Assembly: GCA_021738405.1 (NCBI GenBank)
Contig: JAIPCC010000001.1
Coordinates: forward strand, 1 to 64,000
Direction of reading: 5' to 3'
Length of the DNA: 64,000 nucleotides
Source: Crocinitomicaceae bacterium
Lineage (GTDB): Bacteria; Bacteroidota; Bacteroidia; Flavobacteriales_D; Crocinitomicaceae
In this document: one piece after another, positions 1 through 64,000 of the stretch
Layout: every line of letters starts with the position of its first letter
How positions within the stretch are numbered: position 1 is the first letter of the stretch
Notes under the pieces: generated by a model
What the model was told of the DNA's origin: nothing
Databases searched by the model: none
What the model saw: only the letters and a program-made list of their open reading frames with translations
Translations under genes and position numbers: made by a program

Positions 1-874
1 GCGTAATGGCGTTGTCGTGCGGAGAATGAATGAGTTCGAGGTTGCGAACGGTAAAGCGGTCGAGCCACATATAGCGATCGGGGGCAATGCGCGAGATGCC
101 GGTGATGTGGCCGAGTTGTTGTTGTTGGTTCTCGGAGAGATAATGAAAAACAGCGCCTGCGGCAATAATCGCTAAGTCTTGGTTTTCTAGGCCAAATCCT
201 TTGAGTGATTTGGTACCAAAATGCTTGTTAAGCTGTTCATTGGCGAAATCTGAGCCAAAGACCCAGTCTTCTAACTTGAAGTGAAAGGCGTCATTGCCAA
301 ACAACTCGTGAACGGCGCTCGTTTTACTTTTTTGATAAATGACTTCGGTTGGCCTGAAGCCACTAATGAGTTTGTCAATGTAATTGGCTGTGCCTTGCGC
401 CACGAGAAATTCGCCAGTTGAAATATCGAGAAACGCTGCACCAACTTCGGTTTTGTCGAGGTGGAGCGCACACAAAAAGTTGTTGCTGCGTTGGTCTAAA
501 ACTTGGTCATTGAAGGCCAAACCGGGTGTAACGAGTTCGGTAACGCCGCGCTTCACGATGGTTTTGGTCATTTTCGGATCTTCGAGCTGATCGCAAATAG
601 CCACGCGTTGCCCTGCGCGCACTAGCTTAGGCAAGTACGTTTCTAATGAGTGGTGCGGAAAGCCGGCGAGTTCCATGTCGGCGGCGGCACCATTCTTTCT
701 TTTGGTGAGGATAATGCCCAGGATGCGGCTGGCTTTAACGGCATCTTCGCCGAAGGTTTCGTAGAAATCACCGACCCTAAATAACAACATAGCATCAGGA
801 TGGCGCGCCTTGATTTGATTGTATTGCTTCATCAAGGGCGTTTCGGACGATTTTTCTGCGATTTGCTTAGACAC
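1..874 (-). CDS. mutS: DNA mismatch repair protein MutS, N-terminal part (gene runs off the left edge)
   Basis: The reverse strand reads as the mismatch-recognition domain of MutS, which binds mispaired bases and starts mismatch repair. Near the N terminus lies the sequence LLFRVGDFYETFGEDA, which holds the Phe-x-Glu pair that wedges into the mismatch. It is followed by typical MutS domain I-II sequence ending at ...SPHDNAIT at the window edge. I place the start at a GTG at 874-872, because an in-frame TAA lies four codons upstream and family members begin shortly before PLMKQY; an ATG at 832 is the alternative. The clamp and ATPase domains lie outside the window. It is divergent from the methyltransferase gene at 964. 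Confidence 0.95.
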   Translation of the reverse strand, partial: MSKQIAEKSSETPLMKQYNQIKARHPDAMLLFRVGDFYETFGEDAVKASRILGIILTKRKNGAAADMELAGFPHHSLETYLPKLVRAGQRVAICDQLEDPKMTKTIVKRGVTELVTPGLAFNDQVLDQRSNNFLCALHLDKTEVGAAFLDISTGEFLVAQGTANYIDKLISGFRPTEVIYQKSKTSAVHELFGNDAFHFKLEDWVFGSDFANEQLNKHFGTKSLKGFGLENQDLAIIAAGAVFHYLSENQQQQLGHITGISRIAPDRYMWLDRFTVRNLELIHSPHDNAIT

Positions 875-908
875 TGTTTCTTTTTAGATGAGTAAAGATA
901 GCCCTTTT

Positions 909-928
909 TAGCCCTGCACTTCGGGCTA
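909..928. promoter_or_regulatory. Small inverted repeat in the mutS/methyltransferase intergenic region
   Basis: TAGCCC (909-914) and GGGCTA (923-928) form a 6-bp stem with an 8-base loop, followed on the + strand by TTTTT. A further copy of TAGCCC lies at 899-904. It could be an operator, or a weak terminator that stops antisense transcription coming out of mutS. The sequence does not decide between these. Confidence 0.35.
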
Positions 929-947
929 TTTTTCCACAATTTTGCAG

Positions 948-955
948 TATTTTTG
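948..955 (+). promoter_or_regulatory. Bacteroidota -7 element (TATTTTTG)
   Basis: Matches TANNTTTG and ends 8 bases before the ATG of the SpoU methyltransferase gene, so the transcript would have almost no leader. No good -33 TTG lies at the expected distance. Confidence 0.4.
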
Positions 956-963
956 AGCCATAG

Positions 964-1506
964 ATGTCAGCAAGCCACACCAAAAAATTAAAGTTATGGG
1001 AGCTCAATCGGCTCAGCGAAGCCGCTTTTGCCGAGCAAAAGAAGTTTCCGTTGGTCTTGGTCCTCGATAGCATTCGCTCGCTCAACAATATCGGCTCCTT
1101 TTTTAGAACTGCCGACGCGTTTAACGCAGAAGAAATCTATTTGTGTGGCATCACCGCCCAACCGCCGCACCGCGACATCCACAAAACGGCTTTAGGCGCT
1201 ACGGACACCGTGCGTTGGCAGCACCGCACAAGTTTGGCAGAGGTGCTGGTCGAACTCAAAGAGAAGGGCTATGCCATTTGCGTGGTAGAGCAAGCGGTTC
1301 AAACAACTTTATTACAAAACATTGATCAACTGAGTGCGCCGGGCTTTGCATTGGTTTTTGGCAATGAAGTAGACGGCGTAGATCAGGCTGCGCTAGACAC
1401 AGCAGACCACATCATCGAAATTCCGCAGTTTGGCACCAAGCACAGCCTCAATGTAAGTGTTTGCGCAGGCATCGTGCTCTGGGAATTTACCAAGAAGTAT
1501 ATTTAG
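964..1506 (+). CDS. SpoU/TrmH family RNA 2'-O-ribose methyltransferase
   Basis: 180-residue SPOUT-fold methyltransferase predicted to move a methyl group from S-adenosylmethionine to a ribose 2'-OH in tRNA or rRNA. The three SpoU motifs are present: NNIGSFFR at residues 41-48, with the catalytic Arg; FGNE at 132-135; and IPQFGTKHSLNVSVCAG at 153-169, which makes the trefoil knot and SAM pocket. It lacks an N-terminal substrate-binding domain, so it is a minimal TrmH-like enzyme, and its exact RNA target cannot be read from sequence. The ATG at 964 leaves only about 8 bases after a -7 element. It converges on lysS with a hairpin terminator between them. Confidence 0.9.
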   Translation: MSASHTKKLKLWELNRLSEAAFAEQKKFPLVLVLDSIRSLNNIGSFFRTADAFNAEEIYLCGITAQPPHRDIHKTALGATDTVRWQHRTSLAEVLVELKEKGYAICVVEQAVQTTLLQNIDQLSAPGFALVFGNEVDGVDQAALDTADHIIEIPQFGTKHSLNVSVCAGIVLWEFTKKYI

Positions 1507-1519
1507 AATTAAAATTGAT

Positions 1520-1538
1520 TCCGCAAAAATATTGCGGA
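1520..1538. terminator. Bidirectional hairpin terminator between the SpoU methyltransferase gene and lysS
   Basis: TCCGCAA (1520-1526) and TTGCGGA (1532-1538) form a perfect 7-bp stem around AAATA. It lies between two convergent genes whose stop codons are at 1506 and 1544. AT-rich flanks on both sides support use in either direction. Confidence 0.7.
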
Positions 1539-1543
1539 GTAAT

Positions 1544-3247
1544 TTAAGCCAAGCGAATCAATAACAAATCATTCTCCTTGCTCACAACTAACAACTGATT
1601 TTTGGTCAGGGTTTTCAGCGAGGTATCCCAAAGTTTGTTCGAGATGTCAAAGTGCCCACGGAGTTCGCTCAATAAAAGTTGTTTTTCTTGTTGCATTTTT
1701 TCGAAAATCGCTGTTTCGGTCTCGTTGAGCACGACTTTCGGCGCCTGTACTTCAGGTCGCATTTGCGGGAAGAAAAGCACCTCTTGAATAGAGGCATTGT
1801 TGGTGAGGTACATGATGAGGCGGTCCATACCGATGCCCAAACCACTGGTTGGCGGCATGCCGTATTCGAGCGCGCGCAAGAAGTCTTGGTCAATAAACAT
1901 GGCTTCGTCGTCTCCGCGTTCTTGCAGTTTGAGTTGCTCCTCAAAGCGCTCGCGTTGGTCAATAGGATCATTGAGCTCAGAGTAAGCATTCGCTACTTCT
2001 TTGCCGCAAACCATGAGTTCAAAACGCTCGGTGAGGCTTGGGTCGTCGCGGTGTACTTTGCAAAGCGGTGACATCTCTTTGGGGTAGTCCGTAATGAAAG
2101 TAGGCTGGATGTAATTGCCTTCGCACTTTTCACCAAACATTTCGTCGATGAGTTTGCCAGTGCCCATGGTTTCATCTACCTCGATTCCCATGCCGCGTGC
2201 TGCGCTGCGGAGTTCGTCTTCGGTTTTACCTGCAATATCGAAACCAGTGAAGTCGATGATCGCTTGACGCATGGTTATGCGTTTGTAAGGCGCTTTGAAA
2301 TCAATGGTGTGCTCGCCAAACTGAGCAATTGTAGAACCATTCACTGCCAATGCGCAGTATTCTAATAATTGTTCGGTGAAGTCCATCATCCAATTGTAGT
2401 CTTTGTAGGCTACGTAGATTTCCATGGCTGTAAACTCAGGGTTGTGGGTGCGGTCCATGCCTTCGTTGCGGAAGTTTTTGGAGAATTCATACACGCCGTC
2501 GAAGCCCCCGACGATCAGTCTTTTGAGATAAAGTTCGTTGGCAATGCGCATGTAAAGCGGAATGTCTAGCGCATTGTGGTGGGTGATAAACGGTCTTGCT
2601 GAGGCGCCGCCTGGAATGGCCTGCAAAACAGGTGTTTCAACCTCCATATAGCCTGCTCGGTTGAAAAACTCGCGCATGGCGTTGAATAATTTGGTTCTTT
2701 TGATAAAAACTTCTTTCACATGACGGTTCACCACGAGGTCGACATAGCGTTGGCGGTAGCGCAACTCAGGGTCTGTGAAAGCGTCGTGTACAACCCCTGC
2801 TGCGTCTGTTTTTGGCAAAGGCAAAGGGCGTAAAGACTTGCTGAGGAGTATGAATTCCGTAACGTGAACAGAAATTTCACCTACTTGGGTCTTGAATACG
2901 TGGCCTTTGATGCCGATGAAATCGCCGAGGTCGAGGAGTTTTTTGAATACTTCGTTGTAAAGCGTTTTGTCTTCGCCGGGGCAGAGTTCGTCTCGGTTGA
3001 AATACACTTGGATACGGCCCGATGCATCTTGAATTTCTGCAAAAGAAGCCTTGCCCATGATGCGCTGCGAAAGCATGCGACCAGCCAAACAAACCTGTTT
3101 ACCGTCCTCAAAATTGGTTTTGATAGCTGCAGCGAAAGCATCTACGGGGTAGAGTGCCGCTGGATAAGGATCAATACCGAGATCGCGCAATTTTTGCAAA
3201 GATTCGCGACGTAAGATTTCTTGTTCGGAAAGTTCTGGATGACTCAT
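1544..3247 (-). CDS. lysS: Lysyl-tRNA synthetase, class II
   Basis: Charges tRNA-Lys with lysine using ATP, in the cytoplasm. The 567-residue protein has an N-terminal OB-fold anticodon-binding domain (about residues 50-160) and a class II catalytic core. Motif 2 is around FRNEGMDRTHNPEFTAMEIY and motif 3 is GLGIGMDRLIMYLTN. It is longer than the roughly 500-residue E. coli enzyme because it carries an extra C-terminal segment of about 65-70 residues, rich in Lys/Leu/Glu, after the FPQMRPE region. This tail is common in Bacteroidota LysS and may be a small helical domain. The ATG at 3247 follows a -7 element at 3274-3267. Confidence 0.97.
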   Translation of the reverse strand: MSHPELSEQEILRRESLQKLRDLGIDPYPAALYPVDAFAAAIKTNFEDGKQVCLAGRMLSQRIMGKASFAEIQDASGRIQVYFNRDELCPGEDKTLYNEVFKKLLDLGDFIGIKGHVFKTQVGEISVHVTEFILLSKSLRPLPLPKTDAAGVVHDAFTDPELRYRQRYVDLVVNRHVKEVFIKRTKLFNAMREFFNRAGYMEVETPVLQAIPGGASARPFITHHNALDIPLYMRIANELYLKRLIVGGFDGVYEFSKNFRNEGMDRTHNPEFTAMEIYVAYKDYNWMMDFTEQLLEYCALAVNGSTIAQFGEHTIDFKAPYKRITMRQAIIDFTGFDIAGKTEDELRSAARGMGIEVDETMGTGKLIDEMFGEKCEGNYIQPTFITDYPKEMSPLCKVHRDDPSLTERFELMVCGKEVANAYSELNDPIDQRERFEEQLKLQERGDDEAMFIDQDFLRALEYGMPPTSGLGIGMDRLIMYLTNNASIQEVLFFPQMRPEVQAPKVVLNETETAIFEKMQQEKQLLLSELRGHFDISNKLWDTSLKTLTKNQLLVVSKENDLLLIRLA

Positions 3248-3266
3248 GACTATACAATTGGGGCTA

Positions 3267-3274
3267 CAAAGATA
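3267..3274 (-). promoter_or_regulatory. Bacteroidota -7 element (TATCTTTG) for lysS
   Basis: Read on the minus strand, TATCTTTG matches TANNTTTG and lies 19 bases before the lysS ATG. A -33 TTG at the standard spacing is not evident. Confidence 0.45.
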
Positions 3275-3335
3275 GCGCTAAAAAAAATTCTAGGCTTTGT
3301 TTGCAACGTATGAGTGGTTTTTTCGTTAGAGGATT

Positions 3336-5963
3336 ATGCAGTTTTGGTGGCGCTTATTAAAACGTACGGTTTTGATTTTATTGGTCTTCATGGCCACCAT
3401 CTCTTTGGCACTCTATATTTTTGAAGACCGCATCATCAAAAAAGTAGTCGCACAAGTCAATACCTATCTGAAGGCGCCCGTTCAGGTTGAACAAATCAAC
3501 CTTCATTTTTGGCGCACTTTCCCTCACTTGAGCGTCGCTTTTGAACAAGTACTGATCGCAGATCCACTTTCAGCCAAAGACACGCTTTTGCAAGCGGAGC
3601 AAATCAGTTTGCGCTTCAATCCATTTGATTTATGGAACGGCAAGTACCAAATTGAGCAAATCACCAGTTTCAACGGGCAGCTCAATTTGAAAACTGATGC
3701 AAAAGGCCAAACCAATTACGACATTTTTAAGGATACCTCCTCGAGCAGCTCAAGTTTCAATTTAGAACTCGAAACCATATTACTTGAGCAATTCAAGGTG
3801 GCGTACCGCGATCAAAAAAGTGCGCAGTCTTACACCTCCACTATTCATAGCGCCTCTTTATCCGGAAAATTCTCTGCCCAAAAAACCACCTTGAAGGCCG
3901 AAGGCGATGTTTGGCTAAAACGCATTCAAAAGGGTCGGGTTGTTTTGCTCAAGAATGAACCATTGGTTTTTGACCTTGCTCTTTTAGTAGACCAAACCCA
4001 AAATTTGATCAAGCTGCCGCAAGCACAGATCAAAATCGCCAATTTACCCTTTTTGATCGATGCCGAATTTGGCCCAGTCAAAAGCAGCCTAGACATCCGC
4101 TCTCAAAACTTGTCTTTGGTTCAGCTCGTTCGCACGGTTCAGCCCGCTTCAATGGCTGAGCTCAAGCGCGTCAAGGCAAAAGGAAAAGTAGATTTTCACC
4201 TGCATTACGAGGATGTAATTGACAGAGAAAACCCATTGGTACAAGCCTATTTTAACATTGAAAATGGACAACTCACTGAGCCAAAATTTGGTTCAAAAAT
4301 TGAAGACCTGCAGTGTAATGGCACTTATTCGAATATAGGTACCGATAACCTAGTAATTGAGCAATTTAAGTTTGACACAGGAGGCGCGCACTTTTTTGGT
4401 CAATTCCAGTTGAGCAATTTTTTGCGCCCAAAACTCTCTATTGCAGCAAAAGGACAAGTGCCCTTGAGCCTGATCCAAGCTATTTATCCTTTGGCCAATG
4501 TGCAAGAACTTGGCGGCGCGGCGCATCTTGACGTCCAAGCTAAAATGGTTCAGGATCAACAAAATAACTGGCAAACCAACCATATAAAAGGACGTGTTGG
4601 GATCAAAGCCGCTGCTGTGCGCTTCACTGATTACAAAAATGGTTTTCGTCAGGTGAGCGCCACGGCATCTTTTGATGACCACGATCTTGTTATCCGAGAT
4701 TTGAAGGCCAAGATAGGAAGTAGTGATTTAAACCTGCAACTTCAAATTCCCAATTACCTCCAACAATTGAGTCGTGATTTGCCCATCCAACTCAGCGGGG
4801 CCTTGCGTGCTCAAAATCTTGATTTCGCAGATTTCGATACCGAGTCCACAACTCAAAAACGAGATTGGATATTACCCCAGCAACTATTGGTTGCGCTTCC
4901 TTTCGACATTCAACAATTGAGATATGAAAACAAAGAAATCAATCAAGTCCAAGGATCCTTGAAATTAAGCGCTCATTTGCTTCAACTTGAACAGTTGAAG
5001 TTTAAACATGCGCAAGGTTATTGGAATGGCGAGCTGCAATTAAACGAGCGAGCCCCTGTTGCATTTGAAATAGCAACTAATGGTGCTGCCAAAAAAGTAG
5101 ATCTTGGTTACTTGTTCAAGGAGTGGGAGAATTTTGATCAGGCCATTTTAACAAATGAACACCTTTCTGGAAAAGGTAATTTTGATTTTGCCGTCCGAAC
5201 TAATTACGACTACTTCAAGGGTCTCGACGAAGCGAGCTTAAAAGTACGTGTTCATTGTGTCATTGACAACGGCCGCCTCTTGCATGCGCCAATCCTACAA
5301 GATTTGGCCAACACGCTTACCATTGGTAAAGGCAAGGCCATTCTCGGAGCCAAGAACCAAGCAGCGCTGCAGCAAAAACTCAAAGATGTGCGCTTTGATC
5401 GACTCGAAAACACGTTTGTCATCTCCGAGCGCCAGCTCAGTTTTGAAAAAATGCACATCGCATCCTCAGCACTCGACCTCGATTTAGTAGGGAGCCATAG
5501 TTTTGAGCATCAAATTGATTATGCTGTTGGCCTGCGTCTGCGCGACCTCTTCGTTCAGGAAACACAAACTGAATTCGGTGAAATTTTAGACGACGGCACC
5601 GGGCTGCGCTTGTTTGTGCGCATCAGCGGCTCACTCGACGACCCCAAGGTGAGTTGGGACAAAAAAGGTAAAAAAGAAGCCGCGCAACAACAGTTTGAAA
5701 GCAGTCAGCAAGAGTCAAAAGAAATGCTCAAAGCAACTTTTGGGCTGTATAAAAACGACCCTAGCGTGCAGAAGTACCAGGAAGAAACTACCCCGCACGA
5801 AACCATTCAAGTGAATTTTAATAAGGATAAAAATCCAGTTAAAGGATCAGATTTACCACCCCCTACTTCTCCTAGGAATAGCAAATTGCAGCAAAAATTA
5901 GAAAAATGGAAAGAGGAGCAAGGTCAGCCGGGGGTGGCCATCAAAATCAAAGGAAAGCCTTAG
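3336..5963 (+). CDS. AsmA-like membrane-anchored protein, 875 residues
   Basis: One N-terminal membrane helix (about residues 9-28, LKRTVLILLVFMATISLALY) is followed by a long beta-rich periplasmic body. It ends with an AsmA C-terminal-like region around 640-780 (DYFKGLDEASLKVRVHCVIDNG onward) and a charged, low-complexity tail. AsmA/TamB-related proteins form hydrophobic grooves that bridge the two membranes and are thought to carry phospholipids or affect outer-membrane protein assembly. The N-terminal segment around KAPVQVEQINLHFWRTFPHLSV is typical of the family. It stands alone on the + strand and its TAG stop overlaps the stop of rfaE2 by four bases. The function is inferred from the family. 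Confidence 0.8.
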   Translation: MQFWWRLLKRTVLILLVFMATISLALYIFEDRIIKKVVAQVNTYLKAPVQVEQINLHFWRTFPHLSVAFEQVLIADPLSAKDTLLQAEQISLRFNPFDLWNGKYQIEQITSFNGQLNLKTDAKGQTNYDIFKDTSSSSSSFNLELETILLEQFKVAYRDQKSAQSYTSTIHSASLSGKFSAQKTTLKAEGDVWLKRIQKGRVVLLKNEPLVFDLALLVDQTQNLIKLPQAQIKIANLPFLIDAEFGPVKSSLDIRSQNLSLVQLVRTVQPASMAELKRVKAKGKVDFHLHYEDVIDRENPLVQAYFNIENGQLTEPKFGSKIEDLQCNGTYSNIGTDNLVIEQFKFDTGGAHFFGQFQLSNFLRPKLSIAAKGQVPLSLIQAIYPLANVQELGGAAHLDVQAKMVQDQQNNWQTNHIKGRVGIKAAAVRFTDYKNGFRQVSATASFDDHDLVIRDLKAKIGSSDLNLQLQIPNYLQQLSRDLPIQLSGALRAQNLDFADFDTESTTQKRDWILPQQLLVALPFDIQQLRYENKEINQVQGSLKLSAHLLQLEQLKFKHAQGYWNGELQLNERAPVAFEIATNGAAKKVDLGYLFKEWENFDQAILTNEHLSGKGNFDFAVRTNYDYFKGLDEASLKVRVHCVIDNGRLLHAPILQDLANTLTIGKGKAILGAKNQAALQQKLKDVRFDRLENTFVISERQLSFEKMHIASSALDLDLVGSHSFEHQIDYAVGLRLRDLFVQETQTEFGEILDDGTGLRLFVRISGSLDDPKVSWDKKGKKEAAQQQFESSQQESKEMLKATFGLYKNDPSVQKYQEETTPHETIQVNFNKDKNPVKGSDLPPPTSPRNSKLQQKLEKWKEEQGQPGVAIKIKGKP

Positions 5964-6475
5964 TTGCCCTTCGCTAAAATGCCCGTAGTGGAGTAACCTT
6001 CCACAAATGGAATCGTCTGAACGCTGCCACCATATGTTTGAACGAATGCCGAACCGACAATATAGTCTTTGGCTTCGGGATTGGTTTGCTCGGCGTTGTA
6101 GTCGGCACCTTTCAAGAGTACGTCTGGCTTCAAGGCCTCGATGAGTTCAAGCGGCGTTTGTTGCTCGAAAAGCACAACGGCGTCTACACAACTCAATGAA
6201 GCCAATACCATCGCTCTGGCGTCTTGAGCATTGATGGGGCGATTAGGGGCTTTTTCGAGCAGCCGAACAGAAGCGTCGGTATTGATGCCCACGATGAGGC
6301 GCTTGGCGCTGTCTGCAGCTTGCGCTAAATAACTCACATGACCCAAATGCAAAATATCAAAACAACCGTTGGTAAAGGCCACTTTTTGGCCTTGGAGCGC
6401 CCAAATACCTCTGAGTTTGAGGGCGTCTTCCCAGCTTAGAATTTTGTGTTGAATGTTGTGAAGGCGCTTGCTCAT
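5960..6475 (-). CDS. rfaE2: D-glycero-beta-D-manno-heptose 1-phosphate adenylyltransferase
   Basis: 171-residue single-domain nucleotidyltransferase that activates heptose 1-phosphate to ADP-heptose for lipopolysaccharide core synthesis. The cytidylyltransferase-fold signature TNGCFDILHLGH is at residues 35-46, and KGADY lies further on. The size matches the C-terminal half of E. coli HldE, so the kinase half would be separate. It is the last gene of a panC-panD-rfaE2 unit, starting 6 bases after the panD stop. The tail-to-tail overlap with the AsmA-like gene uses the four bases TTAG as both stops. Confidence 0.92.
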   Translation of the reverse strand: MSKRLHNIQHKILSWEDALKLRGIWALQGQKVAFTNGCFDILHLGHVSYLAQAADSAKRLIVGINTDASVRLLEKAPNRPINAQDARAMVLASLSCVDAVVLFEQQTPLELIEALKPDVLLKGADYNAEQTNPEAKDYIVGSAFVQTYGGSVQTIPFVEGYSTTGILAKGN

Positions 6476-6481
6476 GTAAAT

Positions 6482-6832
6482 TTACGAGAGCAAGTTAGTT
6501 TGTTCGTTCGGAAAAACCAAAGAAGGCTTGAAGGTTTTGGCTTCTTCGAAGTCTAGCATGGCATAGCCAATAATAATAATGATGTCGTTGATGGCTACCT
6601 TGCGAGCAGCAGGGCCATTGAGGCAAATCATGCCAGTTTGGCGCTCGCCTTTGATGACGTAAGTCTCGAAGCGCTCACCGTTGTTGATATTGACAATCTG
6701 AACGCGCTCTCCCTCGATGAGGTTTGCGGCATCCATGAGGTCTTCATCTATGGTGATGCTACCAATATAGTTGAGGTCTGCTTGTGTAACGCGGACCCGA
6801 TGAATTTTTGATTTGAGGACGTTGATGTACAT
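6482..6832 (-). CDS. panD: Aspartate 1-decarboxylase precursor
   Basis: Makes beta-alanine from aspartate for pantothenate and coenzyme A synthesis. The 116-residue length is normal. The Gly24-Ser25 pair in NYIGSITID is the self-cleavage site that yields the pyruvoyl cofactor on the new N terminus of the alpha chain. The N-terminal [20 protein letters not shown] is highly typical. It lies between panC (34-base gap) and rfaE2 (6-base gap). A complete promoter inside the 3' end of panC suggests it can also be transcribed independently. Confidence 0.97.
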
Positions 6833-6856
6833 AACTTATAGCGCGTTGTAGCGCGG

Positions 6857-6887
6857 CAAAATTACATCAAAGAACCGATTCACACAA
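6857..6887 (-). promoter_or_regulatory. Promoter for panD inside the panC 3' end
   Basis: On the minus strand a TTG at 6887-6885 is followed after 20 bases by TAATTTTG at 6864-6857. This fits the Bacteroidota TTG-N19-21-TANNTTTG consensus. It overlaps the last codons of panC (stop at 6867) and precedes the panD ATG by 24 bases. The leader holds a GCGC-rich short repeat (6841-6856). Confidence 0.5.
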
Positions 6888-7712
6888 CATATTATCGATC
6901 AGCCGTACCTCTCCGCAAAAAGCAGCCACGCAACAAACTTGAATTTGCTGCCATTCTGTGCAGTTTTCTAGGGTAAGCGGATCTACGATTTCGAGGTAGT
7001 CTATCTCTAAACCAGCTTGTTCAATGATGTTTCGTGCGGCTTGTTTGACGTTTTCGATGGTATCTTGCCCAATGTTATTTTGGACCAATGTAATGGCTCT
7101 TGAAATAGAAACGGCATTTTGACGCTGTTCTTGGGTCAGTCTGAGGTTACGACTGCTCATCGCCAAACCGTCGCTTTCGCGGATGGTTTCACAGCCAATT
7201 ATATCAATTCCGAAGCCATAATGCTGATTCAGCAAACGAATAATAGCCAGTTGTTGGAAATCTTTTTGGCCAAAATAAGCTGTATGTGGCTGAACCAAAG
7301 CAAATAAATGATGCACCACATGTACCACTCCTTCAAAATGTCCAGGCCTGTGCGCACCCTCTAAGAGCTGCCCAATTTTGCCAAGTGGCATGGGGTCAAA
7401 GGGCAAATCTGCGGGGTACATTTCACTTTCGTTGGGCGCAAAAATAACCAGATTGCTCAGGTGCTGCAATAAAGCAAGATCTGCCGATAGCATTCTTGGA
7501 TAAGCTTGTAAATCAGCGTTTTGATTGAATTGTTTCGGGTTCACAAAAATGGAAACAACCACGACGTCATTCTCCCGACAAGCTTGTTCCACTAACGACA
7601 AATGTCCTTGGTGTAAAGCACCCATGGTTGGCACAAAACCAATTTGTTTTTGCGCTGCGCGTTGTTGCTCGCGCCAAATGAATATTTCTTGCCTAGTAAC
7701 AAAGGTCTGCAT
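6867..7712 (-). CDS. panC: Pantothenate synthetase
   Basis: Joins pantoate and beta-alanine with ATP to make pantothenate. From the ATG at 7712 it has 281 residues, the usual length, with the nucleotide-binding motif GALHQGHLSL (HQGH at 34-37) and the later FGQKDFQQL and SSRNLRLT motifs. An upstream ATG at 7745 would add 11 unrelated residues; MQTFVTRQEI is the better family start. It heads the panC-panD-rfaE2 unit, placing beta-alanine synthesis next to its consumer. It is divergent from the GlgA-like gene at 7806. Confidence 0.96.
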   Translation of the reverse strand: MQTFVTRQEIFIWREQQRAAQKQIGFVPTMGALHQGHLSLVEQACRENDVVVVSIFVNPKQFNQNADLQAYPRMLSADLALLQHLSNLVIFAPNESEMYPADLPFDPMPLGKIGQLLEGAHRPGHFEGVVHVVHHLFALVQPHTAYFGQKDFQQLAIIRLLNQHYGFGIDIIGCETIRESDGLAMSSRNLRLTQEQRQNAVSISRAITLVQNNIGQDTIENVKQAARNIIEQAGLEIDYLEIVDPLTLENCTEWQQIQVCCVAAFCGEVRLIDNMLCESVL

Positions 7713-7781
7713 GGCTTCGTCTTTTCTACAATTTGAATCGGACAAAGCTATTGCTTTTTAGGTTAGTTCATGTTTATTTCG

Positions 7782-7789
7782 TAATTTTG
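7782..7789 (+). promoter_or_regulatory. Bacteroidota -7 element (TAATTTTG) for the GlgA-like gene
   Basis: TAATTTTG lies 16 bases before the ATG at 7806 in the 93-base divergent gap with panC. No ideal -33 TTG is seen at 19-21 bases. Confidence 0.45.
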
Positions 7790-7805
7790 CAGCATACTTA
7801 TATAA

Positions 7806-8627
7806 ATGGAAAAGAAGAAAATCCTATTTATTTCTCAAGAAATCTTTCCTTTTTTACCCAAATCTGAAATTTCTGGAAGCGCACGTCGCATTTCTCAAGC
7901 AGTTCAAGATGCTGGTAAAGAAATCCGTGTTTTTACGCCCCGTTTTGGTGCGATCAATGAAAGACGCCACCAACTCCACGAAGTCATTCGTCTATCAGGG
8001 CTCAATATCTCTATCGACGACCACGACCACCCGCTCATTATCAAAGTTGCCTCTATTTCGGCAGCCAGAATGCAGGTGTATTTCATAGACAACGACGACT
8101 ACTTCAGACGCAAAACCTGTTTGCAAGAAGAGGACGGCACATTTCATCCAGACAACGATGAGCGCGCGATGTTCTTTTGTCGTGGCGTTTTGGAAACGGT
8201 TAAAAAATTAGGTTGGCAGCCAGATGTCATTCATTGCCACGGCTGGCTCACCGGTATTATGGCCTTGTACATCAAATACATCTTCAGCAAAGACCCACAC
8301 TTCAAAGAAACGAAGGTTGTCTATAGTCTTTACAACGAAACCTTTGACCAACCCTGGGACCCGCGTTTTGCCGAAAAGCTCGCTTTCGACGGCTTTCCGC
8401 AAGACCTCACTGATGCACTCAAAGATACCAGCTGTGAAAACCTCACCAAAGTTATTTTAGCGCATTGCGACGGTGTCAACATCGCCAGCGAAGTGCTAGA
8501 TGCCAACTTACAAGCACTCTACGACGAAGCAAATATTCTCAAACTACCTTATTTTGCCGAAGAGCACCAAGGTAAAGAATTGGCTGCTTTCTTTGACAAA
8601 GTAATCGACGCTAACGTCCTAGCTTAA
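7806..8627 (+). CDS. Stand-alone GlgA-like (GT5) N-terminal domain protein
   Basis: 273 residues that match only the N-terminal Rossmann half of glycogen/starch synthases: KKKILFISQEIFPFLPKS at the start, then DVIHCHGWLTGIMALYIKY around 140-160. Full GT5 enzymes are about 470-500 residues, and the C-terminal half that binds ADP-glucose is missing. The reading frame ends cleanly and the next gene follows after 4 bases, so this is not a recent truncation. Such short forms next to panC and DUF4270 recur in Bacteroidota in my recollection. Whether it has any transferase activity is doubtful; a regulatory or binding role is possible. Confidence 0.75.
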   Translation: MEKKKILFISQEIFPFLPKSEISGSARRISQAVQDAGKEIRVFTPRFGAINERRHQLHEVIRLSGLNISIDDHDHPLIIKVASISAARMQVYFIDNDDYFRRKTCLQEEDGTFHPDNDERAMFFCRGVLETVKKLGWQPDVIHCHGWLTGIMALYIKYIFSKDPHFKETKVVYSLYNETFDQPWDPRFAEKLAFDGFPQDLTDALKDTSCENLTKVILAHCDGVNIASEVLDANLQALYDEANILKLPYFAEEHQGKELAAFFDKVIDANVLA

Positions 8628-8631
8628 GCTC

Positions 8632-9918
8632 ATGAAAACCTTAAGCGCACTTCTGCTCATGCTTTTGGTAGCCGCGGCATGCACCAAAAAAGACTCTGGT
8701 TTAGGTCAAGAAATCATCGATCCAGATGCCATCCTCAACGGCATCACTACCGATACTTTTGAACTCATTACTTATTCCATTTTAGAAGACTCCACCGAAA
8801 CCAAAAATGCATCAAACGTGTTGTTGGGTTCTTATGTAGATCCTAAGTTCGGTAAGGTAGAAGCATCAGTATACACCGAATTGCGTTTACCGGGCCTCAA
8901 TCCTAATTTTGGCGATGCCTCGCTTATTGTGGTCGACTCATTTGTTTTGGCGATGGAGTACGTAGGTTTCTACGGTGACCTCAGTCCACAAACTTTCGAG
9001 GTGTATCAACTCACCGACTCTTTGCAAAATTCTTCGGAAGTTAAATACTATCAATTTTCTACCTTGAATACCGGTAGCACCAACTGGGTAGCAAATGGTC
9101 AGGGCACCATTACCCCAGATCCTATCAACGATGCAGTTGTTGCGGGCGCTGAAGTAGATCCACAATTGCGCATTCACCTCGACACCAACCGCGCCTGGGA
9201 TTTCATCAATCAGTCCACCGCAAATCCTGCTACTTTTGCTACCAATGCTGCCTTCCAGGAGTATTTCAAAGGCCTCAAAATTGCCGTCAATAATCCCAAT
9301 CAAAATACCGGACAGGGCGCTATTCTCTATTTAGACCTCAACAACAATCCGGCCTCCAAAATGACCATCTATTTCAGATTAGATGGCGTCAAGAAAACCT
9401 ACGATTTCACCATCAACTCTAATTGTGCCGACTTCACGCACATAGACCACGCGCAAGCTAATACGCCAGTTGCGGCCATACTCGCCGATTCTACATTGGG
9501 TCAAAAAGCTTTTTATGCGCAAGCCAATAAAGTGCGCGCTATGGTCAAAATCCCTGGCCTAGACCAACTCCCAGACAACATCATTATTCACCGTGCCGAC
9601 CTCAGTTTGCCGGTTCAGTTCCAAACCGGATACCGCTACAAACCGGGCTCGCGCATTACCGCTGCCAGCAAATTAGCGTCTACCGATGTATTTTATACAT
9701 CTCTTGGTATTGCGGGGCTCTATTCTGACACCAAAAAGCAATACGATTTAGATATCCGAGCTTACCTCCAATCTTTGGTCAATGGCAAACTAGAAAACAA
9801 CGGTATTGTTGTTTCGCCCCTCTTTTTCAGGAATTCTGCCGAGCGCATTGTCTTCAATGGCGTAGAAACCAATAACAAGAAAAAACCCAAACTCGTCGTT
9901 ACCTATACAACTTATTAA
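8632..9918 (+). CDS. DUF4270 family lipoprotein
   Basis: 428 residues with a lipoprotein signal peptide (hydrophobic run LSALLLMLLVAAA, lipobox Cys at residue 17). The mature protein begins TKKDSGLGQEIIDPDAIL and has the beta-rich, Asn/Thr-rich sequence of DUF4270 outer-membrane-associated proteins of Bacteroidota; the function is unknown. It lies 4 bases after the GlgA-like gene and 2 bases before glmS, so the three are almost surely one transcript. The linkage to glmS, which makes an amino sugar precursor for envelope polymers, suggests a cell-envelope role (inference). Confidence 0.8.
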   Translation: MKTLSALLLMLLVAAACTKKDSGLGQEIIDPDAILNGITTDTFELITYSILEDSTETKNASNVLLGSYVDPKFGKVEASVYTELRLPGLNPNFGDASLIVVDSFVLAMEYVGFYGDLSPQTFEVYQLTDSLQNSSEVKYYQFSTLNTGSTNWVANGQGTITPDPINDAVVAGAEVDPQLRIHLDTNRAWDFINQSTANPATFATNAAFQEYFKGLKIAVNNPNQNTGQGAILYLDLNNNPASKMTIYFRLDGVKKTYDFTINSNCADFTHIDHAQANTPVAAILADSTLGQKAFYAQANKVRAMVKIPGLDQLPDNIIIHRADLSLPVQFQTGYRYKPGSRITAASKLASTDVFYTSLGIAGLYSDTKKQYDLDIRAYLQSLVNGKLENNGIVVSPLFFRNSAERIVFNGVETNNKKKPKLVVTYTTY

Positions 9919-9920
9919 TT

Positions 9921-11765
9921 ATGTGTGGAATCGTTGCATACATAGGCAAAAATGAAGCCTATCCAGTAGTTATCAAAGGACTCAAAAGATTAGAATACCG
10001 CGGCTACGACAGCTCGGGTATTGCCCTGCATCAAAATGGTGCACTCAATGTATACAAGAGAGTTGGTAAAGTTAGCAATCTAGAAGATTTTGCTGCCAAC
10101 CAAGACCGCAGCGGACACGCGGCAATTGGTCACACACGTTGGGCCACCCACGGCGAACCTTCCGATGTAAACTCACATCCGCATACCTCAATGGATGGCA
10201 AAATTGCCCTTATTCACAACGGCATCATCGAAAACTACGACGTTCTCAAGCAAGAATTGATCAAAAATGGTTACGTCTTCAAAAGCGCAACTGATACAGA
10301 AGTTGTTGTACATTTAGTAGACTATATCCAAAAGAAAGAAAACGTTTGGTTTGGTGAGGCATTGCGCTTGGCACTCAACCACGTTGTAGGTGCCTACGCT
10401 ATTGTAGCGATGTCTTCTGACTACCCAAATCGTTTGGTGGCCGCCCGCAAGAGCAGCCCGCTCGTAGTTGGTATCGGCAGCGATGGCGCCTATTATTGTG
10501 CCTCTGACGCCACCCCAATTGTGGAGTACACCAAAAAAGTGGTTTACCTCAACGACGAAGAAGTTGCTGTTATTGACCTCGAAGAAGGCCTCAAACTCTA
10601 CGACATCGCCGACCAACAAAAAACACCATTCTTCCAAGAACTCGAGCTCGAATTAGAGGCCTTAGAAAAGGGCGGATACGAGCACTTCATGCTCAAAGAA
10701 ATCCACGAACAACCTCGCTCTATTCACGACTGCTTCCGCGGCCGCCTGAACTCCGAAGAGGCTTGGGTTGCCCTTGGGGGCATCCGCGAGTACGAGCAAA
10801 AAATGATTTCAGCCAAGCGCCTCATTATTGTGGCCTGCGGTACCTCTTGGCACGCTGGTTTAGTAGGTGAGTACCTCATCGAAGAACTTGCACGCATCAA
10901 TGTAGAGGTTGAATATGCCAGTGAATTCCGTTACCGCAATCCAATTATCAAACCTAAAGATGTTGTCATAGCCATTTCTCAATCTGGCGAAACCGCCGAT
11001 ACGCTTGCTGCCCTTGAATTAGCCAAGTCAAAAGGAGCTACTATTTTGGGTATTTGCAACGTCGTGGGTTCTTCTATTGCCCGCATTACAGACGCAGGTT
11101 CTTACACCCATGCTGGCCCGGAAATTGGTGTAGCTTCTACTAAAGCCTTTACTGCACAAGTTACGGTTCTTACCCTCATGGCACTTTCTTTAGCACATAA
11201 AAAAGGCACCATTTCAGAGTCTAAATTCAGCCAGCTATTGGCCGAACTCGAAGCAATTCCAGAAAAAGTAAAACGCGTTCTCGAAATAGATTCAGAAATC
11301 GAAAAAATCGCAGCTATTTACAAAGATGCCGCTAACGCACTTTACCTCGGACGCGGTAGCTCTTTCCCTGTTGCTTTAGAAGGCGCACTCAAGCTCAAAG
11401 AAATTTCTTACATCCACGCCGAAGGATATCCTGCTGCAGAAATGAAGCATGGCCCAATCGCCCTGATCGACGAAAACATGCCGATTGTCGTGATTGCTAC
11501 CCAAGGCAACTCCTATGAAAAGGTCGTTTCAAACATCCAAGAGGTCAAGGCCCGCAAAGGAAAAGTCATTGCAATTGTAACAGAAGGCGACGAGCAAGTC
11601 CGCAGTATGGCAGACCACGTGATCGAGATACCTGAAGTAGACGAATTCTTGGTACCACTTCTAGCCACCATTCCGCTCCAATTGCTTTCTTACCACATCG
11701 CAGTCATGCGCGGCTGCAACGTAGACCAACCTCGCAACTTGGCGAAGTCGGTGACGGTAGAGTAA
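9921..11765 (+). CDS. glmS: Glutamine--fructose-6-phosphate aminotransferase (isomerizing)
   Basis: Makes glucosamine 6-phosphate from fructose 6-phosphate and glutamine, the first step to UDP-GlcNAc for peptidoglycan and lipopolysaccharide. 614 residues: an N-terminal class II glutaminase domain starting MCGIVAYIG, with Cys2 as nucleophile after Met removal, then two SIS sugar-isomerase domains (GTSWHAG and SQSGETADT in the first, GRGSSFPVALEGALKLKE in the second). The C terminus ends LAKSVTVE, as in the family. It is the last gene of the run starting at 7806. No upstream glmS ribozyme is expected or seen. Confidence 0.98.
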   Translation: MCGIVAYIGKNEAYPVVIKGLKRLEYRGYDSSGIALHQNGALNVYKRVGKVSNLEDFAANQDRSGHAAIGHTRWATHGEPSDVNSHPHTSMDGKIALIHNGIIENYDVLKQELIKNGYVFKSATDTEVVVHLVDYIQKKENVWFGEALRLALNHVVGAYAIVAMSSDYPNRLVAARKSSPLVVGIGSDGAYYCASDATPIVEYTKKVVYLNDEEVAVIDLEEGLKLYDIADQQKTPFFQELELELEALEKGGYEHFMLKEIHEQPRSIHDCFRGRLNSEEAWVALGGIREYEQKMISAKRLIIVACGTSWHAGLVGEYLIEELARINVEVEYASEFRYRNPIIKPKDVVIAISQSGETADTLAALELAKSKGATILGICNVVGSSIARITDAGSYTHAGPEIGVASTKAFTAQVTVLTLMALSLAHKKGTISESKFSQLLAELEAIPEKVKRVLEIDSEIEKIAAIYKDAANALYLGRGSSFPVALEGALKLKEISYIHAEGYPAAEMKHGPIALIDENMPIVVIATQGNSYEKVVSNIQEVKARKGKVIAIVTEGDEQVRSMADHVIEIPEVDEFLVPLLATIPLQLLSYHIAVMRGCNVDQPRNLAKSVTVE

Positions 11766-11779
11766 AGCTATTTTAGCTT
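11765..11779. terminator. Weak hairpin between convergent genes
   Basis: AAGCTA (11765-11770) and TAGCTT (11774-11779) form a 6-bp stem with a 3-base TTT loop, in the 17-base gap between glmS and the convergent unknown gene. The stem is short, so use as a terminator is only a guess. Confidence 0.3.
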
Positions 11780-11782
11780 ACC

Positions 11783-13303
11783 TTATTCAAACGAGATTTT
11801 GTTCATGAACAAAACAAAGCGCTTGCGCATGACATCTTCGTCTGTTTTGTTCTTGATTACTTGGCTACCATAAGACAAAAAGTAGTTGTCGTACCAATAA
11901 ATGACATCGCTGTAGCTCGCGCGAATTTTGTCGTTTTCGTTGGTGGTATTGATCGGATTTGAAGTTTTTTCACTCAGCACCTCTCCACTAAAAGAAAAAG
12001 ATTTAGAGTAGATGTTTCTGCCATCGGCATAGACGAGTTTGATGCTGTTTTGCTCGCGGCCTGCAATGCGGATAAACTGTTTGGCACGCATGGGTTTGTA
12101 CCACAAATACATTTTGAATACCTGACTCCAGAGCATTTCCCCTTGGCTATTAAATTTAGCAACGAGTGCGTGGGTGTATTGGTAGCCATCAAAGACTTGA
12201 ACCGTGGTGGTGGTTGGTTTGCCATTGACATAAGTCGTACGGGTTTCTGTACGATACGTCGGGTAATAGGCCTCAGCGATGATTAAAAAATCGTTGTCTA
12301 CCGGGATGAGGTCATGCATCATGATCAGTTGGTTGGCTTCGAGCTCCTTTCCACGATTGGCCGCGCGTTCTTTCTTTTTCTCGACGCGTTGTTGGGTTCT
12401 TTGAGGCAAATAGGAGGTGTAGTTTGGTATCTCAAGAAAGTTGTAGGTGGAAATGTTGTCTACCACGCCATTTACAGAGGTCGCAAAATAAATACCGTTA
12501 CTCGCACCATTCACAAAACTGCTATATGTACCTGCGATGGCAATTTCGTCGTTGGAAACCCCGCCTACAGTAATGGTTTTGATGACTTTATCGGTTCCTT
12601 CATTGATTTTTTGTAGTGCAGAAACCTGACCATCTAAATCGATGGTTTGCAAGTAAGCACTAGAAGAGAATACAGATTTATAGGCTCGGATGGAAAGGTA
12701 AAACAGGTTTTTCTCATCGATGTATTCTACATTAATAGGAAAGGTGCGTTTGGATTTAAAACCTTCGACAAGGATAGGCGTGGCACTTACAGTTTGTTTG
12801 TCGAGGTCAAAAAATAAGAGGTAAGATTTTGTTTTGGTAACGCCGATGGCAACCGCTTTTTGATCCACTACATAAAAGGAGTTGACGGAAGTGAGACCAG
12901 CTAGCTCGTCAGACGGAATATTGTAATTGCGAGTGCTTTTTTCTGAGGCATCGTATTCGTAGATCACAAAGGGCATTTTGCGCGCATAGCTCAAGTGATA
13001 CACTTTTTGCTCGCCTTGAAAAGCACTGTAAAAGCTATTTCTCTTGTCGACGACTTCTGCATTCTCGCCAACCATAACCATATTGGTGTCGTAGAGATCG
13101 TGGTGCAGGTAGAGGTCGCCTCTACGGCCATCTTGGTAACTGAAACTCTTGAGTACAAAGCCATTTTTACCAAAAGTGAAGAAATCTTCATCGAAATGAC
13201 CGTCGTTGATATCGATTTCTACACGGTTTTCGGTGGTTTTGAGTTCTTGACCAAAAACAAAAGTAGTTGCTAAAAGAAAAGAGAGAATAAAGATTGCTTT
13301 CAT
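11783..13303 (-). CDS. Secreted protein of unknown function, 506 residues
   Basis: A clear Sec signal peptide (MKAIFILSFLLATTFVFGQ) precedes a beta-rich mature part with repeated segments such as GDLYLHHDLYDTNMVMVG and SYLLFFDLDKQ. The pattern resembles a WD-like or propeller surface protein, but I recognise no named domain. A charged linker (RVEKKKERAANRGKELEANQ) lies near residue 310. There is no T9SS sorting domain, so the periplasm or outer membrane is the likely site. It stands alone: convergent with glmS and divergent from dxr. The product is unknown. Confidence 0.65.
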   Translation of the reverse strand: MKAIFILSFLLATTFVFGQELKTTENRVEIDINDGHFDEDFFTFGKNGFVLKSFSYQDGRRGDLYLHHDLYDTNMVMVGENAEVVDKRNSFYSAFQGEQKVYHLSYARKMPFVIYEYDASEKSTRNYNIPSDELAGLTSVNSFYVVDQKAVAIGVTKTKSYLLFFDLDKQTVSATPILVEGFKSKRTFPINVEYIDEKNLFYLSIRAYKSVFSSSAYLQTIDLDGQVSALQKINEGTDKVIKTITVGGVSNDEIAIAGTYSSFVNGASNGIYFATSVNGVVDNISTYNFLEIPNYTSYLPQRTQQRVEKKKERAANRGKELEANQLIMMHDLIPVDNDFLIIAEAYYPTYRTETRTTYVNGKPTTTTVQVFDGYQYTHALVAKFNSQGEMLWSQVFKMYLWYKPMRAKQFIRIAGREQNSIKLVYADGRNIYSKSFSFSGEVLSEKTSNPINTTNENDKIRASYSDVIYWYDNYFLSYGSQVIKNKTDEDVMRKRFVLFMNKISFE

Positions 13304-13441
13304 AAGGGATAGTACGAATAAATAATAGTTGAGCTAAATTAGGTAAACATTAGTATACACCTATTAGAATATATACTAAAACTAATAAAAGCTGAAGTCA
13401 CCAAATCTAAGCATTTGGGAACTATTTCAAGGCTCTTTTGT

Positions 13442-13449
13442 TACCTTTG
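13442..13449 (+). promoter_or_regulatory. Bacteroidota -7 element (TACCTTTG) directly before dxr
   Basis: TACCTTTG ends 3 bases before the dxr ATG at 13453. A TTTG at 13414-13417 lies 24 bases upstream of it, slightly far for a -33 box. Use of this element would give an essentially leaderless mRNA. Confidence 0.4.
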
Positions 13450-13452
13450 TTC

Positions 13453-14613
13453 ATGCAAGAAAAGAAAGGCATTGCCATACTAGGTTCTACGGGTTCTATC
13501 GGCACGCAAGCACTTGAGGTGTTGGCGGCTTACCCAGACTACTTTGATTTACAGGTTTTAACCGCAGGTAAAAATGCCGAACTGCTTATTGAGCAAGCCT
13601 TGAAGTTTCAGCCCAACGCTGTGGTGATTACCGATGAAAGCCAATATCAAAAGGTGAAAGATGCCCTTTGGTCTGCGGATATTCATGTGTATGCTGGCCA
13701 AGAAGCTTTGTGCCAAGTAGTGGAGTCGAATGAAGTGCATACAGTACTCACGGCATTGGTTGGCTATGCAGGCCTTAAACCGACTATTCACGCCATTGAA
13801 GCGGGCAAAACAATTGCACTTGCCAACAAAGAAACCTTGGTGGTAGCCGGCGAGCTGATCACCAAATTAGCGCGTGAAAAAGCAGTTAATATTTATCCGG
13901 TAGATTCTGAGCATTCGGCCATTTTTCAGTGTTTGGTGGGCGAGTTCCACAATCCAATCGAAAAGATTTACCTCACAGCATCGGGCGGCCCGTTTAGGGG
14001 TTTTACGCTCGAACAACTTCAAAAAGTGAGCCTCGAGCAAGCACTCAAGCATCCGAACTGGAGTATGGGTGCCAAAATCACCATAGACTCAGCTAGCCTT
14101 ATGAACAAAGGCTTAGAGGTCATTGAAGCCAAGTGGCTCTTTAGTTTGCAGCCCGAGCAAATAGATGTCATTGTGCATCCGCAATCCATTGTGCATAGTT
14201 TGGTGCAGTTTGAAGACGGCAGCATGAAAGCACAAATGGGTCTGCCCGACATGAAGTTACCTATTCAGTTTGCGCTCACTTACCCAGCGCGCTTCAAAAC
14301 CGATTTCCCGAGATTCAATTTCATGGATTATCCGCAGCTCACCTTTGAGCAGCCTGACCGCAAAGTATTCAAAAACTTAGATTTAGCGTATCAAGCCATG
14401 TCTGCGCAAGGGACCGCAGCGTGTGCGCTCAACGCGGCCAATGAAGAGGCTGTAGCAGCTTATTTGGATCGCAAAATTTCCTTTTTGGAAATTGGTCAAC
14501 TCAACGAGTACTGTATGCAAAATGTTGCCAACATCTTGGATCCGCACTACGAGGATTACGTGGCAACAGACGCGAAGGCTAGGGCTTTTGTACAAGCGCA
14601 ATTCAATAAATAA
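13453..14613 (+). CDS. dxr: 1-deoxy-D-xylulose 5-phosphate reductoisomerase
   Basis: Second step of the MEP isoprenoid pathway: NADPH-dependent conversion of DXP to 2-C-methyl-erythritol 4-phosphate. The NADPH-binding GSTGSIG is at residues 11-17. The substrate/metal region contains TASGGPFRGF and TIDSASLMNKGLEVIEAKWLF, and HPQSIVHSLVQF follows. The ATG at 13453 gives 386 residues, normal for Dxr; the TTG at 13438 would only add MLPLF. It stands alone between a divergent unknown gene and a convergent outer-membrane protein gene. Confidence 0.97.
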   Translation: MQEKKGIAILGSTGSIGTQALEVLAAYPDYFDLQVLTAGKNAELLIEQALKFQPNAVVITDESQYQKVKDALWSADIHVYAGQEALCQVVESNEVHTVLTALVGYAGLKPTIHAIEAGKTIALANKETLVVAGELITKLAREKAVNIYPVDSEHSAIFQCLVGEFHNPIEKIYLTASGGPFRGFTLEQLQKVSLEQALKHPNWSMGAKITIDSASLMNKGLEVIEAKWLFSLQPEQIDVIVHPQSIVHSLVQFEDGSMKAQMGLPDMKLPIQFALTYPARFKTDFPRFNFMDYPQLTFEQPDRKVFKNLDLAYQAMSAQGTAACALNAANEEAVAAYLDRKISFLEIGQLNEYCMQNVANILDPHYEDYVATDAKARAFVQAQFNK

Positions 14614-14622
14614 ACCGCCCGG

Positions 14623-17600
14623 CTAAAAATAGGCCCGCAACTCCATTCCGCCCGTATGTACGGCAGTCTGCCCCTGCATGAGCCGGCCACCATAATTGAG
14701 GCTGAGCTGTAAATTTTTGCCAAGAATTTTCTGATAACTTAGGTTCCAGGTCCAGTTGGTACCTGGTCTTAAGCCTTCTAGCATTTCGTACCCTACAGCA
14801 GATAGTGCGGTGCCATTGAAATCGAAATAGACATATTTTAAAGCGCCATTGAAGCTGCCTTTTTCACTTCTATTGATTTTCCAGGTGGTTTCGAGTGACT
14901 TTGATTTTGCACTTTGCCCCCCATACAATACACTGTTATTTTTCTGACTCATACTACCCGCAAAACTTAGGCGCAGTAAGGAACCTTCTTGGTAAATGAG
15001 TTGCGGTTTGAGTTCTTGCTGTGCAATCTGAAAATTGCGTCCGCTGGTGTAGTCTGCTAGGGCAGCGTTTTGCGCTTGCAAGATGGTTGTTTCGAGCGCA
15101 AATTTTGTATTGATGTTGAAGCGCAAGTTGAGTTGGTGTTTGGTTAGACTGCGCGCATCGTAGCCGCTGGCTAGTAGCATTTTGTTTTCTTGTTGTAACC
15201 AGCTGTATTCTGCACTAAATACTTTGGCGTTTCGGTTGAAGAACAACGAATTCGAGAATTGTGCATTGGCAGATTGCAGGGCCAATTCGCCGATGTCCGA
15301 GGCTAAAGGGTTGAGCCATTGCAAAGTGGTGCCGTCTTGTAATTTGCGCTGTACCCTGACGCGCGTTTGATTCGAGAACTTCGCCAATACACCCAACATG
15401 CCTGCGCGTTGGCGCCAGAGCAATTCTGGTCTCCAGAGGATACTTTGGTTCCATTCATTGGAAAACACTGCTGCATAACTCGCGCTCGGCACAAAAACCC
15501 GGATGTAATTGGCTTGGTCTGCATAAATAGCTTGCTCAAATTCATTGAGGTCTTTAATTCCATCGGCATTGTAGTCTATCCAAGTGTAAATTCCTTGCCC
15601 GTCGTTGACGCGAATGTACTGAAAGCGCCTTTTTTGCTCTAGCCCCGAACCAATTTCATAAAAAGTAGTGAGCGTCAAAGCATTTTTAAAGAAGCGGGCA
15701 TTGTAGTCAAAACGCGCCACCAAACTTTTTTCAGCCTTTTGATCGATGAGCGCAGAATCGAGGATTGCCAGCTGCCTTGCGCCCAACAACACCTGTAGGT
15801 TTTGGCTCGAACTTGGCTCCCATTTGAGTTCTAAACCTGTTGTTTTGGCTTTGGCGGCAAGTTGGAGTGTGCTGTCTGGACGCCAGTCATAGCGTTCGCG
15901 GTAGAACAATTTCAAATCGAGTTTGCCCGTGGTTTGCAACTGAATAAATGCTTGTGCATCGTAAAATTGATAGGAGTTGGCCTGCAAACTGCCGCCAAAT
16001 TGATTCCATTCGTGGTCGTCGATGTATCCGATTTTAAAGTGCCCGAGTTGTTTGTCGAGTTTCAAGCGGTGGCGCACAAAGTAATTTTGAGAAACGCTAG
16101 TTTGGGCGCGCAAAGCGGAGGCATCCCATTTGGCAGTCCAACCATTTTGTTTCCAATTGCCGTCGCTAAAAAGGCGCTGCCCTGCAAACGCGCTATCGAT
16201 GTCGAGATGTTGAGCGGCAAAGTTGATTTGCCCAAATTGGCTGTGTGTAACGCGCTGCTTGAACTCCAGTTGGCGCTGTGTGCCAGTATAATTTTGATTG
16301 CGGATATTCCAGTCTCGATCAAACTCTACGGCCCGAAATTGTTCTATCGGTTCAAAACGGGCGTTTAAGTAAAGGTATTCAAGCGAGGTTTCGATGACGC
16401 GTTTGCTGCTGTCTATGGCAGTTGCTTTGTGAAAGCGCAGTCCGCCTTTGGAGGCATAACCTAGGTTGTTTTGGTCGTCAAGTGGGGAGTATAAATTGAG
16501 GTCGTTCTCACTGAGGGCATTTTCTGCAAACAAAGACCAATTTGGATGTAATTCAAAGTTGACTCCGGCGCTTGCCATTTGTTTGCGCTTGGGGGTTTGT
16601 ACGCGTCTAATTGGCGCAAAATTTCCTTGTGGGCTACCGTTCAATGGGGCAACCCATTTGTAATAATTACCCGATGCACTGACGCCCGCCAAAATGTAAT
16701 CGCCCTGACCAATTCCAACTTCGGTAAACGTGCTGCGGTACTGCGCCAATTGGGGATCAACACTAAAAACCAAGACATTGTGATAGCCGAGCGTATCGAT
16801 CAGGCGGTACATATTCGCATTTTCTAGAAAGGCGCTCGAGTCATAACCTAATACATTTGCTGCGTTGAGGTTGTCGCCTATCTGACTCAGTTGCTGGAGT
16901 TGTTCTGAACTGAGCACTTGTTGTAGCGCTTGGTTTTTAAGATCTTGTTCTTGATAGACAGCCAACCACGTTTTGAGTTTATTGGTTTCGAAACGCGTGG
17001 TATGTTGGAGTAAACTGCGGGCAAAATTTTGATCGGCATATTGAAACTCTGCCACGATTCGGCTGTCCTTGGTAATGAGGTGCCGAGAGGTAAAGGTGAG
17101 TTCAGCACTGGCGTAGTCGATGATGTAATCGAATTCTTGTCCGCGTTGCAGCAGTTGCCCATCGATGTAAATGCGCTCCGTGCCCGCCAAAATGAGAATG
17201 TAAGGCTCATTGTTGCTGCCCACAAGTCTGTACGGCCCCTGCACGGCTTCGAGCCCCTGAATGACTTGTCTTTGGAACTTGCCTTTTGACAAACCCAAAC
17301 TACTTTGTGTATAGAGTTTGGCGCCATTGACTGTTTGCCAATTGTATTGCCCCGTGATGCCTTGCGCGCGTTTGCGGTAAGTCAGGAATTGACCGTCGGG
17401 TTTGTCTAGCCAGAAATCGCCGGCGGTAACTTTGAGTTTTTCGTTGTGTACTTGGATAAAAACTTGGTCAAATTCCCGGAGTTGGTTGGTGGTTCCGGAT
17501 GCTTGAAAAGGAATATTGGCGTCGGAAAGCGATGCGGTGAGCATCAGGCCAGGAGAAATTTGTCCGTTGAGTTGTAGGTTGAGCGCAGAATTGAGGCCAA

Positions 17601-18078
17601 GACTTTGGTTGTTGCCAAAGCCAATGCCGCGCGCCAAACTGCCACTTTTGTGAATGGCGTTGCCACCAAAAAGGTCTTGTGGGCCTCGGGTGGTGATCTG
17701 AAATTTTTCGCGTTCCTTTTCAAGAGGATTTGCGGGCGTTGCAGGCGTTAGTTGGTAGTGAAAAATGGTTTGGTTTAGTGCAAATGAAAAGACCAAAAAG
17801 TGCACGTATACGCTGTCTTTGGGCTGGTTTTTCCATTGAAATGTATTGCGCTTTGGGTCGAAGGCGTAGGTCTGCTCAGGTACGCTTATCGTATCAGATC
17901 CATCTTTGAAATGCGAAAAGTACAAAGACGGCGTATAAATGGCGTTGCTGTCTAGAAAGTGAACCAGTGTGTCTGGAGCGATGGCCACAACCTTGTGGTT
18001 TTGCTGCGCAAAGGCGCTCAACCCGAGCAGGTTGAAAACAAAGAATGACAGTAGACGCAAGCTCGAAAAGCGGTTCAT
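14623..18078 (-). CDS. Large outer-membrane beta-barrel protein, about 1150 residues
   Basis: A signal peptide (SLRLLSFFVFNLLGLSAFAQ) is followed by a beta-rich N-terminal region and then hundreds of residues of alternating hydrophobic/polar strands with many aromatics, ending RAYF. A terminal aromatic residue is the usual outer-membrane barrel signal. A segment around GTERIYIDGQLLQRGQEFDY and DYASAELTFTS resembles the repeated beta motif found in SprA/TamB-type surface proteins. I recognise no specific family; related long proteins are annotated hypothetical in Bacteroidota. ATG at 18078 is preferred over 18093 because it gives a cleaner signal peptide. Its start lies 44 bases after the serS stop, same strand. 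Confidence 0.7.
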   Translation of the reverse strand: MNRFSSLRLLSFFVFNLLGLSAFAQQNHKVVAIAPDTLVHFLDSNAIYTPSLYFSHFKDGSDTISVPEQTYAFDPKRNTFQWKNQPKDSVYVHFLVFSFALNQTIFHYQLTPATPANPLEKEREKFQITTRGPQDLFGGNAIHKSGSLARGIGFGNNQSLGLNSALNLQLNGQISPGLMLTASLSDANIPFQASGTTNQLREFDQVFIQVHNEKLKVTAGDFWLDKPDGQFLTYRKRAQGITGQYNWQTVNGAKLYTQSSLGLSKGKFQRQVIQGLEAVQGPYRLVGSNNEPYILILAGTERIYIDGQLLQRGQEFDYIIDYASAELTFTSRHLITKDSRIVAEFQYADQNFARSLLQHTTRFETNKLKTWLAVYQEQDLKNQALQQVLSSEQLQQLSQIGDNLNAANVLGYDSSAFLENANMYRLIDTLGYHNVLVFSVDPQLAQYRSTFTEVGIGQGDYILAGVSASGNYYKWVAPLNGSPQGNFAPIRRVQTPKRKQMASAGVNFELHPNWSLFAENALSENDLNLYSPLDDQNNLGYASKGGLRFHKATAIDSSKRVIETSLEYLYLNARFEPIEQFRAVEFDRDWNIRNQNYTGTQRQLEFKQRVTHSQFGQINFAAQHLDIDSAFAGQRLFSDGNWKQNGWTAKWDASALRAQTSVSQNYFVRHRLKLDKQLGHFKIGYIDDHEWNQFGGSLQANSYQFYDAQAFIQLQTTGKLDLKLFYRERYDWRPDSTLQLAAKAKTTGLELKWEPSSSQNLQVLLGARQLAILDSALIDQKAEKSLVARFDYNARFFKNALTLTTFYEIGSGLEQKRRFQYIRVNDGQGIYTWIDYNADGIKDLNEFEQAIYADQANYIRVFVPSASYAAVFSNEWNQSILWRPELLWRQRAGMLGVLAKFSNQTRVRVQRKLQDGTTLQWLNPLASDIGELALQSANAQFSNSLFFNRNAKVFSAEYSWLQQENKMLLASGYDARSLTKHQLNLRFNINTKFALETTILQAQNAALADYTSGRNFQIAQQELKPQLIYQEGSLLRLSFAGSMSQKNNSVLYGGQSAKSKSLETTWKINRSEKGSFNGALKYVYFDFNGTALSAVGYEMLEGLRPGTNWTWNLSYQKILGKNLQLSLNYGGRLMQGQTAVHTGGMELRAYF

Positions 18079-18122
18079 GGGCAGAGACTGCATATTAACG
18101 TCGAAATTGCCCAGACATTGCC

Positions 18123-19391
18123 TTATTCGATGACCGAAAAACCTGTGTAAGCTTGTAAGGCTTTTGGAATTTGGATGCCGTTTTCAGTTTGGTGATTTTC
18201 GAGCAAAGAGGCGAGTATACGCGGCAGGGCCAAAGCGGAGCCATTGAGTGTATGGCAAAGCGTGGTTTTTTTGTCGTCTTTGAAGCGCAATTTCAAGCGG
18301 TTAGACTGGAAGGTATCAAATCTCGAAACAGAGCTCACTTCTAGCCACTTTTCTTGAGCTGCAGAATACACCTCAAAATCGTAGGTCATGGCAGAGGCAA
18401 AGCCCATGTCGCCGCCACACAAACGCAAGATGCGATAAGGGAGTTCTAGTTTTTCGAGTAAGTTCTTGACGTGCTCGATCATTTCGTCGAGCGCTTTGGC
18501 ACTGTTATCTGGGTGCTCTACGCGGACAATTTCTACTTTGTCAAACTGGTGCAAACGGTTGAGGCCGCGCACATCTTTGCCGTAAGAACCTGCTTCGCGT
18601 CTGAAACATGGGGTATAACCACACATTTTGATCGAGAAATTGGCATCGGGCAAAATGACATCGCGGTAGATGTTGGTCAGAGGAACTTCTGCAGTTGGGA
18701 TGAGGTAGAAGTCGTCTTCTTTGACGTAATACATTTGGCCTTCTTTGTCTGGAAGTTGCCCCGTACCATAACCACTGGCCTCGTTGACCATATGCGGAGA
18801 AATGAATTCTTCGTAGCCAGCCGCAATGGCTTCGTCAAGGAAAAATTGAATGAGTGCACGCTGTAGTCTGGCGCCTTTACCGCGGTAAAACGGAAAGCCT
18901 GCCCCGGTGACTTTAACGCCGAGTTCAAAATCGATGAGCTTGAATTTTTTGGCGAGATCCCAGTGTGGTTGGGCTGCAAAACTAAATTGAGGAATTTGAC
19001 CTGCTTCAAAAACATTTTGGTTGTCTTCGGCGTCGCGGCCCTGAACAACTGCTTCGTTCGGAGCGTTCGGTAAAGTGTAGAGGTGTTTTTGGAGGGTGTC
19101 TTCCAAGGCACTTACTTGTTCTTTAAGTGAGGCTTCTTGGATTTTTAAGGCGCTGGTTTTTTCTTTCATTGCCGTCGCTTCGGCCTGCTGACCAGACTTG
19201 AAAAGTTCACCAATAGCGCGCGCAAGTTGGTTCATTTCGGCAGCAACTTGATCGAGTTGAGTTTTGGCCATTCTCCAGTTTTGATCTGTTTCAAGGATGG
19301 CTTCAATGGTCTGACTTGCATCTATATTTCTTTTGACCAGGGCTGCAAGGATGGCTTCTTTTTCTTGACGGATGCGTTGTATTTCTAACAT
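18123..19391 (-). CDS. serS: Seryl-tRNA synthetase
   Basis: Charges tRNA-Ser (and tRNA-Sec where present). From the ATG at 19391 it is 422 residues, matching the family. The N-terminal long helical arm (residues 1-110, heavy in Glu/Lys/Gln) binds the variable arm of tRNA-Ser. The class II core has motif 2 around FRREAGSYGKDVRGLNRLHQ and motif 3 NGSALALPRILASLLE. An open frame extends upstream to 19577 but would add 62 non-conserved residues and run into dut, so it is rejected. The gene is divergent from dut. Confidence 0.97.
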   Translation of the reverse strand: MLEIQRIRQEKEAILAALVKRNIDASQTIEAILETDQNWRMAKTQLDQVAAEMNQLARAIGELFKSGQQAEATAMKEKTSALKIQEASLKEQVSALEDTLQKHLYTLPNAPNEAVVQGRDAEDNQNVFEAGQIPQFSFAAQPHWDLAKKFKLIDFELGVKVTGAGFPFYRGKGARLQRALIQFFLDEAIAAGYEEFISPHMVNEASGYGTGQLPDKEGQMYYVKEDDFYLIPTAEVPLTNIYRDVILPDANFSIKMCGYTPCFRREAGSYGKDVRGLNRLHQFDKVEIVRVEHPDNSAKALDEMIEHVKNLLEKLELPYRILRLCGGDMGFASAMTYDFEVYSAAQEKWLEVSSVSRFDTFQSNRLKLRFKDDKKTTLCHTLNGSALALPRILASLLENHQTENGIQIPKALQAYTGFSVIE

Positions 19392-19505
19392 AACTACTCG
19401 GTTGTGACACAAAAGTAAGCAAATACGCTTAAAATGCCCGATGTTGTCCATACTAAGCTGTTGATTATTCCTTGAATGATAGCGCTTTTGAGTGTAGAAT
19501 TGCGC

Positions 19506-19513
19506 TAATTTTG
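19506..19513 (+). promoter_or_regulatory. Bacteroidota -7 element (TAATTTTG) directly before dut
   Basis: TAATTTTG ends 4 bases before the dut ATG at 19518. A TTTTG at 19486-19490 leaves only 15 bases of spacing, short of the consensus. A leaderless or near-leaderless transcript would result. Confidence 0.4.
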
Positions 19514-19517
19514 GAAG

Positions 19518-19961
19518 ATGGATTTGCACGAAGTTAAAATTGTCAATAAGAGCCACCACGAAGTACCGGCCTATCAAACGGCGGGTTCTTCTGGCATGGA
19601 TGTGCGCGCAATGTTAGAAGCCCCACTCACTTTGGCTCCTATGGAACGCGCTTTAGTTCCGACAGGTTTGTTTCTTGAAATGGACCAAAGTCTTGAATGT
19701 CAAGTGCGGCCGCGCAGCGGTTTGGCACTCAAAAAAGGCCTCACCGTCTTGAATACACCAGGAACCATCGACGCCGATTACCGCGGAGAAGTTGGTATTA
19801 TTCTTGTAAACCTGTCGGCCGAGACCGTAACGCTCAGCGATGGCGAACGCATCGCACAACTCGTTTTTTGTAAAGTAGAAAAGGTAAACCTGATTCAAGT
19901 TCAAGAACTGGGCTCTTCGGAGCGCGGCGAAGGCGGATTCGGTAGTACCGGCACCAAATAA
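19518..19961 (+). CDS. dut: Deoxyuridine 5'-triphosphate nucleotidohydrolase
   Basis: Hydrolyses dUTP to dUMP, keeping uracil out of DNA and feeding thymidylate synthesis. 147 residues with all five trimeric dUTPase motifs in order: SSGMDVRA (24-31), [23 protein letters not shown] with the catalytic Asp, GERIAQLVF, and the C-terminal arm [10 protein letters not shown]. It starts a five-gene + strand run, the next gene beginning 8 bases downstream. Confidence 0.97.
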
Positions 19962-19969
19962 TTTATATC

Positions 19970-20977
19970 ATGAAAGTAATTGTCCCGATGGCGGGTCGCG
20001 GAAGCAGACTCAGACCCCACACCCTCACGATTCCCAAACCACTCGTTCCGGTTGGCGGAAAGCCCATTGTGCACCGCTTGGTTGCCGATATCGCACGCGT
20101 TTGTGCAGAACCCATCGAAGAAATTGCATTTGTAGTCGGAGAATTTGGCGAGGCAGTTGAACAAGAATTGTTGGCTGTAGCGGCAAGTTTGGGCACCAAA
20201 GGCAGTATTCATTACCAATTACAAGCGCTCGGCACAGCCCACGCCGTTTTGTGTGCAGCCGATGCTCTAGACGGCCCCGTGGTAGTGGCTTTCGCCGACA
20301 CACTCTTCAAAGCTGATTTTAAAATTTCTCACGAAGATGAAGGCATCTTGTGGGTCAAGCAAATCGAAGACCCAAGTGCTTTTGGCGTTATCAAGCTAGA
20401 TGCCAATGGGCACATCATCGATTTTGTCGAAAAACCACAAACTTTCGTTTCAGATTTAGCCATGATCGGCATCTACTATTTCAAAGATGGTGAACGCCTC
20501 AAGCAAGAACTCCAATACCTCATTGACAACAATGTGGTCAAAAGCGGCGAATACCAATTGCCAGACGCCCTGCGCCGACTCACCGAAGCAGGTGTCGCTT
20601 TCAAGCCAGGCACTGTAGACGAATGGCTCGATTGCGGCAACAAAGAAGTCACGGTAGAAACCAACCAACGCGTCCTCGAACACGACGCCGAGGCAGGCCG
20701 TCTGCAAAATTTATCCAGCAATTTTACAGATAGCGTCATCATTCAGCCTTGTTATATTGGCCCGAATGTGCGTATTGAAAGATCAGTTGTTGGGCCGCAT
20801 GTATCTGTGGGAGAAGGCACGGTACTGACAAACGTCAATATGTCAAATTGCATCGTTGGCAACCAAACTAAATTATCAGGAGTGAACCTCTCTGGCGCCA
20901 TGATCGGCTCAAATGCGCAATACAATGGCCGCTCAAAAGACCTCAGCCTCGGCGATTTCAGCACAGTCAATGAATAA
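19970..20977 (+). CDS. Sugar-phosphate nucleotidyltransferase with left-handed beta-helix tail
   Basis: 335 residues. The N-terminal nucleotidyltransferase signature (MAGRGSRLRPHTLTIPKPLVPVGGKP, starting at residue 7) places it with glucose-1-phosphate thymidylyl/uridylyl- or mannose-1-phosphate guanylyltransferases. Residues about 250-330 contain hexapeptide-like repeats (GPNVRIERSVVGPHVSVGEG). It should make an NDP-sugar for surface glycans; the exact nucleotide and sugar cannot be fixed from sequence. The last codons overlap the start of the TPR lipoprotein gene by 8 bases. Confidence 0.85.
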   Translation: MKVIVPMAGRGSRLRPHTLTIPKPLVPVGGKPIVHRLVADIARVCAEPIEEIAFVVGEFGEAVEQELLAVAASLGTKGSIHYQLQALGTAHAVLCAADALDGPVVVAFADTLFKADFKISHEDEGILWVKQIEDPSAFGVIKLDANGHIIDFVEKPQTFVSDLAMIGIYYFKDGERLKQELQYLIDNNVVKSGEYQLPDALRRLTEAGVAFKPGTVDEWLDCGNKEVTVETNQRVLEHDAEAGRLQNLSSNFTDSVIIQPCYIGPNVRIERSVVGPHVSVGEGTVLTNVNMSNCIVGNQTKLSGVNLSGAMIGSNAQYNGRSKDLSLGDFSTVNE

Positions 20978-22661
20978 ATTGATCTACGCCCTCGCGCTCG
21001 TTGCTTTGGCAGCTTGCAAAGTGCAGGAACCAACTGCTGCGCTGCAAGATCCTGCCTACATTCGGCAGTTCCACAGCGGCGTCCGCAATATGCTCAACGC
21101 GCAAAACGAGGAAGCTATCCAAGCGTTCAAGGCATGTCTGCAAAAACAGCCCAAAGATGCCGCTGTGCATTACGCGCTTTTTCAGATTTACCTCAAGCAA
21201 GAAAAATACCAAGAAGCTGCTTTCCATACCGAGCAAGCTGCCCAACTCGACCCCAAAAACCTGCATTACAAGCGCGAGTTGGCATTTATGTACCAACAAT
21301 TGGGTCGTTATCAAGATGCCGCCGAAGTTTTTGAAGCTTTGTTAAAAGCAGATCCAAAAAACATAGATTATTACAGCGGGGCACTGAAGAGTTACCAAGA
21401 GCTCAATAAATCGAGCAAGTCTTATGCGCTTATCGGGCAAATGGAACAGCAGCTCGGTGAAAACCCCAATACGGTTCTTGAAAAATTCCGACTCTTGCAA
21501 GAAATGGGTAAGACCAAAGAAGGAGTAGCCTTACTAGAAGCCGCCCGACTGCGCTTCCCTTTAGAACCAAGTATCCTCGCCAATTTAGTCGATCATTATT
21601 TCAGGTCCCAAAATTACCAGGCTGGTTTTGGCCTGCTCAAGGACCTCGTAGAAGCCGACCCTCAAAATGGTGTTGCACTTTTGATGTACGGAGAAATGCT
21701 CTACCGTTCTGGCAAAGTGGACGAAGGAAAGAAATACTTACACGACGGCATTTTAGCACAGGGCCCAAGTCTCGATCAGAAAATGAATATTTTGATCATG
21801 TTGGTCAATCAAAAGTCACATACGGCACCTGACCCCAAATTGGAGCCCCTTGTAGTGTACATGACCCAAACTTACCCCAACGAGGCCAAAGCGCATTCCA
21901 TCGCCGGCGATTACTACTACGTTTCTGGCCAAATCAAAGCCGCCATTGCCAGCTATCAGCAAACACTGCGCTGCGACCCCAATTTGTTTCCAGTTTGGAG
22001 TCAGGTCATGATTTTAGAATTTGAACAAGAATCCTGGACCAACTTGCTCAAAGACGCCTCAAGTTGTGCCGAACTGTTTCCGAGTCAGCCAATGCCTTTC
22101 TTTTTCAAAGCCATGATGCTCAATAGAAGTGGCTTGCATTCAGAAGCCTTAGAAAACCTCACGCTCGCCAAAGGCGTATTGCTCAATGACAACGCGCTCT
22201 TAGGAGAAATTTCTTTGCAAGAAGGCAGCGCCTATTTAGGCTTGCAACAACAAGAAAAAGCCTTTGCAGCGTTTGAGGAGGCGCTCAGTATTTCTTCTAA
22301 CGACCTCGAATTGGAATATCTACACGCCTTAACAACCTATAAAACGGAGCTTCCTAAAACCACGCAGCGTTTACAAGAAAGCCTGGCAAAAGACGCTTCC
22401 AATGCACAAGTGATTTTTGAATTGGCCTTTGCCGCGTTTCAGTCTGGTACTCACCAAATGGCCTGGCAAGAAATTCAAAAAATTACGGATACCAAACTGC
22501 TTCAGACTGCTGCTTATCAAGAACTCCTCGGCGATATCTATTTCCATTTAGGTCAAGTTCAGGAAGCCAACAACTGCTGGCAGAAGGCGCTTACTTTTGG
22601 AGAGGGCAGTGTTGTGCTTTCCGAGAAAATCTCTAAAAAAACGTATGTTCAAGTTCCATAA
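20970..22661 (+). CDS. Tetratricopeptide-repeat lipoprotein
   Basis: 563 residues starting at ATG 20970 with a lipoprotein signal peptide (NKLIYALALVALAAC, Cys at residue 16). The rest is a chain of TPR helices; units such as AAVHYALFQIYLKQEKYQEA and LAFMYQQLGRYQDAAEVFEA recur through the protein. TPR arrays serve as protein-protein scaffolds. The position between a sugar nucleotidyltransferase and DUF4292/EnvC suggests a role in envelope assembly (inference). It overlaps the previous gene by 8 bases and the next by 17 bases, so translation is likely coupled. Confidence 0.85.
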   Translation: MNKLIYALALVALAACKVQEPTAALQDPAYIRQFHSGVRNMLNAQNEEAIQAFKACLQKQPKDAAVHYALFQIYLKQEKYQEAAFHTEQAAQLDPKNLHYKRELAFMYQQLGRYQDAAEVFEALLKADPKNIDYYSGALKSYQELNKSSKSYALIGQMEQQLGENPNTVLEKFRLLQEMGKTKEGVALLEAARLRFPLEPSILANLVDHYFRSQNYQAGFGLLKDLVEADPQNGVALLMYGEMLYRSGKVDEGKKYLHDGILAQGPSLDQKMNILIMLVNQKSHTAPDPKLEPLVVYMTQTYPNEAKAHSIAGDYYYVSGQIKAAIASYQQTLRCDPNLFPVWSQVMILEFEQESWTNLLKDASSCAELFPSQPMPFFFKAMMLNRSGLHSEALENLTLAKGVLLNDNALLGEISLQEGSAYLGLQQQEKAFAAFEEALSISSNDLELEYLHALTTYKTELPKTTQRLQESLAKDASNAQVIFELAFAAFQSGTHQMAWQEIQKITDTKLLQTAAYQELLGDIYFHLGQVQEANNCWQKALTFGEGSVVLSEKISKKTYVQVP

Positions 22662-23478
22662 ATTATTTTTCATCTGCTTTTTGTTTTTGGGCCTCACGGC
22701 CTGTAAAACCCAAGAGCTTGTCGCTGAGCAAAGCAACACAGACAAACTCCCAAAAATCAAAGACAAAGAGTTGATAGACCGCATCGATAGCCTCTCACAT
22801 ATTGAGCCCAAGACTTTTTACAGCAAGCTGGCGCTGTCTTATCAAGATTTGAGCAAACCAGCAGACGAAGGCGAAATCTCTGTAAAAACGTCCATCAAAA
22901 TTGTGAGTGACAGCGCTGTTTCAGCGATCATTACCTATGCCCGTATTCCGGTAGTTACCGCACTTGTAACCCAAGATACCCTGAGCGTTGTCAATAAGCG
23001 AGACCGCTGCTACACCGTCGCTTCCTTAGATTACTTGAAAGATTTATTTGGCGTTGATTTCTCGTATGAAAACATAGAAGAAATCATTTACGGCAAGCCT
23101 TTAGATTACCAAATCACGCAAAAGTATTTTGTAGATAACGACCCTTTTCAGTACAGTATCTCGACCCACAAAAAGCACGACCGCAAGAAACCAGACCGCA
23201 AACAACGCGACGACCTCATGATCCAATACCGCCTCACCGACGACGCCAAGGCCCTCAAGCAGACCCGCATCTGGAGTCTGGAAGATGCAACTGAGGTGAG
23301 TGTTGTATATCTAGAGAGACAGCAACTCAATGGCTACGATTTGCCTTTGAAAGTTGAAATCAATATCCGCACACCAAAAAAAACGCTGTTGCTCACTTTG
23401 CTCTACGAGCGTGTCGAGGTCAACGAACCACAAGAATTAATCATCGTCATACCAGAAAGCTATGAAAAATGTGATTAG
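22645..23478 (+). CDS. DUF4292 family lipoprotein
   Basis: 277 residues from ATG 22645 (FKFHKLFFICFLFLGLTAC: lipobox with Cys at residue 20). The mature region matches the DUF4292 pattern of Bacteroidota, including KDKELIDRIDSLSHIEPKTF and a beta-rich core that resembles LolA/LolB-like folds used to carry lipids or lipoproteins (family-level inference). The start lies inside the TPR gene by 17 bases and its end overlaps envC by 17 bases, giving a tight three-gene coupling. Confidence 0.75.
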   Translation: MFKFHKLFFICFLFLGLTACKTQELVAEQSNTDKLPKIKDKELIDRIDSLSHIEPKTFYSKLALSYQDLSKPADEGEISVKTSIKIVSDSAVSAIITYARIPVVTALVTQDTLSVVNKRDRCYTVASLDYLKDLFGVDFSYENIEEIIYGKPLDYQITQKYFVDNDPFQYSISTHKKHDRKKPDRKQRDDLMIQYRLTDDAKALKQTRIWSLEDATEVSVVYLERQQLNGYDLPLKVEINIRTPKKTLLLTLLYERVEVNEPQELIIVIPESYEKCD

Positions 23479-24772
23479 CATCGTCTTGCTCTTGTGTATG
23501 GCTCCAATGGCCTACGCTCAGCAAGATCAAAACCAACTCAAGCGCGAACAGCAGAAATTAGAGAAACGCATCTCTAATACCAAGAAGCTATTGAATAAAG
23601 TGAAGAACAACAGCCAAGCTTCGCTCAATGAAATCCGTTTGATTGAAAACCAAATCAAGAGCCGCGAAGCTTTGGTCAATCTTTTTGACAACCAAGTGCG
23701 CAGCGCCGAAATGAAAATCGTTCAAAAAAAGATGGAGATCAAGCGCTTGCGCGCCAAGCTCACCCAACTCAAGCAACAATATCGCAAAATGTTTTTGTAT
23801 GCCTACAAACACCGCGGCAATTACAACAAAGTCATGTATTTATTGGCTTCGTCCGACTACAACGAAGCACTCAGGCGCAACCGCTATCTGAAAAAAGTAG
23901 CAGCTGTTCAGCAAAAACAAGCAGCGCTCATCAAGCAACACCAACAACTCATTTTCAAGGAAATCAATCAAATTGATTCCGAAAAGCTCATCAAGCAACA
24001 AGCTTTAGAAGAGAAAAAGCAAGAACGTCAACTCATTCAAAACGACAAGTCCAAAAAGGAAAAGTCGTATCAAAAATTCAAAAAAGAAGAGCAAGCACTC
24101 ATTGCGCAACTCAAAGAAGATGAGCGCAAGAAAATTCAGCTCAAAAAGCAAATCGATGCAGCAATTCGGGCAGATATCGCCAAAGAGCAAGCAAGAGAAA
24201 AGGCTCGTCTAGCTGAAATAGCCAAGACGACCACTAATGCTACTCCCAAAACGCAAGGAACGGCTACCACCGCAACAAGTCCGAAAGCAACAACGCCTAC
24301 TGCAGCGCCAAAAGTTGTAGCAACACCAATTTCTACCGAAGGGGCGGCAATTGGCAAAAGTTTTGAAACCAATCGGGGTCGTTTGCCATGGCCAGTAGAC
24401 AACGGCAGCGTGACCGAAAGATTTGGCCGCAACTATCATCCAACGCTCAGCGGCGTGGAGTGGAACAACAACGGCATTGATATTACTTGCAGCAGAGGAT
24501 CAAAGGTGCGCGCAGTCTTTGAAGGCGAAGTCACGACGGTCTTTTCAGTGGCTGGTGCAGGAAAGGTTGTGATCATCAAGCACGGCGCGTATCGTACCGT
24601 TTATGGCAATTTGTCAGAAACATTTGTGGGCGTCGGATCTAAGGTATCTACCAAACAAGCCATCGGGACACTCCTAAACGATAGCGGGGTGTCTGTGTGC
24701 CATTTTGAAGTGCATCAGGTTGTAGGCGCGAGCCCCGTGACACTCAATCCGTCGCTTTGGATTGGTCGTTAG
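23462..24772 (+). CDS. EnvC-like murein hydrolase activator (degenerate LytM domain)
   Basis: 436 residues: signal peptide (residues 1-20), a long Lys/Gln/Glu-rich coiled coil (about 22-255), a Thr/Ala/Pro-rich linker (about 260-300), and a C-terminal LytM/M23 fold (about 310-436). The first metal ligand His of the M23 HxGxD motif is replaced (NNNGIDI), so it is probably not a peptidase. EnvC-type proteins instead switch on periplasmic amidases at the division septum. Second-site residues CHFEVH remain. It is the last gene of the dut run; its 3' end overlaps the convergent ligase gene by 29 bases. Confidence 0.88.
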   Translation: MKNVISIVLLLCMAPMAYAQQDQNQLKREQQKLEKRISNTKKLLNKVKNNSQASLNEIRLIENQIKSREALVNLFDNQVRSAEMKIVQKKMEIKRLRAKLTQLKQQYRKMFLYAYKHRGNYNKVMYLLASSDYNEALRRNRYLKKVAAVQQKQAALIKQHQQLIFKEINQIDSEKLIKQQALEEKKQERQLIQNDKSKKEKSYQKFKKEEQALIAQLKEDERKKIQLKKQIDAAIRADIAKEQAREKARLAEIAKTTTNATPKTQGTATTATSPKATTPTAAPKVVATPISTEGAAIGKSFETNRGRLPWPVDNGSVTERFGRNYHPTLSGVEWNNNGIDITCSRGSKVRAVFEGEVTTVFSVAGAGKVVIIKHGAYRTVYGNLSETFVGVGSKVSTKQAIGTLLNDSGVSVCHFEVHQVVGASPVTLNPSLWIGR

Positions 24773-26114
24773 TACTTAATTCACGTTCGTAAACCAACCA
24801 CATCGCGCAAATTCCCCAAATAGGAACTGCGGCCTTGTCGGTGTCTAAATAATTATTCAGGAAGGCATGGATGAAATAAGTGCTCAGTGCCATTATGGTA
24901 CTCAGTACAATAATTCTGTCTTCTTTGTTGGTTTTGGGCAAGCGATGGTAGAGCGTAATTCCCGTATAAAATATCGCAAAGATGAGCGCAATTAAACTCA
25001 ACATACCAATGAGGCCTGTTTCTGCGAGTGCACCCAAGTATTCGCTGTGTGCGTTGCCCATGTCGCCAAAATTGGTAGAAATAATAGTGAGGTTCTCTGG
25101 TCGCTGAAAAGGTGCATACTCAAAGGCATAGGTTCCGGGGCCATAACCCATGATAGGCCGCTGCTTGAACATTTCAATAGCACAACTCCACCGATTGATG
25201 CGCTCCAAGTTTGAGGCATCGGTAGAAATATTAGCCGCACTTTGTAGGCGTTCGTCAAATGCTTCTGTGGTATGCTCGTATTTATTGCGTTCGAGCTCCA
25301 TTTGAATGCGGTCCCATTGGATCAAAATTACCACCACCCCAATACTCGCCAAAACAGCAATGGGTTTCCAAGAAACTTTGTAATACAGCACAAGGGCTAC
25401 GCCAATGCTTCCTACCACACTTAGCCAAGCTGCACGCGTATACGAGAGCACCAAGCCCACCAAAATGATCGCGATGATCGCGAGAAGGGTCATTTGCACC
25501 AACGGATTGTGTTTCTTGTAGAGGTAAAGCCCAACAGCCAGAGGCAGCACGAGTGCAACAATAGCACCATAAATAGTATGGTCTTTAAAGAATGGAGACA
25601 TGACCCAATGCCCTTCTTTTTCGCCAAATCCATAAAAGGAGTGATGGATGAGTGTATAGATGATCACAATAACCGTAGCGATTATAAAGAGCCAAAGGAA
25701 GGCGATGCGCGCAGTGCGCTTTTGAAGAAAGTAAGTGCCAAAAAATAAAATAGGCACAATAAACCAGAGCCTAGCCAGGATAAATTTGAGCGACACAATA
25801 GGATGGCTGCTCGTGATGGCAGACAATAAAAGCCAAAGTAAATAAACGATAATAGTCCAGACGAGTGGGCTGCGCCAAACTTGTACAGGTAAGAAGCCTT
25901 TTTTGAGTTGGAAGGCACTCAATAAAATCATGAGGCCAAACAACAGTGGTTCTGTCGGGACAAACAAACCAAAACTGCTCGTGTACTCTTCAATATTGAA
26001 GGAGAGCGGCGTCAGAAAGGCGAGACTCAAAAAGAGTTTGTCCGTATGAAATATAGCAAAATAGATGGCGAGCAGGCCAACAGGAATGAGCGAATAAAGA
26101 ATAGGGTCGTTCAT
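24744..26114 (-). CDS. O-antigen ligase-like polysaccharide membrane protein
   Basis: 456 residues with about 11-12 membrane helices and the large periplasmic loop typical of the Wzy/WaaL (O-antigen ligase) family. The loop lies around residues 290-370 and contains the family pattern MGYGPGTYAFEYAPF and NAHSEYLGALAETGLIG with the conserved His. It would join or polymerise undecaprenyl-linked glycans. It is 7 bases downstream of the Wzz-like gene, and these with the flippase form a surface polysaccharide unit. The last 29 bases are shared with the envC 3' end. Confidence 0.88.
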   Translation of the reverse strand: MNDPILYSLIPVGLLAIYFAIFHTDKLFLSLAFLTPLSFNIEEYTSSFGLFVPTEPLLFGLMILLSAFQLKKGFLPVQVWRSPLVWTIIVYLLWLLLSAITSSHPIVSLKFILARLWFIVPILFFGTYFLQKRTARIAFLWLFIIATVIVIIYTLIHHSFYGFGEKEGHWVMSPFFKDHTIYGAIVALVLPLAVGLYLYKKHNPLVQMTLLAIIAIILVGLVLSYTRAAWLSVVGSIGVALVLYYKVSWKPIAVLASIGVVVILIQWDRIQMELERNKYEHTTEAFDERLQSAANISTDASNLERINRWSCAIEMFKQRPIMGYGPGTYAFEYAPFQRPENLTIISTNFGDMGNAHSEYLGALAETGLIGMLSLIALIFAIFYTGITLYHRLPKTNKEDRIIVLSTIMALSTYFIHAFLNNYLDTDKAAVPIWGICAMWLVYERELSTNDQSKATD

Positions 26115-26121
26115 TTGAACT

Positions 26122-27114
26122 TTATGCAGCGGTCTGTTGGAGTTCTTTGATGCGTTGACGGATCAATAAGAAGAACAGTCCGAAAAGAAAACCACCTACG
26201 GTAGAAACCAACACAATGATCATGCGCTTTGGTTTTTCTTTGCGATCGGCAACAACGGCTCTTTCCACCACGAATTTGTGGTTAAAATTGGCATTGGCAT
26301 CAGACTCTGCTTGTTCGTAAGACACTTTAAAGTCTTCTATCTTCACGATTTTCTCGTTGCGTTGGTATTCGAGCCCGTCATAAACTGAACCGTATTTGCT
26401 ATTGGCTTCAATTTTCTTGCGGAGCTCTTCTTTTTCCTGTGGATTTTTGGCATCAACCAAAGCTTGGTAAAGCGTGGCGCGCGTATCGTTGGGCAAAACG
26501 CCTAATTCAGCGAGGTCTTCTAAGCGCTGTAAGATCGAGTCGCGCTCTTTTTCCATTTGTTGTTTTTTGCGCAAATTGATTTGAAAGGCGGGAATGGTGC
26601 GCTCGCGGATCATTTCGTTCTTGATGGTATCGATGAGGTCAACGATGTCATTGGCCATAGCTGCCGCTTGCTTAGGGTTTTCGTCGAGCACGTCAATTTG
26701 AATTGAACCATAGCGCGTGCGGCTAAAGGTAAAATGCTCGTTGTAGGCCTTGTTGAGTTTGTAAAATTTATTGGGATCTGTTTTTGAAATCTCGTAATCT
26801 TTCATGAGGTCGTATTTCTGGACAATACGGTCTCTGATGCGCGAAGACGATAAAATTTGAACCAATTGCTCGGCTTGTTCTTCTTCTCCGAAGTCCATGG
26901 CTGCTGCTTTTACGTTGCGTTGCTCAGAGAAAGATACATTGCTGGAGGCCGCCGCAAATACAATTGCAGTAGACAAATAGAGTGGGGTAATGATAAAAGC
27001 GACGATGACTGAAAGGACCGCGGCTACACCTGTAAATAGGAGCAAGGATTTGCGTTGGTTCCAGAGAAATATTAATAATGCGTTGCGTTGGTCTGAGAGG
27101 TTATTGTTTTCCAT
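26122..27114 (-). CDS. Wzz-like polysaccharide chain-length determinant
   Basis: 330 residues from ATG 27114 (the ORF also permits 27144). It has an N-terminal membrane helix (about 24-44, LLLFTGVAAVLSVIVAFIIT), a long periplasmic helical region and a second helix near the C terminus (MIIVLVSTVGGFLFGLFFLL). This two-helix layout with PLYLSTAIVF after the first helix is the Wzz/PCP family plan, which sets polymer length. No tyrosine kinase domain is present. It lies between the flippase and the ligase genes. Confidence 0.87.
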   Translation of the reverse strand: MENNNLSDQRNALLIFLWNQRKSLLLFTGVAAVLSVIVAFIITPLYLSTAIVFAAASSNVSFSEQRNVKAAAMDFGEEEQAEQLVQILSSSRIRDRIVQKYDLMKDYEISKTDPNKFYKLNKAYNEHFTFSRTRYGSIQIDVLDENPKQAAAMANDIVDLIDTIKNEMIRERTIPAFQINLRKKQQMEKERDSILQRLEDLAELGVLPNDTRATLYQALVDAKNPQEKEELRKKIEANSKYGSVYDGLEYQRNEKIVKIEDFKVSYEQAESDANANFNHKFVVERAVVADRKEKPKRMIIVLVSTVGGFLFGLFFLLIRQRIKELQQTAA

Positions 27115-27174
27115 AGTGCTTACTTGCGGCCAATTTTTTTTCAAAGCTATGACATTAACTCCAAAAATCCATAT

Positions 27175-28656
27175 TTATTGCGTTTTACTGCGCGTTTGAA
27201 CAAGTGAAATCAGCTCCTTGACATCAACGAATTTAAAAGCTAAAAGCAATAATATTGTAACGAAAACATCAATTAACAGGATCCAGTCACCATATAGATA
27301 TCCGATGGGAGACCAATCAACAACAACAAACCAAAACATCAAGGCAAAAATGAGCAAAGGATATCTATAAAAATGGCGAGCTACAAGCGGTAAATTAAAC
27401 AAGCGTTTACAGTAAATTGCTTGTGCCAGTGCAACAAGAATTTGAGTGAGCGCCGCTACCCCTGCTGCAATAAGCGCAGCACCAATACTGTGTACTTTTG
27501 GAAACAAAATTAAATTCAAGCAGATATTCACAATAACCCCTATAAAGGAGATGCGATTCAAAACCCCTAAAGACCCATTGGCTGTGAGCAAAGACCCATA
27601 TATAAGGTTTGATGCCATTCCAAAAAAAGCGATGCTCAATAGAAACAATATGCTCCCGCTATCCACATATGTATTGGTATAAATTTGATCCATCAATAAC
27701 CCACCGCGCAACAGGCTAAAAACAATAAATGCGATACTCGAACCGAGCAAAAGCCTACTTGCCTGCTTGACCAATGGTTCTATTGCTGAAGGCCGCTCCT
27801 TAATTAGTTTTGAAAACATCGGAAAAAGCAGCCCTGCAAATACCATTGCAAACATATAAAGCGCATCAATTAATCGATAGGCTTGCGCATAATAAGCTGC
27901 TTCTTGTTGACCATTATATCGGGAGAAGTGCAGGAGTAAAAGAGCATCTACACGGGTATAAAGCGTCATCAGTACGATGAGCAGAGCAAAAGGAAATGCT
28001 TTTTTTAATACCGGAAGAATGCTGCTCAAGCGCGGCCATTCCAACTTTGGTCTAATGTAGTAGATCGCTAAACTACCGGCAGCGATAAAGCTCAGTGCGT
28101 AACACATGAATTGAAAAATACTATAAGATTCAATATCGACTAGCTTGAAACCATCAGGATAAACATAAATGATGTAACCCATAGATAGAATAAGCAAAAG
28201 CCGATCAAGGATACTCAAAAACGCATCGATTCGAAAGCGCTGAAGACCTGCAAAATAGCTCCGAAAAAAGGAGATGTTGGCGATTAAAAATTGGTTAAGA
28301 CCCAGCAAGAGAATCAGTCTATATTCGGTCCAGGAAAGTGTAATAAAAACTTTGAGCAAGCCAATTCCGGCTAGATAACTGAGCATTAATAAAAAACGCA
28401 GGCCGAGGATTGTCGAAAATAACTTTTTGGCTTCTGGTAAGTTTTGTGCGCTTAGGCGCGTACTGAAGTTATTGACCCCAAAGTCAAAAACGATTGAAAT
28501 GATGAGGCTAAGATTGAAAAAGGCAAAGTAGATGCCGTATTGTTGCCCCACAATGTTTTGCACTGCGGCGTCGATTGCAAAAATCGAGACGGGCTTCACC
28601 AAGAGGTTGAGCCCCAATGAAAAGAATAGGTTGGAATAAAAACTGCGTTCCTTCAT
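27175..28656 (-). CDS. Polysaccharide flippase (MOP/MATE-type, Wzx-like)
   Basis: 493 residues with about 12-14 membrane helices and the N-terminal pattern NLFFSLGLNLLVKPVSIFAID found in Wzx-type lipid-linked oligosaccharide flippases. It would move undecaprenyl-linked repeat units to the periplasm, where the Wzz-like and ligase proteins encoded next to it work. It is codirectional with them, 60 bases before the Wzz start. Base composition is slightly more AT-rich than its neighbours, which is usual for surface polysaccharide genes. Confidence 0.88.
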   Translation of the reverse strand: MKERSFYSNLFFSLGLNLLVKPVSIFAIDAAVQNIVGQQYGIYFAFFNLSLIISIVFDFGVNNFSTRLSAQNLPEAKKLFSTILGLRFLLMLSYLAGIGLLKVFITLSWTEYRLILLLGLNQFLIANISFFRSYFAGLQRFRIDAFLSILDRLLLILSMGYIIYVYPDGFKLVDIESYSIFQFMCYALSFIAAGSLAIYYIRPKLEWPRLSSILPVLKKAFPFALLIVLMTLYTRVDALLLLHFSRYNGQQEAAYYAQAYRLIDALYMFAMVFAGLLFPMFSKLIKERPSAIEPLVKQASRLLLGSSIAFIVFSLLRGGLLMDQIYTNTYVDSGSILFLLSIAFFGMASNLIYGSLLTANGSLGVLNRISFIGVIVNICLNLILFPKVHSIGAALIAAGVAALTQILVALAQAIYCKRLFNLPLVARHFYRYPLLIFALMFWFVVVDWSPIGYLYGDWILLIDVFVTILLLLAFKFVDVKELISLVQTRSKTQ

Positions 28657-28697
28657 GCGCCTGAATGGTCAGGCCCAAAGATAGGATTTTCTCAAAA

Positions 28698-31394
28698 CTA
28701 GCGCAGTAAATTTACGTGACCCGTAATGACTTTGCGTTCGTCTAAATCAGGGTTTTTGTATAAAATACGATAAGTATACATTCCGGTTGGTGCTTCAAAA
28801 GCATCAGGGCCGTAGGTGCCATCCCAACCCACTAATGCGTTGCGACTTTCAAAAATGACTTCCCCCCAACGGTTGTAGACCGTGAACTCATAGTTCTGAG
28901 GGTCATAGCCTGAATAGAAAACAGGGCAAAAGACTTGGTTGTTTTGGTCTCCGTCCGGCGTAAAGCTATTCGGGATGTAGAGTATTTCGTTGTACTGATA
29001 CCCTATGCTAATTGAGGTGACATCGGCACACTGCAGGTCGGTGAGTGCAGTAAGTGTAATGGTGTAGCCCTCTGTGGTGTTTTGGAACACATGTGACGGC
29101 TCGAAGTCGTAGGCGAATTGTCCGTCTCCAAAATCCCAAACGTAGTTGGTGGCACCCATAGACAAGTTGGTGAACATCACGTATTGTGCTTCTTGTGTAA
29201 AGACACTAATTGGCGATTCAAAATCGGCTACAGGGAGATCTTCTACGTAGATATAGGCCAGTTCGGTATGTGTGTCGTAGCAACCAAAAGAGGTCGTTGC
29301 CGCCAAACTTACATCAAAGGTGCCGCCGTTTCCAAATACAATAGTTGGTGCGGTGCCCGATGCAGAAAGACCGTTACTTGTAGACCAACTGTATGTTGTG
29401 TTGGTGGCGTCGTCTGCAGTGAAGTTAACCGCAAGTGGCGCACAACCTTCTATTGGAGTAGCGCTAAACGTAACAATCGGGAGTGGATGAACGGTTACAG
29501 TACCCGTTGCAGGCAAGCTTGGGCAGTTGTTGAGGGTGTATACAACTGTGAGTGTGCTGTCTTGTAAGGGTGTAAACGTTTGGTTGGCTCCACCGATGAG
29601 GTTATTTGGCCCCCATGTGTAGCTACCTCCAATTAAGTCGGGTGTTGCGGTCAGGGTAACGGGGTCAGCTTCACAAATGGTTGCGCTGGTCAGGGTTACG
29701 ACTGGAATGGGATTTACTGTTACTTGCGCAGTTACCGCCGGGCTTGTACAGTTGTTTAAAGTATAAGTTACTGTATAGTTGGTACCGCTTGCAGGGCTAA
29801 CAGAAATGGTGTCGTTGGTGTCGTTGGTAGACCAGAGATAAGTACCGCCAGGTAAGTTTGCTGTAGCGATGAGGTTGATGACATCCCCAAAACACATGAC
29901 CGCGTTTGCAGTTTGCGCCACCGGAATAGGGTTTACCAAAACGGTTGCCGTGGCGGTGTCTTGACAAGCTAATAAATCGTAAATTACAGTATAAGTTGTA
30001 GTTGCTGCTGGGCTTACCGTGATGCTTGAGCTACTTGCTGCAAGTGGAGACCAAGTATAGTTGCCGCCAGGAAGGTCAACGTTTGTGTTGAGTGTTGTGG
30101 AGCCGCCAAAACAAATGGTGTCGTTTGCGGTACTGATTACAGGGTAAGGTTTCACAACGATAGTACCGCTCACACTTGGTGCCACACAGCCATTTGAGCT
30201 TGTGAATACAACACTGTAGTTGGTCGTTGCTGTTGGGCTTGCTGTGAGGCTTGCTGTTGTTGCGCCGTTACTCCAAAGGTATGTACCCCCAGCACTGACA
30301 TTATTGACGAAAAGCGAACCTGCTGAGCCCACACAGACAGAATCTGTGGTTACAGTGGGTTGTGGAGTGGGTTCTACTGTCACGGTAACGTTTGTAGTGC
30401 CTGTGCAACCAGCAGCTGAATAATCTACGGAGTAGGTGGTTGTAGTTGATGGAGATACAGAGATGCTCGGACCCGTTCCAATTTGCGTACCATTCAGAAA
30501 CCAAGTGTAAGCGCCCCCAGGTGTTGTAGAGCTTGCCGTTAGGTTCCCGCTCGCACCTGAACAAATGGTGAGTGGAGTTGCAGTAACAGTTGGACCAGGG
30601 TTTACTGTTACACTGGTAGTTGCGTTTACCGTTCCACAGTTTGGAACTGTTAGCGTTACGGTGTAGGTACCAGCCGCTAATAATGTAGGGCTAGCAATGG
30701 TTGGGTTTTGTTGGGTAGAGGTGTAGCCATTAGGACCTGCCCACGCCCAAGAATAGTTAGTCCCGGTTGGGTTAGGGGTAGCGTCAAGAGAAAATGGCTG
30801 TCCTGCACAGATTGGGCTCGTATTGGAAGCGGTTAGCGTTGGCGTTTGGCAGCAGTTGATATACATAGAGATACGGCCGATATTGTAATTGACCTCTGAC
30901 CAAATATTGGCCATAGCTGCACCGGTTCCTGCAGGGCAAGACTGCATGCCACTACGTTGTAGGGTTGTGTTGAACCCGTTGATGCTCGTTACAAAGTTGG
31001 CAGGGCCATAACTATTGACGCAGTTGGCACCTCTTGCACCATACACACCGATAATTTCACCTGCAGCAACTGGAATGTTACATGCGATAACTTGGGTAGC
31101 AGGGGCGTTTGAAATGGTGAATAACTGAACAAAACTATTTGTTGTAGCTGCAAAAGCCGGTGGAGGGCCAGCTGTAAAACGAACCACGCGAATGGTTTGA
31201 GTACCGGTTGGCGCTGCGTCTGGCGGAATATACAAACCGCAAATAGTGAAACTCGTAGGTGCAGTAAAGTGGTAGCCTCGGATCATACTTGTGAAGGTAG
31301 TTGTTTGAGTACCAACACTTATTGGAGTGCCTTGGGCAAAAGAGATGCCAAAGACAGAAAAAAGTAAGATGCTTAGGAGTAAAAGTTTTTTCAT
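28698..31394 (-). CDS. Type IX secretion substrate with Ig/PKD-like repeats and gliding-type C-terminal domain
   Basis: 898 residues: a signal peptide (KKLLLLSILLFSVFGISFAQ); a non-repeat N-terminal domain to about 185; about six Ig-like repeats of roughly 70-80 residues, each with a PGGxYxW-type core and a V-NPxP linker (about 185-640); two PKD domains (the second with WDFGDGQ); and a C-terminal type B sorting domain starting YIPNSFTPDGDQNN and ending GHVNLLR. This C-terminal domain directs export through the T9SS to the cell surface. An adhesin or surface role is likely. It stands alone behind the polysaccharide genes. Confidence 0.9.
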   Translation of the reverse strand: MKKLLLLSILLFSVFGISFAQGTPISVGTQTTTFTSMIRGYHFTAPTSFTICGLYIPPDAAPTGTQTIRVVRFTAGPPPAFAATTNSFVQLFTISNAPATQVIACNIPVAAGEIIGVYGARGANCVNSYGPANFVTSINGFNTTLQRSGMQSCPAGTGAAMANIWSEVNYNIGRISMYINCCQTPTLTASNTSPICAGQPFSLDATPNPTGTNYSWAWAGPNGYTSTQQNPTIASPTLLAAGTYTVTLTVPNCGTVNATTSVTVNPGPTVTATPLTICSGASGNLTASSTTPGGAYTWFLNGTQIGTGPSISVSPSTTTTYSVDYSAAGCTGTTNVTVTVEPTPQPTVTTDSVCVGSAGSLFVNNVSAGGTYLWSNGATTASLTASPTATTNYSVVFTSSNGCVAPSVSGTIVVKPYPVISTANDTICFGGSTTLNTNVDLPGGNYTWSPLAASSSSITVSPAATTTYTVIYDLLACQDTATATVLVNPIPVAQTANAVMCFGDVINLIATANLPGGTYLWSTNDTNDTISVSPASGTNYTVTYTLNNCTSPAVTAQVTVNPIPVVTLTSATICEADPVTLTATPDLIGGSYTWGPNNLIGGANQTFTPLQDSTLTVVYTLNNCPSLPATGTVTVHPLPIVTFSATPIEGCAPLAVNFTADDATNTTYSWSTSNGLSASGTAPTIVFGNGGTFDVSLAATTSFGCYDTHTELAYIYVEDLPVADFESPISVFTQEAQYVMFTNLSMGATNYVWDFGDGQFAYDFEPSHVFQNTTEGYTITLTALTDLQCADVTSISIGYQYNEILYIPNSFTPDGDQNNQVFCPVFYSGYDPQNYEFTVYNRWGEVIFESRNALVGWDGTYGPDAFEAPTGMYTYRILYKNPDLDERKVITGHVNLLR

Positions 31395-31427
31395 TGATAC
31401 GAATTAAATTAGCAAGACCATTCACCG

Positions 31428-31437
31428 ACGTATACGT
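31428..31437. promoter_or_regulatory. 10-bp palindrome upstream of the T9SS adhesin gene
   Basis: ACGTATACGT is a perfect palindrome 34 bases before the adhesin ATG. It could be an operator half-site pair. No consensus -7 box was found beside it. Confidence 0.25.
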
Positions 31438-31501
31438 AAAACCGTGGAACCGGTTGCCTGTTGATTTGTAAGATAATGTATTTAGCCATTCACAAAAACA
31501 A

Positions 31502-31521
31502 AAGGCTTCTTCGGAAGCCTT
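31502..31521 (-). terminator. Strong intrinsic terminator after accC
   Basis: A perfect 8-bp stem (AAGGCTTC at 31502-31509, GAAGCCTT at 31514-31521) closes a TTCG tetraloop. Read on the minus strand it is followed by TTTGTTTTT. It lies 3 bases past the accC stop and ends the lipid operon. Confidence 0.88.
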
Positions 31522-31524
31522 AGT

Positions 31525-32859
31525 TTAAAATTCAAAAGTGTCCATGAACTTAGTGGTAAAATTACCGGCATTGAAGTCCGGGTTTTCCATGAGTTTTTGG
31601 TGGAAAGGAATAGTGGTTTTGACACCTCCAATAACGTATTCATTCAGAGCGCGTTTCATTTTCAAAATAGCTTCTTCACGCGTTTGTGCCACTACAATAA
31701 GTTTAGAAATCATTGAATCGTAGTAAGGCGGAATGGAGTATCCTGCGTAAACGTGTGCGTCTATGCGCACACCATGGCCACCAGGGCAGTGGTAGTCTGT
31801 GATTTTACCCGGGCTCGGACGAAAGTCTGCGTACGGATCTTCGGCATTGATGCGACACTGAATGGCGTGCATTGTAGGGTAGTAATTTTTACCGGAGATT
31901 TTCTCACCAGCTGCAATTTTGATTTGCTCTTTGATGAGGTCAAAATTGATGACTTCTTCTGTGATGGTATGCTCAACTTGGATACGCGTGTTCATTTCCA
32001 TGAAGTAGAAGTCGCGGTTTTTGTCTACCAAAAATTCGACAGTTCCAACGCCTTCATAGCGCACAGCTTTAGCAGCTTTAATAGCAGCTTCTCCCATTCT
32101 TTCGCGGAGTTCGTCGGTCATGAATGGCGAAGGTGTTTCTTCGACAAGCTTTTGATGGCGTCTTTGAATGGAGCAGTCGCGCTCAGAGAGGTGACAAGCG
32201 TTTCCGTATTGGTCACCGGCAATTTGGATCTCGATGTGGCGTGGGTCTTCGATGAATTTCTCCATGTAGATACCGTCGTTGCCAAATGCTGCTGCTGCTT
32301 CTTGGCGAGCGGAATCCCAAGCTGCTTCCATTTCGTCTTTTTTCCAGACGATGCGCATTCCTTTTCCACCACCACCTGCGGTAGCTTTCAAGATCACTGG
32401 GTACTTCACTACTTCTGCCGTTACAAAGGCATCGTCTAGATCTTTTAACAAGCCTTTAGAACCTGGTATGCAAGGCACGCCAGCTGCAATCATTGTAGCT
32501 TTAGCTGTGGCTTTGTCTCCCATTCCGGCAATTTGCTCAGGGAGTGCACCGATGAATTTGATGCCGTGCTCCTGACAAACTTTAGAAAACTTTTCGTTTT
32601 CAGACAAGAATCCGTAGCCAGGATGGATGGCGTCGGCGTTCGTGATTTCAGCGGCAGCAATAATGTTGGGGATGCTCAAATAAGACAGTGCACTGGTTGG
32701 AGGTCCAATACAAACTGCTTCGTCTGCGAAGCGAACGGGCAGGCTGTCTTTGTCGGCGGTAGAATAAACGGCCACCGTCTTGATGCCCATTTCTTTACAG
32801 GTGCGAATCACGCGCAGCGCAATTTCGCCGCGATTGGCAATCAATATTTTTTTAAACAT
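31525..32859 (-). CDS. accC: Biotin carboxylase subunit of acetyl-CoA carboxylase
   Basis: 444 residues from ATG 32859. Carboxylates biotin on AccB using ATP and bicarbonate, the first half of malonyl-CoA synthesis. It starts [20 protein letters not shown], has the ATP-grasp loop [12 protein letters not shown], the ENEKFSKVC region, and the catalytic strand [15 protein letters not shown]. It starts 10 bases after accB and is the last gene of the yceD-rpmF-plsX-fabH-accB-accC run, with a strong terminator beyond it. An upstream ATG at 32883 would overlap accB. Confidence 0.97.
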
Positions 32860-32869
32860 GTTTTGGGTT

Positions 32870-33340
32870 TTATGCTGGATCAACCAAGAATAATGGTTGG
32901 TCGTAATCTACAGGACTAGCGTTGTCTACGAGTACTTTCACAATTTTACCAGAGATTTCGGCTTCAATTTCGTTGAATGTTTTCATGGCTTCAATGATAC
33001 AAACTTTGTCTCCGCTTTGGATGGTGTCTCCGACATTGACAAAAGCGTCTTTATCTGGCCCTGGTGTACGATAAAAAGTACCGATCATTGGTGATTTGAC
33101 AGTGATGTATTTGCTGTCATCGGAGTTGTTGGTTTCTGTGCTTGCAGGCGCAGCGCTTGGTGCAACTGGTGCAGGTGCAGCAGCAACTGGTGCAGCTACC
33201 ATTGGTGCAGCTTGGTACATGATTGGCTCAGACTGACTTCCTTTAATGGAAATACGAAAACCTTCTCTTTCGATTTCAACTTTGCCGAGTCCGGATTTGG
33301 ACACCAATTTGATGAGGTCTTTGATTTCTTCTAAATTCAT
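32870..33340 (-). CDS. accB: Biotin carboxyl carrier protein of acetyl-CoA carboxylase
   Basis: 156 residues: an N-terminal domain (1-38), a flexible Ala/Pro-rich linker (about 43-70) and a C-terminal biotinyl domain with the biotinylated Lys120 in EAMK. It carries carboxybiotin between AccC and the carboxyltransferase in fatty acid synthesis. It lies 28 bases after fabH and 10 before accC. Confidence 0.97.
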
Positions 33341-33368
33341 GGTATAATTTTTTTCAAAGTTAATTTAA

Positions 33369-34358
33369 TTATGAATTGTAGGCCCATTTGAGGTAAATAG
33401 CACCCCAAGTAAAGCCGCCGCCAAAGGCAGAAAGGATGAGTACGTCGCCTTTTTTAAGTTGGCTTTCGTAATCCCATAAGCAAAGCGGTAAAGTACCAGC
33501 GGTGGTGTTGCCATAACGCTGGATATTGATCATTACTTTTTCTTTGGTGAGGCCCATTCGGTTTGCGGTAGCGTCTATGATGCGCAGATTAGCTTGGTGC
33601 GGAACCAACCAACTGACGTCGTCACTGGTTAAGTTATTGCGCTCCATGATTTCAGCAGAGACATCTGCCATGTTGGTTACGGCAAATTTGAAAACAGCTT
33701 GTCCTTCTTGTTTGACGTAATGCATGCGGTTTTCAACGGTTTCTATCGAGGCTGGCATAGCTGAGCCGCCGGCAGGTTGTTGCAAATATTGACGGCCTGA
33801 ACCATCGCTGCGCAAGATGAAATCCATGACGCCATTGCCTTCTTTGTTTGGCTCTAGCAATACGGCACCGGCGCCGTCGCCGAAGATGACACAAGTAGTG
33901 CGGTCTTGGTAGTCGATAATGGAGGTCATTTTGTCGACGCCAATAACGATTACTTTTTTGTGTTTACCAGACTCAATAAATTGAGATCCGGTAGAAAGCG
34001 CATATAAAAAGCCAGAACATGCCGCATTGACATCATAACTCCAGGCGTTTTTCATGCCTACTTTGTCACAGACAATGTTTGCCGTGCTTGGAAAAGGATG
34101 GTCAGGGGTAACGGTTCCAACAATAACTAATTCGATTTCGAGGGGGTCGATGCCTTTTTTCTCGAGTAAAGCTTTGACCGCAGCAGCAGCCATATCAGAA
34201 CTCGCACCGTCTTTCATGATGCGGCGTTCTTTGATGCCTGTTCGGGAGGTGATCCACTCATCGGAAGTATCTACCAACTTGGCTAAATCTTCGTTTGATA
34301 AGATGTGTTCTGGCACATAGCCTTGAACAGCGGTAATAGCAGCGGTAATTTTACCCAT
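33369..34358 (-). CDS. fabH: 3-oxoacyl-[acyl-carrier-protein] synthase III
   Basis: Starts fatty acid chains by condensing an acyl-CoA primer with malonyl-ACP. 329 residues. The catalytic Cys114 lies in [11 protein letters not shown]; the His is in [11 protein letters not shown] and the Asn in [10 protein letters not shown]. It begins one base past the plsX stop, so plsX and fabH are translationally close, as in many bacteria. Confidence 0.97.
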
Positions 34359-34359
34359 A

Positions 34360-35298
34360 TTAGTTAAAAGCTTCGTTAATTTTTTCTGTAAGGTTAGAAC
34401 TCACTACGTCATGTGCGTGCAACAACATGTTTTTGACAGCGATATCGTTGGAGATGCCGTGGCCGATGATGGCGTTTCCTTTGACACCTAGAACTGGCGT
34501 GCCTCCGTAGTTTTCGTAATTGAAGCGCTCAAAATAGTCGTCTTTGATGCCGCGAAGTTTCATTAAATTAAAGATGCCTTCTGCCTCTTTAAGGACGATA
34601 TTGCCGGTAAACCCATCGCAAACAATGACATCTGCCACACCTGTAAAGAGGTCCCGACCTTCAATATTGCCCGTGAAGTTCAATTCGTCCGATTCTTCTA
34701 ACAGCTTATATGTAGCAATTGAGAGCAAGTTGCCTTTGGAGTCTTCCTCGCCAATATTGAGCAAGGCCACTCTAGGGTTTTCTATACCCAATACATTTGC
34801 TGCGTAAACAGAACCTAGCACCGCAAATTGGTACAGCACGTCAGATTTACAATCAGCATTTGAACCGACGTCTAGTAAGAGTGATTTACCACCGTCAATG
34901 TTTGGCAGAGTAGAGGTAATACAAGGACGAATGACACCTGGAACGGTGTTGAGTTTGTACATGGAGCCCACGAGCATTGCACCCGTGTTGCCGTTGCTTG
35001 CAAAAACATCGATGAGCCCTTTGGCAAGCTTTTCAAAACCTACAGCAATAGAGCTGTTGGGTTTTTTCGGAAGTGCTCTGGTTGGGTGGTCATGGTAGGT
35101 GATGACTTCAGGAGCATGTATAATTTCGAACAGCTCGGCGCTCTGTGCGCGGCTGGCTAATTCTTTTTGAATAATGAGTTCGTCACCAAACAAAACGATA
35201 GTGACATCACTACCCAAAACTTGTTTGGCTAATAATGCACCATCAATTGTCGCTTGCGGAGCGAAATCGCCACCGGAGACATCAAGCCCAATCCTCAT
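34360..35298 (-). CDS. plsX: Phosphate acyltransferase PlsX
   Basis: Converts acyl-ACP to acyl-phosphate for phospholipid synthesis. 312 residues starting [20 protein letters not shown], with the conserved [12 protein letters not shown] and [16 protein letters not shown] segments. The second position of the usual DxMGGD motif is DVSGGD, as in other Bacteroidota members. It follows rpmF by 16 bases and precedes fabH directly. Confidence 0.96.
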
Positions 35299-35314
35299 GG
35301 GAGAAAATTAGAGC

Positions 35315-35521
35315 TTACTGAACCTCCTCTACGGAGTCAGTGGTTTTCTCAGCTACAACTTTTCCTTTGTAGTAAAGTTTGCCTTCATGCCAGTGTGCAT
35401 GGTGAAACAAGTGTGGTTGTCCTGTTGTAGGGCAAGTAGCTACGTTGTCAGCAGTCGCTTTCTTGTGAGTTCTACGTTTGTCACGACGTGTGGTCGATAT
35501 TCTGCGTTTAGGATGCGCCAT
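35315..35521 (-). CDS. rpmF: Large-subunit ribosomal protein bL32
   Basis: 68 residues, starting [20 protein letters not shown], then a His/Tyr-rich C-terminal half ([18 protein letters not shown]). The four zinc-binding Cys of C+ type L32 are absent except one, as usual for Bacteroidota. The yceD-rpmF-plsX-fabH order is the widely conserved arrangement. Confidence 0.96.
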
Positions 35522-35540
35522 TTTTGTTAATTTATATCTA

Positions 35541-36053
35541 TTAATTTAAATTCTTAAGTGCAGACCACCGTGGGTCTATGTCGTCTTCATCGGGTTTTGA
35601 ATCGGAAGAAGGTTGTTGGTATTTGTTGATCAATTCCACCATTTCTTCATTGCATTCGCCTTCTTCGTGTACCATTTTGGCAGGTAAAGAAAGACTAATT
35701 AGCTCATACAAAGGCTGAGTGAGGTCGATTTGATAGCTTTCAGGAGCAATAACAATGAGGTTTTCATCTTCGGATTCTTCTTCTCCAAATGTGTAGTAGA
35801 GCGTGAATTCTCCGTCGATTTCCTCCGTAAGGGGCTCCGTGCAGCGATCGCAATCAGTAAAGATAAAACCAACTACGCCTAAATTGGCGATGAGCATAGT
35901 TTCCTTCTTTTCTAACTCGAGGTAGGCCGTGAGCCGACCGTTTTCGATGAGCGAATAAGGCAATGATTCAAAGAACGATTTGTCAATGTCAAATTCAAAC
36001 TCGTGGAGCCCTAGCTTTAAGCCTACAAAGGTTATGGCGAATGGACTTTTCAT
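35541..36053 (-). CDS. DUF177/YceD family protein
   Basis: 170 residues of the YceD family, which lies upstream of rpmF in most bacteria and is linked to 23S rRNA processing or ribosome assembly. The core [23 protein letters not shown] holds the family Cys-x-x-Cys, and the acidic [10 protein letters not shown] stretch follows. It is the first gene of the lipid/ribosome operon with a -7 element 32 bases upstream. Confidence 0.88.
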
Positions 36054-36084
36054 GCTGAATAATTCACTGACGAAAACGAAAGAG

Positions 36085-36092
36085 CAAAATTA
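36085..36092 (-). promoter_or_regulatory. Bacteroidota -7 element (TAATTTTG) for the yceD-rpmF-lipid operon
   Basis: On the minus strand TAATTTTG lies 32 bases before the YceD-family ATG, in the 63-base gap after pdxA. No -33 TTG sits at the ideal spacing. Confidence 0.4.
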
Positions 36093-36116
36093 AGGATTTA
36101 TTTTGGATTTTTAAAA

Positions 36117-37238
36117 TCAGTCGGCACGTTCTTGTTCCTTCTTCCCTTTTTCGTCCTTAGAAAAAGCCAATGGATTGGCATGGATCTCTTTAAAAACCTT
36201 TCTTTTTCGGTAGATGTCTACTGCCAAAAAGATAGCGCTGCGCAGGCTTTGTTCGTCGGCGAGCATCTTGCCAGCGATGTCAAAAGCGGTGCCGTGATCT
36301 GGGCTGGTGCGCACAATTGGCAGGCCAGCTGTGAAGTTCACGCCGTCGTCAAAACACAATGCTTTAAACGCAGCCAAACCTTGGTCGTGGTACATGGCGA
36401 GCACACCGTCAAATTGTTGGCGCAACGGCGAACCAAAGAAACCATCGGCCGGGTAGGGCCCAAAGGCTAAAATCCCTTTTTGTTTGGCGGCTTGAATAGC
36501 TGGAATAATGGTTTGTTGTTCTTCTTCTCCAATTTTGCCGTTTTCGCCGGCGTGTGGATTGAGTCCGAATACAGCGATTCTTGGCCTGATGAGTCCGAAA
36601 TCTTTTTTGAGACTTTGCTCGAAGGCTTCAATTTTGGAGACAATCAGGTCTTTTTGCAACTGGCTTGAAATGTCCTTGACCGGAATGTGGGTGGTCACGA
36701 GCGCGACGCGCAAATTGCCAGAAACGAGTACCATGAGCGCCTCTTTGGCACCAGACATTTCTGCGAGGTATTCGGTATGGCCCGGAAAGTTGAAACCTGC
36801 TTTAGCTACATTTTCCTTGGAAAAAGGAGCGGTTACCAGCACGTCAATTTTGCCCTCTGCCAAATCTTTGGTGGCGGCTTCGAGTGATAAAAGTGCGTAT
36901 TTGCCACCGTTGGCGTTTGAGACACCGGGTTCAATTTCTACTTCGTCTTGCCAAACATTGATGATGTTGACTTTTTTGGAGTTGATTTCAGCAGCACTTT
37001 TGCAAGTAGCGTAACTGAACTCGTGTAAATTGAGTTGTTTTTTGTAGTGCGAAATGACTTTGTTGGAGCCGTAGACAACCGGGATAATATCCGTTAAAAT
37101 GCGGCTGTCATGAAGGGCTTTGACGATGATTTCAGGACCAACTCCATTGATGTCGCCTATCGTAATACCGACTTTGATCAGGGCTTTGTTGGACTGTTCT
37201 TTGTCCTTTACCTCTTTATCTTTGGTTTCTTTTTCCAT
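36117..37238 (-). CDS. pdxA: 4-hydroxythreonine-4-phosphate dehydrogenase
   Basis: NAD-dependent step of the DXP-dependent pyridoxal phosphate pathway. 373 residues with KVGITIGDINGVGPEIIVKAL near the N terminus, and the metal-binding His in NFPGHTEYLAE and YHDQGLAAFKAL. It has extra Lys/Glu-rich extensions at both ends (first 20 and last 20 residues), with low-complexity KEVKDKEQ and KDEKGKKEQ. The ATG overlaps the pepA stop by one base, so the two genes are coupled. Confidence 0.95.
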   Translation of the reverse strand: MEKETKDKEVKDKEQSNKALIKVGITIGDINGVGPEIIVKALHDSRILTDIIPVVYGSNKVISHYKKQLNLHEFSYATCKSAAEINSKKVNIINVWQDEVEIEPGVSNANGGKYALLSLEAATKDLAEGKIDVLVTAPFSKENVAKAGFNFPGHTEYLAEMSGAKEALMVLVSGNLRVALVTTHIPVKDISSQLQKDLIVSKIEAFEQSLKKDFGLIRPRIAVFGLNPHAGENGKIGEEEQQTIIPAIQAAKQKGILAFGPYPADGFFGSPLRQQFDGVLAMYHDQGLAAFKALCFDDGVNFTAGLPIVRTSPDHGTAFDIAGKMLADEQSLRSAIFLAVDIYRKRKVFKEIHANPLAFSKDEKGKKEQERAD

Positions 37239-38575
37239 TAAATGTTGTTCGTTTTAAGAAAGTGGTAAAGCAAACGAATGCCGGCGCCTGTTCCGCCCTC
37301 GCCTTTGTAGTTTTCAGGGGCATCTAGCCAAGCTGGCCCTGCGATATCCATGTGGATATATGGTGCTTCTACGAAATGCTCCAAGAATTTTCCGGCTGAA
37401 ATCATGCCGGCGTTTGGCCCGCCAATATTTTTAAGGTCGGCAATTTTGGATTTCATGTGTTTTTTGTAGTCGTCCCAGAAAGGGAAGCGAACCACGCGCT
37501 CGTGAACGGCAGTGGCGCTTTTCTCGAGGTTTTCAAAGATGCTGTCTGCCGCGTTGCCCATCACGATGCTCGCTTCGGTGCCAATTGCACGAAGGGCCGC
37601 GCCGGTAAGTGTGGCTGCGTCAATGACAAGTGCTGGCTTGAATTTTTTGGAGTAAGCCAAAGCGTCTGCGAGGATCATGCGGCCCTCGGCGTCGGTATTA
37701 AGTACCTCAACTGTGGTGCCGTCAAACATGGTAATGACATCGCCTGGCGCATACGCGTTGCCCCCCGGACGATTGTCTGTGGCGGGCAAGAGCGCTACAA
37801 TATGCACGGGTAATTTTTGCAAAGCCGCTAAATAAACAACAGCTGCCATGGTTGCCGCGCCCGCCATATCGCCTTTCATGGTGTCCATGCTGCCTGGCGT
37901 TGGCTTTAAGCTGAGGCCTCCGGTATCGTAAACAACGCCTTTTCCAACCAACACAATCGGTTGTTTGTTAGTGGCATTTTTGGGCTTGTATTCTGCAATT
38001 GTAAACGTAGGCGGATCAATAGATCCTTTGTTCACGGCAAGTAAACCGCCCATTTTGAGGGTTTCGATTTGCGTTTCTTCGAGTACTTTGACATCAAATT
38101 TGGCTTCTTCGCCCATCTCGACAACCGCATGCGCAAGTTGTTCGGCGTTGAGGTGCGATACGGGTGTGTTGACGAGGTCGCGCGCTTTGAACACCGCTTT
38201 GGCCATGTGTTGGAGTTCGGTGATTTGTGCTGCACTGAGCGTCGCTTTGATCACTACTTCGGTAAATTTGGCTACCTCAGGTTTGCTGAAATGTTGGGTA
38301 AAGCGGTAACTCGAAAGCAAAAGACCTTCTAGCAAAGCATACGCTTCATCTGGGGTTCCGTTTTCGAGTAAAAGCGACGGTTGGGCGTCGTGTAAATGTT
38401 TTTCTATGGTGTGGGCATGAATGCGAATTTGTTCTAAATCTTGACCTTCCTGGATTTCAAAAGCAAAGCCTTCTTGGGTTTTGAAATAGTCGAAATCTTT
38501 GCCGCCGTCGGTTTTCGCGACAAAACGAACTACTGCATTCGGTGTATTTTTTGATTTTTTAGTCAGAACTAACAT
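37238..38575 (-). CDS. pepA: Leucyl aminopeptidase (M17 family)
   Basis: Cytoplasmic di-metal aminopeptidase that trims N-terminal residues from peptides. 445 residues from ATG 38575; an upstream ATG at 38593 adds MYKINK. The signature pieces are LVGKGVVYDTGGLSLKP (metal-binding Lys and Asp), DTMKGDMAGAATMAAV and NTDAEGRMILADAL (NTDAEGR is the family signature). The N-terminal domain is less conserved, as usual. It overlaps pdxA by one base. Confidence 0.95.
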   Translation of the reverse strand: MLVLTKKSKNTPNAVVRFVAKTDGGKDFDYFKTQEGFAFEIQEGQDLEQIRIHAHTIEKHLHDAQPSLLLENGTPDEAYALLEGLLLSSYRFTQHFSKPEVAKFTEVVIKATLSAAQITELQHMAKAVFKARDLVNTPVSHLNAEQLAHAVVEMGEEAKFDVKVLEETQIETLKMGGLLAVNKGSIDPPTFTIAEYKPKNATNKQPIVLVGKGVVYDTGGLSLKPTPGSMDTMKGDMAGAATMAAVVYLAALQKLPVHIVALLPATDNRPGGNAYAPGDVITMFDGTTVEVLNTDAEGRMILADALAYSKKFKPALVIDAATLTGAALRAIGTEASIVMGNAADSIFENLEKSATAVHERVVRFPFWDDYKKHMKSKIADLKNIGGPNAGMISAGKFLEHFVEAPYIHMDIAGPAWLDAPENYKGEGGTGAGIRLLYHFLKTNNI

Positions 38576-38620
38576 CTTGTTGATTTTGTACAAAGTTAAA
38601 AAGAATGAAGCTGCGCGCCC

Positions 38621-39640
38621 TTAAAATAATTCGCCGCTGTGCGCAATCAGGAATTTGTCGATCAAACGCGGTATCGGATGGTCTGTCAACGCTTTTAAAT
38701 CGAGCATTAGATAATTTGAGTTGAAATTTTCTTTTGGCGTTGTTTTGATAAAATAAGCTTCAATCTTTTGATGCGTCAAGACGTGCTGAAACCTTTCCCC
38801 AATGATTTGTTTGCCTCCTAAATAGTCCAGCATGTCGTCGAGCGTAGCAAATTCTGTCAATGGAAACTCATAGAGCCCTTCCCAAATATCTTTAGGCCCT
38901 CTTTTCGAAAAAGCGAGTTCATTTTGTCCATTCGTCAGGATATGATAGACAAAAAACCGCTTCCTGACCTTGACTGTTTTGATTTTAATCGGAAGTTGAG
39001 AAACCTTATTTGAAAGCAAGGCCATACAAGTTTCTTGGACCGGACAAACGCTACAATTTGGCGAAACGGGCTTGCATTGCAGCGCTCCGAATTCCATGAT
39101 CGCTTGGTTGTGTTGCGCGGGGCTGTGCTGATCCAACAGCTCGCCAGCCAGCGCTTCAAATTGACGCTTCCCCTCTGGTGAATTGATCGCTAAGTCTACG
39201 CCAAAATACCGACTCAATACCCGAAAGACGTTGCCATCCACAACCGCATGGGGCAAGTTGTAGGCAAACGACGCAATAGCCGCAGCCGTGTAAGGCCCGA
39301 CGCCTTTCAATTTGAGTAAGTCTTGATAGGTCTTTGGGAATGCACCATTGTGCTCCAATGTAATCTGTTGGGCTGTTGCGTGCAAATTGCGCCCTCGGCT
39401 GTAGTAACCCAAACCCTGCCACAAATTGAGCACTTCTTGTTGTTCAGCGTTGGCCAAATCTTGAACGGTCGGGAAGGCTTTGGTGAATTTCAGATAATAC
39501 GGCAAGCCTTGATCGACGCGCGTTTGCTGCAAAATGATTTCGCTCAACCAGATGAAATAGGGGTCTTGGGTGTGTCGCCAAGGCAAGTCTCGCTGCTGTG
39601 CTTTGTACCACTCTTGAAGTGCTTGCCGAAGTGCGTTCAT
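38621..39640 (-). CDS. mutY: A/G-specific adenine DNA glycosylase
   Basis: Removes adenine paired with 8-oxoguanine. 339 residues: catalytic Glu34 in SEIILQQTRV, the helix-hairpin-helix LKGVGPYTAAAIASFAY, the catalytic Asp in AVVDGNVFRVLSRY, and the four-Cys iron-sulfur site C-x6-C-x2-C-x5-C (CKPVSPNCSVCPVQETC). A C-terminal NUDIX-like 8-oxoG recognition domain follows (about 220-339). It is divergent from the HU gene. Confidence 0.97.
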   Translation of the reverse strand: MNALRQALQEWYKAQQRDLPWRHTQDPYFIWLSEIILQQTRVDQGLPYYLKFTKAFPTVQDLANAEQQEVLNLWQGLGYYSRGRNLHATAQQITLEHNGAFPKTYQDLLKLKGVGPYTAAAIASFAYNLPHAVVDGNVFRVLSRYFGVDLAINSPEGKRQFEALAGELLDQHSPAQHNQAIMEFGALQCKPVSPNCSVCPVQETCMALLSNKVSQLPIKIKTVKVRKRFFVYHILTNGQNELAFSKRGPKDIWEGLYEFPLTEFATLDDMLDYLGGKQIIGERFQHVLTHQKIEAYFIKTTPKENFNSNYLMLDLKALTDHPIPRLIDKFLIAHSGELF

Positions 39641-39693
39641 AATTTATTTTAGAAATTTTGTGCGAAAATTACGCATATATACTTTCTGTGGAG

Positions 39694-39701
39694 TATTTTT
39701 G
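39694..39701 (+). promoter_or_regulatory. Bacteroidota -7 element (TATTTTTG) for the HU gene
   Basis: TATTTTTG matches TANNTTTG and sits 38 bases before the HU ATG, in the divergent gap with mutY. Confidence 0.5.
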
Positions 39702-39739
39702 CCCCCGCAATTAATCACCAAATCAATTAACTCAGAGAT

Positions 39740-40030
39740 ATGACAAAAGCGGATATCGTTGCAAATATTGCAGAAGAAACCGGATTGGAAAGAGCAGAAG
39801 CACTTCGTGCAGTAGAAGCTTTTATGAACAACATTAAAGCTTCTATGGCAGACGGAAAAAACGTGTACCTACGTGGGTTTGGAAGTTTTGTGGTCAAGGA
39901 GCGCGCTCAAAAAACAGGACGCAACATCTCTAAAAACACCACAATCATCATTCCAGCACACAACATCCCATCTTTCAAGCCTTCCAAAACCTTTGTAGAC
40001 GAGGTTAAGAACAAGGTTAAAGTAAAATAA
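39740..40030 (+). CDS. HU/IHF family DNA-binding protein
   Basis: 96-residue histone-like protein that bends DNA and compacts the nucleoid. The start TKADIVANIAEETGL, the arm region VYLRGFGSFVVKERAQKTGRNISKN and the conserved IIPAHNIPSFKPSK all fit the family. Highly expressed in general; it has its own -7 element and a hairpin downstream. Confidence 0.97.
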   Translation: MTKADIVANIAEETGLERAEALRAVEAFMNNIKASMADGKNVYLRGFGSFVVKERAQKTGRNISKNTTIIIPAHNIPSFKPSKTFVDEVKNKVKVK

Positions 40031-40056
40031 GTTTTCTTTTTTTCTGAAATTTGTAT

Positions 40057-40064
40057 TACCTTTG
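40057..40064 (+). promoter_or_regulatory. Bacteroidota -7 element (TACCTTTG) for the small ribosomal protein gene
   Basis: TACCTTTG is an excellent -7 match 63 bases before the ATG at 40128. The predicted start point falls inside the following hairpin, so the two elements overlap. Confidence 0.5.
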
Positions 40065-40084
40065 CACTCCCTTAACGGGGGTGC
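40064..40084 (+). terminator. Hairpin downstream of HU, overlapping the next promoter
   Basis: GCACTCCC (40064-40071) pairs with GGGGGTGC (40077-40084), with one G-T pair and a TTAAC loop. It is followed by ATTTTTATTT. It fits an intrinsic terminator for HU and would also lie at the very 5' end of the next transcript. Confidence 0.6.
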
Positions 40085-40127
40085 ATTTTTATTTGTAACA
40101 AAGTACTAAACATATAACCTTCTCATT

Positions 40128-40220
40128 ATGCCAAGTGGTAAAAAAAGAAAAAGACATAAGATGGCGACGCACAAGCGTAAAAAAAGACTTAGAAAAAATC
40201 GCCACAAGAAGAAGAAATAA
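40128..40220 (+). CDS. AURKAIP1/COX24-domain small basic protein (bS22/mS38-like ribosomal protein)
   Basis: A 30-residue ORF beginning MPSGKKRKRHKMATHKRKKR and ending in four Lys. More than half of the residues are Lys, Arg or His. This is the pattern of the COX24/mS38-type ribosomal proteins annotated in nearly all Bacteroidota, and of the mycobacterial bS22 protein. A -7 element and a 63-base leader precede it. It should bind rRNA in the small subunit. The short length makes it easy to miss in annotation; the call rests on composition and the conserved spacing of K-R-H-K-M-x-x-H-K. Confidence 0.85.
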   Translation: MPSGKKRKRHKMATHKRKKRLRKNRHKKKK

Positions 40221-40303
40221 TCCTTCTTTCTTTCATGTAAACGCATAGAGAGCTCATTGATATTTCTTTGAGCTTTCATTGTTTCACCTAAAAACAATTT
40301 CAA

Positions 40304-41851
40304 GTGAATTTAGAACTCGTTGTAGACGCCCGTTCAAACGGCGTCTGGATAGCATTGCTACGCGACGGGAAGTTAATTGAGTTGCACGAAGATCGCGGCA
40401 ACACAGACTTCTCTGTAGGCGATATCTATCTCGGACGGGTACGTCGTGTTGCCAATGGCCTCAACGCGGCTTTTGTTGATGTCGGATACGAAAAGGATGC
40501 CTTTTTACATTACCACGACCTCGGCCCACAATACGTATCTTTCTCAAAATACGTAAAAGAAAGCATCAACGGAAAGCAAAACGTTGCAGACCTCCAATAC
40601 TTCAAACTAGAAAAAGAAATTTCAAAAGAAGGTAAAGTATCCAATACCTTATCTTCTTCCCAAGCTATCCTTGTTCAGGTGGCCAAAGAACCGATTTCTC
40701 AAAAAGGCCCACGCTTGAGCTCCGAAGTGACGCTCGCTGGCCGCTATCTAGTTCTCGTACCCTTTTCAGAGAAAATTTCTGTGAGTCAAAAAATCAAAGA
40801 CAGCGCCGAAAAGGAGCGTCTAAAAGAACTCATGGACCGCATCAAGCCCAAGAATTTTGGTGTCATTATTCGTACCGTTGCCGAAAAAAAATCGACCGCC
40901 GATCTCGAGGCCGATCTCAGCAACCTTCTAGAAAAATGGCGCACCCTCCACGCCAACCTCAAAGGTGCTCAACCACCAAGACGCGTACTCGGAGAACTCA
41001 ACACTACCAATTCCATTTTGCGCGATTTGCTCAATGGCAACTTTACCAATATACACGTCAACGATGAAACCATGGCCCTTCAAATGAAGGACTACATTTC
41101 AGAAATTGCGCCAGGTCGCGAGAAAATCGTGCGTCACTACGACAACCGCATTGGTATTTTTGAGCGTTTTGGTATCGATAAGCAAATCAAAACATTATTC
41201 GGTAAAAAAGTGCCGTTGCCAAGCGGAGGCTACCTCATCATTGAGCACACTGAAGCCATGCACGTCATCGACGTCAACAGCGGTAACCGCAAAGGTGCCG
41301 ATGGCCAAGAATCCAACGCACTTTCCACCAACATTGAAGCAGCAGAAGAAGTTGCACGCGTGTTGCAGCTCCGCGACATGGGCGGCATCATCTGCGTCGA
41401 TTTCATCGACATGCACGAGCGCGAAAACAACAAGATTCTCTTTGACAAAATGAAGGAATTTATGAAATCAGACCGTGCCAAGCACAACATGATTCCGCCT
41501 TCTAAATTTGGCATCATCGAGATCACGCGCCAACGCGTTCGCCCCGAAACCGATATCCAAACCCACGAAACTTGCCCTACTTGTAACGGCAGCGGCGAGG
41601 TTCAGGCCAGTATCCTTTTTGCAGAAGAAATCGAAAACAACTTGGCTTACCTCATGAATGATCGCGGCATGCGCGGCATTACTTTGCTGGTGCACCCGTA
41701 TTTAGAGGCCTTTTTCAAGAATGGTCTTTGGAGCCGTCAGTTGCAATGGCTTTTCAAATTCAAAACCTGGATTCCAGTGCGCGGAGTAACTGCTAATCAC
41801 TTATTGCAGTACACTTTCGTCGACAAAGAGAACAACGAAATACCGCTCTAA
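40304..41851 (+). CDS. rng: Ribonuclease G/E family endoribonuclease
   Basis: 515 residues starting with GTG (NLELVVDARSNGVWIALL). An S1-like domain (about 35-130) is followed by the RNase E/G catalytic core, with metal-binding Asp in AMHVIDVNSGNRKG and VDFIDMHERENN, and the zinc-link CPTCNGSG. It matures rRNA and decays mRNA. It lacks the long C-terminal scaffold of RNase E, so it is RNase G-like. A hairpin-forming AGCTCA/TGAGCT pair lies upstream (about 40250-40273). It is followed directly by recX with no gap. Confidence 0.95.
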   Translation: MNLELVVDARSNGVWIALLRDGKLIELHEDRGNTDFSVGDIYLGRVRRVANGLNAAFVDVGYEKDAFLHYHDLGPQYVSFSKYVKESINGKQNVADLQYFKLEKEISKEGKVSNTLSSSQAILVQVAKEPISQKGPRLSSEVTLAGRYLVLVPFSEKISVSQKIKDSAEKERLKELMDRIKPKNFGVIIRTVAEKKSTADLEADLSNLLEKWRTLHANLKGAQPPRRVLGELNTTNSILRDLLNGNFTNIHVNDETMALQMKDYISEIAPGREKIVRHYDNRIGIFERFGIDKQIKTLFGKKVPLPSGGYLIIEHTEAMHVIDVNSGNRKGADGQESNALSTNIEAAEEVARVLQLRDMGGIICVDFIDMHERENNKILFDKMKEFMKSDRAKHNMIPPSKFGIIEITRQRVRPETDIQTHETCPTCNGSGEVQASILFAEEIENNLAYLMNDRGMRGITLLVHPYLEAFFKNGLWSRQLQWLFKFKTWIPVRGVTANHLLQYTFVDKENNEIPL

Positions 41852-42322
41852 ATGTCGGCGCCTCGTGCCTATGACCTTACACAAATGCTTCAGAAATCTG
41901 AGGCATTTTGTGCTTATCAGGAGCGCTGTAGTTTTGAAGTCATTGAAAAACTCAAGCGCATGGGTGCCGAGGATGGCGAAGTATTGCAAGTACTGAACTC
42001 CCTGATCGACAACAAATTTCTTGACGATGTCCGTTTTGCCCATGCCTACGCGGTCGGTAAGCTGCGCATCAAACATTGGGGCGTCAATAAAATCAAACAA
42101 GGATTGCAACTCAAGCGCTTGGATCGCGACTTGATTTCACAAGCAGTCTCAGACTTATATGAACAAGAAGATTACTTTGGTATACTTAAAGAAGTAGCCG
42201 AAAGAAAATGGCGAGAACTCCATAAAGAAAAAGACCCCTGGATGCGCAAGCAAAAGCTGTTTCGCTTCTTGGCATCCAGGGGTTTTAATTACGACGAATT
42301 TTCAGATCTGAAATTCGCTTAA
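41852..42322 (+). CDS. recX: Regulatory protein RecX
   Basis: 156 residues made of three-helix repeats, as in RecX, which binds RecA filaments and limits their activity. The N-terminal AYDLTQMLQKSEAFCAYQERC and the segment NKFLDDVRFAHAYAVGKLRIKHWGVNKIKQGL are typical. It starts on the base after the rng stop. Here RecX is uncoupled from recA and linked to rng. Confidence 0.9.
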   Translation: MSAPRAYDLTQMLQKSEAFCAYQERCSFEVIEKLKRMGAEDGEVLQVLNSLIDNKFLDDVRFAHAYAVGKLRIKHWGVNKIKQGLQLKRLDRDLISQAVSDLYEQEDYFGILKEVAERKWRELHKEKDPWMRKQKLFRFLASRGFNYDEFSDLKFA

Positions 42323-42330
42323 AGCTTGTT

Positions 42331-42798
42331 TTATTTTGCTTTGATGACGGTAGTAGCGCCGCCGATCCAGTTGGCAGGGCCGCCAGCTTCATAGCCTTTA
42401 GACCCTAGTGGTGCTAAATTCATTTTGCCGTCGCTGAGTTTTTCTGGCTTAACGAACCAACATGTCGGGTAGCCACGAACGGCAAATTGTTGTTGGAGGG
42501 CACGGTTTTGGGTTTTGATGGCTTCTGTTTGCGGCTTAGAGCGCGGGAAGTCAAGTTCTACAAGAACTACGTTTTCTTTGGCCCAAGCTTCAAATTCTGG
42601 GGTTTTAAAAACTTCATTTTGAAGGCGATGGCACCATCCGCACCAGTCAGAACCGGTAAAAAACAACATCATTGGTTTATTTTCTTTCTTCGCGACAGCC
42701 GTAGCTTCGTTCATGTCTGTGTACCAAGTGAGGGTCGCTTTTTGTGCAAAACTCAATTGAGCCACAACAAGCATCGTAAATAGAGCGATAGTTTTCAT
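42331..42798 (-). CDS. Secreted thioredoxin-family protein (DUF255-like)
   Basis: 155 residues with a signal peptide (KTIALFTMLVVAQLSFAQ) and a thioredoxin fold with the active site GSDWCGWCHRLQNEVF (CGWC at about residues 52-55). WCGWCH is typical of DUF255/thiol-disulfide proteins of the envelope, which reduce or isomerise disulfides in the periplasm. The C-terminal part RGYPTCWFVKPE holds the cis-Pro. It is convergent with recX (8-base gap) and divergent from the TonB-type receptor. Confidence 0.9.
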   Translation of the reverse strand: MKTIALFTMLVVAQLSFAQKATLTWYTDMNEATAVAKKENKPMMLFFTGSDWCGWCHRLQNEVFKTPEFEAWAKENVVLVELDFPRSKPQTEAIKTQNRALQQQFAVRGYPTCWFVKPEKLSDGKMNLAPLGSKGYEAGGPANWIGGATTVIKAK

Positions 42799-42833
42799 GT
42801 AATTTTTTTTCTAAAGTTAAGGATAAACCGCCA

Positions 42834-42863
42834 ATAGACAAAAACCGTGCAAAACTTGTCTAT
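42834..42863. promoter_or_regulatory. 8-bp inverted repeat in the thioredoxin/receptor divergent region
   Basis: ATAGACAA (42834-42841) and TTGTCTAT (42856-42863) are perfect inverted arms separated by 14 bases. The arm centres are about 22 bases apart, two DNA turns, which suits a dimeric regulator. It lies between the divergent starts at 42798 and 42912. Confidence 0.4.
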
Positions 42864-42911
42864 ATGATATTGTTGTCAATTTTTTTTATATTCGTTTCCA
42901 AATTGCTAACC

Positions 42912-45350
42912 ATGAAACTACAATTACTATTCTTTTTTTCGTTTATAAATCTTTTGATTTTCGCACAGTTGCCTACCCAAACCGTCCGCGGAACAGTGTT
43001 TGACAGCGAAACCAACTTTCCATTAACAGGTGCCAAAGTACTTATTGAAGTTGCCGGTCAAAAATACATGGCTGCAGCTGGTGCCGACGGTACGTTTGCC
43101 ATCGCTAAAGTACCAGTGGGTAAGCACCAATTGAATGCTTCTGCACCTTTTTATGACGCCAGAACACTCACGGTGGAGGTCAGTTCAGGACGAGAACTCA
43201 TTGTTCAAATTCCTTTGCAAGAGAAGGTTTCAGAACAGCAAGAAGTACGCGTAGTGGGCCGCAAACAAGGAGAGGTCCTCAATGAAATGGCCGTGTTGTC
43301 TGCCCAGCAGTTCAGCGTTGAAGAAACCAACCGTTATCCTGGATCGCGCATGGACCCTGCACGCATGGCTTCTAACTTTGCAGGTGTAAACGGCGCCGAC
43401 GACTCTCGCAACGATATCGTGGTGCGTGGTAACTCACCGCTTGGCGTCATTTACCGCGTGGAGGGCATCGATATTCCGAACCCCAACCACTTTGCCATTT
43501 CAGGTACATCCGGCGGTCCGGTTTCGCTACTCAACAACAAAATCTTGGGTAACTCCGATTTCTTCATGAGTGCCTTCCCAGCCGAATACGGCAACAGCTT
43601 GTCTGGTGTTTTTGACCTCAAATTAAGAAATGGTAATAACAACCAACACGAGTTTACGGGCCAATTTGGCTTACTCGGAACCGAATTCTTGGCAGAGGGC
43701 CCAATGAGCAAAGACAGCAAGTCTAGTTATTTAGTGATGGGGCGTTACTCCACCCTCACGATTTTCCAACAATTGAATATCAATTTAGGTACTGATGCCA
43801 TTCCTAAGTATTTCGATGGCGCCTTTAAATTCAACTGGCTGCTTAAAAACGGTGGTCAACTGGCTTTCTTCGGCATGGGTGGAAAATCCGACATCGCAAT
43901 TAAAATTTCCGATTTTACGGAGTACACCGAGGATTTGTATGGCGAAGGCGACCGCGACCAGTATTTCGGCACAAGCATGATCACATCTGGTCTGAACTAC
44001 AAAAAGAGCCTCAACGAGAAGACCTTCATATCGTCTACTTTGGCCTATAGCCAAGAAAATCAAACAACACGACATGAATATTTAAAGAACAGAAGATTGG
44101 ACCCAAGTGATTCATTGATCAAATATGATGAAAAATATTACATGATGGGTTATGGTTTTGAGGTCCAGAAGGTGAGTGGTTATACGGCAATCAATCATAA
44201 AGTGAATAAGCAACACCTTTTCAAAGCGGGTATAAGTTTTGATTTGATCTCTATGGATTTTCAAGATTCTTGCTTATACAATTTGGACAGCGCAGCACTT
44301 GGTTTTGAAACACGTTGGAATTACCAAGGTACAGCAGCCATTATTCAACCCTTTGTACAGTGGAAATGGCGCATTTCGGACCAAATGGACTTCACAGCTG
44401 GTGTACACGCGCAGTACTTTACGCTCACTAATAGTGTGAGTCCGTTCGAGCCGCGTTTGGGCTGGAAATACCGCATGGACAACGGCCAGGCTATTTCAGT
44501 GGGTGGAGGTTTGCACAGCATGATTCAACCTTATTATACCTATGCTTATAAAGTGCTTCCAGGTGTAACAAATGATAACAGCAACATCGACATGGATTTC
44601 TCGCGCAGTGCGCACTCTGGTATCGGTTACGAGAAATCTTTCAACAAAGGATTCAACATCAAAACAGAAGCCTACTACCAATACCTTTACAACATTCCGG
44701 TAACAGTTGCACCTTCGTCTTTCTCGATGATCAATGTGGGTAGCGGTTTCTCTCGCTTGTTTGTTGACCAACTGCAAAATACGGGCGACGGCTACAATTA
44801 TGGTTTAGAGCTCACCGTTCAAAAATACTTTGATAAAACCTTCTTCTTCTTGTTCTCTGGAACGGTATACAACTCACAATACCGCGGCAGCGATATGGTT
44901 TGGCGCAACACATCTTACAATGGCAACTACGTCGTCAATTTTTTAGGCGGTAAAGAGTTCAAAGTGGGAGAGCGCAGCGTGATTGGCATCGGCGGAAAGG
45001 TAACGGCAGCTGGTGGCAAACGCTACGGCTTCGTTGATATTGCGGCCACCAATGCAGCAAAAGAAATCATTTTCATGGATTCTATGTTCAATGACCGTCA
45101 GTTTAGAGATTACTTCAGAGCAGACCTCAAGATTTCTTGGCGCAAAAATGCAGACCGCGTTACGCACGAATTTGGTCTAGATTTGGTGAATATTTTGGGT
45201 ACTAAAAACCTCCTCACTCTAGCTTACCGTCCTGCACTGACACCTCAAGAAATTGCCAATCCGAATTTCGAGCCATTCGCAGAAAAAACTCAGTTGGGCT
45301 TCTTCCCGATTTTCTATTACAAAATAGACTTTAGAGCGACGCGCAAATAG
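42912..45350 (+). CDS. TonB-dependent receptor with carboxypeptidase-regulatory-like N-domain
   Basis: 812 residues from ATG 42912 (signal peptide LQLLFFFSFINLLIFAQ). A beta-sandwich carboxypeptidase-regulatory-like domain (about 20-105, starting VRGTVFDSETNFPLTGAKVL) precedes a plug domain (NDIVVRGNSPLGVIYRVEGIDIPNPNHF) and a 22-strand-type barrel. It would import a large ligand across the outer membrane using TonB energy; the substrate is unknown, and no SusD-like partner gene is adjacent. It ends 3 bases before recO. Confidence 0.92.
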   Translation: MKLQLLFFFSFINLLIFAQLPTQTVRGTVFDSETNFPLTGAKVLIEVAGQKYMAAAGADGTFAIAKVPVGKHQLNASAPFYDARTLTVEVSSGRELIVQIPLQEKVSEQQEVRVVGRKQGEVLNEMAVLSAQQFSVEETNRYPGSRMDPARMASNFAGVNGADDSRNDIVVRGNSPLGVIYRVEGIDIPNPNHFAISGTSGGPVSLLNNKILGNSDFFMSAFPAEYGNSLSGVFDLKLRNGNNNQHEFTGQFGLLGTEFLAEGPMSKDSKSSYLVMGRYSTLTIFQQLNINLGTDAIPKYFDGAFKFNWLLKNGGQLAFFGMGGKSDIAIKISDFTEYTEDLYGEGDRDQYFGTSMITSGLNYKKSLNEKTFISSTLAYSQENQTTRHEYLKNRRLDPSDSLIKYDEKYYMMGYGFEVQKVSGYTAINHKVNKQHLFKAGISFDLISMDFQDSCLYNLDSAALGFETRWNYQGTAAIIQPFVQWKWRISDQMDFTAGVHAQYFTLTNSVSPFEPRLGWKYRMDNGQAISVGGGLHSMIQPYYTYAYKVLPGVTNDNSNIDMDFSRSAHSGIGYEKSFNKGFNIKTEAYYQYLYNIPVTVAPSSFSMINVGSGFSRLFVDQLQNTGDGYNYGLELTVQKYFDKTFFFLFSGTVYNSQYRGSDMVWRNTSYNGNYVVNFLGGKEFKVGERSVIGIGGKVTAAGGKRYGFVDIAATNAAKEIIFMDSMFNDRQFRDYFRADLKISWRKNADRVTHEFGLDLVNILGTKNLLTLAYRPALTPQEIANPNFEPFAEKTQLGFFPIFYYKIDFRATRK

Positions 45351-45353
45351 ATC

Positions 45354-46052
45354 TTGAAAGCTAAAGAACTCGGCATTCTCATCGATAAGCAAGCTTACTC
45401 GGAGAGCAGTATAATATTGCATTTTTACACACTTGAACGCGGCTTTCAGTCTTTTGTCTTCAAAGGTGCACTCAAGAAACGCAAGGCGCTCAATCAGTTG
45501 GGTTTGTATGAACTCAGTTATTTCAAGCGCCCGGAGTCTGATTTAGGCATCGTTAATCAACTGGACTTTGCCTGGACGCCGCTGGCTTTATTTGAACACC
45601 CTCAGAAGGTGATGTTGGTCTTTTTTATGACCGATATTCTGCAGCAAACCTTGCGGTATCAGGGTGCCGACCCACAGCTTTTTTATTTCGTTAGAGATCA
45701 ACTGTTGCGGCTAGAAACCAATGCGCAACTCCGTGATTTTCCGGGTACTTTTTTGGCGCAATACCTCATGATTTTAGGCTACACACCTTTAATAGACGAC
45801 GACGGCTATAGTGTTTTTGACATGAATACAGGTCGTTTTAGCCACGCGCTCGGCGAGAACTCGAGTTGTATTCAAGACCGAACGATGCTCGAATACTTAG
45901 CCGCGCAATTTTGGCCAAAAGCGGGTGCTCAATTTTCTGGAATGGTGCACAAAGAGGGCTTGCGGGTTCTGATTCAGTATGCCACGATTCACCTGGCCAA
46001 GTTCAATATAGACAAGACCTTAGAAATCTTGCACGACACCCTCTACGACTAG
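45354..46052 (+). CDS. recO: DNA repair protein RecO
   Basis: 232 residues, apparently starting with TTG, with the RecO N-terminal OB-fold (KELGILIDKQAYSESSIILHFYT) and helical C-terminal part. RecO helps load RecA onto SSB-coated DNA in the RecF pathway. No zinc-binding Cys cluster is seen in the C-terminal half. The stop uses the palindrome CTAG, which is also the stop of tadA on the other strand (four shared bases). Confidence 0.93.
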   Translation: MKAKELGILIDKQAYSESSIILHFYTLERGFQSFVFKGALKKRKALNQLGLYELSYFKRPESDLGIVNQLDFAWTPLALFEHPQKVMLVFFMTDILQQTLRYQGADPQLFYFVRDQLLRLETNAQLRDFPGTFLAQYLMILGYTPLIDDDGYSVFDMNTGRFSHALGENSSCIQDRTMLEYLAAQFWPKAGAQFSGMVHKEGLRVLIQYATIHLAKFNIDKTLEILHDTLYD

Positions 46053-46492
46053 CGTTTTCTGGCAAAGAAATCTTTGAGTAACTGACTGCACTCGGCATCC
46101 ATGATGCCATTTTCGACGAGCGTAGCCGGATGATACAAGCTGGTGCCTGTAGCGCTTGCGCCGCGTTTGGCATCGCGTGCGGCAAATACCACGCGGTCAA
46201 TTTGAGACCAATACAAAGCTCCGGCACACATGCAGCAGGGTTCAAGCGTGACGTACAGCGTGCATTCTTTGAGGTACTTGGCGCCTAAATATTGAGCGGC
46301 GGCTGTAATGGCTTGGATTTCGGCATGCGCCGTGACGTCGGTGAGCTGCTCCGTGAGGTTGTGGCCGCGGGCAATCACTTGGTTTTTACAAACAATAACG
46401 GCGCCAACGGGCACTTCGTCGGCCTCAAAAGCCTTTAAAGCCTCTTGATAGGCTTGTTTCATGAAATATTCGTCGTTGAAAGGGCTCAGCAT
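46049..46492 (-). CDS. tadA: tRNA-specific adenosine deaminase TadA
   Basis: 147 residues. It deaminates A34 to inosine in the anticodon of tRNA-Arg (ACG). The zinc site is complete: HAE at 56-58 and PCCMC at 85-89 (Cys86 and Cys89 bind zinc). The N-terminal FMKQAYQEALKAFEADEVPVGAV is typical. It is convergent with recO, overlapping by four bases, and divergent from the CvpA gene. Confidence 0.95.
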   Translation of the reverse strand: MLSPFNDEYFMKQAYQEALKAFEADEVPVGAVIVCKNQVIARGHNLTEQLTDVTAHAEIQAITAAAQYLGAKYLKECTLYVTLEPCCMCAGALYWSQIDRVVFAARDAKRGASATGTSLYHPATLVENGIMDAECSQLLKDFFARKR

Positions 46493-46528
46493 AGCGCAAG
46501 ATTACAAACTTTCTCTTAATTTTCGGCC

Positions 46529-47080
46529 ATGAATCTTTTCGACCTCTTTCTTTTTGCTCCTTTGGCTTATGGTGCCTACAAGGGTTACAAACGCGGCCTG
46601 ATCATGTCTTTGTTCATGTTGTTGGCTATAGTAGTGGGGCTTTATGCCGCTTTTCAGCTCACGGATGTCGTGGTGGAATGGGGAAGCAAGAACCTCCATT
46701 GGGAAAAAACTACGCTCATGCCGGTTAGTTTTGTGTTGCTGTTTTTGGGTATTGGCGCCGCTATTTATTTTGGCGGAAAACTACTCGAAACTGCGCTCAA
46801 GGTGGTGAAGCTATCCATACTCAACAACTTGGCGGGCGCCCTGCTGGGTATTTTGCAATGGATGTATTTGGTCGGAACGTTACTATTGTTTGTATTGGCC
46901 AACGACAGCAAGCAAAACCTGATCTCTGCCCAAACCCGTAACCAATCCGTAGCCGTTCCATTCTATACCAATATGCTGCAAAATACCTTGCCAAAAATCA
47001 GAGAGGGTGTGGTGTTTGATGCGTATTTGCAACAAGCAAAAGAGCAGCTCATTGAAGAAGAAACTCCAAAAGCGAATTGA
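46529..47080 (+). CDS. CvpA family membrane protein
   Basis: 183 residues with four membrane helices, starting NLFDLFLFAPLAYGAYKGYKRG, the CvpA-family pattern. CvpA proteins influence colicin V export, envelope stress and bile resistance; the exact function is unsettled. The sequence TAATTTTC at 46517-46524 may be a degenerate -7 element 5 bases from the start codon. The next gene begins 5 bases downstream. Confidence 0.85.
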   Translation: MNLFDLFLFAPLAYGAYKGYKRGLIMSLFMLLAIVVGLYAAFQLTDVVVEWGSKNLHWEKTTLMPVSFVLLFLGIGAAIYFGGKLLETALKVVKLSILNNLAGALLGILQWMYLVGTLLLFVLANDSKQNLISAQTRNQSVAVPFYTNMLQNTLPKIREGVVFDAYLQQAKEQLIEEETPKAN

Positions 47081-47085
47081 TCGTA

Positions 47086-47646
47086 ATGCGTTTATTTAAT
47101 ATTTATATAGCAAGTTGTTTTTTGGTGTTGGCCTCTTTTGCTTTGGCTGCCAATGACCCGATTGCACCCTTACTCCAAAAACAAACGTTGCTTGACAAAA
47201 AGCAAAAATCGTTTAAATCTGGGCCTTATTTTGGCTTGCAAAGTGGCCGATTTTATGTGTTGGAGTATGGTTGGGAGTTACAGTATAAAAACAAGAAAGG
47301 TTTCTTGAACGCGAATACAACAGCTTTACACCACGGCTTCAACGCCACTTTTGATTTCGCTTACCTCAATCCGGTTTTAGGCTATGACCTGGGTTTTTGG
47401 CACCGTACCGGCAATTTTGACCTCACTTATGGCCTCAGTGCAGCAGTTCGCACCGACCTCAAGCAGTTGCGCTTCGGCATTTGCCCGAGCGTGGGCATTA
47501 AGGTGTGGCAACTACACGTTCAAACGGGCATGTATTTACTAGCACCTTTTTCTGTTGTAGACAATACCACTTTCAAGAGCAATAGCTTTTTTATTTCAGC
47601 GCGTTTTCTGATGGTCAGGCACAACACAAAAAAAGGGGACAACTAG
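47086..47646 (+). CDS. Secreted or outer-membrane protein of unknown function
   Basis: 186 residues from ATG 47086, with a signal peptide (RLFNIYIASCFLVLASFALA). The mature part contains beta-strand-like aromatic stretches (SGPYFGLQSGRFYVLEYGWELQYK, GYDLGFWHRTGNF) and could be a small outer-membrane barrel. No named family is recognised. It lies 5 bases after the CvpA gene and ends at a bidirectional terminator. Confidence 0.65.
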   Translation: MRLFNIYIASCFLVLASFALAANDPIAPLLQKQTLLDKKQKSFKSGPYFGLQSGRFYVLEYGWELQYKNKKGFLNANTTALHHGFNATFDFAYLNPVLGYDLGFWHRTGNFDLTYGLSAAVRTDLKQLRFGICPSVGIKVWQLHVQTGMYLLAPFSVVDNTTFKSNSFFISARFLMVRHNTKKGDN

Positions 47647-47656
47647 CCCCCTTTTG
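47628..47656. terminator. Bidirectional intrinsic terminator
   Basis: AAAAGGGG (47631-47638) and CCCCTTTT (47648-47655) pair around a 9-base loop, with A/T runs on both sides. It lies between convergent genes ending at 47646 and 47675 and contains the stop of the upstream one. Confidence 0.82.
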
Positions 47657-47674
47657 ATTGTCGTCAATTTTCTA

Positions 47675-49222
47675 TTATAAATCGAACTTGATGCCTTGTG
47701 CAAGTGGCAAGGAATCAGAATAGTTAATGGTATTGGTTTGGCGACGCATGTAAACCTTCCAAGCATCTGAGCCAGACTCGCGGCCACCACCAGTTTCTTT
47801 TTCACCACCAAAAGCGCCACCGATTTCGGCACCTGATGTTCCAATATTGACATTGGCAATACCGCAGTCAGAACCTGCAGCGCTTAAGAAGGCTTCAGAT
47901 TCTTTGAGTTCGTTGGTCATGATAGCAGAAGAGAGCCCTTGTGGCACGCCATTTTGGATGGCAATTGCTTCGTGCACATCACCGGTGTATTTCATGACGT
48001 AAAGAATAGGCGCAAATGTTTCGTGCTGAACAATCGCAAAATGATTTTCAGCTTCGATGATACAAGGCTTCACATAACAACCAGACTCATAGCCAGGGCC
48101 GCTCAATACGCCTCCTTCTACCAATACTTTACCACCTTCTTTTTGGGCAGCTTCAATAGCGTTGAGGTAATTGTTGACGGCATCTTGATCGATCAGTGGG
48201 CCCACGTGGTTGTTTTGATCAAGTGGGTTGCCAATGCTCAATTGTTTGTATGCAGAAGTAAGTGCTTCTGTCACTTTATCGTAAATAGAAGCGTGGATGA
48301 TGAGGCGACGCGTAGAGGTACAGCGCTGACCAGCCGTACCAACTGCACCAAATACAGCTCCTGGCACGACCATTTTGAGGTCAGCAGTAGGTGCAATAAT
48401 GATGGCGTTGTTGCCTCCTAATTCTAAAAGGGAACGACCCAAACGCTGCCCAACTGCTGCTCCTACAGACTTGCCCATGCGGGTAGAACCTGTAGCAGAA
48501 ATCAAAGGAACGCGTGTATCGTTGGCCATGAGTTTGCCGATTTCGCCGTCGCCGATGACCAAACCAGAAACGCCTTCAGGCACGCCATTGGCAGCAAATA
48601 CTTCTTCTGTGATGCGCTGACACGCGATAGCAGTAAGTGGTGTTTTTTCGGAAGGCTTCCACACGCAAACATCGCCACAAACCCATGCAAGGGCGGTGTT
48701 CCAGTTCCAAACGGCAACCGGGAAGTTGAATGCAGAGATGATACCGACAATGCCGAGCGGATGATACTGCTCATACATGCGGTGACCCGGGCGCTCGGAG
48801 TGCATAGTGAGGCCATAAAGTTGGCGCGACAAACCAACTGCGAAGTCGCAGATGTCGATCATTTCTTGTACCTCGCCGAGGCCTTCTTGTAAAGACTTTC
48901 CCATTTCATAAGAAACGAGTTTGCCTAGTGGTTCTTTATAAAAGCGAATGCGCTCAGCCAACTGACGTACAATTTCGCCGCGTTTTGGAGCGGGAATTTT
49001 GCGCCATTCTACAAAAGCTGCTTGTGCTTTCTCGATGACCTGATGGTACTCAGCTTCGGTAGCCATCGTAACGTTCGCAATCACTTGCGCGTCTACAGGC
49101 GAAACAGAAGCAATGCTTGCACCGCTCGTTTGGATCCATTGGGCACCAGTAGAGGCACCGCTATTGTTTTCTTGGATACCAAATTGGCCCAAGATGTCTT
49201 TGATTTCTGCTTGGAGTGACAT
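47675..49222 (-). CDS. Aldehyde dehydrogenase, ALDH7/AmaB-like
   Basis: 515 residues from ATG 49222. It oxidises an aldehyde with NAD(P), probably alpha-aminoadipic semialdehyde of lysine breakdown, judging by its ALDH7-type sequence. The general base Glu lies in LELGGNNAIIIAP and the catalytic Cys in GTAGQRCTSTRRLIIH. The N-terminal extension to 49243 (MPSKSTH) is less likely. The C terminus NTINYSDSLPLAQGIKFDL is the antiquitin-type ending. It is divergent from mnmE. Confidence 0.9.
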   Translation of the reverse strand: MSLQAEIKDILGQFGIQENNSGASTGAQWIQTSGASIASVSPVDAQVIANVTMATEAEYHQVIEKAQAAFVEWRKIPAPKRGEIVRQLAERIRFYKEPLGKLVSYEMGKSLQEGLGEVQEMIDICDFAVGLSRQLYGLTMHSERPGHRMYEQYHPLGIVGIISAFNFPVAVWNWNTALAWVCGDVCVWKPSEKTPLTAIACQRITEEVFAANGVPEGVSGLVIGDGEIGKLMANDTRVPLISATGSTRMGKSVGAAVGQRLGRSLLELGGNNAIIIAPTADLKMVVPGAVFGAVGTAGQRCTSTRRLIIHASIYDKVTEALTSAYKQLSIGNPLDQNNHVGPLIDQDAVNNYLNAIEAAQKEGGKVLVEGGVLSGPGYESGCYVKPCIIEAENHFAIVQHETFAPILYVMKYTGDVHEAIAIQNGVPQGLSSAIMTNELKESEAFLSAAGSDCGIANVNIGTSGAEIGGAFGGEKETGGGRESGSDAWKVYMRRQTNTINYSDSLPLAQGIKFDL

Positions 49223-49263
49223 ATGTGTTGATTTTGAAGGCAAAGGTAGGGATTTTTTATTCG

Positions 49264-49271
49264 TAACTTTG
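49264..49271 (+). promoter_or_regulatory. Bacteroidota -7 element (TAACTTTG) directly before mnmE
   Basis: TAACTTTG ends 4 bases before the mnmE ATG at 49276. TTG candidates upstream are at non-ideal spacing (27 bases or more). A near-leaderless transcript would follow. Confidence 0.4.
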
Positions 49272-49275
49272 TCAC

Positions 49276-50646
49276 ATGCACGACATTCACCAAGACCCTA
49301 TTTGCGCTTTAGCTACAGCCAACGGCATGGGTGCCATCGCCGTTATTCGCGTCAGTGGCGCTGGTGTAAAGGCCTTGGTTTCGAAAGGTTTTTCAAAAGA
49401 TTTGTCTGTTTTATCTAGCCACAGCGTGCATTTAGGCTGGATGCTCAGCGCCAGCGGCGAGCGCCTAGATGAAGTGCTCGTCACGCTTTTCGACCACGGC
49501 AAAAGTTTTACTGGCGAAGAAAGCGTTGAGCTGGCCTGCCATGGCTCGCCGTATATTCAGCAATTGTTGTTGCAGCGTTTGGTCGAGCTCGGCTGCCGCT
49601 TTGCCGAGCCTGGCGAATTCACGAAGCGGGCATTTTTAAATGGCCGCCTAGACCTTTCGCAGGCCGAAGCCGTGGCAGACCTCATTGCCGCGCAATCCAA
49701 ACAAGCCCATCAAGTTGCCCTGCAACAATTGCGCGGCCGTTTTTCTTCCGAACTCCAACAACTCCGCGAGCAACTCATCAACTTTGCTGCCCTCATCGAA
49801 CTCGAACTCGATTTTGCAGAAGAAGACGTCGAGTTTGCCGACCGTAGTTCCCTCAAGCAACTCGTAGCTTCCGTTTTGCAAATGGTGCGCCGTTTGGCAG
49901 CTTCATTTGAACTCGGCAACGCCATCAAACAAGGCGTACCCGTTGCCATCGTTGGCGCCCCGAACACCGGCAAAAGCACCCTACTCAATCAACTGCTCGG
50001 CGAAGAACGCGCCATCGTTTCGGATATCGCCGGCACCACCCGCGACGTCATCGAAGAAGTCCTCAACATCGACGGCATTCAGTTTCGCCTCATCGACACC
50101 GCCGGCATTCGCGAAACCACCGAAACCATCGAAGCACTCGGCATCGAACGCTCTCAACAAAAAATCGAGCAGGCTAAAATTGTCCTTTGCTTGGCCGACT
50201 CCGGCGACCTCACCAACCTCCAAGAAACCCAAGAATGGGTGCAATCTTTGTTCATCATTCACCCGGACAAACACATATTGCTCATTCAAAACAAAGCCGA
50301 CCTAGCGAATTCTACCAATCTAAATCCGCAAGAAGCACTCCAAATCAGCGCCCTCACCGGCACCGGCATTACTGATCTCAAAGAAAAATTAGTCAAACTC
50401 GTGCTCGGCGACTTCAGCATCCAAGACGAAACCATCGTCTCCAACGCCCGCCACCACGCCGCCCTCCAACTCACCGCCGCCGCCCTAGACCTCGCCCAAG
50501 CAGGCCTCGACGGCCAAACCACCGCCGACTTCATCGCGATGGACATCCGCGAAGCCATGCGCCAACTCGGCCAAATTACTGGTCAGATTGATGTGGATAC
50601 GGATATCCTAGGAACCATCTTTTCTAAGTTCTGTATTGGGAAGTAA
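49276..50646 (+). CDS. mnmE: tRNA modification GTPase MnmE
   Basis: 456 residues. With MnmG it installs the (carboxymethyl)aminomethyl group on wobble uridine 34 of tRNAs. The N-terminal folate-binding domain (to about 120) is followed by helices and a G domain with P-loop GAPNTGKSTLLN, DTAG and NKAD. The C terminus FCIGK carries the essential Cys. The last 72 bases (50575-50646) switch from C-ending, GC-rich codons to A/T-ending codons, and the final 18 bases form the insertion site of the mobile element. The protein remains intact, so the element restores its target. Confidence 0.97.
   Translation: MHDIHQDPICALATANGMGAIAVIRVSGAGVKALVSKGFSKDLSVLSSHSVHLGWMLSASGERLDEVLVTLFDHGKSFTGEESVELACHGSPYIQQLLLQRLVELGCRFAEPGEFTKRAFLNGRLDLSQAEAVADLIAAQSKQAHQVALQQLRGRFSSELQQLREQLINFAALIELELDFAEEDVEFADRSSLKQLVASVLQMVRRLAASFELGNAIKQGVPVAIVGAPNTGKSTLLNQLLGEERAIVSDIAGTTRDVIEEVLNIDGIQFRLIDTAGIRETTETIEALGIERSQQKIEQAKIVLCLADSGDLTNLQETQEWVQSLFIIHPDKHILLIQNKADLANSTNLNPQEALQISALTGTGITDLKEKLVKLVLGDFSIQDETIVSNARHHAALQLTAAALDLAQAGLDGQTTADFIAMDIREAMRQLGQITGQIDVDTDILGTIFSKFCIGK
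50629..50646 (+). other. Predicted left attachment core (attL) in the mnmE stop region
   Basis: TTCTGTATTGGGAAGTAA codes for the last residues FCIGK and stop of MnmE. It matches, as far as I recall, the 18-bp core used by SGI1-family integrases in the same gene. It marks the junction between core genome and AT-rich element. The partner repeat should lie beyond 64000. Confidence 0.55.
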
Positions 50647-50690
50647 TGCCCGAAAACCATCAATAAACATCGATAACAATAGCTAAATGA

Positions 50691-50711
50691 AACCCTTGCC
50701 AGTCAAGGGTT
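50691..50711 (+). terminator. Intrinsic terminator after mnmE
   Basis: AACCCTTG (50691-50698) and CAAGGGTT (50704-50711) form a perfect 8-bp stem with a 5-base loop, followed by a T-rich run (TTCTCGTTTTT). It isolates mnmE transcription from the element. Confidence 0.8.
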
Positions 50712-50768
50712 TTCTCGTTTTTAAGCAAACCTGTCATTTTTCGTCTTTTGGGGCGTTTTGCACCCCTT

Positions 50769-50830
50769 TTGTTGCTCATCTGTTGTTCAGATTTCATGAG
50801 TAACAAGTCAGCAACAAATCTTGAACAACA
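50769..50830. repeat. Nested inverted repeats left of the recombinase operon
   Basis: TTGTTGCTCAT (50769-50779) is nearly the inverse of ATGAGTAACAA (50796-50806), with one mismatch. TGTTGTTCAGATTT (50781-50794) is inverted at 50816-50830 with one inserted base. TTGTTGCT also pairs perfectly with AGCAACAA at 50810-50817. Alternative cruciforms of this kind fit a recombination or replication control site. Confidence 0.5.
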
Positions 50831-50841
50831 CAAAAAAAATT

Positions 50842-50891
50842 GCTACACACTGCACCATGTAGCTACACGCTGCTACACGGTGCTACATAAA
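50842..50891 (+). repeat. Five tandem 10-bp iterons (consensus GCTACACNNT)
   Basis: Units GCTACACACT, GCACCATGTA, GCTACACGCT, GCTACACGGT and GCTACATAAA lie head to tail with an exact 10-base period, so each begins on the same DNA face. They end 6 bases before the ATG at 50898. They fit arm-type sites of a recombinase or an operator for the HTH protein. Confidence 0.6.
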
Positions 50892-50897
50892 GGCGAA

Positions 50898-51263
50898 ATG
50901 ACAATGACTGCTAGTAAATACCCATATTCGAAAATTTGTGTTTTCTGCCAAGAAGCATTTTTGGCAAGGAAAAGCACCACTTTGTACTGCTCTCACAAGT
51001 GTGGCTCTAGAGCCTATAAAGAGAACAAAAGACAGGAAAAAATACTCCAAAGTAATGCGACGATAAAGAGAGATTTAACAGCGCCTGTAATCATGCTTCA
51101 AGCAAGGGAAGTTTTAAGTATTGAAGAAGTGAGTTTGTTGCTTGGAATCTCTCGATGGACGGTTATGCGCATGTACAAAACCAATAAAATTAGAACAATT
51201 ACCATTGGCACGAGGCGATTAATCCTGCGTGAAGAATTAAATAAATTATTAAAAACCAAATAA
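50898..51263 (+). CDS. Zinc-ribbon plus HTH_17 DNA-binding protein
   Basis: 121 residues from ATG 50898 (50904 is possible; longer upstream starts would translate the iterons). Cys14, Cys17, Cys31 and Cys35 (ICVFC ... YCSHKC) form a likely zinc ribbon. Residues about 75-118 form an excisionase-type winged HTH (LSIEEVSLLLGISRWTVMRMY followed by TITIGTRRLILREEL). It lies 2 bases before the recombinase start, so it is probably a recombination directionality factor or operon repressor acting on the iterons just upstream (inference). Confidence 0.75.
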   Translation: MTMTASKYPYSKICVFCQEAFLARKSTTLYCSHKCGSRAYKENKRQEKILQSNATIKRDLTAPVIMLQAREVLSIEEVSLLLGISRWTVMRMYKTNKIRTITIGTRRLILREELNKLLKTK

Positions 51264-51265
51264 AT

Positions 51266-52408
51266 ATGAGAGTAACACTTAGAATGCGTCAGCTAAAGAC
51301 AGGTCGGATCAGCCTTTACCTCGATCACTACCCTCCAGTTATCCACCCAGAAAGTGGCAAAATAACCAGGTGGGAATACCTTGATATGTATCTCTACAAC
51401 CCACCCAGGGATGAAATGGAGAAACGCCATAACAAGGATATGGAAACCCTTGCTCGTTCGATAGCTGCTAATCGGCAGTTGGATAGATTGGCAGGAAAAT
51501 TCGGCATCAAACGTAGTTCCCAATTTGATGACTTCTTACCATTCTTTCAAAAGCAAGTAGATAAATGGATAGACAGTCCGAGTACGCATGGTGGATGGGT
51601 CGCTTCCTACAAAACCTTTCTTCAATTTTGTAATGAGCAATGTAATTTCGGAGATCTCACTCCACAATTCATTAATGAATACAAAGATTTTCTACAGAAA
51701 AAAGCCACTCGAATCAATTCGCCAAAAATGCGCATCTCACAAAACTCTTGTTACACCTATTACAACAAGCTCCGAGCAGCAGTGCGTGAAGCCATGGTAT
51801 TCGGGCATATCATCAGTAACCCTTTTGATGCAGTGAAAGGTATCACACAACCAGAAACCTATCGAGAGTTTTTAACTAAAGAAGAATTGATTAAACTTTA
51901 CAATACCGAATCGGAATCAGCATTACTCAAACGTACCTGTTTGTTTTCCGCACTCACTGGTTTACGATTAGGAGATGTTGTAAAACTACGAAAAGATCAA
52001 ATTCAACATTCTGAAAACCTCGGTTATTTTATTCGCTTCACACAAAGCAAAACCAAAGGCATGGAAACCTTACCCATATCGGATGAAGCATTGAGTTTTC
52101 TTGGAGAATTAGAAGCAAGTAGTGAGAAGATTTTTGGTGATTATAATTTTCAGCGAGACTATGCGCATTTAAATAGATGGTTGCAACGTGCAGGCATTCG
52201 TAAGAAAATTACTTTTCATAATTTCCGACACACTTTTGCTACGTTACAACTAGCGGAAGGAACCGATATCTATACCGTTTCAAAATTGCTTGGACACAAA
52301 CACATTCATACCACACAGATCTATGGTAAAGTGATGGATACAACGAAAACAAAAGCGATGAAAAGTATTCAATTGGGTATCAAAAATGACAAAAATGTCC
52401 AAGATTAA
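51266..52408 (+). CDS. Tyrosine recombinase / phage-type integrase
   Basis: 380 residues: an N-terminal arm-binding part, a SAM-like core-binding domain (about 85-185) and a catalytic domain with Arg234 (TGLRLGDVV), the His318-x-x-Arg321 pair (HNFRHTFAT), His344 (LLGHKHIHTT) and the nucleophile Tyr353 (QIYGKV). All active residues are present, so it should be functional and is the enzyme expected to insert the element at mnmE. The sequence is of the Bacteroidota conjugative/mobilisable element type. It follows the zinc/HTH gene by 2 bases. Confidence 0.93.
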   Translation: MRVTLRMRQLKTGRISLYLDHYPPVIHPESGKITRWEYLDMYLYNPPRDEMEKRHNKDMETLARSIAANRQLDRLAGKFGIKRSSQFDDFLPFFQKQVDKWIDSPSTHGGWVASYKTFLQFCNEQCNFGDLTPQFINEYKDFLQKKATRINSPKMRISQNSCYTYYNKLRAAVREAMVFGHIISNPFDAVKGITQPETYREFLTKEELIKLYNTESESALLKRTCLFSALTGLRLGDVVKLRKDQIQHSENLGYFIRFTQSKTKGMETLPISDEALSFLGELEASSEKIFGDYNFQRDYAHLNRWLQRAGIRKKITFHNFRHTFATLQLAEGTDIYTVSKLLGHKHIHTTQIYGKVMDTTKTKAMKSIQLGIKNDKNVQD

Positions 52409-52650
52409 CAAAGAATGTCAGTGACAAATTGGCTGAATATCAGCAGGATACGGAGATGATTTTTGTTTTCTTGAAATTGCGCAATAAGAAATTTATCTAC
52501 GCAAAAGTAGACTAGTTTGGAACAGTATGGAACAGCATGACACTAAAATATTTTGTATTACGAACCCTCCAAAAATCGATAACTAAAAAAAGGAAACCAA
52601 AAATTCTGGCACGGTTCTTTTTTTGATGCTAGGTGAGTAAATGTTTCATT
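52409..52650. other. Intergenic region with GGAACAG direct repeats
   Basis: This 242-base gap after the recombinase contains two copies of GGAACAG at 52519-52525 and 52529-52535 (10-base period) and AT-rich sequence. No ORF is supported. It includes the left arm of the inverted repeat described next. A transfer or replication origin is possible but not shown. Confidence 0.35.
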
Positions 52651-52675
52651 ATGAAAGAAAGTATTACTCACCTAG
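52629..52675. promoter_or_regulatory. Perfect 12-bp inverted repeat spanning the start of the excisionase-like gene
   Basis: CTAGGTGAGTAA (52629-52640) and TTACTCACCTAG (52664-52675) are exact inverse copies with a 23-base spacer that contains the ATG at 52651. As DNA it would be a palindromic operator; as RNA it would put the start codon in the loop of a 12-bp stem. Either form allows auto-control. Confidence 0.65.
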
Positions 52676-53001
52676 AAGCATTCATCACAGAGTTGGTGAA
52701 TGAAGCTGTTCAGACTGCCTTAGTGCAGCATCAAGAATCTGCCTCAACAGCATTGGCAGAAAATAAGCAAAATGCAGAAGTGCTCAATGCCGATCAGGCT
52801 GCGGAGTTCCTACATATTGCCAAACAAACCTTGTACTCCTTAACAAGTAGAAGAAAAATTCCTTTCTATAAGAATGGAAAGAAAATTCTATTTAAAAAAG
52901 GGGAATTACAAGAATGGTTAAATTCAGGCAAACACGAACAAGAAAATCAAATTCATCAACAAGCTTTGCGCTATGTGCAGGATAAACCTTTAAAACGTTG
53001 A
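52651..53001 (+). CDS. Excisionase-like HTH_17 protein
   Basis: 116 residues from ATG 52651 (GTG at 52633 would put the start in the left repeat arm). Residues 1-40 are helical and Gln/Glu-rich; residues 44-92 are a MerR/excisionase-type winged HTH (EVLNADQAAEFLHIAKQTLY ... IPFYKNGKKILFKKGELQEWL). In Bacteroidota mobile elements this protein usually sits upstream of a DUF3987 or replication gene, as here (2-base gap). The role is likely DNA binding at an element end or origin. Confidence 0.8.
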   Translation: MKESITHLEAFITELVNEAVQTALVQHQESASTALAENKQNAEVLNADQAAEFLHIAKQTLYSLTSRRKIPFYKNGKKILFKKGELQEWLNSGKHEQENQIHQQALRYVQDKPLKR

Positions 53002-53003
53002 TC

Positions 53004-54392
53004 ATGTACAATTCGAAAAACCAAACACCACAAGAGGAAGATTTATTTTTATTACCTCAATACCAGGATGAATTAAGAGCAACGCTTCATCAAGGTATTT
53101 TCAAATGTTTACCCGAGCCAATAAAAAGTTTGTTCGATGATATGAGCAATGTGTACGAACGAGATATATTATTGTTGGGTACTATCACTGTATTATCAGG
53201 CTGTATGCCTAATGTAATTGGCTTTTATGACCGCAAATGGGTTTCGCCAAATCTCTACACATTTATCGAAGCTCCAGCAGGCTCAGGAAAAGGCGTGTTG
53301 AGTTGGACAAGATTGATTGGTATGGAAATTCATAAAATGTTGTTGGAAGAAACACGCATCTCTAAACAACATTTTGAAGAATTAAAAAAAGAAAAGATTA
53401 AGCAAAAAGATGCTGACATCGCTTCTTTACAAGAACCACTTTATAAACTTCTTTTTATTCCAGCTAATAACAGTGCTAGTTCTGTGGTACAAACCCTCAG
53501 TGAGAACGATGGCGCAGGAATTCTATTCTCCACTGAAGCCGATACCTTAGCCAATTCATTGGCACAAGACTGGGGAAATTTTAGCGATGTGCTTCGCGCT
53601 GCATTTCACCATGAACCTGTGGAAATGCAACGCAGACAAAATCGCGAACACTTTTCGGTGGAGCACCCACGCTTATCTGTTTTACTCACCGGGACACGTG
53701 GTCAAGTATTTCGATTAATCCCCGATACCGAGAATGGGTTGTTCAGCAGATTCATGTTTTATTCCTTTCCAGCTGTCCCAAGTTTTAGAAATGTGTTTGA
53801 TCATCGTGGGACAGATCCGGGACAAGCATTTAGAAAAGTGGGACAATTGGTACAAGAAATGTATCAATTTTTAAAAGCACAACCTGAGCCAATTCAACTC
53901 TATTTACAGCCAGAACTTAAAGATGATTTTCTTAAGTTTTTTAGGCAAGTAACTATAGTTGCACATAAAGGTTCTGGCGTTCCGATATTAGCTACTATTC
54001 ATCGCTTAGGACTCATCAGTTTTAGAATTGCGATGGTCTTAAGCTTGATTCGTTATTACAACAATCCTAATCGAAAGGAAACTCAGAAAATAAAAATCCA
54101 TGCCGATGATTTAAATATTTCTCATGAAATAAGTATTACCCTTCTTTATCATTCCAATTTATTAATCGCAGATATGAAAAATGGAAGTAAGAATATACAA
54201 GTACAAATCCGACAACAACGATTCTACAACGAACTGCCGGAAGAGTTTAATTGGATGAAAGCCGTTGATATTGGAACTAAATGCAATATGTCTCCTTCTT
54301 CCGTTAGACGCTATTTATTGGGAGGACAATTTGAGCGAACCGCTAAAGGGCTTTATCGCAAAGTAGTCAAAGTGGAACCCGGTGAACATTGA
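53004..54392 (+). CDS. DUF3987-like P-loop protein of mobile elements
   Basis: 462 residues from ATG 53004. A Walker A-like APAGSGKG lies at residues 90-97, and later segments (LLFIPANNSASSVVQTLSEND, LFSTEADTLANSLAQDWGNF, LSVLLTGTRGQVFRLIPD) match the DUF3987 family found in Bacteroidota integrative elements, where it looks like a primase-helicase or RepA-type ATPase. The C-terminal 60 residues resemble a winged helix (WMKAVDIGTKCNMSPSSVRRYL). It probably supports element replication; this is inferred from the family. Confidence 0.75.
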   Translation: MYNSKNQTPQEEDLFLLPQYQDELRATLHQGIFKCLPEPIKSLFDDMSNVYERDILLLGTITVLSGCMPNVIGFYDRKWVSPNLYTFIEAPAGSGKGVLSWTRLIGMEIHKMLLEETRISKQHFEELKKEKIKQKDADIASLQEPLYKLLFIPANNSASSVVQTLSENDGAGILFSTEADTLANSLAQDWGNFSDVLRAAFHHEPVEMQRRQNREHFSVEHPRLSVLLTGTRGQVFRLIPDTENGLFSRFMFYSFPAVPSFRNVFDHRGTDPGQAFRKVGQLVQEMYQFLKAQPEPIQLYLQPELKDDFLKFFRQVTIVAHKGSGVPILATIHRLGLISFRIAMVLSLIRYYNNPNRKETQKIKIHADDLNISHEISITLLYHSNLLIADMKNGSKNIQVQIRQQRFYNELPEEFNWMKAVDIGTKCNMSPSSVRRYLLGGQFERTAKGLYRKVVKVEPGEH

Positions 54393-54426
54393 ACATATGA
54401 ATAAATGAACATACGAAATATCAATT

Positions 54427-55182
54427 ATGGAAGACCAAGCATTAATTAAAAGAGCTCTTGAACTACAAGAAATGGGCAAAAGCATCCGACAGATAGCAGC
54501 AGCTCTCAATACAAGCAAAAGTACCGTGTTTCGGTGGCTTAATGGACAATCAGGCAATGGAGGCAACACCTTGCCCATTGACCTTATTGCCATAACCAGC
54601 AACACGCCACAATCACTTAAACAAAAAAATAAAAACGAAATGGAAAACAACAACGACCTCAACAGACTAGAGCGTGAAATCGCTTTAAAGAAATTGCAAT
54701 TAGAACATGACCTCGAGTTGCGCAAACTGGCTCAACAAGACAAAGAATTAGAGCTACGCAAACGTGAATTAGAGCTGAAGCATTTAGAGAAAGATGCCAT
54801 AGCCAGGCAACAACTGATTGAAGAACGAAAAATCAATCATGGATTGAAAGTTTGGATTGAAAAAGAGCGGACTTTACTTTCTCAATTTGATTACGAAGAA
54901 ATTGAAATGGATCTAGCGACTTTCAAACGTCATTTCAAAGCGTTGTATAAACTCTGGCAACAGGCAGAAGAACACATGGCGGTGTATGCCATTGATGCCG
55001 AATCGCACCTAGGGCATTATTACTTTAAATCCCTCATTGAAATGTTCAACGAAACATTAGAAAACGCAATTGAAGACCAGGACGAAGATGAAGAAGATAT
55101 AGACATCATCATTTCCTACGAATACGATGATGATTCCATAGAATTCCTAGAAAATCTAGAAAATTCTGATTTTTTCAGTTGA
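54427..55182 (+). CDS. HTH plus coiled-coil protein of the mobile element
   Basis: 251 residues: an N-terminal resolvase-type HTH (about 5-42, ALELQEMGKSIRQIAAALNTSKSTVFRWL), a long charged coiled coil (about 75-150, rich in Leu/Glu/Lys/Gln), a helical region and a very acidic tail (about 218-250). This architecture is common downstream of DUF3987 genes in Bacteroidota elements; the function is unknown. It is the last gene before the defence operon and is followed by a gap with repeats. Confidence 0.65.
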   Translation: MEDQALIKRALELQEMGKSIRQIAAALNTSKSTVFRWLNGQSGNGGNTLPIDLIAITSNTPQSLKQKNKNEMENNNDLNRLEREIALKKLQLEHDLELRKLAQQDKELELRKRELELKHLEKDAIARQQLIEERKINHGLKVWIEKERTLLSQFDYEEIEMDLATFKRHFKALYKLWQQAEEHMAVYAIDAESHLGHYYFKSLIEMFNETLENAIEDQDEDEEDIDIIISYEYDDDSIEFLENLENSDFFS

Positions 55183-55187
55183 TTTTA

Positions 55188-55230
55188 CCACGGAATTACC
55201 GTGGAATTGCGGTGATTCTTGTGGAATTGC
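55188..55230. repeat. Inverted and direct repeats after the element backbone genes
   Basis: CCACGG (55188-55193) and CCGTGG (55199-55204) are inverted around AATTA. GTGGAATTGC occurs at 55201-55210 and again at 55221-55230, a 20-base period. This may be a terminator or a protein-binding array at the boundary between element backbone and cargo. Confidence 0.4.
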
Positions 55231-55302
55231 TATATTAAGGCTTAAAATTACCATGTTTCTACTCATTCGTCCGAAAACTTCTAAATTTTATCTATGATTT
55301 AA

Positions 55303-55388
55303 TTTTGTAGTCACATTACTTAATATATTATTTCTTATTTTATTGATTATTTGATTTATTTATTTATTTTTGTAGTGTAATTACTTAA
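55303..55388 (+). repeat. Two 21-bp direct repeats flanking the RM operon promoter
   Basis: Both copies have TTTTGTAGT, three variable bases, then ATTACTTAA, at 55303-55323 and 55368-55388, 65 bases apart. Each overlaps a TANNTTTG -7 box (TAATTTTG at 55300-55307; TATTTTTG at 55365-55372). This suits repressor control of two alternate start sites. Confidence 0.55.
55343..55372 (+). promoter_or_regulatory. Promoter of the defence operon
   Basis: TTG at 55343-55345, exactly 19 bases, then TATTTTTG at 55365-55372: a full match to the Bacteroidota TTG-N19-TANNTTTG consensus. The predicted start point lies about 15-20 bases before the TTG start codon of the half-HsdS gene. It is the clearest promoter between 54427 and 64000. 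Confidence 0.75.
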
Positions 55389-55397
55389 AAATAAAAA

Positions 55398-55955
55398 TTG
55401 AAATCAAAAATTCAAGATATTGCAACGCTTCAAACCGGATTATTTGCCAAGCCTTTGGCGAAGGGCGAAGTTGTTTATTTGCAATCAAAGCACTTCGATG
55501 ATCAGGGAAACCTTTTAACTACGCTCCATCCCGATTTGTTAAAGGAGAATATTTCAGAAAAACATTTCTTGAGAGCGGGTGATATTCTCTTTGCAGCAAA
55601 GGGAACTAAAAACTTTGCTGCAGTATATGAAGAACACAATCCTCCTGCAGTTGCTTCTACATCTTTTTTTGTTATTCGATTATTTGATTCCAAAATAAAC
55701 CCTGAATACTTAACTTGGTTTCTAAACAACTCTAATACACAAGCAATTCTTAAATCCCAAGCAATCGGAACTTCAATCCCTTCAATATCAAAACAAGTTT
55801 TAGAGAATTTCGAAATTTCGATTCCAATTATTGAAATGCAAAATGCTATTCTACAAATCACGAAACTCCGTAATAAGGAAAAATATTTGAAACAGAAAAT
55901 TGAAACAATAAGAGAAAAACAAATTCAACAACAAATACTCAACGCAATAAAATAA
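55398..55955 (+). CDS. Half-size type I restriction specificity protein (single TRD)
   Basis: 185 residues starting with TTG, 26 bases after the -7 element. It reads as one target-recognition domain (HFLRAGDILFAAKGTKNFAAVY, NPEYLTWFLNN, AIGTSIPSISKQVLENFEI) followed by one conserved helix (about 145-185). This is half of a normal HsdS, which has two TRDs. Single-TRD proteins can pair as dimers to make a full specificity unit. The frame is clean with no C-terminal remnant. It lies 5 bases before hsdM. The specificity is unknown. Confidence 0.75.
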   Translation: MKSKIQDIATLQTGLFAKPLAKGEVVYLQSKHFDDQGNLLTTLHPDLLKENISEKHFLRAGDILFAAKGTKNFAAVYEEHNPPAVASTSFFVIRLFDSKINPEYLTWFLNNSNTQAILKSQAIGTSIPSISKQVLENFEISIPIIEMQNAILQITKLRNKEKYLKQKIETIREKQIQQQILNAIK

Positions 55956-55960
55956 ATATT

Positions 55961-57520
55961 ATGGCTAAAATAACTCAAAAAGATATCAATGATGCAGTTT
56001 GGAAAGCATGCGACACATTTCGTGGAAGCATTGACCCAAGTGTATATAAAGACTATGTACTCACTATGTTATTTTTAAAATACTTAAGTGATGTGCATGA
56101 TGATAAAATGGAAGAGTACCTCAAAAAATATAATGGAGATACTGAACGTGCAAAACGTGCAATACAACATGAACGTTTTGTTGTTCCAGAAAATAGTCAT
56201 TTTAAGTTTTTATACGAACATAGAAATGAAGCCAATATTGGTGAGCTTATTAATATCGCTTTAACAGATTTGGAAGAAGCCAACCGAGATAAACTTTACA
56301 GTGAAGATGGTGCTGGAATATTCCAGAACATCGATTTTAATAATAGTAAGTTGGGTGAACCGAAGGATAAAAACCAACGATTGAAAACTTTACTTATTGA
56401 TTTCAATTCTGAAAAATTGGATTTGCGTCCTTCGCATGTTGGCGGTGCGGATATCATTGGTGGTGCTTACGAATTTTTGATTGCAAACTTTGCTAGTGAT
56501 GCCGGTAAAAAAGCGGGAGAATTCTACACGCCAAATGAAGTGTCTACCTTATTAGCAAAGTTGACACAAAGCAAACCGGGTTCACGTATTTGTGATCCTA
56601 CCTGTGGTTCAGGTTCATTACTTATCAAAGCCGGAACAGAAGTAGGCTCAGATAATTTTTCTTTATACGGCCAAGAAGCCAATGGAAGTACCTGGGCATT
56701 GGCGGTGATGAATATGTTCCTGCATGGATTTGACAATGCCACTATCCGTTGGGGTGACACCATTCGCAATCCGAAATTAAAGGAAGGTGATGTTTTGATG
56801 AAGTTTGATACAGTGGTTGCTAATCCTCCTTTCTCATTGGACAAATGGGGAAAGGTTGAAGATAAAGATGGCGATAAGACTACGGTGAGTTATGATCCGG
56901 AGAGTGATAAGTACAATCGTTTTTGGAGAGGTGTGCCTCCAAAGAGCAAAGGTGACTGGGCTTTTATCAGTCACATGATTGAAACATTAAACGAGCATGG
57001 TAAAGCTGGAGTGGTAGTGCCACACGGAGTATTGTTCCGTGGAAGCAGCGAAGGAAAAATTAGGCAAAAGACAATTGAGGAAAATTTATTGGAAGCTGTA
57101 ATTGGCTTGCCTGCGAATTTGTTCTTTGGAACAGGTATTCCAGCAGCTATCATGGTATTCAACAAAGCTAAAGCAAGTGAGCATGTATTGTTTATAGATG
57201 CCAGTCAGCATTTTGAAAGTGCGAAGAATCAAAATAAACTACGTGAAAGTGATATTGAACATATTGTATCGACTTACAGAGCGTTTGCAAAAGGTAAGAT
57301 GAAACCGGGAATAGTTGAGGAGAAATATAGCTATGTAGCAACATTCAAAGAGGTTGAGGAAAATGATTTCAATCTAAATATTCCTCGCTATGTGGACACT
57401 TTTGAAGAAGAAGCAGAAGTAGATATTGCTGCAGTACAAAAGGAGATTGACAAACTAGAGGGTGATTTGGAAAATGTTCAGGCTGAAATTAATCAATATC
57501 TCACTCAATTAGCTAAATAA
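55961..57520 (+). CDS. hsdM: Type I restriction-modification methyltransferase subunit HsdM
   Basis: 519 residues. It transfers a methyl group to adenine N6 at the site chosen by HsdS. The HsdM N-terminal helical domain (about 10-150) is followed by the methyltransferase core with SAM motif DPTCGSG (212-218) and catalytic NPPF (288-291). The C-terminal helical tail (about 480-519) contacts HsdS. Both motifs are intact. The stop overlaps the hsdS start in TAATG. Confidence 0.95.
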   Translation: MAKITQKDINDAVWKACDTFRGSIDPSVYKDYVLTMLFLKYLSDVHDDKMEEYLKKYNGDTERAKRAIQHERFVVPENSHFKFLYEHRNEANIGELINIALTDLEEANRDKLYSEDGAGIFQNIDFNNSKLGEPKDKNQRLKTLLIDFNSEKLDLRPSHVGGADIIGGAYEFLIANFASDAGKKAGEFYTPNEVSTLLAKLTQSKPGSRICDPTCGSGSLLIKAGTEVGSDNFSLYGQEANGSTWALAVMNMFLHGFDNATIRWGDTIRNPKLKEGDVLMKFDTVVANPPFSLDKWGKVEDKDGDKTTVSYDPESDKYNRFWRGVPPKSKGDWAFISHMIETLNEHGKAGVVVPHGVLFRGSSEGKIRQKTIEENLLEAVIGLPANLFFGTGIPAAIMVFNKAKASEHVLFIDASQHFESAKNQNKLRESDIEHIVSTYRAFAKGKMKPGIVEEKYSYVATFKEVEENDFNLNIPRYVDTFEEEAEVDIAAVQKEIDKLEGDLENVQAEINQYLTQLAK

Positions 57521-58770
57521 TGAGTAAAGAAAGGAAAAATGTAATTACTGCTAAAATTCCAGAATTTAGTTATATACCCAATGACTGGAAAATTAGCGCA
57601 TTAAATAAGGTTGCATGGTTCCAGGAAGGTCCTGGGCTTAGACACTGGCAGTTTACTACAAGCGGAATGAAAGTTATTAATGTAACCAACCTAGTGGGCG
57701 GGATCATAAATCTAGAAAAGACTGAACGCTACATAGCATTTGAGGAATTTGAGAAAACATATAAACACTTTGCAATTGATGCTGGCGACATTCTAATGGC
57801 AAGCTCAGGTGCTACATATTGTAAAGCATCTATAATTGGCGAAAAAGATTTGCCAGTAATGATGAATACTAGTGTAATCAGATTCAAACCTATCAAGGAT
57901 GTTGATTACAATTATCTTTGGGCATATTTAAGTTCTTTTTTGTTAAAAAGACAAATTGATTTCCTAATTACAGGAGGAGCCCAACCAAACTTTGGTCCAG
58001 CTCATTTAAATCAAGCAGTAATTCCACTTCCACCAATACAGGAGCAAAAAGCTATTGCCCAAGTGCTTAGCAAGGCCGATGCCGCTATTCAAACTACTGA
58101 AAAACTTATTACCCAAAAAGAACTGCGTAAAAAATGGTTGATGCAGCAGTTGTTGACTGGAAAGAAAAGATTGAAAGGTTTTGCTGGAGAATTGAAGGAA
58201 ATTCATATCCGTGATATTGCGAAAGAGGTTAGCATTAGAAATAAAAGTGACAAACAATTAACTGTTTTATCATGCACCAAGTATGATGGACTAGTGCCAT
58301 CCCTTGAATACTTTGGTAGAAAGATTTTTGCTGATGATGTGAGCACTTACAAGATTGTTCCGAAAAATCATTTTGCTTATGCAACAAATCACATTGAAGA
58401 AGGTAGTATAGGCTATCAGGGACTTTTAGATGAGGCGCTAATAAGTCCAATGTATACTGTTTTTAAAACCAATGGAACAGTAAACGATATATTTTTATTC
58501 AGATTGCTAAAGTCGCATCCTTTAGTTTACCAATATCAAAATCGAATGGAAGGATCAATTGACCGGAGAGGTGGATTGCGATGGGATGCATTTTCAATTA
58601 TTAAGATTAAACTTCCATCTATTGAAGAACAAACTGCTATCGCCCATGTATTTCAAGTGGCAGATAAAGAAATTAGTTTACTAAAAGCAAAAGCTGAGAA
58701 ATTGAGGGAGCAGAAAAAGGGGTTGATGCAGCAGTTGTTGACGGGGAGGGTGAGGTTAAAAATTAAATGA
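57520..58770 (+). CDS. hsdS: Type I restriction-modification specificity subunit HsdS
   Basis: 416 residues with two target-recognition domains: TRD1 about 20-175 and TRD2 about 225-370. Each is followed by a conserved coiled helix ([24 protein letters not shown] and [23 protein letters not shown]). Both helices end with the same LMQQLLTG motif (residues about 208 and 405), the usual HsdS internal duplication. It determines the bipartite target sequence, which cannot be read here. It is coupled to hsdM and to the SEC-C gene (1-base gap). Confidence 0.95.
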
Positions 58771-58771
58771 A

Positions 58772-60010
58772 ATGAAAACAGGAAGAAACGACCCTTGTCC
58801 TTGTGGAAGTGGGAAAAAACATAAAAAGTGTTGCTGGTTAACACCTGAAATAGTATTGCCAGTGGAAAAGCCTCAGCTTATATACAACAAACAACTTAAC
58901 CGCTACGAATCTAAGAATGACCATCACTATGCGAATATTAATAATCAAGACTTCAATAACACAGATTCGAGATCTTATCTAGGAAAAATAAAGTGCCGTT
59001 TGGTACATGAAGATGGAAACTCAATAATCATTCCCGATTACATATTATTGAAAAATGGTTGGATTCAGCCCTTACATTTTACAGCTCCTTTATTATTTAA
59101 GTTAGACGAAACCTCAATTGAATGCAACTTCTTTATTGATATACAAAACGGGATAACAATTAAAATACACTTTTTAAATCATCAATTGCTTCAAACTTAC
59201 GCTGATAAAAGCCAGCTATTTGATTGTGAAATATTGGGGCCTGCTGATATTGAAGAGTATGCTTGCGGTGAATTTAAAACCATTGGTAATAAAATTTACT
59301 TCAAACTATATCATCACACTAGTGAAGGAGGTTACAATGGCATAACTGGTAGTAAAAACTTGAGGTCTTCGAAATGGAACTATAGAGGAAGTAAGGAATG
59401 TATAAATTTTCATTTTGCTTACTTCACTCATATCCCAAAAGTTAAATTTCCAAATGATTTGATTACCGTTGCAATGTCGGCTGATGGCAATATTGACTAT
59501 ATGATTGATTCTTTTGTGTTACCCAAAGTGATGCCATCAGATTACAGAAAAAGACACAGAAATTCAATTTACACTGCCAAAGTATATCGTTCAACAACAT
59601 CTGATAGGAATTATACAATTGAGTTTTTAATCCCGATTGAATGTCTTGATGTGAAACACATCTATTTACATCATCAAGTGAATTCAGTATTCTATGAAAT
59701 GTGTTTCCCATATATCCACAGAATAAAGCTAAAGGCCAACAGTATTTTAACATTTACTGATGATTACTGTATCATAAATGATGATGCGATTGTAAATTCT
59801 GAATACTCAATTATTGGTGATGCAAGAAACAAGGAAGGATTGGCTGCTCCATTTGAAGAAGATGAAACAAAATTTATTTACAAAATTGAGGATTGTGGAA
59901 AAGAATCAATTCTTGATTTCTGGTTTAGTCATGCAAATAAGGACTTGTTCACTGGGAAAATGGTAGAGACATTAAAATTAAAAGAAGTTGAAGATAATCC
60001 AACAAAATAG
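58772..60010 (+). CDS. SEC-C zinc-motif protein with large uncharacterised domain
   Basis: 412 residues. The N-terminal 21 residues are a canonical SEC-C zinc motif: Cys9, Cys11, Cys20, Cys21 within [15 protein letters not shown]. The remaining 390 residues are beta-rich, with many Asn, His and Tyr, and match nothing I recognise. SEC-C motifs bind zinc and often mediate protein or nucleic-acid contacts. The ATG lies one base after the hsdS stop, so it is translated with the RM system. A defence role is possible from context only. Confidence 0.7.
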
Positions 60011-60014
60011 ATAA

Positions 60015-60068
60015 ATGAAAATAACATCTTTTAAAGAAGACCATATCAGTCAGATTCTAGCATTGTAA
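60015..60068 (+). other. 17-codon mini-ORF before the Argonaute gene
   Basis: ATG AAA ATA ... TTG TAA codes for a 17-residue peptide beginning MKITSFKEDHISQ in the 114-base gap between the SEC-C and Argonaute genes. It could be a leader peptide, the stub of a lost gene, or chance. No consensus promoter for the Argonaute gene was found here. Confidence 0.3.
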
Positions 60069-60124
60069 ATGTTGGTGAATTATTAATAAATTTAATTAAA
60101 AAGACAAAAATTACATTATAAAGT

Positions 60125-62410
60125 ATGCAGCTAAATTTCTTTCCCATACATTTTGAGTTTGATAAGTTTCAGATCAACACAGAGCCATACAACGAAAAAC
60201 GTCTGGTTGAATTGAGAAACTTGCATAATGCAACACATTCGTTTTTCAGAAATGGTGATTCAATATATATATCCAACAAAGACGGTGACGAAAATATTGC
60301 TATTGGAAACTTCTCCGAAAAAAGCACGTTTGGGGACAATCAAATAACTGCATCACTGATAAAACATATCTTCTTCAGGACTTTTAAGGATCGTTTCCCT
60401 CAATACACTCCTGTGGATTTTTATCCATTTCGTTTTTTCTCAGGGAAAGAAGACATAATCAAAACTGCATTACCTGATAAACTAAAAGACAAAATAGGTT
60501 ATAAGAAGCTCATTGAGGTTCAGTTAAGGTTAACTGAAATTAATGGAATAAAACGTTTCGGATTTTTAATCAATATACGCAGGAACTGGATTTTCAACCT
60601 TAGCTGTTCTGAACTTAATGCCGAAGGTTTTGATTTGAAAGGCCTTGATGTTTTACATGCTGAAACACTACCCGGATTGACCAATATACTTGCACCAAAC
60701 GAAGAATTTGTTGGAGTATTGAAAGAGGTAACAGGTAATAAGGCTAAAGTAGAAACTAATGAGGGGTTAAAAGAATTTGAATTAAACGAATTGTTTATAC
60801 GTAAAACGAAATTCAATATTGGCAACTACCTGACCTTTGCCACTTCACAACAAAAAAGTGATGAGGTACTCAACATTATTGAAAGCAAGCGCTCAGATAT
60901 TTATAATCCCAGAAATCTGTACTCAGAAATCACCAAAATTGCAGAAAATCTGTTCACTCAAAATGGACAATCTGTTCTATTTCAAAACAAAGACAGTTTT
61001 TGTTTTACGGTAGATCATAAACCGCTTGGTCTTTCTAATACAATAGAGTTAAAAACGCCTACGTTTATTTTTGACCATGCTGCTACTAAAACCAATAACT
61101 ACAATCCGGACGCAGGACTGTCTAATTATGGGCCTTATGACAGTATTACTTTCGATATCAAGACACCGAAAATACTTTGTATTTGCAATAAGCAAAACCG
61201 TGGAAATTTTACAAATTTTCTTTCCAGTCTTAAAGATGGACTTCCTCAATCCAGATATTTTCAAAAAGGATTGCAAAAGAAATACGATTTACAAGATGTA
61301 GTGTTTAACATTAAAGAAATTCAGGATTATACCTTAAATGAATACCTCAATGCAATTAAAAGCGATGATGATGGCAAACCACATTTAGCCATCATTGAAA
61401 TACCGGCAGCTTTTAAAAAATATGATGATCGTAATAATCCATATTATGCCATAAAAGCAAAATTGCTCTCGCTTGAAATACCTGTTCAGTATATTACTAC
61501 TGAGATTGTGAAAAATCACAATGAATACATTTTAAACTCTCTCGCACTACAACTTTATGCAAAACTCGGAGGCATTCCTTGGGTTTTACCTTCGCAACGT
61601 TCTGTTGATAGAGAAATTGTAATTGGTATTGGACATAGTTGGCTCAGAAAAAATCAATATGCAGGATCCGAACAAATCAGAGTGGTGGGTATCACAACTT
61701 TTCTTTCAGGAGATGGTCAATATTTATTATCAGATAAGGTAAAGGATGTTGCTTTTGAAGACTACTTTTCGGAACTACTCAAAAGCCTCAAAAGTTCAAT
61801 TGAAAAGCTATCCTCAGAATATGGCTGGGCTGAAGGGGACACAGTGCGTCTGATTTTTCACATATTTAAACCCATCAAGAACACTGAATTTGACGTAATC
61901 AGTCAACTAGTAAAGGAAATAACGCAATTCAAGATAAAGTTTGCTTTTGTAACGATAAGCCAAACCCACCCTACCATGCTGTTTGATATTAATCAACATG
62001 GCGTGCAGAAGTATGGAAGTAGCAACGTAATTGGTGCATATATTCCAAACAGGGCTACCAATGTTTTTTTAGATTCTGAAACCTGCATTGTACAAATGTT
62101 GGGAGCTAATGAATTAAAAACCTCTAAACAAGGAATGAGCAAACCCATACAAATTAAAATACGCACTCCACAAGGCAACTATGATAATAATGGGTTGAAT
62201 GATATGATTTTTCATGATTTGAGCTACATCACACAGCAGATATTTTCATTCACGTATTTGTCATGGAGAAGTTTTTTGCCGGGTGAAGAACCCGCTACTA
62301 TGAAATATTCAAACCTTATTTCACGGTTACTTGGCAAGATGAGAAGTATTCCTGGTTGGGATGCAGATAACTTAAACTATGGATTAAAAAGAAAAAAATG
62401 GTTTCTTTAG
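60125..62410 (+). CDS. Long prokaryotic Argonaute with catalytically dead PIWI domain (long-B type)
   Basis: 761 residues. The N-terminal half (1-340) lacks a clear PAZ pocket. MID (about 345-480) keeps the 5'-phosphate guide pocket Tyr440, Lys444, Gln455, Lys480 (YYAIKAKLLSLEIPVQY). PIWI (about 480-761) starts with KLGGIPWVLP. The DEDX catalytic tetrad is lost: Gly503 in VIGIGHS replaces the first Asp, HIFKPIK at 579-585 replaces the second-Asp region, and the last position (MKYSNLISRLL) has no Asp or His. It should bind guides and targets without cutting and signal to a partner, here the overlapping membrane protein. Co-located with type I RM genes. Confidence 0.93.
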   Translation: MQLNFFPIHFEFDKFQINTEPYNEKRLVELRNLHNATHSFFRNGDSIYISNKDGDENIAIGNFSEKSTFGDNQITASLIKHIFFRTFKDRFPQYTPVDFYPFRFFSGKEDIIKTALPDKLKDKIGYKKLIEVQLRLTEINGIKRFGFLINIRRNWIFNLSCSELNAEGFDLKGLDVLHAETLPGLTNILAPNEEFVGVLKEVTGNKAKVETNEGLKEFELNELFIRKTKFNIGNYLTFATSQQKSDEVLNIIESKRSDIYNPRNLYSEITKIAENLFTQNGQSVLFQNKDSFCFTVDHKPLGLSNTIELKTPTFIFDHAATKTNNYNPDAGLSNYGPYDSITFDIKTPKILCICNKQNRGNFTNFLSSLKDGLPQSRYFQKGLQKKYDLQDVVFNIKEIQDYTLNEYLNAIKSDDDGKPHLAIIEIPAAFKKYDDRNNPYYAIKAKLLSLEIPVQYITTEIVKNHNEYILNSLALQLYAKLGGIPWVLPSQRSVDREIVIGIGHSWLRKNQYAGSEQIRVVGITTFLSGDGQYLLSDKVKDVAFEDYFSELLKSLKSSIEKLSSEYGWAEGDTVRLIFHIFKPIKNTEFDVISQLVKEITQFKIKFAFVTISQTHPTMLFDINQHGVQKYGSSNVIGAYIPNRATNVFLDSETCIVQMLGANELKTSKQGMSKPIQIKIRTPQGNYDNNGLNDMIFHDLSYITQQIFSFTYLSWRSFLPGEEPATMKYSNLISRLLGKMRSIPGWDADNLNYGLKRKKWFL

Positions 62411-63306
62411 AGAGAAAAATTAATTACTTGAATAGGATTGGCGAAAGCCCTAAACTATCAGCAGTAAATCAATTACTGAATGGGCTATCTATAGCTCAAC
62501 CAAGCGAGAATGATTTGAGTGAAACCGATGAAATTTATTTTGGAATTATTTCAGCGATCCAAGCCAACAACAAATCAGAATTTGAAAAATACTATAGTAA
62601 AAAGAGCAAGAGCAATCCAAGCAAAGATTCTCCTGCACCGTTTGTAAATGATGATTTTCTAATTTTCTCCATTATCCTTGGTGTTTCAAAATTTAGCATT
62701 GACAAAGTTTGGATTAAAAATATCGTTTCCATTAGGAGCAAAAATTCAATCACTACTACTTTAGAAAATCTTTTAGTAGAGAACTACTACAGCACTAGCA
62801 ACATACATGAAATAGTATTTATGTATTTTCAACAAATCAACCAAAGCCTTATTACGAATGATTTTCTTAATACCACTTTCAATAGAATAAATGAGAACAC
62901 TGCATTGTTTGATAGCAAAAGTGATTTTCAAATATTATGTGCTATCCACGCGTACAATTCAATATTGCAACTCAAAGAAGCACCCTCTGGAAGTGAACAA
63001 CAACTATTGAAATTATTTGATGAAAGCTTTGTTAAAAAAATGAAAGTGCTATCGTGGTTATTGCAATTGGGATTTTTGTTTGGCCTTTGCTATGGGATGC
63101 TCCAGTTACCTTTGTACTCTCCTGAGGTAATTAAAAAAATTGAAGACTACGGGTATATTTTTAACCTAATTGGTGCTTTAGGGATTACATTATTAGGTAA
63201 TCAGTTGAACATTATAAAGATAAAGACACATGAGTTGACAATGAGATTGTTTGGTTATCCAAAAGGACTTATTAAAATAAATAAAGATAGAAATCATGGC
63301 ATATAA
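62398..63306 (+). CDS. Argonaute-associated two-helix membrane protein (putative effector)
   Basis: 302 residues. The first 210 residues are soluble and helical. Two membrane helices lie near the C terminus (about 217-239, VLSWLLQLGFLFGLCYGMLQ; about 252-272, YIFNLIGALGITLLGNQ), then a basic tail. No enzyme motif was found. The ATG lies 13 bases inside the Argonaute gene, so the two are translated together. Long-B pAgos are known to pair with nuclease, SIR2 or membrane-protein effectors that act by cell killing; this protein fits the membrane class by layout. Homology cannot be tested here. Confidence 0.78.
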   Translation: MVSLERKINYLNRIGESPKLSAVNQLLNGLSIAQPSENDLSETDEIYFGIISAIQANNKSEFEKYYSKKSKSNPSKDSPAPFVNDDFLIFSIILGVSKFSIDKVWIKNIVSIRSKNSITTTLENLLVENYYSTSNIHEIVFMYFQQINQSLITNDFLNTTFNRINENTALFDSKSDFQILCAIHAYNSILQLKEAPSGSEQQLLKLFDESFVKKMKVLSWLLQLGFLFGLCYGMLQLPLYSPEVIKKIEDYGYIFNLIGALGITLLGNQLNIIKIKTHELTMRLFGYPKGLIKINKDRNHGI

Positions 63307-64000
63307 AATACCCCAACTCCCATTGCTTATGGATTTAGAATCCAAAGCAATACTTAAAAAAACGGCAGCAGCACGTAGTGCCTTGGCAGAAATGAAAGGA
63401 GCTGCCATGAGTATTCCGAATGAAAGTATTTTAATAAGTACACTTTCCTTGCAGGAGGCCAAAGACAGTTCTGCTATTGAAAATATCATCACTACTCATG
63501 ATGAATTGTATCAGGGCGATTATTTGAAAAAAGAGTTTAAATCCATTGCGTCTAAAGAAGTACATAACTATGCAGAGGCCTTGCGTTGGGGTTTTGAAAC
63601 CGTAAGGCAAAAAGGAATTTTAATAAACAACCACATCATTCAAATGCAGGCAACGCTTGAAGAAAATGATGCAGGATTTAGAAAAGTACCTGGCACAGAA
63701 TTGAAGAATGAGCAAACAGGTGAAATCGTTTATACTCCACCCCAAACACATGATGAAGTGGTATCATTCATGAGCAACTTAGAGCAGTTTATGAATGACA
63801 ATACATTGTGCGATTGGGACCCATTGTTAAAGATGGCTATCATCCATCATCAGTTTGAGAGCATCCACCCTTTTTATGACGGAAATGGAAGAACAGGTAG
63901 GATTATAAATATTCTCTATCTGGTAAAGGAAGGCTTATTGAATTTGCCAATTCTGTATTTGAGCCGCTACATTAACCAAAACAAAGGTGATTATTACCGC
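63296..64000 (+). CDS. Fic domain protein, N-terminal 235 residues (cut by window edge)
   Basis: ATG at 63296, overlapping the membrane-protein stop by 11 bases; the frame is open to the window end. Residues 191-202 are HPFYDGNGRTGR, the complete Fic active-site motif, so AMP or another nucleotide part can be moved onto target proteins. Residues 58-63 (SSAIEN) match the S/T-x3-E-G/N inhibitory motif that blocks ATP binding, placed N-terminally (class II). Fic proteins are often found between hsdS and hsdR genes. The C-terminal part, often a winged helix, is outside the window. Confidence 0.92.
   Translation, partial: MAYKIPQLPLLMDLESKAILKKTAAARSALAEMKGAAMSIPNESILISTLSLQEAKDSSAIENIITTHDELYQGDYLKKEFKSIASKEVHNYAEALRWGFETVRQKGILINNHIIQMQATLEENDAGFRKVPGTELKNEQTGEIVYTPPQTHDEVVSFMSNLEQFMNDNTLCDWDPLLKMAIIHHQFESIHPFYDGNGRTGRIINILYLVKEGLLNLPILYLSRYINQNKGDYYR

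Follow-up and report, generated by a model that had tools for sequence, protein, structure and literature searches.

Sequence comparison points to a paired structure, possibly an mRNA hairpin, around the start codon of an excisionase-like gene in Bacteroidota islands beside mnmE

Introduction

An exact inverted repeat that encloses a start codon raises the question of whether it acts as RNA, as DNA, or not at all. Such a repeat is present in the window, i.e., the whole 64,000-nucleotide stretch of Crocinitomicaceae DNA analysed here, at the HTH_17 gene at 52651..53001, which we refer to as HTH2. A sequence-only reading of the locus had offered two functions for the repeat, either an operator through which the gene regulates itself or an RNA switch that hides the start. 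The data discussed below support a selected paired structure around the HTH2 start, for which an RNA hairpin appears to be the best fit; the second proposal is thus supported in this general form, while an operator for the encoded protein appears unlikely. If the stem gates translation, it would provide a compact, testable case of how starts are controlled where Shine-Dalgarno sequences are not used, and an entry point to how a recurring family of mnmE-side islands keeps the HTH-DUF3987 unit quiet.

HTH2 and its island

HTH2 (+ strand) encodes a 116-aa protein that matches PF12728 (E 7.8e-14) and TIGR01764 (42.2 bits, cut-off 28.8), which bears out its earlier description as excisionase-like. 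The protein thus carries the excise/HTH_17 domain of the Excisionase class (recombination directionality factors) and may act in excision. Identification as the MADS defence protein MAD1 was rejected (44.4 bits, curated cut-off 80). The structure model (mean pLDDT 72.5, pTM 0.29) gave no match to the PDB by Foldseek at E 0.001 or better.

The island adjoins the 3′ end of a reading frame at 49276..50646 (+), which we take from its sequence to be mnmE. Then follow the HTH_17 gene HTH1 (50748..51263, +; profile matches, start uncertain), a tyrosine integrase gene (51266..52408, +; PF00589, PF13102, and PF17293), and HTH2 as the first of an HTH-DUF3987 pair. The DUF3987 gene (52998..54392, +; PF13148, E 7e-53) is an open reading frame from TTG 52998, with an ATG at 53004, two bases past the HTH2 stop codon. 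A protein gene with HTH_23/HTH_7 profile matches (54427..55182, +) belongs to the island core of many relatives, and further downstream the island has a type I specificity-subunit match, beside a gene that presumably encodes its partner methylase.

Relatives share the gene order HTH1-integrase-HTH2-DUF3987. It was examined in 23 loci, which are the 30 relatives minus L049-L055, whose leaders mostly duplicate others. Directly before the island, mnmE was found in 15 of these loci; seven of the other eight have little or no upstream DNA, and L018 has 4 kb with no mnmE match. The integrase is 84-90% identical in most loci (74% in L022 and 64% in L067). The identity of mnmE, 42-90%, is below that of the integrase in most loci, which would fit a mobile island. 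Between 50400-50800 and the downstream rest of the window, no shared exact repeat of at least 13 bases was found. As a separate observation, the island at 49276-60010 of the window and those of loci L002-L022 form a family beside mnmE with HTH1-integrase-HTH2-DUF3987 as the shared core, and the genes downstream of this core differ, judged from the few sufficiently long loci.

Relatives of the locus

Of the 24 loci found by scanning genome contigs, three are only distant HTH matches; further relatives were taken from overlapping genome sets at the levels of phylum (395), family (240), order (399), and class (395). Leaders were readable in 28 loci, one of them the window copy, and 18 of these leaders are distinct; L067 brings the number to 19. 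Alignment A3 comprises all 19 and alignment A2 the 18 that remain when L022 is left out. In the protein tree, the forks of which are weak, 14 rows group together to the exclusion of L018, L020, and L056 with L067.

Searches of viral contigs gave no relative of HTH2, with either the single protein or an alignment as the query, and none of the DUF3987 protein. HTH2 has matches in six plasmid and eight phage records, all below 60% identity, and at two phage places the match covers at least 80% of HTH2; the DUF3987 protein matches five plasmid and four phage records, also below 60%. A search of phage DNA with the HTH2 leader gave no match. In the window and 52 loci, a covariance model matched 13 HTH2 starts, gave E 0.023 for the start in L022, and produced three weak reverse-strand matches, which also lie at HTH2 starts. 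The same model detected no second copy in the window and the 52 loci, other HTH_17 loci included.

An exact repeat with the start codon in its loop

The left arm (CTAGGTGAGTAA, 52629..52640, +) lies in the HTH2 leader and the right arm (TTACTCACCTAG, 52664..52675, +) corresponds to codons 5-9 of the gene. Sequence and repeat search thus agree with the sequence-only reading on the 12-bp arms, their 23-nt spacing, the ATG in the spacer, and the position of the right arm. The arms form an exact 12-base inverted repeat, and the stem would occupy positions -22 to -11 and +14 to +25 relative to the ATG at 52651. In the window fold and the leader comparison the loop is 52641..52663 (+). Allowing imperfect pairing, the repeat grows to 27-nt arms that are 78% complementary.

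The low probability of such pairing by chance, also part of the earlier reading, is consistent with the counts. The 64-kb window has two perfect inverted repeats with arms of at least 12 bases and spacers of 3-40 nt, the HTH2 repeat and one at 42234-42283, and six dinucleotide shuffles of the window had 1, 0, 0, 0, 0, and 0. The longest perfect stem between the 30-nt leader and early coding sequence was also scored, in the window and 13 loci, at 174 reading frames that begin with ATG and encode 100 aa or more, a sample that includes HTH2 relatives and is therefore not independent; the 12 bp at HTH2 is the longest, and 149 of the 174 starts have 4-6 bp.

Other roles for this region were considered and rejected. 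An intrinsic terminator would need a run of T, whereas the sequence after the right arm is AAGCATTCATC. The left arm contains an in-frame GTG (52633) that could serve as another HTH2 start in the window, but its frame is not maintained in all relatives because the leader length differs by 1-2 nt. A Shine-Dalgarno role for AGGTGA was discarded since the sequence is not retained in all relatives.

Predicted promoter and 5′ end of the message

In Flavobacterium psychrophilum, a TAnnTTTG box spans -12 to -5, as described in PMC9723704. The sequence TTTTTTTG (52618..52625, +) would correspond to this flavobacterial box and is the predicted -7 box of HTH2. In L002 and L022 it reads TATTTTTG, a perfect TAnnTTTG, positioned four bases farther from the ATG in L022, and none of the 18 A2 rows departs from its TTTG. 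Transcription would start at 52630 and give a leader of 21 nt, in which case the message would begin with the left arm; with the A missing from the window box, this start stays a prediction.

The leader alignment also reveals a conserved motif, TGGCACGG (52607..52614, +), possibly a regulator site in the promoter spacer. Its GGCAYGG is present in all 18 rows of A2 and its first T in 17, and it is not retained in L022. A sigma-54 promoter, suggested by TGGCACG, was rejected on comparison with the sigma-54 consensus, since the -12 GC is missing. Other short repeats were noted farther upstream of HTH2. Copies of TGCGCA are 20 bp apart in some relatives (e.g., L002, L003, L005, and L020), TTGRNAC repeats spaced by 10 or 20 bp lie around -144 to -114 in several, and in the window, at 52478-52545, TGCGCA occurs once and TGGAACA twice.

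Conservation of the pairing

Of the 19 distinct leaders, 17 retain all six inner base pairs (in A2, 17 of its 18 rows), with one pair broken (A.C) in L015 and the stem absent from L022. The 15 closest distinct leaders, the window included, share the left-arm sequence GGTGAGTAAA without change. RNAalifold, without being supplied with the stem, predicts it on alignments A2, A3, and A4. For the nine-pair stem on A2, 96.3% of the 162 cells are paired, and seven cells in three pairs are changed on both sides. These are column pairs 35-68 (A-U to G-C in L020, L056, and L067), 37-66 (U-A to A-U in L056 and L067), and 32-71 (G-C to A-U in L020 and L067). Two core pairs have double changes that retain the pairing, in L020 and in L056 and L067, and these are the compensatory substitutions that the sequence-only reading had proposed to look for in related elements. 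One of the right-arm substitutions shared by L056 and L067 is nonsynonymous (T6 to S6), and the left arm changes to match. Because L018, L020, and L056 with L067 lie outside the 14-row group, the seven cells are counted as at least two paired events and not as seven.

None of 500 shuffles of A2 matched the share of paired cells, the number of double-changed cells, or the covariation score, in a test that ignores kinship, so that related rows may beat the shuffles without any structure. Two of the five measures are not above the shuffles (pairs with a double change, 116 of 500; further pair types, 326 of 500). Sliding the partner by 1-3 columns gave 36-64% paired cells and 0-2 double-changed cells. 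By a hand estimate for L056, two changes per six-base arm would align and match by chance in about 1 in 135 cases. The outer pairs stay G.U where the coding side went from C to T; these changes are synonymous and therefore carry little information on pairing. Moreover, a purine-rich leader facing pyrimidine-rich codons could favour pairing by itself. Taken at the sequence level, the paired substitutions appear to conserve the pairing, on a basis of three rows and two or three events, with loss in L022. According to the earlier reading, a lack of arm conservation in loci that conserve the protein would refute its proposal. This applies to L022, the most distant relative (44% protein identity), which has a short palindrome, TTTGCGCAAA, in the leader instead of the stem, and it does not apply to the closer relatives.

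Folding of the start region

The RNA fold of 52600-52720 has -38.1 kcal/mol (z -3.99), a value reached by none of 200 shuffles. Folding models place the stem over the initiation region in the window and its close relatives. In the window fold the loop is further paired (TTTC/GAAA), a pairing absent from L003-type leaders. For nine close leaders, 0 to 30 of 1000 leader shuffles, with letters shuffled singly, reach the fold energy. When codons 2-12 are recoded synonymously, between 2 and 332 of 1000 variants fold equally well, the L003 type being worst (319 and 332). The fold energies of the diverged leaders L020, L056, and L067 are -5.4, -10.6, and -12.4 kcal/mol; leader shuffles attain these in 344, 305, and 101 of 1000 cases and synonymous recodings in 564, 277, and 32 of 1000, respectively. 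As shuffles often reach these energies, none of the three diverged leaders stands out as a fold when taken alone. A search of 50000-56000 against Rfam, with E values of up to 1 admitted, gave no family match, and the locus was not assigned to a described riboswitch or thermometer family.

The folds also predict another stem, over codons 10-18. This one was rejected because none of its nine pairs is changed on both sides and two of them are disrupted in L056 and L067. Among 15 close relatives, codons 1-20 of HTH2 (52651-52710) have a synonymous identity of 0.908, compared with 0.63-0.74 in later blocks, and the highest value, 0.945, is that of codons 10-20, beyond the start stem.

A brake on translation and its alternatives

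In Flavobacterium johnsoniae, as outlined in PMC6847099, Shine-Dalgarno sequences are lacking, start regions tend to be unpaired from -20 to +20, and structure there tunes initiation. Since Bacteroidota ribosomes do not rely on Shine-Dalgarno sequences and prefer the stretch from -20 to +20 to be free of structure, a stem at this position should slow 30S loading. The model that we favour, at about even confidence, is that the inverted repeat forms an mRNA stem-loop at the 5′ end of the HTH2-DUF3987 message that lowers translation initiation. The stem-loop would lie at, or within about a base of, the 5′ end, where the leader would pair with codons 5-9 and the start codon would sit in the 23-nt loop. 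With the stem at -22 to -11 and +14 to +25, the loop alone is left to the ribosome, and the stem is read as a translation brake on HTH2, the output of which would stay low until the stem is opened. As two bases separate the HTH2 stop codon from the DUF3987 ATG, the brake perhaps extends to DUF3987 through coupling, so that this gene may be restrained too. The transcription start, the translational repression, and the coupling are all elements that we infer. In a bolder version, which we regard as quite improbable, the stem would be an on/off RNA switch dedicated to mnmE-side Bacteroidota islands, in hosts without Shine-Dalgarno use, opened by an element- or helper-encoded factor and thereby gating the HTH-DUF3987 unit, and hence excision or replication.

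The same arms might instead be a DNA operator, where a dimeric repressor on both arms, at and just after the transcription start, blocks transcription and the half-sites co-vary as they follow the repressor. A perfect palindrome at the predicted +1 and short repeats upstream suit this scenario, and the paired changes would equally fit a palindromic DNA site. However, the core half-sites occur as GAGTAA, GGGTAA, and GGGAAA, with changes at two of six positions, while the HTH2 core (AKQTLY..TS.RK.PFYKNGKKILF) is invariant across nine aligned proteins, L022 included, and the distance between the half-sites varies by up to 2 bp among relatives. The arms thus fit badly as a site for the encoded HTH protein, which makes HTH2 an unlikely binder, although another repressor is possible; GGCAYGG and the upstream TTGRNAC repeats would be better candidate DNA sites for HTH2 than the arms. 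We consider an operator unlikely overall.

Chance combined with shared descent, with the right arm kept as coding sequence, the left arm as a purine-rich leader, and the pairing functionless, seems less likely again. It would account for the weak folds of the diverged rows, the synonymous recodings that often fold equally well, and the missing stem in L022, in an alignment of mostly closely related sequences; it sits poorly with the rarity of perfect repeats in the window and its shuffles, with double changes in register, and with the low values of the slid controls. That a 5′-terminal stem shields the mRNA from decay, with no control of translation, we regard as very improbable. The predicted 5′ end is within a base of the stem, as this would require, but a stem that spans the start codon would be oddly placed for protection alone. 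The translation brake remains our preferred reading of the repeat.

Relation to known systems

In IS10, a hairpin reportedly acts against read-through transcripts, and the transcript from the element's own promoter is said to lack the full hairpin; the HTH2 own-promoter transcript, by comparison, should include the whole of its own hairpin. IS10 resembles HTH2 in that the translation start of a mobility gene is a control point, and differs in its use of antisense RNA and Hfq, as described in PMC5006887. Leader structures that restrict translation of mobility genes are already known, e.g., in the account of the ISPpu9 transposase in PMC8450116, where a 5′-UTR structure limits translation. The likeness to HTH2, for which it is predicted, is that an mRNA leader structure restrains translation of a mobile-element gene. 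According to the same account (PMC8450116), ISPpu9 differs in having a long 5′-UTR, a ribosome-binding site within the structure, and two small RNAs. The predicted HTH2 leader is 21 nt and Shine-Dalgarno use is not expected. Among the matches listed for Bacteroidota islands, excisionases, or start-codon hairpins, no description of the HTH2 start hairpin was found.

With Excisionase/HTH_17 genes of mobile elements HTH2 shares the matches to HTH_17 and TIGR01764, and it differs in its position, which is downstream of the integrase and distal to mnmE. The genes of SGI1-type islands differ from those of the HTH2 island. These islands are located at the 3′ end of trmE/mnmE, as stated in PMC8409611, and thus have the same neighbour gene, but belong to a different phylum, and no att repeat was found in the window.

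Other repeats of the island

A larger inverted repeat lies between mnmE and the integrase (window 50768-50818; L022 980-1030; L003 4118-4168), with arms of 21-25 nt that are 77-92% complementary in the three loci measured. It reads TTTGTTGCGCATTTGTTGC.../...GCAACGAATGCGCAACAAA in L022, similar sequence is seen in the other relatives displayed, and it overlaps the start of the HTH1 reading frame. Possibly, it holds integrase or regulator sites. Adjoining it are direct repeats with a 10-bp period (TGCACCA/TGCTACAC type; window 50841-50888, L003 4191-4240), present in four copies in L003.
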